DNA of 45,361 nucleotides from Bacillota bacterium (GTDB lineage Bacteria; Bacillota; Dethiobacteria; Dethiobacterales; Dethiobacteraceae): positions 1-45,361 of the forward strand of contig JAAYSO010000099.1 of NCBI GenBank assembly GCA_012523945.1. Direction: 5' to 3'. The position numbers were made by a program, and so were the translations under genes. Positions 1 through 45,361 of this stretch are shown piece after piece (the first letter of the stretch is position 1; the number at the start of each line of letters is the position of its first letter). The notes under the pieces are model-generated. The model searched no databases, was not told where the DNA came from, and saw only the letters and a list, made by a program, of their open reading frames with translations.

Positions 1-243
1 ATGCATAAGCCGGAAGAATTCCTCGCCCTGTGTGAAGAGTCCGTGAAGAAAGTCAGCCGTGAAGAACAAAAGCAAATTACAGAGGAAATTGTCTACTTTA
101 TGGCTGAAGAAGCCATGGTTATTCCTCTCACCAACGCCAAGACTGCATTCATGCGTGTGCCCGGTTTGCATACCGACTATCTGGAGCAGGGTATGACACG
201 CTGGCGCACACACGCAATGTGGCTGGATCCCGAATATCATTAA
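1..243 (+). CDS. C-terminal fragment of a peptide-type ABC transporter substrate-binding protein
   Basis: Only the last 80 residues lie in the window; the ATG at base 1 is chance and the gene continues to the left. The fragment contains a helix rich in Glu and Lys followed by a stretch EEAMVIPLTNAKTAF and the ending WLDPEYH, which resembles the C-terminal lobe of family 5 (oligopeptide, dipeptide, nickel) binding proteins, in which an IPL-type segment precedes the last strand. Such proteins sit outside the membrane and deliver peptides or related ligands to an OppBC-type permease. A perfect inverted repeat follows the stop codon directly. The complete oppA at 12-14 kb is a different gene on the other strand. 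Family assignment is moderately sure; the substrate is unknown. Confidence 0.6.
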   Translation: MHKPEEFLALCEESVKKVSREEQKQITEEIVYFMAEEAMVIPLTNAKTAFMRVPGLHTDYLEQGMTRWRTHAMWLDPEYH

Positions 244-285
244 AAATAAATTTAGCGGCAGGATTCCCTGCCGCTAAATTTATTT
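244..285. terminator. Bidirectional terminator between the binding-protein gene and proA
   Basis: A 19-base perfect inverted repeat (244-262 with 267-285) has a four-base ATTC loop. The stem has a GC-rich top (GCGGCAGG) and A/T-rich base, so each strand ends in a T-rich arm. The two genes converge here, and the proA stop codon at 280-282 lies inside the right arm. Confidence 0.9.
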
Positions 286-1578
286 CAGAGGAAATTCTTT
301 TGTCATGCTTTTATGCGTAAACGTTTTTCGTTGTGTAGCATAATCATCCACAATATGCCCGTTGCCGATAACTTTGTATTTATAGATCATCAGCCCTTCA
401 AGCCCCACCGGGCCCCTGGCATGAATTTTATTGGTGCTTATGCCTACTTCTGCCCCGAAGCCATACCTGAAACCGTCACTAAATCGTGTAGAACAATTCC
501 AAAAAACATTGCCGGAATCCACATGATCCATAAAGTAGACGGCTTTCTTTTGATCCCTGGTAATAATGCTGTCTGTATGACCGGAACCGTAGGTATTAAT
601 ATGTTCGATGGCAGCTTCCAGGCTGTCTACAATTTTTATAGCCAGTTTATAATCAAGGTATTCAGTTTCCCAATCAGCTTCTTTTGCCGGTTCCACCTCA
701 ATAATTGACTGTGTTTGGGAGCAGCCATAAATTTCTACATTTTTTTCCTCCAGTGCGTTTTTCAAGGGAGGCAGGAATTCAGCTGCAACCTTTTTATGCA
801 CAAGCAATGTTTCTACTGCATTACAAACTGCCACATATTGTGTTTTGGCGTCAACCACAATGCGCCTGGCCATCTCCAGATCGGCATTGTCATCAACATA
901 GCAATGACAAATCCCATCAGCATGACCTAAAACCGGAATATTGGAATTATCTAAAATATAGCGTACAAATTCATTGGAACCTCTGGGGATAATTAAATCA
1001 ATATAACTGTCCAGTTTTAGCATTTCCTGAACATCATCTCTTGTTTCCAAAAGATACGCCCAAAATTCAGGAAGGCCAACTGCTTTAGAAGCACTTAGAA
1101 TAATTTCAGTTAAAATCTTGTTGGTATTTCTAGCTTCTGATCCACCCTTTAAAAGGACCGCATTACCGCTTTTCAGGCACAGTGTTGAAATTTGGATTAA
1201 AGCATCCGGTCTGGATTCAAAAATTACCCCAATCACACCTATAGGGCAGGTAACGCGATACAGTTCCAATCCCTCATCTAATTCCGTTGCCAGCAATGTT
1301 TTCCCCACCGGATCTTCCAAACCGATCAAACTCTTAATACCGGCAACTGCCTCATTGATTTTATTTTCATCAAATTTAAGCCGTTTTAATAAAGGGGCCG
1401 CTAAATTTTCTTTTTCGCTCCGCTGCAGATCCTCCAGATTTGCCTGGATGATTTCTTCCTTTTTTGCTACAAGCAATTCAGCAATATTTTCAAGTGCTTT
1501 ATTTTTCAACTCTGAGGTGGCTGCGGCCAGTTCAAGAGAAGCCTGCTTAACCCGACCAGCAATAGTTTCCATCTTCAT
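280..1578 (-). CDS. proA: Gamma-glutamyl phosphate reductase
   Basis: Second enzyme of proline synthesis: it reduces gamma-glutamyl phosphate to glutamate-5-semialdehyde with NADPH in the cytosol. At 432 residues it has normal family length. Visible hallmarks are the segment GVIGVIFESRPD (residues 113-124), PRGSNEFV (198-205), and the catalytic cysteine Cys252 in VAVCNAVETLLV. The ATG follows a good ribosome site, GGGAGGG, eight bases upstream. The partner glutamate 5-kinase gene proB, often adjacent, is absent from the neighbourhood, so proA appears to be a single-gene unit or preceded by something transcribed from 1579-1672. It ends in the shared terminator with the convergent binding-protein gene. 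Identification is firm. Confidence 0.97.
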   Translation of the reverse strand: MKMETIAGRVKQASLELAAATSELKNKALENIAELLVAKKEEIIQANLEDLQRSEKENLAAPLLKRLKFDENKINEAVAGIKSLIGLEDPVGKTLLATELDEGLELYRVTCPIGVIGVIFESRPDALIQISTLCLKSGNAVLLKGGSEARNTNKILTEIILSASKAVGLPEFWAYLLETRDDVQEMLKLDSYIDLIIPRGSNEFVRYILDNSNIPVLGHADGICHCYVDDNADLEMARRIVVDAKTQYVAVCNAVETLLVHKKVAAEFLPPLKNALEEKNVEIYGCSQTQSIIEVEPAKEADWETEYLDYKLAIKIVDSLEAAIEHINTYGSGHTDSIITRDQKKAVYFMDHVDSGNVFWNCSTRFSDGFRYGFGAEVGISTNKIHARGPVGLEGLMIYKYKVIGNGHIVDDYATQRKTFTHKSMTKEFPLK

Positions 1579-1672
1579 TATTAATCCCTCCCAATCATCA
1601 ACTTAAGCAAAGCGGTTTTTTCTTCTTTCGACCCGGACACAAGCTTTTCCTCTATTTTGACTGTATATGCAA

Positions 1673-1706
1673 AAGCCCTGTAAAGTTTAAACACTTTACA
1701 GGGCTT
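1673..1706 (-). terminator. Terminator after the SnoaL-like gene
   Basis: A 14-base perfect inverted repeat (1673-1686 and 1693-1706) with a six-base loop lies just beyond the stop codon at 1717. Read on the minus strand the right arm runs into TTTT. It separates this gene from proA downstream. Confidence 0.85.
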
Positions 1707-1716
1707 CTGATTTGCT

Positions 1717-2448
1717 TTATTTGGGGCGAAAACGATTAGGTTTAAGCTGTAAACGGGCATTGTAAGCTACTTCACTTGTTTCCTTGCCTGTAACGGGATG
1801 TTTGAAGTGAAAAGGATAAATATAGCCGGAAGGATATTGTGTATCATATTCAGCCCAGATATCAGGGCTCAAGTTCATGGCAAACCTGCTTTCTTCCTCT
1901 TCTTCCGGAGTAGGAGCCTTGGCAAACATTTGTGACGGTTGGTAGGCATAATGCATTTGGAAAGCCAGTTTTAAAATTTTCCAGATTCCATCCTGTTTAA
2001 TATATTCCATTTCATAGACAACACCCATGTACAAGGGATCAATATTGTCATTGACCGGCTCGGTAGAAATTATACCGTAACCATACCATCTGCCTTTGGC
2101 AGTTTGTCCGTCCTCACTTAAGGTAATAACCGGAGAAACCTGCATCACCACATGCAAAAATGACGGCGGTGCATCTTTCAAGCGGTTAAAGTATCTGCGT
2201 ACTCCTTCCACGCCTAAGTATGTACCTTCAACAAACGTGGCGGAAACATCGGGATGGTCCGCAAATAAATCAACAATTTCATCAACCATCCAGTGTTCTA
2301 AATAATACCCATAAGCATTCTGCAACCTGACAATGGCCCACATATCTTCCTGTGACTGTAGACGCTTTTCCTTTGCCGCCAATTCTTGCTGCAAAGATTC
2401 CACCAGCTCTTCTAACTTTTTTACACGATCTTCCAAGCTTGCTACCAT
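1717..2448 (-). CDS. SnoaL-like (NTF2-fold) protein with N-terminal coiled coil
   Basis: Predicted 243-residue cytosolic protein. The first 35 residues form a heptad-like coiled coil (LEDRVKKLEELVESLQQEL), followed by MWAIVRLQNAYGYYLEHW and a conical alpha-plus-beta region typical of SnoaL_4-type NTF2-like domains, which bind or transform small hydrophobic or aromatic ligands. The ATG at 2448 is chosen over an upstream one because AGAGGAGG sits nine bases before it. A promoter (2499-2527) and a hairpin terminator (1673-1706) make it a single-gene unit. The ligand and any enzymatic activity are unknown. The coiled coil suggests oligomers, which is inference. The domain call is reasonably sure, the role is not. 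Confidence 0.7.
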   Translation of the reverse strand: MVASLEDRVKKLEELVESLQQELAAKEKRLQSQEDMWAIVRLQNAYGYYLEHWMVDEIVDLFADHPDVSATFVEGTYLGVEGVRRYFNRLKDAPPSFLHVVMQVSPVITLSEDGQTAKGRWYGYGIISTEPVNDNIDPLYMGVVYEMEYIKQDGIWKILKLAFQMHYAYQPSQMFAKAPTPEEEEESRFAMNLSPDIWAEYDTQYPSGYIYPFHFKHPVTGKETSEVAYNARLQLKPNRFRPK

Positions 2449-2498
2449 TGAACCGCCTCCTCTGGTCTTAGTCTGACTATTCTCTATTTTCATATTTT

Positions 2499-2527
2499 AC
2501 TTTACCATGGACTCTGGATACTGTCAA
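2499..2527 (-). promoter_or_regulatory. Sigma-A type promoter for the SnoaL-like gene
   Basis: On the minus strand TTGACA (2527-2522) and TAAAGT (2504-2499) are 17 bases apart, about 50 bases before the chosen start codon at 2448. Confidence 0.65.
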
Positions 2528-2623
2528 TTGATTCCTGTACGGACTAAAAGATGCTTCGTGTTATTTTAATGTTGCGTCACAAAAGCAAATTAAGGTGGAT
2601 ATATTTTTTGCCCGATAAAAAAA

Positions 2624-2640
2624 GCACTGTTAAACAGTGC
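2624..2640 (-). terminator. Terminator after carB
   Basis: GCACTGTT pairs with AACAGTGC around a very small loop, and on the minus strand the stem is followed by seven Ts. It lies 18 bases beyond the carB stop codon. Confidence 0.85.
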
Positions 2641-2657
2641 CTTATAAAAAATTAAGT

Positions 2658-5867
<3,210 letters not shown>

Positions 5868-5989
5868 CTTTATACCCCTTTGTTTTATTTTTTGCTAAAC
5901 CATATTGTATACCAAATGATGCAAAATGGGCAGCAAAAATTAATTTTTTTTCTGTCCTCCCTGGCTTTAACTTCACCCGGGCATACAAG

Positions 5990-6019
5990 AAGCGCTTGTT
6001 TCTCTTGGAACAAGCGCTT
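5990..6019. other. Strong inverted repeat without a T-tract, between coaW and carB
   Basis: Eleven bases, AAGCGCTTGTT, are repeated inverted at 6009-6019 with an eight-base spacer. The position, 16 bases beyond the coaW stop codon, suggests a terminator, but neither strand has a T-run after the stem. Each arm also contains AAGCGCTT, the centre of LacI-family operators, so an operator upstream of carB is an alternative. Which role holds cannot be decided here. Confidence 0.5.
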
Positions 6020-6034
6020 CTGAAAGTTTATCTT

Positions 6035-6865
6035 TTATTTCTTTTCCTCCAAATAAGGAATTGTGGCACCAATAGCTGTAGCAAAAACAGCTTTTTCCGG
6101 AATAATGAAATTTAGTCCGTACATTTCCCTTAAACCGGCAAAAACTGTACGTGCCTGGGGAAAAACAGTCAAGGCACCGGTAAAGACCACATCTTTGATG
6201 GTATCGTTTCTGCAGGCAAAAACTGCCAGCATGCCTACCGTCTGAAAAATCATATTTAAAAGCCCCAGCGCCAAATCGGATTTTGTGGCAGTATTTTTTA
6301 TTCGGCCTAAATTAGATGCGGTTACATCCGGCGGTAGTGAAGAAATTTTACTTTTTGTAATTTCAGAAATAAATAAATCAACATTGTGTAAATCTCCCTG
6401 GCGCGCCAGCATGTCAATAGTTTCAATATTTTTTTCCTGAAATAATTGCTCTGATAAACCAAGGAGTGTACCGCCGCCAACGCCACTGCCGCCAATATGG
6501 GTAATTCCCTCCTGGGAAGCGCGCACATAAGCCGTACCGGTACCCATACTGACAACTAAAGCTTCATCTAAAGCGGCAAGTGTAAGCCCGCCGTGACCAA
6601 TGGCCTGGAATTCGTCCACTTTAAAAGTAGGAATGTCATAAATATCTTTTTCAATATAAGAAGCACCCACACCCGTCAGCACAATGGTCTTAACTGCTGT
6701 AAGCGGGACTGCCTCCCGGTATAAGAAATTTCCGATAGCTCCGTAAAGTGATGTTACTTGGTCAGTGGCTTTAACCTGCAGTGTGCCGATTAAAGTTCTT
6801 GTTTCATCATAGCCTACAATCTTTGTCGTTGATCCTCCCACATCTATTCCTAAAACGACCCCAAT
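6035..6865 (-). CDS. coaW: Type II pantothenate kinase, probable ATT start
   Basis: Phosphorylates pantothenate, the first step of coenzyme A synthesis; type II enzymes belong to the ASKHA fold. Visible are the phosphate loop GIDVGGSTTK, the segment DEFQAIGHGG that should hold the catalytic glutamate, the adenosine-side motif SMGTGTAYV, and GGSGVGGGTLLG. Family members normally begin a few residues before the phosphate loop. Here the only ATG/GTG/TTG option near it, GTG at 6841, would delete GIDV. The in-frame ATT at 6865 gives the expected N-terminus and lies eight bases after GGAG, four bases past the stop of the upstream ECF gene. With ATT the protein has 276 residues. Family is well supported; the start is inference. 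Confidence 0.85.
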   Translation of the reverse strand: MGVVLGIDVGGSTTKIVGYDETRTLIGTLQVKATDQVTSLYGAIGNFLYREAVPLTAVKTIVLTGVGASYIEKDIYDIPTFKVDEFQAIGHGGLTLAALDEALVVSMGTGTAYVRASQEGITHIGGSGVGGGTLLGLSEQLFQEKNIETIDMLARQGDLHNVDLFISEITKSKISSLPPDVTASNLGRIKNTATKSDLALGLLNMIFQTVGMLAVFACRNDTIKDVVFTGALTVFPQARTVFAGLREMYGLNFIIPEKAVFATAIGATIPYLEEKK

Positions 6866-6869
6866 AAAA

Positions 6870-7517
6870 TCAGCTCCAATCAGCTTTTGACAGCACTTTA
6901 TTTAGAGGAGCACCAATAGCATACGCTGCGAACCCCCCCAGTATAGCTTCCGGAATACCACTGGTGAGAATTGTAAGTACAATTAAGCCCAGTAAAAGAT
7001 TATATGCTGAACCAATGGCGGCGGCATAATCCCGCCCGAAAAAGAAATAGATTCCGCCTAAAACCAGAATAGTATTGGTCAGACTGCCTAAAATCCCACT
7101 TACCCCGTATGCCAGCAAACGTTTTTTTGTCTGCTTCAAAAGTTGGAAAGTTAAACCCGTAACAACACCAATGAGAATCCGTGGGACAAAGCAGATCACC
7201 AGACTCCAAAAATTCCCCTGAAACTGTCCTAATGAGTAAAACGGGGTAAAAACGAAAGCAATGGGGGGTACAGGCGGCATAAACGTCCAGACGATAAAAC
7301 TAAAAAGGCCAAAGAAAAAACCCATCCCCGCACCTGCTTTTGTTCCCAGCAGTACGGCGGTAATAATTACCGGAATATGGGACAATGTTGCCACGATAGG
7401 CCCCAGCGCAGGTAAAGAACCAAGGGGAGTAAAGCACACAATGGCTTCAATAGCAAGCAGAATAGAAAACTGGGCTATAAATAAAGTCCTTTTTCTGCTG
7501 CTATTTAGCTCTTCCAT
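6870..7517 (-). CDS. ECF transporter S component, probably for pantothenate
   Basis: A 215-residue membrane protein with about six hydrophobic helices, typical of the substrate-binding S component of energy-coupling-factor vitamin importers. Such subunits work with the shared EcfT and the EcfA ATPases, which are not in the window. The ATG follows AGAGGTG with seven bases spacing. Its stop TGA overlaps the ribosome-binding region of coaW, so the two are translationally coupled. Coupling to a pantothenate kinase suggests a PanT-like pantothenate carrier; this is a context inference, since S components cannot be assigned to a vitamin by eye. Other vitamins or precursors remain possible. Confidence 0.75.
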   Translation of the reverse strand: MEELNSSRKRTLFIAQFSILLAIEAIVCFTPLGSLPALGPIVATLSHIPVIITAVLLGTKAGAGMGFFFGLFSFIVWTFMPPVPPIAFVFTPFYSLGQFQGNFWSLVICFVPRILIGVVTGLTFQLLKQTKKRLLAYGVSGILGSLTNTILVLGGIYFFFGRDYAAAIGSAYNLLLGLIVLTILTSGIPEAILGGFAAYAIGAPLNKVLSKADWS

Positions 7518-7661
7518 GGTATCACCTCTTATCTTTTTTGTTTAACAAAAAACGCCCTATATATTTTACCAATTCTAGAGCTAAAAAGATAGCCTTCTTC
7601 TCACTTTTGTCATAAAGTTCTAGGATAGCCGCTCTTTAGGTTTTTAATCTCTTTGCAAATA

Positions 7662-7685
7662 GGGTTCTGAGCAAAGTCAGAACCC
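7662..7685 (-). terminator. Probable terminator after the MacB-like permease gene
   Basis: GGGTTCTGA (7662-7670) pairs perfectly with TCAGAACCC (7677-7685) across a six-base loop, 25 bases beyond the permease stop codon. The T-tract on the minus strand is poor, so termination may be partial. Confidence 0.6.
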
Positions 7686-7710
7686 GACACCTTCAACCAA
7701 GAACAGATAT

Positions 7711-9027
7711 TTAACGGCGCAGTGCTTCCACCGGCGGTACAGATGAAGCCGAAATTGCCGGGTACACGCCAAAAAGCAAGCCGGCGGCAATGGCAACACC
7801 CACAGCAATTTGTATGGCCTGAAAACTAATTGCCGTTTCAAAACCATACCGGGCAAACATATTTGAACCCCAAATCCCGGCAGCGACTCCGGCAATAGCA
7901 CCGATACCACTCAAATACAAAGCTTCAAGTAAAAATTGTGTTAAAAGGTCTCCCTGCTTTGCTCCCAGTGCCCGCCGCACACCAATTTCTTTTGTCCTTT
8001 CTGTAACTGCCACAAGCATAATATTCATAATTCCTAAACCGCCAACCAACAAAGAAACGGCTGCGATTCCTCCCAACAATAGCGTCATAACCCGGTTAGC
8101 TTTATCAGCCTCTTGTACCAGTTGATTTAAATTGGTGATGGTTACTAAATCCTTGCCTGTTTGCAAACCGGACTGTCTGTCCTCAACAGGCTCATCAACC
8201 ACAGGAGGCACCGGCCCGTCCGCAGGAATACCAGGCTCAAGCTCTTCATTGCCGGGAGCTTGGCCGGTGGGAACTTTAGGTCCAAGACCTAAATCGCGTG
8301 AAATAATCCGGCCCAGCTGCACAGTTGCCAGGTCGGCTTCCAAAGCCGAACCTGCCTTGCCCCATATTTCCGGCACTGTTTTTTTCTCAGCCAAACGCAG
8401 AGCCGTACTGTAGGGAATGATAATTTTATCATCTATACCTTCGGCCTGCTGGGGACCCTTGGGAGCCAAAACACCTATAATACGAAAGGTATGGCCGTCT
8501 AAAGTCAAAGTTTGGCCCACCGGGCTGCGCCCCCCTAACAAACCGCTGGCCACATTATAACCGAGCACAGCTACAGGAGAGCGCTGCTCTACATGCAGGT
8601 TGGAAAAAAAGTGACCTGAAACTAAATCGTGATCCCTGATTTCCGGAAATTTGCTGTTTACACCCAATAGTTCTGCAAAGCCCCGTTCCCGGCGCCACCG
8701 CACTGTTGCCTCGGTGTAAACAACCGGAGTAATCTGTTTAAGTTGGGGCACAGTTTCCTCCAACTCAGCAGCAAAATCCGGATCAAACTCAGCAGTAGGC
8801 TCCATGGCTTTAATCACTACCACATTGGCACCTAAACTTTCAAACTGGCTCACTACAGCCTGCCGTGCTCCTTCACCAATCCCCATCAGACTTACCACCG
8901 AAGCCACACCGATGGCAACACCTAAAACGGTAAGGGAGGATCTGAGCGGATTTACCAGTATACCATGCCCGGCCATTTGCGCACTAAACCAAAAACGAAC
9001 CCAGAGCGAGTAAATCCATTTAAACAT
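7711..9027 (-). CDS. MacB-like ABC transporter permease (FtsX family)
   Basis: A 438-residue membrane subunit with the MacB layout: one N-terminal helix (VLGVAIGVASVVSLMGIG region), a large extracellular MacB_PCD domain, then three C-terminal helices with the FtsX signature VTERTKEIGVRRALGAKQ. It should form a mechanotransmitting exporter or sensor with the ATPase and adaptor encoded just upstream. The ATG at 9027 is chosen because AAGGAG lies eight bases before it; earlier GTG and ATG codons are too close. The extracellular domain carries an unusual Pro/Glu/Gly-rich stretch (roughly residues 245-290) just before the last helices. Substrate is unknown. Third gene of the operon, 29 bases after the adaptor. 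Confidence 0.9.
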   Translation of the reverse strand: MFKWIYSLWVRFWFSAQMAGHGILVNPLRSSLTVLGVAIGVASVVSLMGIGEGARQAVVSQFESLGANVVVIKAMEPTAEFDPDFAAELEETVPQLKQITPVVYTEATVRWRRERGFAELLGVNSKFPEIRDHDLVSGHFFSNLHVEQRSPVAVLGYNVASGLLGGRSPVGQTLTLDGHTFRIIGVLAPKGPQQAEGIDDKIIIPYSTALRLAEKKTVPEIWGKAGSALEADLATVQLGRIISRDLGLGPKVPTGQAPGNEELEPGIPADGPVPPVVDEPVEDRQSGLQTGKDLVTITNLNQLVQEADKANRVMTLLLGGIAAVSLLVGGLGIMNIMLVAVTERTKEIGVRRALGAKQGDLLTQFLLEALYLSGIGAIAGVAAGIWGSNMFARYGFETAISFQAIQIAVGVAIAAGLLFGVYPAISASSVPPVEALRR

Positions 9028-9056
9028 CCGCATCACTCCTTTATGACGGACAGGCT

Positions 9057-10778
9057 TTAATTTTTTTCGTCGGAAGGAGTATCCTCTTCACCGGAAGTAC
9101 CCGGCAGTAAACGGTCACTGGATTGAATCCGCTGGCTGGGCAAAAGATCGGCAGTACTGCCGGTAATAACCAGTTCTCCTTCCTCAAGTCCTTCCTTAAC
9201 TTCAGCGAACCTGTCATTCATGAGACCGATTCTAATGGTAGCCAACCTGACACTGCCGTCTTCCTCAAGCACTTCCACTTTTGACTGGCCGTCTTCTTCA
9301 AAAATTGCCTCCAGCGGCACCAGCAATACATTTTCCGCGCTGCCGGCATTAATATGACCATGGGCTTGCATGCCCGGGCGCAATTCACCACTACCGGTAA
9401 CTTTTATTTCCACATAAAAACGAGTTACGCCGTCCCGATCTCTGCCCATGGTAGAAACGTGAGTAACTTCCCCGGCGAAAGTTTTTCCCGGTACGGCATC
9501 CACTGTAACATCAACATGTGAGCCTTGCTGTACCAGTAAAATATCAATGTCATCAATTTCCGTGCTTAATCTCATATCGGTGGCGGTATAAATATGTCCC
9601 AGCCAATCTCCCGATTGCACCGTTCTGCCGGGTTGAGCATCAATATAAGCTACAATGCCGTCCATGGGGGAAACAATATCCGTTTGGGCGACTTTGCTGT
9701 AAAGCTGCTGTATTTCCTGCTCCAGTTCGCGAATCTTTTTCAGCTTCTCCTGGATAGTTGCCTGCGCGTCATCACCGGCCAGAGAAATCAGTGGATCACC
9801 TTTTTTTACTTCTTGCATATTGCGCACATAGATCCGCGTAATGATAGCGTCAGCGCGGCTTAACACTCTTTCTTCCTCTGCATATCCTTCAACTTCTGCA
9901 TAGTAGCGCAACCACCTGGTATTATATTCATCTAAAGGTTGACCATCCTCTTTAGCGACACCAATTCTGGCTCTCATGCCGGGCTGCACCAATCCCGGGT
10001 TTTCCCCCTCCAAAGTGACCCAGTGGACAAACACATATTGATCGTTTCCGGCGGCGCTGCCTACTGAATCATAGAGATCAGCGGCTCTTTCTGTAATCAC
10101 ATGGGGATTTATGTCAATGACTTTGGCGGGAACCGAACCTGAAAACTGTGAAAAACTTAATAATGCTTCGTCACCCACATTAATCCCTTGCAGCTCACCG
10201 GGCACAACTTTAGCCGTCAGGATAAATTTATCATCATTCACCACTCTGGCCACAATCTCGCCCTGCTTCAAACTCTCCCCTTCCCGTACGGTTAAATCAA
10301 TCACTCTGCCGTCAATGGGTGCCTGTAAAGTTATACCGCGGGAAGGATCAATCATATCCAGTTCTGCCACCGAAACATTAAGCAAATCCGCTAAAAGGCG
10401 GCGCTCCGCTTCCAGTTCGGACTGCAAATTCTGGATTTTTATACCCAGATCGGGGGCATCAAGTTTCACCAGTAATTGTCCTTGTTGTACAACATCGCCC
10501 TCTCCAACTAAGACTTCACTGATCACATATGTAATGCTGCTGCCGGACATGGCATCATACATGGAACCGGGCACCTGGATTCCGCCGCCGGAGGACGGAT
10601 TTAAATTACCGATAACTTCCACACCGACAGTTATATCTCCCCTTGTTACCGGTTTAGTGGCATAAACCGGACCTAACGCCTCTTCCTCCGACGGGGGAAT
10701 TAACTGCTGATAAGCATAATAACCGCCGCCTAGAACTATTAATACTATTACTAAAATGGTTAAGAGTCGCTGAAGCAC
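9057..10778 (-). CDS. HlyD/MacA-like periplasmic-adaptor-type protein, double length
   Basis: A 573-residue protein with one N-terminal hydrophobic anchor (LLTILVIVLIVLGGGYYAY) and an extracellular body. It links a MacB-type permease to its substrate or envelope. Two successive lipoyl-hairpin-barrel units are visible: first around residues 75-275 with APIDGRVIDLTVREGESLKQ, and again around 300-500 with SPMDGIVAYIDAQPGRTVQS; each has its own short coiled hairpin. Usual adaptors have one such unit and 350-420 residues. The start is GTG after GGAGGTG. It lies 23 bases after the ATPase gene and 29 bases before the permease, so the three form one operon. Class is firm, substrate unknown. Confidence 0.88.
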   Translation of the reverse strand: MLQRLLTILVIVLIVLGGGYYAYQQLIPPSEEEALGPVYATKPVTRGDITVGVEVIGNLNPSSGGGIQVPGSMYDAMSGSSITYVISEVLVGEGDVVQQGQLLVKLDAPDLGIKIQNLQSELEAERRLLADLLNVSVAELDMIDPSRGITLQAPIDGRVIDLTVREGESLKQGEIVARVVNDDKFILTAKVVPGELQGINVGDEALLSFSQFSGSVPAKVIDINPHVITERAADLYDSVGSAAGNDQYVFVHWVTLEGENPGLVQPGMRARIGVAKEDGQPLDEYNTRWLRYYAEVEGYAEEERVLSRADAIITRIYVRNMQEVKKGDPLISLAGDDAQATIQEKLKKIRELEQEIQQLYSKVAQTDIVSPMDGIVAYIDAQPGRTVQSGDWLGHIYTATDMRLSTEIDDIDILLVQQGSHVDVTVDAVPGKTFAGEVTHVSTMGRDRDGVTRFYVEIKVTGSGELRPGMQAHGHINAGSAENVLLVPLEAIFEEDGQSKVEVLEEDGSVRLATIRIGLMNDRFAEVKEGLEEGELVITGSTADLLPSQRIQSSDRLLPGTSGEEDTPSDEKN

Positions 10779-10801
10779 TTTGCTTTACACCTCCTGGAAA
10801 A

Positions 10802-11527
10802 TCATTTGGCCTTTAGGCTCTCCACCTCCGCCACCAATGGCTGGGGCAGTTTTTCTTCCCGCTCTACCTCACCATCCCGCAAATAAATAACTCTTTGCGC
10901 ATGATGGGCAATTTCTTTGGCGTGGGTAACCTGAATAATAGTCATCCCCTGCTCTCGGTTGAGCCGCTGAAAGATAGACATGACAACCTGCCCGGAAACA
11001 GAATCCAGCGCACCGGTAGGCTCATCCGCCAAAATCATGGCCGGCTCTCCCACCAGTGCCCGGGCTATGGCCACTCTTTGCTGTTCACCGCCCGAAAGCT
11101 GTGAAGGCCGGTGCCGTCTCCTGTCAGACAAGCCTACAGCCTCCAGGGCAGCTATGGCTTTTTTTTGTCGTTCTTTCCTGCCCATGCCTCTGTAAATCAG
11201 CGGCAGTTCCACATTTCCCTGAGCATCAAGATCAGCTAAAAGATGAAAACTTTGAAAAACAAAACCGATAAACCGGTTGCGAATATCAGCCAGTTTTCCA
11301 TCACCAAGCTTTTCCACATGATTCCCACTAAACAGATATGTACCGGTTGAAGGTCTGTCCAGGCAGCCAATAATATTGAGTAAAGTTGATTTACCTGAAC
11401 CGGACGGACCCATGATAGAAATAAATTCGCCTTTATCTACCGTTAAATTAACATTTTTCAGTGCCGTCACACTCACCTGACCTGTCTTGTAAATGCGCGA
11501 GACGTCGCAGAGCTCAAGTAAGGGCAA
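10802..11527 (-). CDS. MacB/LolD-type ABC transporter ATP-binding protein
   Basis: A 241-residue ATPase energising the adaptor-permease pair encoded downstream. Walker A is GPSGSGKST, the Q-loop is FVFQSFHLL, the signature LSGGEQQRVAIARAL, Walker B ILADEPTGALD and the H-loop VTHAKE; the whole matches the LolD/MacB/FtsE class, where ATPase and permease are separate chains in Gram-positives. The TTG at 11527 is chosen because a long GGAGGAGG ribosome site precedes it and the next residues LPLLELCDVSRIYKTG match the family N-terminus. An upstream in-frame extension of 33 residues looks non-conserved. First gene of the three-gene export operon. Confidence 0.92.
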   Translation of the reverse strand: MPLLELCDVSRIYKTGQVSVTALKNVNLTVDKGEFISIMGPSGSGKSTLLNIIGCLDRPSTGTYLFSGNHVEKLGDGKLADIRNRFIGFVFQSFHLLADLDAQGNVELPLIYRGMGRKERQKKAIAALEAVGLSDRRRHRPSQLSGGEQQRVAIARALVGEPAMILADEPTGALDSVSGQVVMSIFQRLNREQGMTIIQVTHAKEIAHHAQRVIYLRDGEVEREEKLPQPLVAEVESLKAK

Positions 11528-11820
11528 TCTTTCCTCCTCCTTTCTCAGCAATGCAAGAAAGACGCTGCATCTTTCCTGTTCTTTAGGGGCTCCCCCCAGG
11601 CGGGCCTGCGGTTCTATCACTCGCAAGCTTAAGAGAAAAAACTAATAAGTTCTAGACGTAAAAAATGCTTAAAAGTTCCAATACAGGTCACAAATTTCCT
11701 TTTTTAAGTATAATTACATTCTACCACAATCAGACAACACTTGTGTTTAAGGAATCTTAAGAAATGAAAGAAAATTTCTCTAACTGGCATAATTAGCCAA
11801 AAAGAAACATTATGGCCGGG

Positions 11821-12091
11821 TTTTTGTTTCTAAGCCGCTATATTGATGTATTAAACCTATCCATGCGTGGAGTTCCCATGGTTGATACATCCGGTCTACA
11901 AGCCCTTGAGGAACTTTATCATGAGCTAAAAATAAGAGCTGCACACTGATGCTTTCCGGTGTTCAGCCCCAAGTGTTAAATATGTTAAAAAGAAGACTTT
12001 GCTAACCATTATCGGTGAGGATAAATTTTTCTGGAGTGCAGATCAAGCCATAATGGCAGCCCAAGATATACGTGACATAAAAGTGGTATAA
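11821..12091 (+). pseudogene. Decayed STAS-domain protein (SulP or anti-sigma antagonist type)
   Basis: Three consecutive reading frames give one continuous STAS-like sequence. Bases 11848 onward read VLNLSMRGVPMVDTSGLQAL and then EELYHELKIRA before a TGA at 11947; from 11943 another frame gives TLMLSGVQPQVLNMLKRR; from about 11994 a third gives LLTIIGEDKFFWSADQAI and ends with TAA at 12089. The DTSG centre and the SGVQPQV strand are characteristic of the C-terminal STAS domain of SulP anion transporters. Two frameshifts and the lack of the N-terminal part show a remnant. Its left boundary is uncertain. The terminator at 12091-12120 probably once served it. The bases 11528-11820 before it hold no gene; a near-palindrome TGGCATAATTAGCCA lies at 11785. 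Confidence 0.75.
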
Positions 12092-12120
12092 AAAAACGAG
12101 AGGCGAACCTCTCGTTTTTT
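12091..12120. terminator. Bidirectional terminator between oppA and the STAS remnant
   Basis: A 13-base perfect stem (12091-12103 and 12108-12120) with loop CGAA has an A-run on its left and a T-run on its right, so it works for oppA on the minus strand and for the plus-strand remnant. Confidence 0.93.
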
Positions 12121-12123
12121 TTG

Positions 12124-13767
12124 CTACTCCGCAATCTCTGCATACATGAAGTATTTATATCCCAGCGGGGATGAATAAGCATTCTTTAACTTGTTGCTCA
12201 TGAGATAGAGATCTACATAGTAGTAGATGGGTGACAGCATAGCTTCTTCAAAAATAATGTCTTCGGCGCGGTGCATTTTTTCAAAGCGCTCAACCGGGTC
12301 ATTGGAGTTTTTCACTTCAGCAATCAGTTTGTCATATTCTGCGTTTGACCACTGGGCGTCGTTGTTACCGCTACCGGTAATCCACATATCCAGGAAGGAA
12401 ATGGGATCGTTATAGTCACCAAGCCAGCCGTTACGAGCAATCTGATAATCACCGTTTTTACGGGTATTGAGGAAAGTATTCCATTCCTGGGAAGCCAGAT
12501 TAACTTCTACGCCTAATTGAGCCCACATCTGCTGCAGTGCTTCGGCAATCAGGCGATGGCCGTCACTTTCCGGATTGTAGAGATACTCTACAACGGGGAA
12601 GCCTTTACCGTCCTCGTAACCGGCTTCTTTCATCAGTTCTTTGGCACGTGCCAGATTCTTTTCATAGGCGTCTTTAGATACATCAATATAGTCGCCGCCT
12701 ACTTCACGGAATTCTTTTGTGGGATCAGCATCAGACAGACCGGTGGGAACGAAAGCACCTGCCGGCTGCTGTCCTGCTTTACCGATGTTTTCCACGATAT
12801 AGTTACGGTCAATGGCTAAACTAAAAGCTTCGCGGACCAGTTTATTATCAAAGGGCGGTGCTTGGGTGTTAAAGCTGACATAGTAAGTGCCCAGTTGTCC
12901 TTGAATATAAAACTCGTCACTGTCTCTCCAGGAGTCAATTTCCTCTGTGGGCAGGTCGTCAGCAAAGAGGATTTGTCCTGTTTTAAATGCGCCCAGAACG
13001 GAGTTAGCATCAGACATTAAGATAAATTTAATCTGATCGGGTCCTAGAACATCGTAATTCCAGTAGTTTTCGTTCTTCTCATAAAGCATATGGGAAGAAT
13101 CTACCCACTCAATTAATTTGTAAGGCCCGTTGCCTATATAGGTTTCCGGAGCCAGAGCCCAAGCTTCACCATGTTCTTCAACAATGTCTTTTTTCACAGG
13201 GCTGAAGGTGGGAAAAGCAGTTAACTCAAGGAAATAAGGTGTTTTGGCCACTAGATTAACAACCAGAGTTTTTTCGTCAACGGCTGTTACATCCAGTTTA
13301 CCATCTTCATAGCCTTTAATAGATTCGAACATGTAGGCATAATCTGCCCCTGTGTTCGGATCGATGGCTCTGTTCCAGGAATAGACAAAATCTTCGGCTG
13401 TCAACGGTGAACCGTCGCTCCAGGTCAGACCGTCCCGCAGTGTAAAAGTATAGGTCAGCCCGTCTTCACTAATGTCTACTTTTTCAGCCTGTCCCGGCAC
13501 AGGAACACCGTCTTTATCCAACGTATAAAGTCCTTCAAACGCATGGATAATCAGGGTAGCGCCGTCAACGGCAGAGTTTAGTGCCGGATCAATAGTATCC
13601 GGGTTCGGCCCTACGTGTACGTTCAGAACGACAGGATCAGAGCCTTTTGGTGTGGTTTGACCGTTCTCATCATTACCCGGCAGGTTGTTATTATTATTAC
13701 CGGCACAACCTGCCAAGGTTCCTACCAGCAGTAGTAATGCCAGCAGGATTGACAGTTTCTTCCTCAT
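12124..13767 (-). CDS. oppA: Oligopeptide-binding lipoprotein
   Basis: A 547-residue family 5 substrate-binding protein (DppE/OppA type). It begins with a lipoprotein signal, hydrophobic residues 5-17 and lipobox LAGC with Cys21, followed by an Asn/Gly-rich linker, so it is anchored to the outer face of the membrane. Family landmarks include the segment LTYTFTLRDGLTWSDGSPLT, AEDFVYSWNRAIDP and GNGPYKLIEW. It captures peptides for the OppBCDF transporter encoded immediately upstream in the same direction. Its position at the end of the operon, behind a stem-loop at 13813-13828, is common and may allow higher expression. The ATG follows AGGAGGAGA. Family firm, exact ligand not. Confidence 0.93.
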   Translation of the reverse strand: MRKKLSILLALLLLVGTLAGCAGNNNNNLPGNDENGQTTPKGSDPVVLNVHVGPNPDTIDPALNSAVDGATLIIHAFEGLYTLDKDGVPVPGQAEKVDISEDGLTYTFTLRDGLTWSDGSPLTAEDFVYSWNRAIDPNTGADYAYMFESIKGYEDGKLDVTAVDEKTLVVNLVAKTPYFLELTAFPTFSPVKKDIVEEHGEAWALAPETYIGNGPYKLIEWVDSSHMLYEKNENYWNYDVLGPDQIKFILMSDANSVLGAFKTGQILFADDLPTEEIDSWRDSDEFYIQGQLGTYYVSFNTQAPPFDNKLVREAFSLAIDRNYIVENIGKAGQQPAGAFVPTGLSDADPTKEFREVGGDYIDVSKDAYEKNLARAKELMKEAGYEDGKGFPVVEYLYNPESDGHRLIAEALQQMWAQLGVEVNLASQEWNTFLNTRKNGDYQIARNGWLGDYNDPISFLDMWITGSGNNDAQWSNAEYDKLIAEVKNSNDPVERFEKMHRAEDIIFEEAMLSPIYYYVDLYLMSNKLKNAYSSPLGYKYFMYAEIAE

Positions 13768-13812
13768 CTTTCTTTCTCCTCCTAAATTTTAGATTTATAT
13801 GATATATATTCA

Positions 13813-13828
13813 GGCATGTATCCATGCC
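13813..13828 (-). other. Stem-loop between oppF and oppA
   Basis: GGCATG pairs perfectly with CATGCC around a four-base loop in the 72-base oppF-oppA gap. There is no T-tract, so it is more likely an mRNA processing or stabilising element than a terminator. The role is inference. Confidence 0.4.
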
Positions 13829-13839
13829 CAAATCTCTCA

Positions 13840-14802
13840 TTAACAGCAGTGGTGACAGGCAACAAAGTGACCTGCCGAAACTTCACGGAATTCAGGTTCT
13901 TCTTCAGCACAAAGTTTTGTTGCATATTGGCAGCGTGTACGGAAACGACAGCCAGATGGCGGGTTTAGCGGGCTGGGAACATCTCCCTCCAGCACGATCC
14001 GTTTTCTGTTACGGCTGGTTTTGGGATCTGCAATGGGAATGGCGGAAATTAAAGATTTTGTGTATGGATGCAGACTGTGGAAAGTCAACTCATAACTGTC
14101 CGCCAGCTCCACCAGTTTTCCTAAATACATCACACCGATACGGTTGGAAATATGCTTAACCACGGACAGATCGTGAGCAATAAAAAGGTAAGTTAAGCCC
14201 AGATCAGACTGCAACTCTTCAAACATATTAATAATCTGTGCTTGAATGGAAACGTCCAAAGCAGAAACAGGCTCATCACAAACAATAAATTCAGGATCTA
14301 CGGCCAAAGCCCTGGCAATACCGATACGCTGCCGTTGCCCGCCTGAGAATTCATGGGGAAAGCGGTTAGCATGTTCAGTATTGAGTCCAACCTTATCTAA
14401 AAGATCATAAATTTTATCTTTCCGTGCTTGTTCGCTCTCAGCCAGCTTATGAATATCAATGGCTTCACCGACAATATCGCCCACAGTCATACGCGGATTT
14501 AATGAGGCGTACGGATCCTGAAAAACAATTTGCATTTTCCTGCGGTAGGGAAGCATATTTACATGAGTAATATCAATACCGTCATAGAAAATCTTCCCGG
14601 CTGTGGGTTCATGAAGACGAATTATTGTTTTACCTGTAGTAGTTTTGCCACAACCTGATTCTCCCACAAGTCCTAATGTTTCCCCTTTGCGAATGTAGAA
14701 AGAAACATCATCAACTGCTTTAATAAAACGTCTTTCAAATAACCTGCCGCCCGGTGCCGGAAAATACTGTTTTAAGTTTTTTACTTCTATTAACTTACTC
14801 AT
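13840..14802 (-). CDS. oppF: Oligopeptide ABC transporter ATP-binding protein OppF
   Basis: A 320-residue ATPase, one of the two nucleotide-binding subunits of the peptide importer. Walker A GESGCGKTT, signature FSGGQRQRIGIARALAVDP, Walker B FIVCDEPVSALD and H-loop IAHDLSV are all intact. The C-terminal Oligo_HPY extension with four cysteines (CRFRTRCQYATKLC and beyond) is typical of OppD/OppF/DppF and often binds an iron-sulfur cluster in relatives. Its ATG overlaps the oppD stop by four bases (ATGA), so it is translationally coupled. Assignment to OppF rather than DppF rests on operon order and is not absolute. Confidence 0.92.
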   Translation of the reverse strand: MSKLIEVKNLKQYFPAPGGRLFERRFIKAVDDVSFYIRKGETLGLVGESGCGKTTTGKTIIRLHEPTAGKIFYDGIDITHVNMLPYRRKMQIVFQDPYASLNPRMTVGDIVGEAIDIHKLAESEQARKDKIYDLLDKVGLNTEHANRFPHEFSGGQRQRIGIARALAVDPEFIVCDEPVSALDVSIQAQIINMFEELQSDLGLTYLFIAHDLSVVKHISNRIGVMYLGKLVELADSYELTFHSLHPYTKSLISAIPIADPKTSRNRKRIVLEGDVPSPLNPPSGCRFRTRCQYATKLCAEEEPEFREVSAGHFVACHHCC

Positions 14803-15806
14803 GATCTAACCTCATTTTTTAAAGTTTCAAAAGCTTCTTTTTGCCGCAGCCAACAGGCGCTGTAATGCTCCTCTGTAATCTGGGTATAGGGCGGCATTGC
14901 TCGCAGGCAGATTTTCATACAGCTATTACACCGGGGTGCAAAAGGACATCCTTTCGGCGGCATCAGCATGTCCACGGGCGTACCTTCAATGGGAATCAGT
15001 TTTTCATGTTTTTCGTCAGTTAGTTTGGGAATACTTTGCAGCAATCCTTTAGTATATTCATGTTGCGGATTATAAAAGATATCGTCTGTGGTACCATACT
15101 CCACAATTTTACCAGCATACATTACGGCAATTTTTTCACAGGTGCTGGCCACTACACCCAGGTCATGGGTAATAAGGATAATGGACATGCCAATTTTTGT
15201 TTTCAAATCCATCATTAACTCCAGGATTTGCGCTTGAATTGTTACGTCCAAAGCTGTGGTAGGTTCATCGGCAATTAACAGTTTTGGTTCACAAGCTAAA
15301 GCCATGGCAATCATGACCCGCTGGCGCATACCGCCGGAAAGTTCGTGCGGGTATTGACGCAGACGTTTCTGCGGGTCGTTAATACCAACTAACTGCAATA
15401 ATTCCAATGCCCGTTCACGAGCTTCCTTTTTATTTTTTTTCGTGTGCAGCAAAATAACTTCTTCGATTTGATTGCCAATGGTATAGACAGGATTAAGGGA
15501 AGTCATGGGGTCCTGAAAAATAATGCTAATCTCATTACCCCTGATGTTTCTTAATTCCGCTTCTGTCATTTGATCAATCCGATGTCCGTTAAAATAAATG
15601 CTTCCCCCAATGATGCGCCCGGGATGCGGGACAAGCCCCATCAGTGAATAGGCCGTCACAGATTTACCGCTGCCGGACTCACCGACAATACCCAGCACAT
15701 CCCCTTCTTTCATGCGAATAGACACATCATTTAAAGCTTTTACTTCCCCTGCGGGCGTAAAAAAGGAAAGTCTTAAGTTTTTGATCTCAACAAGATATTC
15801 ATTCAT
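14799..15806 (-). CDS. oppD: Oligopeptide ABC transporter ATP-binding protein OppD
   Basis: A 335-residue ATPase partner of OppF. Walker [10 protein letters not shown], signature [19 protein letters not shown], Walker [13 protein letters not shown] and H-loop ITHDLGV are present, as is a C-terminal cysteine-rich Oligo_HPY extension ([14 protein letters not shown]). The ATG at 15806, giving [10 protein letters not shown], is chosen because AGGAG lies seven bases before it; two earlier in-frame starts have no suitable site. It lies ten bases after oppC and overlaps oppF. One transporter subunit of the peptide uptake operon in the cytosol at the membrane. Confidence 0.93.
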
Positions 15807-15816
15807 ATTCATTCTC

Positions 15817-16899
15817 CTAATCCTTAAGTTTTGGATCAAAAGCATCCCGCAGGCCATCACCAAAAAGGTTAAAGGCTAAAATAATAATACTGATGGTAAT
15901 GGCAGGAGCAAACAAACGGTATGGATAAGTGTAAAGTCCATCCAATGCTGCTGAAGCCAGTGATCCTAAAGACGGCATCGGTGCCATTACGCCCAAACCT
16001 AAAAAGCTAAGGAAGGTTTCTGTAAAGATGGAAGAAGGAATTTGTAAAGTTGTCGTCACAATTAGTGTGCCGATACAGTTTGTCAGTAAATGTTTGCGAA
16101 TAATACGGCTGTGGCTGGCCCCCAGGGCCTTGGCAGCCGAAACATATTCCAACTCTTTTAAGGTCAGCACCTGACTGCGCACAATCCTGGCCATACTTAC
16201 CCAATAAAGCAGCGAAAAAACAATAAAAATACTGATTAATCCCACACCGACTTTATTAATCCAGGCAAAGGCAGGAAATTCCGCCAATTTCTGCAGGGGA
16301 TATTTTAAAGTTACCGACAGCAAGATAATCAGTAAAATATCCGGAACAGTGTAAATAATATCTACAATCCGCATCATAATGGTATCCACCCAACCGCCGA
16401 AGTAGGCGGCGACAGCACCATAGATTGAGCCAATGACAAGAATAATGGCGGAGGCTACAATTCCGACTAGTAGCGAAATACGGCTGCCCATCATGATACG
16501 GGCCATAATGTCGCGCCCCAAAGTATCTGTACCAAAAATGTGGGGAAATACTTTTCCGCCTTCTGCCATGATGGCTTTTTCTGTTTCTGAATACTCAAAA
16601 GGCGCCAGTGATTCACTTCCGCGGATTTGCTCATAGTAATTATAGGGATAGAAATAGGGTAAAACGAAAGCGAAAAACATCATAAATAAAACGACTATGA
16701 AACTGGCCATACCCAATTTATTTTTACGGAAACGGCGAATGCCGTCCTGCCAAAAGTTGACACTTTCCCGTAATGTCACCAAGTCCTCTTTTTCCTCTTC
16801 GCTGGCAGGCAAAAAATCTTCCGCTTTTAAGTGGAAACTTAATTTCCACTGCGGACTTTTATCAAGTTCAGTATCCTGCATAGGGTTATTTTGGTTCAT
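15817..16899 (-). CDS. oppC: Oligopeptide ABC transporter permease OppC
   Basis: A 360-residue membrane protein with a roughly 65-residue cytosolic N-terminal extension, one helix (MASFIVVLFMMFFAFVLPYF) and a C-terminal permease domain of about five helices. The inner-membrane signature for ATPase docking is EYVSAAKALGASHSRIIRKH. It pairs with OppB to form the peptide channel. There is an extended extracellular segment after the first helix (about residues 80-130), as usual in OppC with its DPPE or GTDTLGRDI motif, here FGTDTLGRDIMAR. The ATG at 16899 follows AGGCGG by eight bases. It starts 16 bases after oppB. Confidence 0.94.
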   Translation of the reverse strand: MNQNNPMQDTELDKSPQWKLSFHLKAEDFLPASEEEKEDLVTLRESVNFWQDGIRRFRKNKLGMASFIVVLFMMFFAFVLPYFYPYNYYEQIRGSESLAPFEYSETEKAIMAEGGKVFPHIFGTDTLGRDIMARIMMGSRISLLVGIVASAIILVIGSIYGAVAAYFGGWVDTIMMRIVDIIYTVPDILLIILLSVTLKYPLQKLAEFPAFAWINKVGVGLISIFIVFSLLYWVSMARIVRSQVLTLKELEYVSAAKALGASHSRIIRKHLLTNCIGTLIVTTTLQIPSSIFTETFLSFLGLGVMAPMPSLGSLASAALDGLYTYPYRLFAPAITISIIILAFNLFGDGLRDAFDPKLKD

Positions 16900-16915
16900 A
16901 CCGTGCACCGCCTAT

Positions 16916-17833
16916 CTAATTAAGATTAATCCGGGGGTCAATTATTTTATAAATAATATCTACAAGCAAATTCATCGTCACAATTAAAAAGGCCAAGAAA
17001 ATAGTTGTCCCCATAATTAACGGGTAATCCCGTCCGGTAATGGAAGAGACAAAAGAGTCGCCCAAGCCGGGAATAGTAAAAATCGTCTCTACAATGAAAC
17101 TGCCTGTCAATGCATAAGCCAATAGCGGACCCAGGTAGGTCACAACAGGCAGAATAGCATTACGAAGAGCATGTTTAAAGAGAGATTTTATTTGCGACAA
17201 ACCTTTGGCCCTGGCTGTACGCATGTAATCCTGGCCTAAAACGTCCAGCATACAGGAGCGCATTAGCCGGGATATATAGGACATGGGGTAAAAAGCCAGC
17301 GCTACCACCGGCATAATATAACTACTGGTAGTATTTAAGCCAAAAGTAGGCAATATCTCCAGCCTTACTCCGAAAAAATACAAAAGTAAGGTGGAAACAA
17401 CAAAACTAGGGATGGCAATACCGCAAGTGGACAAAAAGATAATAACATTATCCAGCCATTTGCCTCTATTTAAAGCCGCAATGGAACCAAAAAAGACTCC
17501 AAAAACCACAGCTACCACAATGGCCATTCCGCCCACTCTTGCGGAAACAGGAAGTCTGGTGGCAATAATATCATTAATCTCACGGCCCCGCTGCTTTAAG
17601 GAAGTACCTAAATCGCCTTGCAATAAACGGAGCATATAGTTTTTATACTGTATATGCACAGGCTGGTCCAATCCGTATTTGGCCTCCAAGGCAGCTAATG
17701 TGGCCGGAGAAGGTGCTTTTTCCGCCAAAAATGGGCCGCCCGGCACCAAGAACATTAAAAAGAATGTCAGGGTGGCTACAATCCAAATAGTAACTACGGC
17801 CAAGACCGCCCTTTTAACAAAATACTTAAGCAT
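16916..17833 (-). CDS. oppB: Oligopeptide ABC transporter permease OppB
   Basis: A 305-residue membrane protein, first gene of the oppBCDFA operon. The N-terminal helix MLKYFVKRAVLAVVTIWIV, the motif LMFLVPGGPF, the segment YGLDQPVHIQYKNYMLRLLQ and the ATPase-docking loop DYMRTARAKGLSQIKSLF are all typical of OppB/DppB. The ATG at 17833 follows a perfect TAGGAGG with seven bases spacing; an 11-residue upstream extension lacks support. It forms the transmembrane pathway with OppC. Identification as a peptide permease is firm; dipeptide versus longer peptide preference cannot be read. Confidence 0.94.
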   Translation of the reverse strand: MLKYFVKRAVLAVVTIWIVATLTFFLMFLVPGGPFLAEKAPSPATLAALEAKYGLDQPVHIQYKNYMLRLLQGDLGTSLKQRGREINDIIATRLPVSARVGGMAIVVAVVFGVFFGSIAALNRGKWLDNVIIFLSTCGIAIPSFVVSTLLLYFFGVRLEILPTFGLNTTSSYIMPVVALAFYPMSYISRLMRSCMLDVLGQDYMRTARAKGLSQIKSLFKHALRNAILPVVTYLGPLLAYALTGSFIVETIFTIPGLGDSFVSSITGRDYPLIMGTTIFLAFLIVTMNLLVDIIYKIIDPRINLN

Positions 17834-17901
17834 CAAATATCCTCCTAACGTAATGGCTTGCACCAAAGTTCACAAGTAAATAAGACAAGTTAAGAAAAAA
17901 G

Positions 17902-17907
17902 ATTATA
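17902..17907 (-). promoter_or_regulatory. Possible promoter of the opp operon
   Basis: A perfect TATAAT lies 69 bases upstream of the oppB start on the minus strand, but the expected -35 position has only AGCAAG. Activation by a regulator, or a weak promoter, would fit. Confidence 0.4.
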
Positions 17908-17917
17908 TCAACACACA

Positions 17918-17940
17918 AGAAAAGCTTGCTCTTTGCAAGC
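17918..17940 (-). terminator. Probable terminator downstream of the SbcC-like gene
   Basis: GCTTGC (17924-17929) pairs with GCAAGC (17935-17940), and on the minus strand the stem is followed by TTTTCTT. It lies 170 bases beyond the SbcC-like stop codon at 18113 and just before the opp promoter region. The stretch 17941-18112 holds no gene that I can see. Confidence 0.6.
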
Positions 17941-18112
17941 ATCAAGGCGACATATAAAGATGCGGCTGCTAAAATCACCTTTTATTTTATCTCATTTTAT
18001 TATAATTCGCAGCAAAAATAAATTTCCCTGCCGCAAAATAACAGAAATTTTTACAAATAACGACGTTATTTTCCGCCAAAAACGCTTTCCATATCTTTTT
18101 TTTGTACTAAAC

Positions 18113-20545
18113 CTACCCCAGGTTGATCTGGTGACCGCCTAAGATTTTCGCGGTTTGCGGGTCAAATGTGGTTATAATAAGCTGACTTTTTTCCGCAAAT
18201 TCTTGCAAAACCCGAGCGGCAGAAATTTTTCTTTCCGGATCCAAATCCACCAAGGGGTCATCCAAAACAAGGAAACCTTCATTTTCCTGCAACAAGCATT
18301 GTGCCAGAGCCAGGCGCAGTGCCAGAGCCACACCGCTGACGGTGCCGCAGGAAAGTAATTCCAGCGGTAAAGGTTCCGCTCCGTTATCAAAAGCAATGCC
18401 TTCAGGTAGCGCTCCGTCCATCTGCACATGTTTGTAGCGATGCCCCGTCAAGGGCGACAAGTTTTTGACAAACTGCTCCCGGAGGGGTGAAAAAGTATCT
18501 GTATCCAACTCTTCTTTTAACTCGTTAAATTCTTCCGCTACTACAGATAAAGCTTTTGCCTCTTCTTTCAGAGTTTGTAGTTTTTTTCCGGCAACCTGTA
18601 AAGCTTGTTCAATTTCCTCCGGTGAGCTCTCTGGCATATTACTTTCTGCCCGGATTTTATTTTCTTTCAAGGTAAGCAGCTGATCCCTTAACATCTCTTT
18701 TTCCTGTCTGAACTCCGCTAACTCCTGCAGAAAATCCTGGGCACTATTATATTCTTCCGGTAAAGGAGTCAACTTTTCCAATGTTTCCAGGATTGTTCTA
18801 CTTGCACTTTTTAATTCTACCATTTCCTCCAACAATTGATCAGGACTCTCGTATTGATCCTGCCAAGTTTTTAGCTGTGTTTGCAACTCTTCTATTTCTG
18901 CAGTCAGCTCTTTCAGCTCCCACTCTTTCTCGTTAATCTCCGTTTTGATTACCACCAGGTCACGGGCAAATTTTTCTTCCCCTGCTTGCTTCATTTCTGC
19001 TTCCAGGCCATTAAAATCATGGCCTTGTAGAACTTCCTCCAGGCGCTTTTGCAAAGTTTCCACTTTAATTTTCAATTCACCGGCTTTTTGGTTAACTGAA
19101 CGTGCTTCTTCCACTGCAGACAGACCCAAGTCTAGCAGCTCTTTTTGTAGTTCCTTTTCCAGCGTCTCCACCTTATTGAGCAATGCTTCCACATCTTTTT
19201 CTCCCGACTGCACGTTTAAACTCCAATCCTCTGTCTCCAGGGAAAAAAGTCCCTGGGCGGTAAAAATGTTTTTGCCCTGCACCTGCCTGGTGATTTTTTC
19301 TGTAAAAGCAGAATGTACTTTTATCTCCATCTCATTTTTGGTGTCAAATCTTATTTGCAATTTCATGCCGCTGATTTCTGCTTTTAGCCCGGCCAATTGT
19401 TTTTCTTTTTTTGCCAATTGTTCCGAAATCTCATTTGTGACAGGGGGCAGTTTATTAAGTTCAGCTTTAACTTCATGCAGTTGTTCATTTAGCTGCCTGG
19501 CATTTTTGTATATTTGCCGTTTTCTTTTCAGCTCCTGCTCCTTTTCAGCTTGCTCCAATTCTTGCTTTAATTTCTCTATTCTTTTTTCCGTTTCCGGTTT
19601 ATTTTCACTTAAATATCGCAAACGCTCTGTTTTTTGAGGCCATTGTTGCATAACTGATTTTAACTGCTCCAGCTTTAAATTACAGGCTTCAAGTTGCGGC
19701 TCCAGAGCATTTCTCTGATTCATCTCATTTTCTAATTTTGCCATAGTCTTTTCTTTATCGTCAACAAGACTGTAAGTCTTTTCAGCTTCTTCAAGCTGTA
19801 TAACAGCCTTTGCCAAGGCTTGTTCCGCCGTCCTGGCTTCCTGTAGTTTTTGCTGCAACTCCCGCATCTCATAATATTGCGCCAGGATTTTACCTACATT
19901 ACGCCGGTGGGGATTATCTATGTCACGTCCGCCCCGCGGGGCATCCCTGTCCAGATCCCAATTGTTTACCAAATCATTAAACCTTTCTTCCAGTTTCCGC
20001 TCCAAATCATCCATGGAAACACCGCCTGATTGCAAAACCACGGCACGCAGCATGTCCGCCACCGTGCCCAGGGCACCCTGATCAGCTTTGATGCGCTCTA
20101 CCGTGTTTGCCAGCTCATCCTGGCGGGCCAGAAAAATCTTTTCATAAGTCCCTCTGCCAAAGCAAAGCAGTGCAGATAATTTTTTTTGCATGGCGGACTC
20201 ATCAGTTATTTCAGCACCATTTTGTATAATCAAGCTGGCTTTTCTTTCCGCCCCCCAAGCACAGGAAAGTTGCCAAATTTCATTGGTTCTGCCATGGACC
20301 AATTCCACTGTCACCCTGGCTGTATCCCCATCCGGGTAGGGTAGGCACGGGAGAATGATATTTTTCCAGTCTTGTGAGTTTCGCTTTACACCGGGCGGGA
20401 TAAAAAGGGCTGCATAAATGGCATTGACAAGTGTTGTTTTACCGGCTTCGTTTGGTCCCACAACCACATTCAGGCCCGGTTTAAATTGACATTGCAGGCG
20501 GGAAAATCCACCAAATGGTTCCAGCTGTATTTTATTGATGATCAT
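18113..20545 (-). CDS. SbcC/Rad50-like ATPase (YhaN-like)
   Basis: An 810-residue SMC-type ATPase: an N-terminal Walker A (GPNEAGKTTLV, residues 31-41), about 500 residues of long coiled coil rich in Glu, Lys and Leu, and a C-terminal half with signature LSCGTVSGVALALRLAL and Walker B FLVLDDPLVDLDPERK. With the nuclease encoded directly upstream it should form an Mre11-Rad50-like DNA end processing complex. The coiled coil apex contains no CxxC zinc hook, unlike SbcC and Rad50, which fits the Bacillus YhaN group. The ATG follows the stop TAA of the nuclease gene immediately, and GGAGGTG is the ribosome site. Family firm, precise cellular role inferred. Confidence 0.85.
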   Translation of the reverse strand: MIINKIQLEPFGGFSRLQCQFKPGLNVVVGPNEAGKTTLVNAIYAALFIPPGVKRNSQDWKNIILPCLPYPDGDTARVTVELVHGRTNEIWQLSCAWGAERKASLIIQNGAEITDESAMQKKLSALLCFGRGTYEKIFLARQDELANTVERIKADQGALGTVADMLRAVVLQSGGVSMDDLERKLEERFNDLVNNWDLDRDAPRGGRDIDNPHRRNVGKILAQYYEMRELQQKLQEARTAEQALAKAVIQLEEAEKTYSLVDDKEKTMAKLENEMNQRNALEPQLEACNLKLEQLKSVMQQWPQKTERLRYLSENKPETEKRIEKLKQELEQAEKEQELKRKRQIYKNARQLNEQLHEVKAELNKLPPVTNEISEQLAKKEKQLAGLKAEISGMKLQIRFDTKNEMEIKVHSAFTEKITRQVQGKNIFTAQGLFSLETEDWSLNVQSGEKDVEALLNKVETLEKELQKELLDLGLSAVEEARSVNQKAGELKIKVETLQKRLEEVLQGHDFNGLEAEMKQAGEEKFARDLVVIKTEINEKEWELKELTAEIEELQTQLKTWQDQYESPDQLLEEMVELKSASRTILETLEKLTPLPEEYNSAQDFLQELAEFRQEKEMLRDQLLTLKENKIRAESNMPESSPEEIEQALQVAGKKLQTLKEEAKALSVVAEEFNELKEELDTDTFSPLREQFVKNLSPLTGHRYKHVQMDGALPEGIAFDNGAEPLPLELLSCGTVSGVALALRLALAQCLLQENEGFLVLDDPLVDLDPERKISAARVLQEFAEKSQLIITTFDPQTAKILGGHQINLG

Positions 20546-21664
20546 TTATTTTTTCACCTCCTGCAGCAAGGAATAAGCCATTTGCAAGGCCTTTTTATCC
20601 TTCCTTTTTACCAGCCGTTCCAAGAAAAGGTACGGGAAAGACCCTTCCGGAAAAAGTTCCGCAATGGTTTCGGGACTGATTTCCAGTTGCAAGTTTGTAT
20701 CATCCCATTCCAGGTAAAAAAGTTTCTCTTGTAGTCGATCCCGCCACTGCAGGCGGTTTTCAAAATCTTCCCTGTTCAGTATTCCCTGCAGTTTTACCCT
20801 CACTAAAGTGCTTTCCCCTGCCTCTGTCAGTTCCTGCATAACTTCTGCAAACTCCTCCGCAGAATTAATAGTTCTTTCCAGATCAAGAAAACGATAAATT
20901 CCTGTATTTATTGCTTTTCCCGTCACATTGCCGTCCTCACCCAGCTTTACCAACCAGGCCGATCCTTCATGGCGGCAATCAAAACCGTCCGGCTCCGGGG
21001 TACCGCAATAGGCAAAGGGAGTGTTAACAAATTCTGCTGCGGCAGGAACCCGTACATGGGTATGGCCCAAAAACCAAAAGTCAAGCCCTGTTGCGAGCAA
21101 TTCGTTTTCCTGCATCGGGTAGTACTGCCGGTCAAAATCAGGAGAATACCCTTCCACGGCACCGTGAGCTATCCCCAAATGCCAGCGTGCAGGTGGTTTT
21201 TCCGGCAAAGTAAAAATCCACTCCAGGGAATTTTCCGGTGAATGCTTGGCCTGGCAAGGAGCGGGATATAACACCACATCCAAGCCGTAATCTGATAAAG
21301 AATACGGTTTTTTCACATAAAGCAAAATTATATTGTCAGCAGCGTAAGTATTAAACTTTTCCCAGAGAAAACTACCGGGGTGATAATAATCATGATTACC
21401 GGGAAGTACGGCACAAACACCGCTAAAGTCGGATAAGATCTCTGCTGTCCGCAGGATCTGTTCTTCTTTAAGCCTGGGCCGTTCAAACAGATCGCCGGCT
21501 ACTACAAACAAATGGCATTTCTCCTCATTGGCTTTACTAACCATGTGCTCAAGCACCCGAAAACGGGCTTCAATCAATTCCTGCCTAATTTCAGCACTAT
21601 ATCCTCTATTTGCAAATTGCATGCCTAAATGTAAATCACCGGTATGAAAAACTTTTATAGTCAT
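20546..21664 (-). CDS. SbcD/Mre11-like metallophosphoesterase nuclease (YhaO-like)
   Basis: A 372-residue DNA exonuclease-type protein. All phosphodiesterase motifs are in place: TGDLH near the N-terminus, AGDLFERP, PGNHDYYHP, a histidine in IAHGAVEG, and LGHTHV. These bind two metal ions and cleave DNA ends. A C-terminal region of about 120 residues probably binds the SbcC-like partner. The ATG at 21664 (MTIKVFHTGDLH) is chosen because it matches the family start and AAGGTGG precedes it; the longer frame to 21820 runs through the terminator hairpin of the neighbouring gene. It is directly coupled to the ATPase gene. Confidence 0.88.
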   Translation of the reverse strand: MTIKVFHTGDLHLGMQFANRGYSAEIRQELIEARFRVLEHMVSKANEEKCHLFVVAGDLFERPRLKEEQILRTAEILSDFSGVCAVLPGNHDYYHPGSFLWEKFNTYAADNIILLYVKKPYSLSDYGLDVVLYPAPCQAKHSPENSLEWIFTLPEKPPARWHLGIAHGAVEGYSPDFDRQYYPMQENELLATGLDFWFLGHTHVRVPAAAEFVNTPFAYCGTPEPDGFDCRHEGSAWLVKLGEDGNVTGKAINTGIYRFLDLERTINSAEEFAEVMQELTEAGESTLVRVKLQGILNREDFENRLQWRDRLQEKLFYLEWDDTNLQLEISPETIAELFPEGSFPYLFLERLVKRKDKKALQMAYSLLQEVKK

Positions 21665-21714
21665 AGTCAATTCCACCTTGCCACCTTTGCAAATCCGATA
21701 ATTTGGACAAAGGG

Positions 21715-21749
21715 AAAGCAGGTGCCCTTTTTTTGTAGGCACCTGCTTT
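21715..21749 (-). terminator. Terminator after the alcohol dehydrogenase gene
   Basis: A 12-base perfect stem (21715-21726 with 21738-21749) has an eleven-base loop. It lies about 90 bases past the dehydrogenase stop codon and 50 bases before the nuclease start codon. On the minus strand the loop, not the 3' flank, carries the A-run; Ts after the stem are few (TTTCCC), so strength is uncertain. Confidence 0.7.
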
Positions 21750-21837
21750 TCTTGCCCCGAAAAGTACCTACATATCCATGAACATACTGGCTGTACTGCA
21801 GCGGTCATGATATTAGGCACATAAATCCTTTTTCGCT

Positions 21838-22992
21838 TTAAGCTTCATCATAAGCACGATGGAGTATTTCTAAAATAGTTTCTTTTGGTGTTTCTTTGGG
21901 AATAAAACCAAAAGTATCATCGTTAAGGGCTAATTCGGCAACTTTTTCCAGAGTCTCTTTTTCAATTCCCAGATCTTTCATGGTGGGAATGCCAATTTCT
22001 TTGGCAAGAGCTCTGACTGCATCGGCAACAGTCTTACCTGCTTCTTCCGGAGATTTGCCTTCCAGATCTAACCCCATGGCTCTGCCCATGACTTTAATTT
22101 TATCGGGAACCACATCAGAGATATATTCAATTACATACGGGGTGGCAATGGCACAGGCAATACCATGCGGGATATGACAGATAGCACCCATGGAGTGGGC
22201 AATGGCATGTCCCAGATGTAAAACAGTGTTTTCAAAAGCCATACCGGCCAGGGTAGCAGCAAAACTCAAATTAGTCCGAGCTTCAATATTGCTACCGTCC
22301 TTTACGGCGATGGGTAGGTATTTATATACCAGGGAAATAACTTTTTCTGCCAGCATATCGCCCATGGGATTGGCTAAAATGGTTGTCATTGATTCTACCC
22401 CGTGAGCAAAGGTATCCATGCCGGTTGTGGCTGTTGAACTGGGTGAAAGTCCCAGGGTAAAATCAGGATCAATAATGGCCAGATCGGGTAAGCAAGGCGG
22501 TCCAATTACCCCACCTTTAACGCCCCTCTTTGTATCGGTAATGACGCTGACAGAGTTGGCTTCACTACCTGTACCGGCTGTTGTGGGAAGCAGGATTAAT
22601 TTCTTGCCGGGGTTCATTTTAATGCTCTTATCCAGGTAACGTGTAATAGGAGAAGGGTTGCCTAAAAGAACGTTAATGGCTTTTGCTGTATCTTGGGCAC
22701 TACCGCCGCCGATACCGATGATTCCGTCCACATTTTGTTCTTTAGCAAATTCTGCACCCCGTTCAACAATAACATCAGGGGGATCAGGCTCTACTTCTTC
22801 AAAGCGGACGACTTCAATACCCTCTTTGATTAAAGTGTCTACAACCTTATCGGCAATACCACTTTTTTTGATGAACTTACCATGTACAACAAGTACTTTT
22901 TTACATCCTAGCTCCTTGACCTTTTCGCCTGTCTGCTGATAAGCACCGCTACCAAATACGATTTGCGGTGTTGAGTTGAGACTGAAAACCAT
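21838..22992 (-). CDS. Iron-containing alcohol dehydrogenase
   Basis: A 384-residue group III alcohol dehydrogenase that interconverts an alcohol and an aldehyde or ketone with NAD(P)H. Cofactor motif GGGSAQDTAK is present, as are the metal-binding pieces DTFAHGVESM, HLGHAIAHSMGA and CHIPHGIACA, giving the expected Asp and three His ligands. The phrase PTTAGTGSEANSVSV is the other family hallmark. The ATG follows AAAGGAG. It has its own promoter (23230-23257) far upstream, leaving a leader of roughly 230 bases. The substrate (butanol, 1,3-propanediol, lactaldehyde or other) cannot be read from the sequence. Confidence 0.93.
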   Translation of the reverse strand: MVFSLNSTPQIVFGSGAYQQTGEKVKELGCKKVLVVHGKFIKKSGIADKVVDTLIKEGIEVVRFEEVEPDPPDVIVERGAEFAKEQNVDGIIGIGGGSAQDTAKAINVLLGNPSPITRYLDKSIKMNPGKKLILLPTTAGTGSEANSVSVITDTKRGVKGGVIGPPCLPDLAIIDPDFTLGLSPSSTATTGMDTFAHGVESMTTILANPMGDMLAEKVISLVYKYLPIAVKDGSNIEARTNLSFAATLAGMAFENTVLHLGHAIAHSMGAICHIPHGIACAIATPYVIEYISDVVPDKIKVMGRAMGLDLEGKSPEEAGKTVADAVRALAKEIGIPTMKDLGIEKETLEKVAELALNDDTFGFIPKETPKETILEILHRAYDEA

Positions 22993-23229
22993 GTAACCGC
23001 TCCTTTCTTTTCTTATTATTTTTTCTTTTCTTACTATTTTTACAAGGTGCCTTCAATATTGTGTGCCTGTTATTGTACCGGCCCCACCTTGCTCTCTTCG
23101 CATTTAAGCTCATGGTCTTGAAGCCTGCGAAGAAATTTTATGTAGGCAGTGTCCCAAATTACGTTAACAGGCAGACCCTGTAAACTCGGAAAATATAAAG
23201 CTCTGTAAAACAGTATTATACATTTACAT
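22993..23229 (-). other. Long untranslated leader of the alcohol dehydrogenase gene
   Basis: About 240 bases separate the promoter from the start codon. An 80-codon open frame crosses it (23070-23312) but begins upstream of the promoter and has no ribosome site, so I do not treat it as a gene. I do not recognise a riboswitch, T-box or terminator-antiterminator pair here. Confidence 0.35.
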
Positions 23230-23257
23230 GATATATTAACAATATTTGTTTTGTCAA
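23230..23257 (-). promoter_or_regulatory. Sigma-A type promoter, minus strand, upstream of the alcohol dehydrogenase
   Basis: TTGACA (23257-23252) is followed after 16 bases by TATATC (23235-23230). A second -10-like TATAAT lies about 15 bases further on. The upstream gene at 23306 has no clear terminator, so read-through is also possible. Confidence 0.6.
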
Positions 23258-23305
23258 TAATGATAGTTCTTTTCTTCTCATGTGTTTTATGGTAAAACCT
23301 TGCCC

Positions 23306-24076
23306 TCACCAAATAATTTCTTGCGGGTATTCGCTGCCCGCCAGTCTGATTTCCGCTTCACTACAATTGTACTCACGAGCAGCCCTTACTACCACGTCTT
23401 TAATCTCCCGGTGCTCATCATCATATTGAAAGTGGGCAATTCTTCTGGCTATCCGGGAAAGATTTTTTAAACGTTTATCCCTGTTCATTTTCAGGTAATC
23501 AATATTTAAAATATCCACATATTGTAAAGCTATTTGCTCTATATAAATATAATTATCATTCATTAGTTTTAACCAGCGGGAAAAAACATTTTCCGTCATC
23601 AGTTCAGAGACGGATTTTTGGAACCGTGCCTGGAATAAACGGATAATAGCAATCGTTTCATCCCAGATCACTTTTCTGTCAAAGGCATTATCCTGTGCTT
23701 GTTTTTGTTTTGACAGATAACGTATTCTGATCTCCACCAATCTGTTGAGAGCCAGCACGATAAAAAACATTTCCGGATACAAACAGTAGCATTTATAATA
23801 CACATTATGTTTGGGTGTAATGAGGGCAAAATGTTTCATCTGCTCATCTGTCATGCCGTTGTTTTTCAATTCAACTTCTCTATTACCCTGCATTGCTTGT
23901 CTAAGATGATAACATAAGCCCAAAACACGTGTAGAGATATCATGGTATTGTATATACTGTTCCGTAAACTCGTTAATGGTAATGGTATGAAATGCCTGCA
24001 CCAATTTGTATAAATCGTAATAATCCCCGCTGATACAAACGCCGGCCAAATTTTCCGTATTGCTAATTGTAATCAT
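23306..24076 (-). CDS. Uncharacterised 256-residue protein (possibly DUF6904-like)
   Basis: I do not recognise this gene with certainty. The N-terminus MITISNTENLAGVCISGDYY recalls a small Firmicutes family of unknown function (DUF6904), but the match is from memory. The protein is soluble, mostly helical, with no signal peptide or membrane segment. Aromatic and charged residues are frequent (YYDLYKLVQAFHTI, HNVYYKCYCLYPEMFFIVLAL), and the C-terminal part contains RIARRIAHFQYDDEHREIKD, a Lys/Arg-rich helix pair. The ATG at 24076 follows AGAGGTG by five bases and is preferred to a start 20 codons upstream. It lies between the alcohol dehydrogenase and the divergent SLH protein gene. Confidence 0.6.
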   Translation of the reverse strand: MITISNTENLAGVCISGDYYDLYKLVQAFHTITINEFTEQYIQYHDISTRVLGLCYHLRQAMQGNREVELKNNGMTDEQMKHFALITPKHNVYYKCYCLYPEMFFIVLALNRLVEIRIRYLSKQKQAQDNAFDRKVIWDETIAIIRLFQARFQKSVSELMTENVFSRWLKLMNDNYIYIEQIALQYVDILNIDYLKMNRDKRLKNLSRIARRIAHFQYDDEHREIKDVVVRAAREYNCSEAEIRLAGSEYPQEIIW

Positions 24077-24238
24077 CACAGCACCTCTAATTTGGCAATC
24101 TACCAGTCTTATAAATTGAATTCGGCTTCTGTACAAAGAATCCCTTTTTAGCCCGGTTATAAAAAATTTTACTGGACAAAATCATTGACCCTTTACGGCA
24201 AAATTGGTTAATTATTCTTAAACAAGGCAGGAATTATG

Positions 24239-24267
24239 TTGAAAAAAGGATAATTAATTAGTAAATA
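24239..24267 (+). promoter_or_regulatory. Possible promoter of the SLH protein gene
   Basis: TTGAAA (24239-24244) and TAAATA (24262-24267) are 17 bases apart in an A/T-rich stretch, about 43 bases before the start codon. Confidence 0.45.
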
Positions 24268-24309
24268 TTAGCACAAATTTGATCTGAACTAAAAACAAGG
24301 AGTGGTTAT

Positions 24310-26907
24310 ATGTCAAGCTGCAAACGGTCAGGTATTTTACTGCTCATCTTTTTAATTTTGTACGTTTCAGGCACAGCTTTGGCTGCAGGTTTATCCCCCT
24401 TCAGCGACGTGCCGGATTCACACTGGGCTTTACCTCATATTATGAAAATGGAATTGCGCGGGGTTATTACCGGATATGGTAACAATATTTTTAAGCCCGA
24501 TAACACGGTAACTCAATTGGAGGCCGCAACCATGGCCGTACGTGCCATGGGCTTGCAAAGTGAAACGGAAAGAACTGATTTAAATATTGATGTAAGCCAT
24601 TATAATTTGCCTACATCTTGGAATGCGGCAGGCTATGTAAAAGTCGCCTTGACAAAAGGCATCATTGATTCAACAAATTTTGTACCGCAAAGTGCCGCCA
24701 GCAGGGCTTGGGTAGCTCAACTGATGATTCGCATGATTGATGCCGAAGACGAATTGAAAATGGACGCCTCCACCAATTTTGATGATGACAGTACCATTCC
24801 CGGCTGGGCAAAAAGTTATGTGGCGCTGGCGGCGGAGAAAGGCCTTATTACCGGCATTGAAAACTTCTCCGGCGGCTATAGTTTTGTACCCAACAACCCG
24901 GTAAAAAGATCTGAACTGGCTGCCATGATCAGCAGAGCCGACCGCTATATGAGTGATGTTAAGGGACAGTTGCCTGTGGCTGAAATTGTCTCGGTAGGTT
25001 ACAGCACCCTGACGCTAAAACAAGCCGCTCAAGCTGAAAGAACTTACCAGGTTACCACCGGTACAGCCGTTTTTGATGTTAATGCCAAACGGAGCACAAT
25101 AACCCAGCTGAAAGCAGGCGATTTGATCCGTTATTATGTAAATGGGCAAGGTGTATTAATCTATATTGAACAGTTAAACAAGGAACATTATCAATCCCGG
25201 GAAAATATAACTGGTAAAGTGGCCCAGCATTTCCCCAGCGACCTGATCCTGACCATACAAAGCAGCGAAGGTAAATTATATACCTATCCTTATGCTAAAG
25301 GTATCTTATCTGAAGACTTGCAAGCCGGTGATGTGGTTACAATTACTGTTAAAGACGGCGTTATCACCGCTATCCGCCTGGATGATAAAACTGGGGAACT
25401 GATCCGGGGCAAAATTTTTTCTTTAGATTTGGAGAATAATATTTTAACCCTGGAAGCAGACGGCCGCTACGCTTCCTACCTTATCTCCGCCAATGTTTCC
25501 GTCAATTACGATGGCGCGCGCTTTCCTACCGTCAAGGACCTGGCGCAAGGCGATGAGGTTGAGATTACCATTGAAGACAATAAAGTTATCGCCATTACGC
25601 TTGTTAAAGCCCTGAACAAAAAATCATTAAGCGGAAAAATTGTTGGCATTGCCGCCACGGAGCAAGTTTTAACCATCCGCACCACAGACGATGAATTACT
25701 TGCTTTAGAAGTACCTGGCAGTGCTGTCATTACCATTGGCGGGATCCTCAATCCTTTATTCAGCGACTTGAAAGTGGATGATGTAATTGACTTTACCATT
25801 GAAGACAACGTAATTGTTTCACTGGCTGTCACTAACAGGGGCTATAAAACGGAAGTCATGGGTAAAGTAGAAGCTTTAAATGTTTCCACTAAGGTTATTG
25901 TGTTGGAAGATGAACTGGGGGAATTGCAGTCATACCGTATCGACAATAATGTCTATCTTGATTTGAATAAAACCAGTCCTACCCTCAGTGATATTAAGGT
26001 GGGCATGATTGTGACCCTCAAACTGCAAGATAATATCGTCTATGAAATCAATCTCCAGAATAAAATAAAAGGCGAAATTGAACAGATTGACAGCCAGCGT
26101 GCTATCATTACAGTAAAAACTGATGCAGGCAGAAAAAATTATAAAATAGACAATGCCCTTATCCGCATCCTAGGCGTCACAAATGCCAGGATCAGGGATT
26201 TAGAGGTAGGACAACAAGTTGTACTGACTTTAGTTGAAGGCAGTGTAGACAGAGTAGACGTCATAACCACTAAAATCAGTACCGTTACCACCATAGAAAC
26301 GACCGCTAACAGAATCGGTATTAAAGACGGCTCCTCAACTGCCCGCTACTATGTCTACCCCGATACGACCATTGTCATAAGTGGTATCAAAAACCCCTCC
26401 CTGCGTGATCTGAAAACAGGTGATACGGTCAAACTTACTTTTGTCGGCAGAGAGTTACAGCAGATCAAACTTGTTCCTGCCCGTTTCGGCACTATTACTT
26501 CACTCAGCCTGCTGGCAAGCAGGATTGTGGTGCAAACCAATTCGGGCGCGGAAACAATCAGTATTAACGATAATGTAACTGTCTACTCTGCCGATGGGAA
26601 AAAGTTAACCGTCAACAGTTTAAAAGAAAATGACTTTGTGAGAATTTTGGCAACAGACGAGGGTATCATCATTACTCTGGCCAAAACAATTAAAGGTGAA
26701 GTGGTAGCAGTTGACTTTTCTACCAGAACTTTATACATCCTTGATGAAAAGGAAACTTACCAGTGGTACACCTTGATTGAATCTGTGCCTGTGTGGGAAA
26801 AGGCATCCGGGCACCGGTTGCAAGACTTGGCAACAGGTACAAAGGTTGAAGTTTACCTGTTTGACAACCAAATCTACGGTATTTGTGTCCTGGCAGCTCT
26901 AGGTTAA
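24310..26907 (+). CDS. S-layer-homology surface protein with about nine beta-rich repeats
   Basis: An 865-residue exported protein. A signal peptide (hydrophobic residues 8-24, likely cut after LAA at about 26) is followed by three SLH domains at about 30-80, 90-145 and 153-215 that should bind pyruvylated secondary cell-wall polymer. The remaining 640 residues consist of about nine degenerate units of 65-75 residues. Each starts with a G-K/E-hydrophobic strand and ends in a DL-x2-GD-x-V-x-(I/L) hairpin, for example DLQAGDVVTITVKDGVITAI and DLKTGDTVKLTFVGRELQQI. Mature protein carries few cysteines. The ATG follows AAGGAG. Probably structural in the envelope; the repeats may be an unnamed domain. 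A strong terminator follows. Confidence 0.88.
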   Translation: MSSCKRSGILLLIFLILYVSGTALAAGLSPFSDVPDSHWALPHIMKMELRGVITGYGNNIFKPDNTVTQLEAATMAVRAMGLQSETERTDLNIDVSHYNLPTSWNAAGYVKVALTKGIIDSTNFVPQSAASRAWVAQLMIRMIDAEDELKMDASTNFDDDSTIPGWAKSYVALAAEKGLITGIENFSGGYSFVPNNPVKRSELAAMISRADRYMSDVKGQLPVAEIVSVGYSTLTLKQAAQAERTYQVTTGTAVFDVNAKRSTITQLKAGDLIRYYVNGQGVLIYIEQLNKEHYQSRENITGKVAQHFPSDLILTIQSSEGKLYTYPYAKGILSEDLQAGDVVTITVKDGVITAIRLDDKTGELIRGKIFSLDLENNILTLEADGRYASYLISANVSVNYDGARFPTVKDLAQGDEVEITIEDNKVIAITLVKALNKKSLSGKIVGIAATEQVLTIRTTDDELLALEVPGSAVITIGGILNPLFSDLKVDDVIDFTIEDNVIVSLAVTNRGYKTEVMGKVEALNVSTKVIVLEDELGELQSYRIDNNVYLDLNKTSPTLSDIKVGMIVTLKLQDNIVYEINLQNKIKGEIEQIDSQRAIITVKTDAGRKNYKIDNALIRILGVTNARIRDLEVGQQVVLTLVEGSVDRVDVITTKISTVTTIETTANRIGIKDGSSTARYYVYPDTTIVISGIKNPSLRDLKTGDTVKLTFVGRELQQIKLVPARFGTITSLSLLASRIVVQTNSGAETISINDNVTVYSADGKKLTVNSLKENDFVRILATDEGIIITLAKTIKGEVVAVDFSTRTLYILDEKETYQWYTLIESVPVWEKASGHRLQDLATGTKVEVYLFDNQIYGICVLAALG

Positions 26908-26910
26908 ATA

Positions 26911-26934
26911 AAGGACCCTCTCCGCAGGGTCCTT
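26911..26934 (+). terminator. Terminator of the SLH protein gene
   Basis: AAGGACCCT pairs with AGGGTCCTT around a six-base loop and is followed by further Ts, four bases after the stop codon. Confidence 0.92.
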
Positions 26935-27062
26935 TTTAGATGCACTTTTCCTCACAAATATTTTGGTTCCCACCTTTTTCCCAGGGTGTCAGGAGCTGAT
27001 GGCTATGGTAAAATAACTGTGTGAATGTGATGCTTTTAAATTACCAAACTGGAGGAATATGT

Positions 27063-27818
27063 ATGCACGAAATCTTGGTAAAAGGAAAAACGCTCCCGGA
27101 GGCATACCACAAATCCATCCTGGAGCTTCATACAAACGGCTTAATCACTGATTGTCCTGATTACCAGCAAAAACAAAAAGAATGTAGCATAACAATTTAT
27201 GTGAAGGAGCCTTTAGCGGAACCGATGATAAGTAAACTTTTCATCGGCGGGTTTGAAGAGTTGGAACAATACCGGCAGGAGATCCTTGACGGGATACTGG
27301 ACTTTTTAATCGGACATGGCTGGGATTATACCTATCATGATCGCATTGCCAGACAATTACCGTTTATTTACGACGAGTTACAAAGGAACCCTTACAGCCG
27401 CAGGGCAGTAATTGATGTCAGGGACTGGGAAGCCGATACTAAAGAAGGCAATACCTCTCCGGCCTGTTTACAGCATATCCAGTATTTTATTCGTGACCGG
27501 AAGTTACATTGCAAAGTCCTGATGCGCAGTAACGATGCGCCTGAAGCGGCTTTTATGAATATGTTTGCTTTTATTATGTTACAGGAAAGCGTGGCCGGTA
27601 AATTGGGCTACCAGGTAGGTTCCTATACTCACAGGGCAAATAGTTATCACTGCTATGAAAAAGATTTTCAGCTGCTGGAAAATTATGCGCGAAAAATTAC
27701 AACCCGTAGCCTTGAAGAACTTACATATGCTTATGAAGGCTATTTTAAGGAATTAATGGAAGAAGCAAAGCCAAAAATTGCCCAAAAAGTAGCGGCGCTT
27801 AAGGAAAAAAGAAAGTAA
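27063..27818 (+). CDS. Thymidylate synthase family protein, archaeal-like
   Basis: A 251-residue protein that I read as a ThyA-fold pyrimidine C5-transferase. Lined up with known enzymes it keeps the catalytic cysteine (Cys135 in SPACLQHIQ), the nucleotide-binding RSND (155-158), an Asn at the pyrimidine-sensing position (Asn166 in FMNMFAF), and a His and Tyr that bind the ribose (His196, Tyr198 in NSYHCYE). The dimer-interface Arg pair SRR is at 112-114. The N-terminus KGKTLPEAYHKSI resembles the methanogen-type enzymes more than E. coli ThyA. Substrate could be dUMP, or dCMP or another pyrimidine. The ATG follows GGAGG by seven bases. It converges on the macrodomain gene, with only five bases between the stops. 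Confidence 0.75.
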   Translation: MHEILVKGKTLPEAYHKSILELHTNGLITDCPDYQQKQKECSITIYVKEPLAEPMISKLFIGGFEELEQYRQEILDGILDFLIGHGWDYTYHDRIARQLPFIYDELQRNPYSRRAVIDVRDWEADTKEGNTSPACLQHIQYFIRDRKLHCKVLMRSNDAPEAAFMNMFAFIMLQESVAGKLGYQVGSYTHRANSYHCYEKDFQLLENYARKITTRSLEELTYAYEGYFKELMEEAKPKIAQKVAALKEKRK

Positions 27819-27823
27819 AACGT

Positions 27824-28603
27824 TTATACCAGCAAACTGCGATAGATTGTTTCATCTGCATCAGTAAAAACATTGAAAACAACACGCTTAACGATAGTGT
27901 CCCGGTCAAGAAACTTTTTCACGCGGCTGACGGCAATTTCAGCCGCTTTATCTTTGGGGAAGCGGAAAACTCCTGTGGAGATACAACAAAAGGCAATGCT
28001 TTGACAACCGTTGGCAGCTGCCAGTTGCAGGCAACTGTCATAACATGAGGCCAGCAAATCACAGTCTTGCTGTGTCAGCGCATGGTCGATAATCGGTCCA
28101 ACCGTATGAAGTATATATTTGGCCGGCAAATTAAAGGCAGGTGTAATCTTGGCCTGACCGGTGGGTTCTTCGTGGCCCTGTTTTACCATCAGCTCGTGGC
28201 AGTACAACCTTAACTGAATGCCGCTATAAGTGTGAATGCAATTATCAATACAATCATGGCACGGCAGCCAGCAACCTTCCATTTGACTGTTGGCAGCATT
28301 AACAATGGCATCAATTTTAAGTGTGGTAATATCGCCTTTCCAAATCACCAGACGGGGATCGGCTGCTGTTGCCGGCAGCAGGTTGGCATCAACTATTCCC
28401 CGCTCCTTGATCAGCTCCTGCAGATACTCATCCTGAATTTTCAGGAATTCATCACTAATGGGCATGCTGGGGCGAACATTCATTAAAGAACGCAACAACC
28501 GCCACTGCTGCTCCTGGTCTGCAGGCACTTCTATATTTTCATAACGCGGATTTTCTTTAAGCAGTTCCCGGATTAAATAAAGTCTTCTTTCAGCTTGTGT
28601 CAT
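27824..28603 (-). CDS. Zinc-type macrodomain, protein ADP-ribosyl hydrolase
   Basis: A 259-residue protein of the class that accompanies class M sirtuins and removes ADP-ribose from modified protein side chains. An N-terminal helical part of about 80 residues precedes the macrodomain. Within the domain are VIWKGDIT, IVNAANSQMEGC (100-111), the zinc cluster region PCHDCIDNCIH (114-124), HTVGP (166-170) and the loop STGVFRFP (209-216). The zinc-binding His/Cys group distinguishes these Zn-macros from ordinary macrodomains. The ATG at 28603 is chosen because AAGGA lies nine bases before it; the frame extends upstream within the sirtuin gene. It starts two bases after the sirtuin stop, so they are coupled. 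Function is known from family work, target here unknown. Confidence 0.88.
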   Translation of the reverse strand: MTQAERRLYLIRELLKENPRYENIEVPADQEQQWRLLRSLMNVRPSMPISDEFLKIQDEYLQELIKERGIVDANLLPATAADPRLVIWKGDITTLKIDAIVNAANSQMEGCWLPCHDCIDNCIHTYSGIQLRLYCHELMVKQGHEEPTGQAKITPAFNLPAKYILHTVGPIIDHALTQQDCDLLASCYDSCLQLAAANGCQSIAFCCISTGVFRFPKDKAAEIAVSRVKKFLDRDTIVKRVVFNVFTDADETIYRSLLV

Positions 28604-28604
28604 T

Positions 28605-29519
28605 TTATTCATCCTTGTCCGTAAAATATTTTCTTTGATAAAGACTTTCAATGACAGCGGCCGCATCATACGGCATCTCTGTTGCTTTCCCCTTTAATTC
28701 CCGGGGCACCATGGGATAACCACCATGTCCCGGCCATTCTTTATATTCTTTGTTCACCCGGAACAAATGAGCATGATTATGATAATACGCCAGACGCTCA
28801 AAGGGCCAACGTATTACCACCGGCGTATTAAAGCCCACTCCCAATTCAAGAATGCATAATTTTTTGCCCACTGTGCTTTCGACAAAATCCACATAACGTT
28901 GCCTCTCCTCTTTATAGCCTTCAAAGGCCCGGAATGCTGTGGCAAGGGGTGCGCCACAGTAAGGACAGTAGGGAATGGCACTTTCATCAGCAATCATAAA
29001 AGTTTCCGAATCAATTAAAGGCAGTAATTTGTCCAGGTACGGTTTAATTTCCCAGGTCTCTCTGGTACAACGCCCCGTGCAGCGCAGCCTGTCGTAGCTG
29101 CCTTGAGCTTCAAAAACCCGCTCCATGGGAAAACCTGTCCGCATAAATTGCCGGTCACAGTTGGAGGTGATAACAAAAAAATCTTTATCCTCCACCAGTT
29201 TCCGCAGTTTTTTGTAAAGCTCCGCCGGCGGGAAAACATAACGCACAAAATGGATGTGCCTGACATTGTACGCCCATTCCCTGGCTTGAGGCCAGGGTTC
29301 ATGCTGAAAAAGTTCATAAGGGTACCGGTATCCCCAGGCAGCCATCTCCGGCTGAAACTGTTTAAACAATTCTTCATCTAAATAACTAAGCCCGGCGGCA
29401 GCCGATAAACCGGCACCTGCACCGATTAAAATTTTATCCGCCGTCTTCAACCACTCTGCCAAGTTCTCAATGGCTTCTCTGAATTCTTTATTGTCCTCAA
29501 ATTCATGCGTGTTTTTCAT
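28605..29519 (-). CDS. Class M sirtuin (SirTM), protein ADP-ribosyltransferase, copy 1
   Basis: A 304-residue NAD-dependent enzyme with the Rossmann GAGAGLS at 33-39, TSNCD at 118-122 (Asn120), and AQG at 138-140 where classical deacetylase sirtuins have HG: the catalytic His is replaced by Gln139, the mark of class M. A zinc ribbon is formed by Cys147, Cys151, Cys185 and Cys188. GVGFNTP at 227-233 completes the nucleotide site. In characterised Firmicutes operons SirTM modifies a lipoylated GcvH-like protein, and the linked macrodomain reverses it. Here the GcvH-like and LplA2 genes are not adjacent. The ATG at 29519 follows GGAGG. The operon order is yjjG-like, SirTM, macrodomain. Confidence 0.9.
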   Translation of the reverse strand: MKNTHEFEDNKEFREAIENLAEWLKTADKILIGAGAGLSAAAGLSYLDEELFKQFQPEMAAWGYRYPYELFQHEPWPQAREWAYNVRHIHFVRYVFPPAELYKKLRKLVEDKDFFVITSNCDRQFMRTGFPMERVFEAQGSYDRLRCTGRCTRETWEIKPYLDKLLPLIDSETFMIADESAIPYCPYCGAPLATAFRAFEGYKEERQRYVDFVESTVGKKLCILELGVGFNTPVVIRWPFERLAYYHNHAHLFRVNKEYKEWPGHGGYPMVPRELKGKATEMPYDAAAVIESLYQRKYFTDKDE

Positions 29520-29590
29520 CTGCTCCTCCGTTGACAAAATTTACACTTTTATTAATTTGTTTGTTACTGCAGGTACGGTTCTGCCGGCAG

Positions 29591-30271
29591 TTACAACAGA
29601 TCCACCAGCTCCCTGAGATGCCGGATTTCATATGTTGGCTGCAGACCGCTTTGCTTGCTTTGCCCCTGCGGATTATACCAGCAGGTATCAATACCGAAAT
29701 TATACCCGCCTTGAATGTCTGAAGAAAGTGAATCCCCCACCATTAATGTTTTTTCTTTGCCGGTATAAGCAATTTTATTAAAGGTATAGGCAAAAATCTT
29801 TTTATTTGGCTTACTGCAGCCTGCTTCCTCCGAGGTCACCATCGCAAAAATATAATTTTTTAAAGGCGATTTTTGCAACCTCTTTTGCTGTACCGTCGTA
29901 ATACCATTGGTAACGATTACTAACCGGCATTTTTCCGCCAGATACCGGCAGACTTCTTCTGCACCATCTAAAATAAAGCCTGCTTCGCCTAAAAAATCTA
30001 AATAGACATCACTAAAATAATCGAGATCAAGCTTTAAGTTTCTGCCGGCAAAAAGTTGCTCAAACCTGACGGTACGCAGGCTTAAATTATCAATTTTACC
30101 CTGTTCATAATCCAACCAAATTTGGTTATTAATTTGACGATATTTATCCAGTTCTGCTGCCTGATAAGGGATTTTGAAAAATTTATATGTTTCCTCCAAA
30201 GCATATGCTTCAGCTTTCGTATAATCAAATAAAGTTCCGTCGGCATCAAGCAGAATTAACTCATACTTCAC
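29591..30271 (-). CDS. yjjG: YjjG-like HAD pyrimidine nucleotidase
   Basis: A 226-residue HAD phosphatase that in relatives dephosphorylates non-canonical pyrimidine nucleotides as a housecleaning step. Motif I DADGTLF (Asp9, Asp11), motif II VIVTNG, the lysine in SKPNKKIF, and motif IV GDSLSSD are intact. Length and the order of helical cap residues follow YjjG closely, including the segment YRQINNQIWLDYEQGKI. The start is GTG, seven bases after AGGAGG. It is the first gene of the operon with SirTM and the macrodomain, 71 bases ahead of SirTM, behind an extended -10 promoter at 30325-30330. Confidence 0.85.
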   Translation of the reverse strand: MKYELILLDADGTLFDYTKAEAYALEETYKFFKIPYQAAELDKYRQINNQIWLDYEQGKIDNLSLRTVRFEQLFAGRNLKLDLDYFSDVYLDFLGEAGFILDGAEEVCRYLAEKCRLVIVTNGITTVQQKRLQKSPLKNYIFAMVTSEEAGCSKPNKKIFAYTFNKIAYTGKEKTLMVGDSLSSDIQGGYNFGIDTCWYNPQGQSKQSGLQPTYEIRHLRELVDLL

Positions 30272-30309
30272 TGTTTACCTCCTGAGTTGAATCTAGTACA
30301 CTAAAAACA

Positions 30310-30330
30310 GTCTGTTTCAGACACATTATA
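30310..30330 (-). promoter_or_regulatory. Extended -10 promoter and overlapping palindrome of the yjjG-SirTM-macro operon
   Basis: On the minus strand TGGTATAAT ends at 30325 and forms an extended -10 box. A perfect 5-bp inverted repeat, GTCTG-TTT-CAGAC (30310-30322), covers the expected transcription start, where a repressor could block initiation. The operator role is inference. Confidence 0.55.
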
Positions 30331-30478
30331 CCATTAAAGGCCACTGGCATAAACCTGCACCCGGGCACTTATTCAAGACGCAGAATGGCAAAATATTGAC
30401 AATTTTCTTGCTCTATTACAGGATATTCCCGCTTCAATATTGAACTTTTACAAATCACGCACATGAGGGGGATTAAAA

Positions 30479-31315
30479 GTGGGAAACAAGGCAAGAACTC
30501 TTTTAGACAGTTTTATTGAGGTGGCTCCGCATTTACCTGAATTATTCATGGATGATGTGGGAGTACTGGTGGCAGATACAGAACAAATTCTTTTTTGTAA
30601 ACCCGGCAAGACCGTCGGTCATGAAGTAGAACCGGGCACAAAAATAGTACCCGGTTCCGTAGCAGAATCAGTTGTTACCACCAAACAAAAAGTTGTGCGC
30701 CAGGTAGGAGCGGAAGTGTTCGGCTTTCCTTATATCGGTATCGGTTATCCTGTCTTTAATCAGGAAGGAGAGTTACTGGGCTCAATTTCCGTTATCACCA
30801 GCCTGGAACGTCAAAGCGACCTTTTTTCCATGGCAAACCGTTTAACCACCGCCATTGAAGAAATGAGTTCCACCACAGAAGAGATGGCATCCCAGTCTGC
30901 CACTTTAGCGGAAATTGGTGAACAATTAAGTACGTTGGACAACAGACTGCAAGCTTGCGTCCGGGAAACAAACAGTCTTTTGCATATAATCAAAAATATT
31001 ACTACGCAATCCAGGTTACTCGGCTTAAATGCTTCCATCGAGGCAGCACGTGCCGGCGAGACGGGGAAAAGCTTTTCTGTGATTGCAGAAGAAATCCGCC
31101 ATTTAGCGGAAAACACAGCCCGGTTTCTGGCTCAGATTGAGGCCAATGTAGGTGCCCTCAATCAAGCCCAAGCAAATTTAGGTGCGGAAATTTCCAGTAT
31201 TGCCCATATATCATCTGTGCAGGCAACAGCAGCTCAACAGTTAACAGCAGCTTCTTTTGAAATGTCGGATATGGCGCACAAGCTTCTGAATTATGCAGAA
31301 AATTTGATGAAATAG
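30479..31315 (+). CDS. Soluble methyl-accepting chemotaxis protein-like receptor
   Basis: A 278-residue protein without membrane segments. Residues 1-115 form a PAS/GAF-like sensory region ([38 protein letters not shown]). It is joined to a helical MCP signalling hairpin with the kinase-contacting tip [18 protein letters not shown] and the following HLAENT. The signalling hairpin is shorter than in classical receptors, with only about 160 residues in total, so it may be a minimal receptor or a regulator of another MCP array. The start is GTG, eight bases after AGGGGG. No HAMP domain is seen. The stimulus is unknown; the binding region could sense a small ligand or redox state. Confidence 0.78.
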
Positions 31316-31341
31316 TTTAGTCCTTTCGTACCGCAAATTTT

Positions 31342-33153
31342 TTAAGTTAATAACCGCTCCAGTTCAGTTAGTTTATCGGCAAAAACCTTGCAAGCTTCTA
31401 CAATCGGTTTTTTACTTGTCATATCCACCCCTGCTTTTTGCAAAACTTGAATAGGGTAGTCAGAACTTCCTGCTTGTAAAAATTGCAGATATTTTTCCAC
31501 CGCAGGCTTGCCTTCCGTCAAGATTCCCTGGCTTAAAGCAGTGGCTGCGCTGTAACCGGTGGCATACTGGTACACATAATAATTGTAATAAAAATGGGGG
31601 ATTCTTGCCCACTCCAGACCTATTTCCTCATCAACTATCATTTCTTCTATGCCAAAATATTTTTCATTCAAAGCATAATAAGCTTTTGTCAGCGCTTCCG
31701 CAGTCAAAGCTTCATTATTTTGTGCTTTTTGATGAATAAGATGTTCAAATTCCGCAAACATGGTCTGACGAAAAACAGTCCCCCTGAAGCCTTCCAGGAA
31801 GTGGTTTAAAAGATAGATGCGTTTCCGTTCCTCATCAATTGTGCGGAGCAAATAATCATTTAATAGTGCTTCATTACAGGTTGATGCCACTTCAGCCACA
31901 AAAATTGCATAACTGCCATAACAATAGGGCTGGGACTTTCTTGTAAAATAACTGTGCACGGAATGACCGAATTCATGGGCTAAAGTAAACAAGTCATTTA
32001 TATTATCTTGCCAGTTCATGAGAATATAAGGGTTTGTGCCGTATGCGCCGCTTGAATAAGCGCCGCTTCTTTTCCCTTTGTTTTCATAAACATCTACCCA
32101 GCGGTTGGCAAAACCTTCCCGTACAACTTGCAAGTAATTTTCACCCAGGGGAGATAAAGCGTCTAATAAAATATTTTTTGCTTCTTCAAAGCTGACTTTC
32201 ATGTCCACATCTTTAATTAGCGGTGTATATAAGTCGTACATATGCAGTTTTTCAAGCCCCAGCACTTTATGACGCAGCTTAAGGTAACGGTGCAAAAGCG
32301 GCAGATGTTCATTAATGGTGTCAACCAAGTTCTCATACACGCTTTCCGGTATATTATTTTTAGCCAAAGCAGCTTCCCGGGCGGAAGAATACTTCCTGAC
32401 GCGGGCAAGAAAATTGTTTTTCTTGATATTACCGCTTAAAGTACTGGCAAATGTATTACGGAACTTGCCATAGGTACTGTAAACAGCATTAAAGGCATCA
32501 CGGCGTACCCGCCGGTCCGGGCTTTCTAAAAAGTTTATATAGCGGCCGTGTGTGACCCGGACTTCTTCCCCCGTTTCATTTTTAATCAAAGGAAATTCCA
32601 AGTCAGCGTCATTTAACATACCGAAAGTAACCTCAGAAGCCGCCAGCACTTCAGAAGCTTGAGCCAGTAAAGTTTCTTGCTCCGCAGGCAGCACATGAGG
32701 TCTTCTGCGATTGATATCATCTAAAGCATGCGTATATAAACGCAGCTTTTCATTTTCTTGCAAAAATGCTTCTATTTTTTCCTCGTCAATACTCATGATT
32801 TCCGGCACAAGAAAAGCCAACCGGCTCGCTGCTTGTGCATATAGGTTTCTGATCCTGTCTTCCTGCGCCTGGTAAAAGGAATTAGTAGTGTCCTGATCGG
32901 CACGCATATGGGCGTATGTGTACAGTTTTCCCAACCGTTCAGACAGCTGATCCTGATACTCTAAGGCGGCAAGGAAATGCCCGGCACTTTCACCTAACCT
33001 GCCTTGAAAATCTTTACTTTTCGGTAACAGTGCCTGTACTGCCTGGAACTCTTCTTCCCAGGCTTCATCACTGGGAAAAATATCTTCCAGCCTCCAAGTA
33101 TAATCTTTAGGTATTTCATTTCTCAACGGCACTTTCTTCATATTGTTTTTCAT
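31342..33153 (-). CDS. pepF: Oligoendopeptidase F
   Basis: A 603-residue cytosolic M3 family zinc metallopeptidase that cleaves short peptides. The zinc motif HEFGH, within LAHEFGHSVHSYF, and the downstream family segment FVAEVASTCNEALLNDYLL are intact, and the length matches PepF. The N-terminal repeat region is full. Three in-frame ATGs sit next to each other; the third (33153) is best spaced from GGGGG. The peptide uptake operon upstream in the genome could supply substrates, but there is no operon link. The gene converges with the chemotaxis-like gene, with only 26 bases between their stop codons and no clear terminator. Confidence 0.95.
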   Translation of the reverse strand: MKNNMKKVPLRNEIPKDYTWRLEDIFPSDEAWEEEFQAVQALLPKSKDFQGRLGESAGHFLAALEYQDQLSERLGKLYTYAHMRADQDTTNSFYQAQEDRIRNLYAQAASRLAFLVPEIMSIDEEKIEAFLQENEKLRLYTHALDDINRRRPHVLPAEQETLLAQASEVLAASEVTFGMLNDADLEFPLIKNETGEEVRVTHGRYINFLESPDRRVRRDAFNAVYSTYGKFRNTFASTLSGNIKKNNFLARVRKYSSAREAALAKNNIPESVYENLVDTINEHLPLLHRYLKLRHKVLGLEKLHMYDLYTPLIKDVDMKVSFEEAKNILLDALSPLGENYLQVVREGFANRWVDVYENKGKRSGAYSSGAYGTNPYILMNWQDNINDLFTLAHEFGHSVHSYFTRKSQPYCYGSYAIFVAEVASTCNEALLNDYLLRTIDEERKRIYLLNHFLEGFRGTVFRQTMFAEFEHLIHQKAQNNEALTAEALTKAYYALNEKYFGIEEMIVDEEIGLEWARIPHFYYNYYVYQYATGYSAATALSQGILTEGKPAVEKYLQFLQAGSSDYPIQVLQKAGVDMTSKKPIVEACKVFADKLTELERLLT

Positions 33154-33214
33154 CATCATCCCCCGTTCTGTAAAGATAACTCATTTATATTCTGTCTCAA
33201 TAATCCGGAGTCTT

Positions 33215-33418
33215 TCATTTTACAACATATATGCCCCATGACAAGGCCAGATACACTATATACCAAAGCAAATAAGTCAAATGGAATTTACCATAGAGTT
33301 GAATAATTTCATTAACTTCTGTTAAAACTACGATCTTTTCTTCCCTCTTTGAATTATGCATTTCCAAAACCGTTACGCCAAAACCTTTTTCTTTCAAAAC
33401 GACTGAAGCAGCGGGCAC
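33215..33418 (-). CDS. Possible small membrane protein, doubtful
   Basis: An open frame of 67 codons in the otherwise empty 340-base gap upstream of pepF and AlkD. It has a soluble start and a C-terminal hydrophobic helix (YLLWYIVYLALSWGIYVV) with a short charged tail. The start would be GTG without a ribosome site, and no homologue comes to mind. It overlaps the presumed leader and promoter region of pepF. Real gene, decayed fragment or chance are all possible. Confidence 0.2.
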   Translation of the reverse strand: MPAASVVLKEKGFGVTVLEMHNSKREEKIVVLTEVNEIIQLYGKFHLTYLLWYIVYLALSWGIYVVK

Positions 33419-33493
33419 TTCGGGAAAATTTAAACTGCCAAGATATTTTCTCCTCCCCGGAAAGCATGATGCAAAGTTTTAGGAGGCAATTAT

Positions 33494-34156
33494 ATGCAAC
33501 TAATAAAAGAAATAGTAGCTCTGTTTGAGGCCAACAGAAATTACGAAAATGCTGCGCCCATGGCTAAGTATATGAAAAATCAATTTCCGTTTCTCGGCAT
33601 TAAAACTCCCGCCAGGCAAGCTCTTATGCAAAGTTTTTATAAAAAAAGCAAAATTTTAGCGACTCCTTTTCAGGAGGAATTAGTTTTAGCTTTATGGGAA
33701 AAGGAAGAACGGGAGTACCAGTATGCAGCCCTGCATTATCTTAAAAAGTCATTACCTAAACTAACCAAAAAAGACTTGCCCCTCATGCAAAAACTGATCA
33801 CCACTAAATCATGGTGGGATACTGTTGATATGCTTGCCCAGCATCCTGTCGGTACCATTGCTTTAAACTATCCGGAAGTTATTCCTGAAACCATTATAGA
33901 CTGGGCTCAAAGTGAAAATATGTGGCTACGCCGGACTGCCATCCTCTTTCAGTTAAAATACAAGGAAAATACAGATGAAGAGCTTTTGTCTGAGATTGTC
34001 AAACAAAATGCCGGCAGCAAAGAGTTTTTTATCCAAAAAGCAATAGGCTGGGCTTTACGTGAATACTCAAAAACTAACCCTGAATCAGTGAAAAAATTTA
34101 TTGCGGAAAACAAACTGCCAAAGCTTAGTCAGCGGGAAGGAAGCAAATATCTTTAG
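33494..34156 (+). CDS. AlkD-like DNA alkylation repair protein
   Basis: A 220-residue all-helical HEAT-repeat protein of the AlkD DNA glycosylase family, which removes 3- and 7-alkylated purines without base flipping. Known functional positions appear conserved: Trp and Asp in TTKSWWDTVDML, Arg in WLRRTAI, and Trp in GWALREYSK. The ATG follows AGGAGG by seven bases. It is divergent from pepF and followed by its own terminator. Family firm; glycosylase activity is inferred from the residues and not shown here. Confidence 0.88.
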   Translation: MQLIKEIVALFEANRNYENAAPMAKYMKNQFPFLGIKTPARQALMQSFYKKSKILATPFQEELVLALWEKEEREYQYAALHYLKKSLPKLTKKDLPLMQKLITTKSWWDTVDMLAQHPVGTIALNYPEVIPETIIDWAQSENMWLRRTAILFQLKYKENTDEELLSEIVKQNAGSKEFFIQKAIGWALREYSKTNPESVKKFIAENKLPKLSQREGSKYL

Positions 34157-34157
34157 T

Positions 34158-34202
34158 AAAAACACCTCCCCCCAATTCTAACCTGTTGGGGAAGGTGTTT
34201 TT
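34158..34202. terminator. Bidirectional terminator between AlkD-like and niaR genes
   Basis: An imperfect stem, AAAAACACCT plus CCCC arm paired with GGGG plus AGGTGTTTTT arm, has an A-run at the left end and a T-run at the right end and separates two convergent genes. Confidence 0.88.
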
Positions 34203-34225
34203 CCATTTTCATTACCGGCAGCTCC

Positions 34226-34750
34226 TTAATCTTCCTGGCTCACCAGAATTCCGGCTTCGCGTAAAGCAGACGTTATTTCTTTCATCACTTCAGAATTGGG
34301 AGCTTCTATGGTATGCAGATGTACACCGTCTGTAAGGATGGCTAAAGGTTGTGCCTGTTTATCTGCCAGCTGGGAAATAAAAATATTTATGTCCCGCCGG
34401 CTGGCAATCATCAAATTACCGCGTATTTCTCCATAGAGAGGATGCTCGACTATTACATCAAGTACTTTGCCGCCCAAATCCACCACAATACCCAGTTCAT
34501 CCACAATTTGTTCCCGGTTATGGCAGCAAGCTATGACCATACTGACATGTTCACTTTTTTCTGTTTTCGGCAGCATATAACCTTGCGGCGTAGCTATAAT
34601 CTCCTGGCCGGCAGCCCGCAGAATCGCAATATCCTGGACAATCACCTGCCTGCTTACACCAAACCGATTTGCTATTTCGGCTCCGGTAACAGGTTTGTTT
34701 TTTTTCTTCAGTAACTGTAATATTTTTCCACGTCGCTCCACGGCTTCCAT
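34226..34750 (-). CDS. niaR: NiaR-like nicotinate-responsive transcriptional repressor
   Basis: A 174-residue repressor: an N-terminal winged helix (VTGAEIANRFGVSRQVIVQDI) followed by a 3H domain, named for three histidines and seen here in ACCHNREQIV, VEHPLYGEIRG and TDGVHLHT. In Firmicutes NiaR senses nicotinic acid and represses niacin uptake and NAD synthesis genes. The ATG at 34750 follows GAGGTG by five bases. It is the last gene of a probable four-gene operon after a DUF89 protein, a TIM-barrel protein and a flavin oxidoreductase, with a 44-base gap to the latter. No niacin transporter or nad gene is near, and I did not find a convincing operator. Confidence 0.87.
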   Translation of the reverse strand: MEAVERRGKILQLLKKKNKPVTGAEIANRFGVSRQVIVQDIAILRAAGQEIIATPQGYMLPKTEKSEHVSMVIACCHNREQIVDELGIVVDLGGKVLDVIVEHPLYGEIRGNLMIASRRDINIFISQLADKQAQPLAILTDGVHLHTIEAPNSEVMKEITSALREAGILVSQED

Positions 34751-34794
34751 AGCTTCACCTCGCTTCACTTCGCCTTTCTGGTGCCTGCACTTTC

Positions 34795-36729
34795 TTATCT
34801 CCCCAGATTATTTGCTAAAGTATTAGCTGCTTGTGTAGCAGCAAGTATATTTTTTGGCGTCAGGCAATCGCCGATCTGATAAAATTCAGGTGCGCATTGG
34901 GCCAGTGCTAAAGCCTCTTCACGCAGGGGTTGTTGTCCCACCGCATAAATTACTGTTTCGGCGGGAAGCTCCAGCTTGCCGGCAGGACTGTCTGCCAAAA
35001 CAGCTGTCCCGGTAATTTCCCTGGCAGATGTTGAAGTATAAATTTTAATACCAAGCTTTTTAATTTGATCCCTCAATGCCAATGTATGCAGGCTAAATTT
35101 ATCAATAGATAATTCAGGCAGCTTCTCAATAATTGTTACGGACCGTCCTTCCTGCGCCAGGTAGATGCCCAGCTCCACACCAACCAGTCCGCCGCCTAAA
35201 ATCACAGCAGTTTTGCCGGTTTTTTCAGGTTGTAGAAAGATATCCTCCGCTCCCAAAACATGAGGCAGGTTAATACCTTTGATTTGCGGTACTACAGGAC
35301 GGGCCCCAAGGGCTGCAATAATCACATCCGGTTTAATTGTTTTTGCCAACTGCGGCGTAACTTCAGTCTGCAGCCGCACCTCCACCCCTGCTTTTTCCAG
35401 GAGATGTGCCTGCAAATCAAGGTACGTCTTAATCTTTGCTTTAAAGGGCACTTTTTCTTCACAGCGCAAAACTCCACCCAATTTATCGCTTTTCTCACAT
35501 AAAATCACCCGGTGACCTCTTTCCGCTGCAGTCAGGGCCGCCTGCATACCGGCCACTCCTCCACCTACCACAAGTACTTGTTTTTTATTTCTGACAGGAG
35601 GCAGATAGCGTGATTCTTTTTCATAACCAATAACAGGGTTAATGGAACAATAGAAAATACGGTGTTTGCCCACACTGCCAAAGCATTCAGAACAGCGTAA
35701 GCATTTTCTAATTTCATCATCCCGGCCACTGCGTGCTTTAAGGGGCAGGTCGGGATCGGCCAGCGTCTGCCGGGCCATGGCAATAAGGTCGGCCTGACCG
35801 GAAGCAATGATTTCTTCCATATGCGCCGGATCAGTATATGCACCAACAGTTGCCACATAAGATTTAACATGTTTTTTAATGGCAGCAGCATATTGCAAAT
35901 TGACGCCATCCGGAAGGAACAGGCTGGGATGGGTAATAATGGCTGCTGATTCCACCTCGTGGTGACCGGCGGAAACATGGATAATATCTACTTTACCGTC
36001 AATGGCTTTGGCAAATTTAATGCCTTCTTCAAGATCATACCCGTCAGGATTAGTCTCGGAACCGCTCAGGCGAAATTCAATGGGAAAGTTTTTGCCCACA
36101 GCCTTGCGCACACTGTCAATAACTGCGAGGGGAAAGCGCATACGGTTTTCAAAACTTCCACCCCACTTGTCTTTGCGCGTATTAACCTGTGGTGAAAAAA
36201 ACTGTGAAATTAGCCAGCCGTGGCCACCATGAATTGTCACCATGCCAAAGCCGCATTGTTTGGCAAAAGCTGCTGCCCGGCCAAAGGCTGCTACGGTCTG
36301 CTCAATCATTTCTTCCGGCATTTCCTTAACTTCACCGTACCGGTTAACCGTGGCCACGGGACCGTAGAGCTCTGCCCCGGCCACATGAGAAGCTTGCGCG
36401 TACATGCCGGCATGCGACAATTCAGCCGAAGCTACTGCGCCATGGCGCGAAATGGCATTGGCTACTTTTGAAAGTCCGGGCAGCATCTTGGGATTATCCA
36501 TGGGCAACAACCAGTCATAATGCCGTCCGTTTTTCCAGTCCACAATACAATCGCCGATACAAACGGAGGCAAAACCGCCCCGGGCTTTAATTTCAAAATA
36601 AGCTGCCATATCATCATTGGGAAATAAATCAGGCCCGATATTATAGTAACCTTGCGGCGACGACAACAATCTGTTTCTAAATAAGGTTCCGGCAATCTCC
36701 AGCGGAGTGAAAAGATGTGGGTATTTCAT
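34795..36729 (-). CDS. Fe-S flavin oxidoreductase of the 2,4-dienoyl-CoA reductase / BaiCD family
   Basis: A 644-residue multidomain enzyme: an N-terminal FMN-binding TIM barrel (Old Yellow Enzyme type, to about residue 330), a 4Fe-4S cluster with CLRCSEC and a further Cys in FYCSINP (near residue 345), then FAD (GGGVAGMQAALTAAERG) and NAD(P)H (GGGLVGVELGIYLAQEG) Rossmann domains. Members reduce activated double bonds of enoyl-CoA, enoates or steroid-like substrates in anaerobes. The ATG follows AAAGGGG. It lies 32 bases after the TIM-barrel gene and 44 bases before niaR. The fold is firm; substrate is unknown and the CoA-dependence cannot be seen. Confidence 0.9.
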   Translation of the reverse strand: MKYPHLFTPLEIAGTLFRNRLLSSPQGYYNIGPDLFPNDDMAAYFEIKARGGFASVCIGDCIVDWKNGRHYDWLLPMDNPKMLPGLSKVANAISRHGAVASAELSHAGMYAQASHVAGAELYGPVATVNRYGEVKEMPEEMIEQTVAAFGRAAAFAKQCGFGMVTIHGGHGWLISQFFSPQVNTRKDKWGGSFENRMRFPLAVIDSVRKAVGKNFPIEFRLSGSETNPDGYDLEEGIKFAKAIDGKVDIIHVSAGHHEVESAAIITHPSLFLPDGVNLQYAAAIKKHVKSYVATVGAYTDPAHMEEIIASGQADLIAMARQTLADPDLPLKARSGRDDEIRKCLRCSECFGSVGKHRIFYCSINPVIGYEKESRYLPPVRNKKQVLVVGGGVAGMQAALTAAERGHRVILCEKSDKLGGVLRCEEKVPFKAKIKTYLDLQAHLLEKAGVEVRLQTEVTPQLAKTIKPDVIIAALGARPVVPQIKGINLPHVLGAEDIFLQPEKTGKTAVILGGGLVGVELGIYLAQEGRSVTIIEKLPELSIDKFSLHTLALRDQIKKLGIKIYTSTSAREITGTAVLADSPAGKLELPAETVIYAVGQQPLREEALALAQCAPEFYQIGDCLTPKNILAATQAANTLANNLGR

Positions 36730-36761
36730 CAGTACATCCCCTTTCTCCTCAATATATTTTT

Positions 36762-37745
36762 TTATTGCTTACAGGACAAAGCCTGGTTTTGCAGTATAAT
36801 TGCCTCTTCCAATTGTTCCAGCGAATTTGTGATAAGTTCATAGACTAAATATTGCGGTTGGATGGCTGTAATCACTTTTTTTATTTCCGGGCTGCAAAAA
36901 GGTTGGTGTGAGTCTATATTTTGAATATGAGGCATGATTAGACCGACTTTATCCCGATAAGATGTTGCTTGTTTTAACTTTTCTATTTGCGTGGAATGAT
37001 CAGCTGCTAAATAAGCACCCGGCAAAGTACTGTTTAAATGAATGGCTTTAATCTCCTTTTTCAGTTCGCCCAGTGCGGTCAAACTGGCTAAAATGTAGGT
37101 GCAGGCTTCTTCCTCGTCTCTAAGTGCCGGATTCGTACAGATTAGGTGGCTAATATCCAGCACAATACCCTTGTTGGGATAAATAATCGACTGCAAGAAT
37201 TTTTTTGTTGTCTTGTAATCCAAAAGCCGCATACCCGGCCACCACAGATTTTCCAACAGCAGTGTTATCCCGCCGTCGTCGGCACCAAAAACCTCATTGA
37301 TCAGTTCAGCACTTGCTGTCATGACATCTTCGTCAGTATAAGTAAACTGCCAGGTATAAGTATGCAATAATTCCACATGTGCCACATGCAAAACCATATA
37401 TTTAGCACCAATTTTTTTTGCCAGTTCAAATTCACGGCGGTAATAATCTATTAAAGCTTGCCTGCTGGTGCCGCCGTAATAACTTCTAATTTCCTCTTCA
37501 CTGCCAAATTGACGCAAAAGTGCCGGCAAATCACCTTTCCACAAATCAAGCCACATTGGCTTATACCCCAGGTGAATCCCCTCCACAAGCTCCTTGGGCA
37601 CTTCACTGTTGTCATACCCCTGATAAGTAAAAAGCTCTACACCGTTAAAACCATGTTTTTTTAAAAAGCTTCTTAACCTGTCCCAATCATGATCAAGCAA
37701 ATCCAGCAAGCCATGTACCGTTGAAACATGAAGTAATTTTTTCAT
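36762..37745 (-). CDS. Sugar phosphate isomerase/epimerase-like TIM barrel
   Basis: A 327-residue cytosolic protein of the xylose-isomerase-like TIM-barrel superfamily. Barrel strands with metal-ligand candidates are visible: GFNGVELFTY near the start, YMVLHVAHVEL, LLLENLWWPG with Glu, GIVLDISHLIC with Asp and His, and IKAIHLNST late. Such enzymes isomerise or epimerise sugars, inositols or keto acids, or act as endonuclease IV relatives. Ribosome site AGAAGGAG lies before the ATG. It starts 17 bases after the DUF89 gene, so they are translated in one unit. Substrate unknown; the pairing with a phosphatase suggests a sugar phosphate, an inference. Confidence 0.75.
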   Translation of the reverse strand: MKKLLHVSTVHGLLDLLDHDWDRLRSFLKKHGFNGVELFTYQGYDNSEVPKELVEGIHLGYKPMWLDLWKGDLPALLRQFGSEEEIRSYYGGTSRQALIDYYRREFELAKKIGAKYMVLHVAHVELLHTYTWQFTYTDEDVMTASAELINEVFGADDGGITLLLENLWWPGMRLLDYKTTKKFLQSIIYPNKGIVLDISHLICTNPALRDEEEACTYILASLTALGELKKEIKAIHLNSTLPGAYLAADHSTQIEKLKQATSYRDKVGLIMPHIQNIDSHQPFCSPEIKKVITAIQPQYLVYELITNSLEQLEEAIILQNQALSCKQ

Positions 37746-37762
37746 TAGCTTCTCCTTCTACT

Positions 37763-38635
37763 TTAGGAAGTTTTAACTTTATTACGCATGAAAATGGTGT
37801 CACCAAATCTGACACCGGCACAATTTGCTACCAGGTCGCATTTAGCCCTCAGGACAAAAAATGTTTTCGCGCCGGCAAATTCAGTTCCTTCAAGGGACTC
37901 AAAATTAGCTTGTCCTTTGCCGATTACCAGGTCCGCCTCAGCAAACCCAGTCAAAAAATCCTGTGAACACCTGTGAAGTACTGTCCCTAAAAAACCTGCA
38001 CCATTAGTAATTACTTCAGCAATCTGCGCCATCCCCGTCGCCACTGCATCGTCCATGGTTACATCATTCAGGATGGGAGCTGCTTTAACCACATAAGTTA
38101 CATCTTTCCCATAAGCCTGTAATACCAGCACCAGTAATTTATCAAAAACAATTTCTCCGCTATTATCGGCTAAAATCATAATTTTTTGTGCTTTTTGCAG
38201 GCAGTGTTTAAACTCATCATAATCACACAGGTCAAATTCTTTTTCCGTGATTTCTGCCAATGCTTCGTCAAGGTCAAATTCCGGCATAATACCCATATCG
38301 ATGATATTTCCGGCCACCGATACTTTAAAAGCAGTTAAAAGCGGGTCTTCCGCCTGCATCACCAGCTTTTTAAGTTGCGGATAAAATTTTTCTGCCAGTT
38401 CATTAGACTCTTCTTTGGCTAGTTTAAAGGGATCGTCCACCCCCATGGCCTTATAGGCTTCCAAAAGTACCAGTGTCGAATTCTCCGCCGGGGAAGCATC
38501 CGGGTCCAACTGGGGGATAATACGCATGGCTGCATTAAAAACATCATTCGCCCTTTCTTCAGGAAATTCTCCTATTTTTATGGCGGATAGTACTTGCTGC
38601 AAATAGCAGGGTACACATTCCATTCTGACTTTCAT
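37763..38635 (-). CDS. DUF89 family (AF1104/ARMT1-like) phosphatase-like protein
   Basis: A 290-residue protein of the DUF89 family, called damage-control phosphatases in related proteins, which hydrolyse sugar phosphates or phosphorylated side products. The N-terminal ECVPCYLQQ with its CxxC, typical of the small prokaryotic branch, the metal-binding DNSGEIVFD near residue 158 and the C-terminal VIGKGQANFESL are all present. Two adjacent ATG codons exist; the second (38635) is better spaced from AAGGAG. It is the first gene of the operon with the TIM barrel, flavin oxidoreductase and niaR. Substrate unknown; a sugar phosphate linked to the next gene is plausible. Confidence 0.85.
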   Translation of the reverse strand: MKVRMECVPCYLQQVLSAIKIGEFPEERANDVFNAAMRIIPQLDPDASPAENSTLVLLEAYKAMGVDDPFKLAKEESNELAEKFYPQLKKLVMQAEDPLLTAFKVSVAGNIIDMGIMPEFDLDEALAEITEKEFDLCDYDEFKHCLQKAQKIMILADNSGEIVFDKLLVLVLQAYGKDVTYVVKAAPILNDVTMDDAVATGMAQIAEVITNGAGFLGTVLHRCSQDFLTGFAEADLVIGKGQANFESLEGTEFAGAKTFFVLRAKCDLVANCAGVRFGDTIFMRNKVKTS

Positions 38636-38714
38636 CATACCTCTCCTTTAAAAATCTTACTGCAAAGCTTGAAAATACATTTTCTCCGGAAGTTTTACGG
38701 AGGTATCTTTAGTT

Positions 38715-38720
38715 ATTCTA
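38715..38720 (-). promoter_or_regulatory. Possible extended -10 promoter of the DUF89 operon
   Basis: On the minus strand TGATAGAAT fits the extended -10 pattern about 80 bases before the DUF89 start, with no clear -35. Nothing else stands out in 38721-38938 apart from the ribosome site of the next gene. Confidence 0.4.
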
Positions 38721-38938
38721 TCATAATTTCCCAAACGCTTTTTACTTACCCTATAACCAATTCTTTGCTTTCACCCTTGCCAAAGCAATAACTTTAAGAC
38801 ATTGTAAAAAATTAGCCGTCTATGTGGAAAAATCCTTTAAAAGCTACACAGAACATCTTGCTCCCCGGCTTTCTCAAAGGAGGGGAATTAAGTCGGCTGC
38901 AGAAAGACAATAATCAGACTAGTCAAAGGAGGATAATA

Positions 38939-39760
38939 ATGAACAGTAACATGGAAGTTTGTGCAGAAGGATTAAAAATACGTTGGCTTGCCTGTTCTTG
39001 TTTTGAAATTGAGCTTCCCGGCGGGGTAAAAATAATCACCGATCCTTTTATCACAGGATCGGCCAACAAAAATTTTTCCCGGGAAGAGATAGAGGGAGCC
39101 GATTATATTCTTGTCACCCACACGCATTATGATCATGTCATGGATCTGGGTTATCTGGCAGAAAAGTTTAACGCCAAAATCCTGGTGGGCATGCTTTCGG
39201 CTTATGACCTTGCCGCCTATTTTGACTTAAACCCAAAACATATTCACGCCGTCACAGATGGCCAGATTTTTTCCTTTGCGAATTGCACCATCCAGACCTT
39301 TTTCGGCAAGCATGTAGACCTGCCCTATTCATTGAGCCGGCTGGGGAAAGAATTAGCAGAAAAAAATGGGCTGGCAGGAATGGAGCGTGTCAATAATAAC
39401 GGCTCACTGGAATTTGTCAGCTATCTTATCACCCTAAAAAATAATCTTAGAATCCTGTTTTGGGGTGGCAAAATTGTTGATGAACAATATAAACGGTTGC
39501 AAAATTGCCGTCCTAACCTGGCGTTAATGCAAATTCCAGGCCATTCTCAAACCGCGCTGGCCCAATTCATCAACTACCTTGGCCCGCAAATTGTTATTCC
39601 CCATCACCATGACAGTTTGGCAAAGAACGGCACCGCTGCTGTTGACCAATATCTTGACGACTTGGCCAAGGAAATGGCAATAAATGCACCTTTAAGCATG
39701 TTACTTAAGCCCAATATGGGACAGTGGTATGAAGTTAAGCTTACTGTAAAAGCCGTCTAA
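38939..39760 (+). CDS. Metallo-beta-lactamase-fold hydrolase (UPF0173/UlaG-like)
   Basis: A 273-residue hydrolase of the metallo-beta-lactamase superfamily. The zinc motif THTHYDH (HxHxDH) is followed by a His in GKHVDLP and further histidines in GHSQT and the PHHHDS cluster near the end. The closest groups I recall are L-ascorbate-6-phosphate lactonase-like and UPF0173 proteins. There is no signal peptide. The ATG at 38939 follows AGGAGG by six bases; an upstream frame extension of 39 residues has no support. It stands between the divergent DUF89 operon and the LysM gene. Hydrolase fold is firm, the substrate is unknown. Confidence 0.82.
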   Translation: MNSNMEVCAEGLKIRWLACSCFEIELPGGVKIITDPFITGSANKNFSREEIEGADYILVTHTHYDHVMDLGYLAEKFNAKILVGMLSAYDLAAYFDLNPKHIHAVTDGQIFSFANCTIQTFFGKHVDLPYSLSRLGKELAEKNGLAGMERVNNNGSLEFVSYLITLKNNLRILFWGGKIVDEQYKRLQNCRPNLALMQIPGHSQTALAQFINYLGPQIVIPHHHDSLAKNGTAAVDQYLDDLAKEMAINAPLSMLLKPNMGQWYEVKLTVKAV

Positions 39761-39840
39761 AGACACCAAAAACATATTTGACCTGCGGCAAAACATTCAA
39801 AACAAGCCACAACTACTTTTTTGTGTGCCAACTAATTAAA

Positions 39841-39870
39841 GAACTTTCTGGTCAGATTTTGCATATGATA
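39841..39870 (+). promoter_or_regulatory. Candidate sigma-K (late mother-cell sporulation) promoter before the LysM gene
   Basis: GAAC (39841-39844) and CATATGATA (39862-39870) are 17 bases apart, matching the Bacillus sigma-K pattern AC-N17-CATANNNTA. It lies about 60 bases upstream of the LysM gene. No sigma-A-type promoter is better in this gap. Confidence 0.5.
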
Positions 39871-39931
39871 TGGTGAAATCAAAAAGCACGTCTTTTTGAG
39901 AACAACATTCACAGAAAGGTAGTTGTGCTCT

Positions 39932-40609
39932 ATGTCTGATGAATTCTTAAAAGATCATGACGTTCAGGCTGAAAATGAAGAGGAAAATATTGATGTTCAT
40001 TTAGAACCGTGTGACTGCGAAGAAGATATCCAAGATCAGTCATACGCCCTTACACATTTCCCCAAAAATGATTGCTTTTTACTGCGGATCTATGCTAAAA
40101 CAATTGAGGCAATTTTAGATGCACAAAAACAAATCCTTTATCACTCACCCTTGGAAGCTGCGGTAGACGCGGAAGTTTTATCTCAGCAATCCACCTGCCG
40201 CAAGCCCAGACATTGTCCTCCCGGTTTCCAAGGACGCTACACAGTAAAGCCGGGTGACACCATGTTCCTCATCGCCCAGCGCTTCGGGGTCTCACTACAG
40301 GCTTTAATTAAAGCCAACCCACACATATCTGATCCCAACAAGATTTTCCCCTGTGACGTACTATGTGTGCCCGGAAAAGTCCAGGATTGCCGGGTACCCA
40401 AACACTGTCCTCCCGGCTTCCAGGGGCGCTATACAGTTAAGCCGGGAGATACCATGTTCCTCATCGCCCAGCGCTTCGGGGTCTCACTACAGGCCTTAAT
40501 TAAAGCCAATCCACACATTTCCGATCCCAATATGATTTTCCCCTGCGATGTACTATGCGTGCCCGGAAAATCAAAAAGAGACGCTGAAGAGGACGAAGAC
40601 GAAGAATAA
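39932..40609 (+). CDS. Two-LysM cysteine-containing protein, possible spore coat component
   Basis: A 225-residue protein without a recognisable signal peptide. The acidic N-terminus (about 85 residues) is followed by two LysM domains at 102-148 and 166-212, each starting RYTVKPGDTMFLIAQRFGVS and ending DVLCVPGK, with extra cysteines before and in each domain (HCPPGFQGR, FPCDVLC). An acidic tail closes the protein. LysM binds N-acetylglucosamine-containing glycans. Lack of a signal, high cysteine content and a sigma-K-like promoter suggest a spore coat or cortex-associated protein, which is inference. The start codon is uncertain: AAAGG is 12 bases before the ATG at 39932, or three before an in-frame TTG at 39923. 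Confidence 0.75.
   Translation: MSDEFLKDHDVQAENEEENIDVHLEPCDCEEDIQDQSYALTHFPKNDCFLLRIYAKTIEAILDAQKQILYHSPLEAAVDAEVLSQQSTCRKPRHCPPGFQGRYTVKPGDTMFLIAQRFGVSLQALIKANPHISDPNKIFPCDVLCVPGKVQDCRVPKHCPPGFQGRYTVKPGDTMFLIAQRFGVSLQALIKANPHISDPNMIFPCDVLCVPGKSKRDAEEDEDEE
40211..40570 (+). repeat. 192-bp tandem duplication inside the LysM gene
   Basis: Two units (from 40211 and from 40403) encode the LysM domains with a period of 64 residues. A core of 44 bases is identical at 40259-40302 and 40451-40494, while the flanks carry many silent changes. Confidence 0.9.
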
Positions 40610-40622
40610 AAAAGCTCAGGCA

Positions 40623-40671
40623 GGTTCGGCTGTTTGGGAGCCTTAAGCCCCAGGTCGAACCCTTTTTTTTT
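40623..40671 (+). terminator. Terminator of the LysM gene
   Basis: GGTTCG (40623-40628) pairs with CGAACC (40656-40661), with a further inner stem using TTTGGG and CCCCAGG, and is followed by nine Ts. Confidence 0.85.
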
Positions 40672-40730
40672 CTAAAAGGATCAAACTAGCCGCCGTCACT
40701 GCCTTCAGAGTTGAAATAGTTAAAATACGA

Positions 40731-40760
40731 TTGACTTTTTGGCAGAAACTACTATATACT
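40731..40760 (+). promoter_or_regulatory. Sigma-A type promoter of the MoaF-like gene
   Basis: TTGACT (40731-40736) and TATACT (40755-40760) are 18 bases apart, and the start codon follows 34 bases later behind AAGGAGG. Confidence 0.75.
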
Positions 40761-40794
40761 TTTCTTAAATACGTTATACAAGGAGGCCTTAATT

Positions 40795-41697
40795 ATGAAT
40801 CTTGCAAAAGAGTATGATGAGAAAGCAGCGGCGTTGTCCATCAATCAGTTTGATCCGCCCCGGTGTTTTGAATTGGCAGGCAAACGTTTTGAGTTTGTCA
40901 TCGACACTGGTGAGGAAACAGGTGATGCAGTCCTTAACTTTATCGATGAAACAACTGTGGAATGGAGTATTAGAGGCGGCGAAACTTTAAAAGCCGACAA
41001 GTACGAATGTCGCAAGGCTGATGATTGGACATACCTTGTCTCTTACTGCATCTCTGATAAAACACCGCGCGAGAACCATACCTGGGTAATAGACAAGGAA
41101 CAGATGTTAGTTACTTTCCTGCGTTGCTCCTTGGGGGAAAACCCTTATTATCCATATTTAATTGAAAGCCATTGGGGTTTCGGATACATTAAGGAAGAAG
41201 GCAAACCACATACAGATCTGCGCCGTCACGGGTTCTCCACCGATCCTATAGGAACGTCCGTCAAGTGGGTATATGGGCACAGGCTTGCTACAGTACATAT
41301 CTACCATGACCCCCACTGGTATCGTATCACTTATCCCAAAATGCCTCCTGGCCAGAAAGAGGATGAAAAGACATTCAACGAAGAAATGAATGAAGTGCTA
41401 AAAATCTTGCCCAGCTCCGATGAACCTTGCTACTATGTGAAAATCAAAGACGGCATGTATTTTGTCAGCCTGACAGAACAAAATATGGAAAAACTGCTCG
41501 GTGATAAAGTCGGTTTCCGCAGCGACACTTTATGTTTCCTCGACAATTGGCACCGCATGTACAGTGTCGGCCGCGGTTTTGGCACCATCACCGAGGACGG
41601 CGTGGACAGGGAAGTCTTCATCATGATTGGCAAATACGGTGTTCCCGAAGAGGTAGATGAGCATTTTTTTACGGATCCGGTTCCTTACCGGGTATAA
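40795..41697 (+). CDS. MoaF-like protein
   Basis: A 300-residue soluble protein resembling MoaF and related two-barrel lipocalin-like proteins. The segments FELAGKRFEFVIDTGEETG, VEWSIRGGETLKADKYECRK and PYLIESHWGFGYI are of this type, and two halves (about 1-130 and 135-300) look like a barrel followed by a related barrel ending with FGTITEDGVDREVFIMIGKYG. MoaF was named for a molybdenum-linked role, but many bacterial members lie in aromatic degradation or unknown clusters. The start follows AAGGAGG by eight bases with a strong promoter and its own terminator, so it is a well-expressed single gene. Function is unknown; no moa genes are near. Confidence 0.6.
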   Translation: MNLAKEYDEKAAALSINQFDPPRCFELAGKRFEFVIDTGEETGDAVLNFIDETTVEWSIRGGETLKADKYECRKADDWTYLVSYCISDKTPRENHTWVIDKEQMLVTFLRCSLGENPYYPYLIESHWGFGYIKEEGKPHTDLRRHGFSTDPIGTSVKWVYGHRLATVHIYHDPHWYRITYPKMPPGQKEDEKTFNEEMNEVLKILPSSDEPCYYVKIKDGMYFVSLTEQNMEKLLGDKVGFRSDTLCFLDNWHRMYSVGRGFGTITEDGVDREVFIMIGKYGVPEEVDEHFFTDPVPYRV

Positions 41698-41747
41698 AAG
41701 CTAAAAAAGAATAAAAAGATTAATCTAAAATTACAGAATAATCACGC

Positions 41748-41775
41748 AAAAAAGTCCGCCCAAGCGGACTTTTTT
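41748..41775. terminator. Bidirectional terminator between the MoaF-like gene and SirTM-2
   Basis: A 12-base perfect stem (41748-41759 and 41764-41775) with loop CCAA has an A-run and a T-run, serving both convergent genes. Confidence 0.93.
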
Positions 41776-41793
41776 GTATCCCTGTAGTTTTAT

Positions 41794-42711
41794 CTAATTA
41801 TTGTTATTTTCAGGCAAATTATCTGCCAGCCATTCAATTACATCTTTTGCATCATAAGGCATTGGCGTTGCTTTATCTTTAAGTTCTTTTGGCACCATAG
41901 GGTAACCACCATGACCCGGCACTTCTTTATATTCATAATTGACACGGAATAAGTGGGCATGATTGTGGTAATAAGCTAAACGTTCAAAAGGCCAACGGAT
42001 GACAACGGGAGTATTAAAACCGACCCCTATTTCCAAAATGCACAGTTTTTTGCCGATGGTGCTTTCAACCCAATCCAGATAACGGTTTTGTTCTTCTTCA
42101 TATTCTTCATAATCGCGAACTGCGGCAAAAAGCGGCCCCCCGCAATAGGGACAGGCGGGGATGGCACTCTCATCTGAAATCATAAAAGTTTCCGTATCAA
42201 TTAAGGGAAGCAGTTTATCGATAAAAGGCTTGATATGCCACGTTTCTTTCGTACAACCTTTAATGCATTTCAACCTGTCATAGCTACCCTGCGCCTCAAA
42301 AACACGCGTCATGGGAAAACCGGTCCGTAAAAACTGGCGGTCACAGTTAGAAGTGATGACAAAAAAGTCTTTATCTTTGACAACTCGCAGTAGCTTTTTA
42401 TAAAGTTCCGAGGGAGGAAATTCATAACGTACAAAATTAATATGCCTAATATTATAAGCCCATTCCCGGGCCGGTGGCCAGTTTTCTTTAAAGCGCTCAA
42501 AAAGCTCATATGGGTAGCGATAGCCCCTGGCGGCCATTTCCGGTTGAAATTGTTTAAAAAGCTCCTCATCTAAATAGCTTAATCCTGCTGCAGCCGATAA
42601 GCCGGCACCGGCACCAATAAGGATTTTGTCTGCGGATTCCAGCCATTTTTTTAATTTTTGCATAGAACGGATGAAAGCACTGTCGGGCTGACCGTTTTGC
42701 ATTCCTTTCAC
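41794..42711 (-). CDS. Class M sirtuin (SirTM), copy 2, without a macrodomain neighbour
   Basis: A 305-residue paralogue of the sirtuin at 28.6-29.5 kb. The same features are intact: GAGAGLS at 33-39, TSNCD with Asn122, QG in place of HG (Gln141), zinc cysteines 149, 153, 187, 190, and GVGFNTP. By eye roughly three quarters of aligned residues are identical to copy 1 over the whole catalytic core. The two differ mostly at the N-terminus, in a short stretch around residues 72-80 and at the C-terminus. No eraser or target gene adjoins it. The start codon is GTG at 42711 behind GAGGG, five bases away. It has its own extended -10 promoter and terminator. The target is unknown. Confidence 0.88.
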   Translation of the reverse strand: MKGMQNGQPDSAFIRSMQKLKKWLESADKILIGAGAGLSAAAGLSYLDEELFKQFQPEMAARGYRYPYELFERFKENWPPAREWAYNIRHINFVRYEFPPSELYKKLLRVVKDKDFFVITSNCDRQFLRTGFPMTRVFEAQGSYDRLKCIKGCTKETWHIKPFIDKLLPLIDTETFMISDESAIPACPYCGGPLFAAVRDYEEYEEEQNRYLDWVESTIGKKLCILEIGVGFNTPVVIRWPFERLAYYHNHAHLFRVNYEYKEVPGHGGYPMVPKELKDKATPMPYDAKDVIEWLADNLPENNNN

Positions 42712-42741
42712 CACATCCCTCTCTAAAATTTATTCCCATCA

Positions 42742-42747
42742 ATTATA
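42742..42747 (-). promoter_or_regulatory. Extended -10 promoter of SirTM-2
   Basis: On the minus strand TGTTATAAT contains TATAAT at 42747-42742 with an upstream TG, 31 bases before the start codon. The -35 is not recognisable. Confidence 0.55.
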
Positions 42748-42763
42748 ACACAAGCAAGCCTTA

Positions 42764-42792
42764 TTGTATTTATTTGTTGCTTCTTATATACT
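42764..42792 (+). promoter_or_regulatory. Promoter of the aldehyde dehydrogenase gene
   Basis: TTGTAT (42764-42769) and TATACT (42787-42792) are 17 bases apart. The start codon follows after about 137 bases; the leader has short hairpin candidates but no riboswitch I recognise. It is only 17 bases from the divergent SirTM-2 -10 box. Confidence 0.6.
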
Positions 42793-42929
42793 ATAAAGGC
42801 GGGATTCAGTCCCACAAGCCCATGGACAAAAAGTTCTGAATCTTATGAAGTCTTTATTTGCCTTATCATACCGGTATCCCTTTATTAAGCCCCGGATTGC
42901 AGAAATAAAGAGAAAGGAGTTTGGAATTG

Positions 42930-44369
42930 ATGAAAATGTTAATTGGAGGACAAAAAGTAGCCTCAAGTTCAGGTGAAGAAATTAGGGTGATCAATCCGGC
43001 TACACAGGAACTTATTGATACCATTCCTTCCGCAACTAAAAAAGATGTGGATCGCTGTTTGGCCAATGCACAACAAGGCAAAAAAGAATGGAGTTCTGTG
43101 CCCACATACAAACGAGCAGCTATCCTGAAAAAATGTGCCCAAGCCATTTTAGAACATGAACCTGAACTGGTGGAGCTGTTAAGCAAAGAATCCGGCAAGC
43201 CGCTTTATGTGGCAAAAAATGAAGTTCATGACGCCGCGGTAAAATTTGAAAGCTATGCGGAAAAAGTTAACCATACTTATGGCGCAGTTATGCCTGATGT
43301 CCAGCCGGGCGCGGAAAAAGATATTGTGTTTACCAGACGCGAACCTTTAGGAGTAGTTGTTTGTATCACTCCTTTCAATTATCCTTTAATTCTGGCCACA
43401 CAAAAAATCGGCCCTGCCTTGGCGGCCGGCAATGCAGTCATCTTAAAACCGGCCACGGATAATCCCCTTGCTCTCATCCGTATGTGTGAAATTCTTTTAG
43501 AATGCGGCATCCCCGGTAATGCCCTACAGGTAGTAACCGGCAGAGGGCCTACCCTGGGCAAATGGCTGGTGGCAACTCCCTTGATTAATGCGGTCAGTCT
43601 CACCGGCAGTACAGAAGTAGGAGTAGAAATTAATAATTATGCTGCCCCTTATTTGCACAAAGTTTTCCTGGAACTTGGCGGTAACGACGCCTTTATCATC
43701 TTTGATGATGCCGATCTTGATTTGGCCGTCAATGAAGCCATGACCAGAATCTACAATAGCGGCCAAACCTGTATGGCGCCAAAGAGATTTTTAGTACAAA
43801 ACGGCATTAAGGATACTTTTGTGCAGAAATTGACAGAAAAATTAGCTGAAATTGTAGTGGGTAACCCTGCAGATGAAAAAACACAAATGGGCAGCCTCAT
43901 CAGTGAAAAAGCCGCGAAAAGAGTAGAGGAACAAGTTAACCTCACAATTAAACAGGGAGCCAAATTAATGTACGGCGGGAAAAGATTTAATCATGCTTTT
44001 TATGAACCCACAGTCCTGGTTGATGTCACTGCAGAGATGGATATAGCCCGGAACATGGAGGTATTTGGACCTGTTTTCCCTGTGATTAAATTTGCCACCC
44101 AAGAAGAAGCAGTGGAAATTGCCAATAATTCTATCTATGGCTTAAGCGGCGGTATCTTTACTTCCGATCTAAACAAGGCAATAACTACGGCCGCAGCCCT
44201 GGAAACCGGGACAGTGGCCATAAACGGCAGCGGCCTTTACAGCAATTTGGAAATACCTTTTGGCGGTTACAAAATGAGCGGTATCGGCCGGGAAGGAGCT
44301 TCCTGCAGCATTGAGGATATGAGCCAAATTAAAAATTATGTTCTCAAAGCAGTACTACAAAATGATTAA
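42930..44369 (+). CDS. NAD(P)-dependent aldehyde dehydrogenase
   Basis: A 479-residue ALDH superfamily enzyme that oxidises an aldehyde to the acid. The cofactor motif GSTEVG, catalytic Glu in LELGGND, catalytic Cys in GQTCMAPKR and the C-terminal PFGGYKMSGIGREG are all intact, and the general shape resembles lactaldehyde/succinate-semialdehyde type enzymes. The ATG at 42930 is preferred, with AAAGGAG ten bases upstream; the in-frame TTG at 42927 is a slightly better spaced alternative. It is divergent from SirTM-2. Substrate unknown; the alcohol dehydrogenase at 22 kb is a possible but unproven metabolic partner. Confidence 0.93.
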   Translation: MKMLIGGQKVASSSGEEIRVINPATQELIDTIPSATKKDVDRCLANAQQGKKEWSSVPTYKRAAILKKCAQAILEHEPELVELLSKESGKPLYVAKNEVHDAAVKFESYAEKVNHTYGAVMPDVQPGAEKDIVFTRREPLGVVVCITPFNYPLILATQKIGPALAAGNAVILKPATDNPLALIRMCEILLECGIPGNALQVVTGRGPTLGKWLVATPLINAVSLTGSTEVGVEINNYAAPYLHKVFLELGGNDAFIIFDDADLDLAVNEAMTRIYNSGQTCMAPKRFLVQNGIKDTFVQKLTEKLAEIVVGNPADEKTQMGSLISEKAAKRVEEQVNLTIKQGAKLMYGGKRFNHAFYEPTVLVDVTAEMDIARNMEVFGPVFPVIKFATQEEAVEIANNSIYGLSGGIFTSDLNKAITTAAALETGTVAINGSGLYSNLEIPFGGYKMSGIGREGASCSIEDMSQIKNYVLKAVLQND

Positions 44370-44386
44370 TATTATGAACATGCAAA

Positions 44387-44421
44387 AGATGGCTTTTGGG
44401 AAAACACCCCGGAAGCCATCT
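44387..44421 (+). terminator. Probable terminator after the aldehyde dehydrogenase
   Basis: AGATGGCTT (44387-44395) pairs perfectly with AAGCCATCT (44413-44421) across a 17-base loop. The T-tract is short (CTTTG), so it is weaker than others. It also lies beyond the end of the convergent cation transporter gene. Confidence 0.6.
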
Positions 44422-44444
44422 CTTTGTTAAGCGCTGAAATTTTT

Positions 44445-45320
44445 CTACCGTTTACTCCTTTTATACGGTTCGATATGGGCTAATACCTGCACTTTTTTAT
44501 TGATTACACTCCTAATTTTATCTTCGATTTTATGCATCAAATCATGACATTCTTCCACACTTAAATCATGTTCCGTAACGATATGCATATCAATATGCAT
44601 ATCACGCCTGCTCCCCCTGCTGCGAATATTATGCACATCTTTTACATGTTCAAAACTCATCACAATCTTGCTGATCTCATCCGGATCTACTACCGCTCTG
44701 TCAAGCAGAATATCACCGTTATCACATAAAATCTCATAAGCGGCAAAAAGAATAAATCCGGCAACCACCAGCGAAGCCAGCGGATCGATGACAGGCGGCA
44801 AGCCTATTTTAATACAGACAAGAGTTAAAAGCACCCCTAAAGAAATATAAATATCACTTTTAGTATGCAGTGAATCGGAAATTAAGATTTGACTGTTTAA
44901 TGCTTTGCCTTTTTTATACTCATATCTACTGACAAAGATGTTAACACAAAGCGTAAAAATCAGCACCACGATACTTTCCAATGTTACTTCAGGCACAACA
45001 GGGTGGAAAAACCTGCTGATGGCATCTATGATGATCTTTCCCCCCATTACAAACAGCATCCCGGCAATCACTAATCCTGCCATCATTTCAAATTTGCTAT
45101 GACCGTAGGGATGATTTTCATCCACAGGTTGGGAAGCAAAATGTATACCGATTAAACCTACAATATTTGATGAACCGTCTGTAATGGAATGAAAGCCGTC
45201 TGCAGTCATACTGCTACTCCTGATCATAACACCAACTATAATTTTCAAAGCTGCAACAAGAAGATTGGCAAATAATATTGTCCACAACACCTGTTTTACC
45301 TTGCGATAATTATCCGCCAT
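44445..45320 (-). CDS. Cation diffusion facilitator family metal efflux transporter
   Basis: A 291-residue membrane protein with six helices and a cytosolic C-terminal domain that senses metal in related proteins. The metal site residues are in helix 2, DGFHSITDG (HxxxD-type), and helix 5, HTKSDIY (HxxSD-type), matching the zinc/iron/cobalt exporters ZitB, YiiP and relatives. The C-terminal domain has HIDMHIVTEHDLS with several histidines. The ATG at 45320 follows GGTG; a TTG just upstream is an alternative. The right edge of the window cuts its promoter region. Family firm; which metal is exported cannot be read. Confidence 0.93.
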   Translation of the reverse strand: MADNYRKVKQVLWTILFANLLVAALKIIVGVMIRSSSMTADGFHSITDGSSNIVGLIGIHFASQPVDENHPYGHSKFEMMAGLVIAGMLFVMGGKIIIDAISRFFHPVVPEVTLESIVVLIFTLCVNIFVSRYEYKKGKALNSQILISDSLHTKSDIYISLGVLLTLVCIKIGLPPVIDPLASLVVAGFILFAAYEILCDNGDILLDRAVVDPDEISKIVMSFEHVKDVHNIRSRGSRRDMHIDMHIVTEHDLSVEECHDLMHKIEDKIRSVINKKVQVLAHIEPYKRSKR

Positions 45321-45361
45321 CAATTCACCATCTTTCCAGGTACAATAAAAATCTGTGAAAC

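Follow-up and report, generated by a model that had tools for sequence, protein, structure and literature searches.

A minimal-type SirTM/zinc macrodomain operon and an orphan second SirTM in a Dethiobacteraceae genome without detected lipoylation genes

A class M sirtuin (SirTM) gene followed by a zinc macrodomain (Zn-Macro) gene and preceded by a nucleotidase gene raises the question of what such a pair modifies, and whether the nucleotidase takes part. To our knowledge, the only protein known to be SirTM-modified is the GcvH-like lipoyl carrier GcvH-L. The locus examined here lies on a contig of a Bacillota bacterium of the family Dethiobacteraceae, of which a stretch of 45,361 nucleotides was analysed (hereafter the window). 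On the minus strand, three co-directional and closely spaced genes encode, in order, a YjjG/YfnB-family HAD 5'-nucleotidase (30271-29591), SirTM copy 1 (29519-28605, 304 aa) and the zinc macrodomain (28603-27824, 259 aa). A thymidylate-synthase-like gene on the plus strand (27021-27818) is convergent with the zinc macrodomain gene; its product is divergent, of methanogen type and below cutoff, and the gene is kept in the sister genome of the same genus (G012; the window's own genome is G000).

SirTM copy 1 was assigned to the class M sirtuins, mono-ADP-ribosyltransferases by family. It matched the structure of Fusarium Mfs1 (8RSN, E 2e-35) better than that of Streptococcus pyogenes SirTM (SpySirTM; 5A3A, E 6e-29) and barely scored against general SIR2 models, as expected of class M. 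The gene probably starts with the ATG at 29519, which is preceded by GGAGGAG; a TTG at 29537 was disfavoured. Deacylase sirtuins carry a catalytic HG motif where SirTM has QG, and in copy 1 HG is likewise replaced by QG (Gln145-Gly146 in P0001 numbering, aligned to SpySirTM Gln137). An Asn occupies the position of SpySirTM Asn118 (Asn126 in P0001 numbering, Asn120 from the true start), and the four structural Cys are present as C153, C157, C191 and C194 (P0001 numbering). Comparison with the sister genome gave a dN/dS of ~0.06, indicating strong purifying selection.

The zinc macrodomain exceeded the cutoff of the protein-ADP-ribose hydrolase family NF003163 (366 versus 272 bits) and was closest to SauMacro (5KIV, E 2e-75), with 5KIV, 8RSL and 8RSI all matching at E about 1e-75. 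The hallmark of Zn-Macro proteins is a zinc-binding Cys/His/Cys insertion that replaces the glycine-rich loop of MacroD. The zinc-site Cys/His/Cys and the active-site Asn are conserved here (N104, C113, H118 and C120 in SauMacro numbering), as is the TGVF loop, present as CISTGVFRFP. The macrodomain gene is directly linked to SirTM copy 1, its start at 28603 abutting the end of the SirTM gene and an alternative start at 28612 overlapping it. The macrodomain, too, is under strong purifying selection (dN/dS ~0.06 within the genus). One zinc-type macrodomain was found in the genome, and a different contig encodes a further, untyped macrodomain (176 aa). The original prediction, made from the sequence of the window, had described the signature residues as intact, and the Asn, the Gln, the four Cys and the CISTGVFRFP loop were all confirmed; its expectation of activity is also upheld, in that the motifs suggest a pair that is intact and probably active.

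A second SirTM gene (copy 2; 41794-42714, minus strand), overlooked in that prediction, lies 12 kb from copy 1 and encodes a protein ~75% identical to it. Neither a macrodomain nor a YjjG gene adjoins copy 2, which is divergent from an aldehyde dehydrogenase gene and has a TATAAT-like promoter element upstream. The sister genome carries the gene in the corresponding position, and a close relative is present in another genome of the family (G001). The motifs of copy 2 are intact, including QG, and a dN/dS of ~0.06 between the genus genomes again indicates strong purifying selection. A number of further SirTM genes stand alone, with no zinc macrodomain nearby (L089, L090, L091, L103, L104 and L114); the genomes G384, G304 and G222 encode a macrodomain at a site away from SirTM. 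In G001, a PapB-like radical SAM/SPASM peptide maturase, scoring below its family cutoff, is encoded directly upstream of the copy-2-type SirTM (L002 2994-4136). The window also encodes an HTH and 3H-domain protein, probably a NiaR-type niacin/NAD regulator (34226-34768, minus strand), a few kb from the two NAD-consuming SirTMs, which may be a coincidence.

To place these proteins within the SirTM family, a maximum-likelihood tree was examined. The window SirTMs fell into a clade that a long branch separates from the common Clostridial group, in a tree where some long branches meet (a warning raised by the tool) and the placement of outliers is uncertain. Sister lineages of this clade (G384 and G304) carry lone SirTMs. 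Identity to SpySirTM was 40-46% for most of the common Clostridial group and 23-30% for the window clade, the members of which were mostly 33-37% identical to Mfs1. Three residues after QG the window clade has Asp (QGSYD), where most SirTMs have Gly. Gene order within the clade is SirTM first and macrodomain second; most Clostridial loci, like the extended operon, show the opposite order. A SirTM-first order unique to the window clade was rejected, since a similar order was found in L094, L097 and L100 and apparently also on a Treponema plasmid.

The depth of this divergence, with copy 1 only 27% identical to SpySirTM, and the Asp of QGSYD would both fit a clade that has drifted to another NAD-dependent activity (e.g. 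NADase or deacylase), its macrodomain processing ADP-ribose products that are not protein-linked. We consider such a drift improbable: like the ADP-ribosylating SirTMs, the clade has kept QG and the catalytic Asn and so lacks the His of deacylases, and the zinc macrodomain is tightly co-conserved with SirTM. The preferred reading, reversible ADP-ribosylation of a protein, draws its predicted activity from sequence, and at such a distance from SpySirTM the reaction could differ, for instance as NAD hydrolysis or in the use of a different acceptor.

The nucleotidase was next considered as a possible component. By score, the HAD protein is a bona fide member of the YjjG/YfnB nucleotidases, passing the TIGR02254 YjjG_YfnB equivalog cutoff (231.4 versus 159.9 bits) and with YfnB (3ED5/3I76) as its nearest solved structures, in agreement with the original prediction that a YjjG-like nucleotidase precedes the pair on the same strand. 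YjjG and SirTM are 71 bp apart in the window (35 bp in the sister genome), and no terminator-like site was predicted within this gap, making co-transcription plausible. Linkage of this nucleotidase family to SirTM was not previously known. In the SirTM locus survey YjjG was found upstream of SirTM only in G000 and G012, the two of two genomes of one genus, and in none of the other sampled lineages. Elsewhere in the window SirTM clade the upstream genes encode MtaA/URO-D-like proteins, a catalase, an AlkD-like DNA repair protein and glycoside hydrolases.

YjjG could be the SirTM target, or it could recycle nucleotide products of the cycle, which would make this a pyrimidine-linked SirTM system. 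The co-directional arrangement with its short gap, the retention of YjjG in both genomes of the genus and the convergent thymidylate-synthase-like gene next door are consistent with such a role. It is nonetheless quite unlikely: the gene is missing from the SirTM neighbourhood of every other sampled lineage, the over-cutoff YjjG-family genes of G001 and G482 lie on other contigs than the SirTM genes detected in these genomes, the rate of evolution of YjjG within the genus exceeds that of the pair (dN/dS 0.09 versus 0.06), and copy 2 has no YjjG. Because YjjG was found linked to SirTM in one genus only, a functional partnership was dropped as the main reading, and the gene is most likely a bystander, a genus-specific neighbour outside the mechanism. 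The original prediction had cast YjjG as a meaningful operon leader and had named a neighbourhood limited to this strain as evidence against it; a linkage restricted to one genus and two genomes comes close to that case.

Among the other upstream genes, MtaA/URO-D-like genes stand upstream of SirTM in L086 (6257-7336) and L008 (4829-5842) and nearby in L006 (2469-3602). These genes, in three relatives of the window clade, are possibly of the cobalamin methyltransferase type. The protein was set aside as a recurrent clade partner, given its weak sub-family scores and its absence beside the window pair. In L006 a gap of 64 bp separates the end of a long-form catalase gene (3727-5844) from the SirTM reading frame that follows, a position in line with an oxidative-stress role.

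The genome was also examined for a lipoylated target. Neither GcvH-L nor LplA2 is encoded in the window, as originally noted, and this result now extends to the whole draft assembly, where the proposed check for a GcvH-L/LplA2 pair elsewhere in the genome was negative. A whole-assembly family search found no GcvH (PF01597). Both Biotin_lipoyl (PF00364) proteins of the genome carry the biotin motif EAMKM, and the only BPL/LplA/LipB-family (PF03099) protein is BirA, encoded adjoining a type III pantothenate kinase-like gene. Four genomes of the family were compared (G000, G012, G001 and G002). The LplA/LipB catalytic domain PF21948 was found in none of them, and PF01597 passed its cutoff in none; G000, G012 and G001 had no PF01597 match at all, while G002 had a single weak match below cutoff. 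In a positive control, the same models detected the GcvH-L (5e-18 on PF01597) and the LplA2 (3e-50 on PF21948) of the Aerococcus tenax extended operon, so such genes would have shown up here, and a lipoyl system elsewhere in the genome was rejected after searches with PF01597, PF00364, PF03099 and PF21948. The absence is to be read against an assembly that is a draft (154 contigs, 2.08 Mb, 96.7% complete), yet the four genomes agree. Across the Sporobacter order, a lipoate ligase above cutoff is missing from 63 of the 80 genomes that carry SirTM, and of the clear GcvH genes found among 23 SirTM genomes examined, none is close to SirTM. In Sporobacter termitidis G479 and in G482, relatives in the window clade, a lipoate ligase is present and GcvH was not found.

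The macrodomain itself is informative on this point. Arg175-Arg176 of SauMacro were placed at the GcvH-L interface in a modelled complex (Ariza et al. 2024, PMC11490716). In our sequence alignment these positions are Asp-His in the window macrodomain, and none of the non-extended Zn-Macros surveyed retains the two arginines together. A lipoylated target overlooked because the assembly has gaps or its carrier and ligase went unrecognised, with the pair working as in Staphylococcus and Streptococcus, would be compatible with an incomplete draft and with the lipoate ligases of the two clade relatives (Sporobacter and G482), but is highly improbable given four family genomes without an over-cutoff carrier or ligase, models that detect genuine GcvH-L and LplA2, and the lost GcvH-L contact residues. 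Since neither a lipoyl carrier nor a lipoate ligase was found in the genome, a lipoylated carrier is very unlikely to be the target in the window's lineage. The earlier suggestion of a different target thus remains the natural reading of a genome in which no GcvH-L/LplA2 was found, whereas nothing found points to two of the classes it had put forward, a nucleic acid or a nucleotide enzyme.

Comparison with known systems defines what kind of operon this is. Rack et al. (2015, PMC4518038) distinguish two arrangements of bacterial SirTM/macrodomain pairs, independent operons and extended operons, and count the GcvH-L/LplA2 operon as one form of the latter. A minimal-operon Zn-Macro was shown to be unable to demodify GcvH-L, and SirTM targets outside the extended operon are not known (Ariza et al. 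2024, PMC11490716). The original prediction had taken the described systems to be those paired with GcvH-L/LplA2; as both studies already describe operons lacking these two genes, the window pair, adjacent and with neither GcvH-L nor LplA2, is a further case of the minimal SirTM/Zn-Macro operon. It is alike in this respect to the minimal operons reported previously, such as that of Methanobrevibacter oralis (MorMacro, 8RSI-8RSK; PMC11490716) and those described as independent (PMC4518038), and differs from them in having the SirTM gene first, an orphan second SirTM, a genus-specific YjjG upstream and a genome without detected lipoylation genes. Of these, the genome without detectable lipoylation genes and the orphan second SirTM, together with the deep SirTM-first clade, are the additions made here.

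The extended operon of Lactobacillales and Staphylococcaceae comprises GcvH-L, Zn-Macro, SirTM and LplA2, with an OYE and an LLM. The same two enzyme families are present in the window, where the macrodomain is 49% identical to SauMacro. In contrast, the window pair lacks GcvH-L, LplA2 and LLM, has the reverse gene order, a SirTM distant from SpySirTM and no GcvH-L contact arginines. An OYE-type FMN oxidoreductase with a C-terminal pyridine-nucleotide reductase domain is encoded in the window (34795-36729, minus strand), 4.5 kb from YjjG and outside the operon. It sits in another gene group, and its interpretation as a remnant of an extended operon is unsupported; a 37% identical OYE is encoded near the L007 pair, and two cases prove nothing. 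The fungal Mfs1 fusion (Foc1Mfs1, 8RSN) is the closest solved SirTM by sequence (36% identity to the window SirTM) and likewise pairs SirTM with a macrodomain with no lipoyl partner encoded with it, although in Mfs1 the two are fused into one chain that begins with the macrodomain, while the window has two genes with SirTM first.

Taken together, the locus probably encodes a minimal-type, lipoylation-independent switch of reversible mono-ADP-ribosylation with two writers and one zinc-dependent eraser. SirTM would use NAD+ to attach ADP-ribose to a side chain of one of the cell's own proteins, and the zinc macrodomain, the product of the next gene downstream, would hydrolyse it off again, rendering the modification reversible. 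The separately transcribed copy 2 probably feeds the same eraser, as a single zinc-type macrodomain was found in the genome; this sharing of one eraser by two writers is deduced from genome content.

Candidate partners for such a switch are suggested by the common Clostridial SirTM group, in which an HxlR regulator was close by in 15 of 31 loci and a PNPOx/4Fe-4S flavoprotein in 13 of 31. A subset carries a full cassette consisting of HxlR, an ACGX-repeat peptide, an ACGX radical SAM/SPASM protein (TIGR04340), a nitroreductase, the PNPOx/4Fe-4S protein, Zn-Macro and SirTM. Cassette loci include L093, L095, L096, L106, L111, L115 and L125 (e.g. L096 9421-12489 and L125 901-5651). The cassette is also found on a Roseburia plasmid, where the NCBI annotation reads acgA/acgM; among the papers searched, none named ACGX together with radical SAM. 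The composition of the cassette suggests a redox role, with Cys-rich proteins as possible targets. It thereby names concrete candidate partners of SirTM/Zn-Macro and points to redox or electrophile stress.

The strong selection on SirTM and the zinc macrodomain in genomes without the lipoylation genes that were searched for suggests that lipoylation is not a general requirement of these enzymes. Whether the deep SirTM-first branch as a whole works without any protein lipoylation, with two writers, one zinc-dependent eraser and a non-lipoyl protein target, is in our estimate evenly balanced. If so, lipoyl dependence would have arisen late, as a specialisation of the operon found in staphylococci and streptococci, and would not be the core function of the class. 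Genomes without detected lipoylation genes offer a clean background in which to find the real target.
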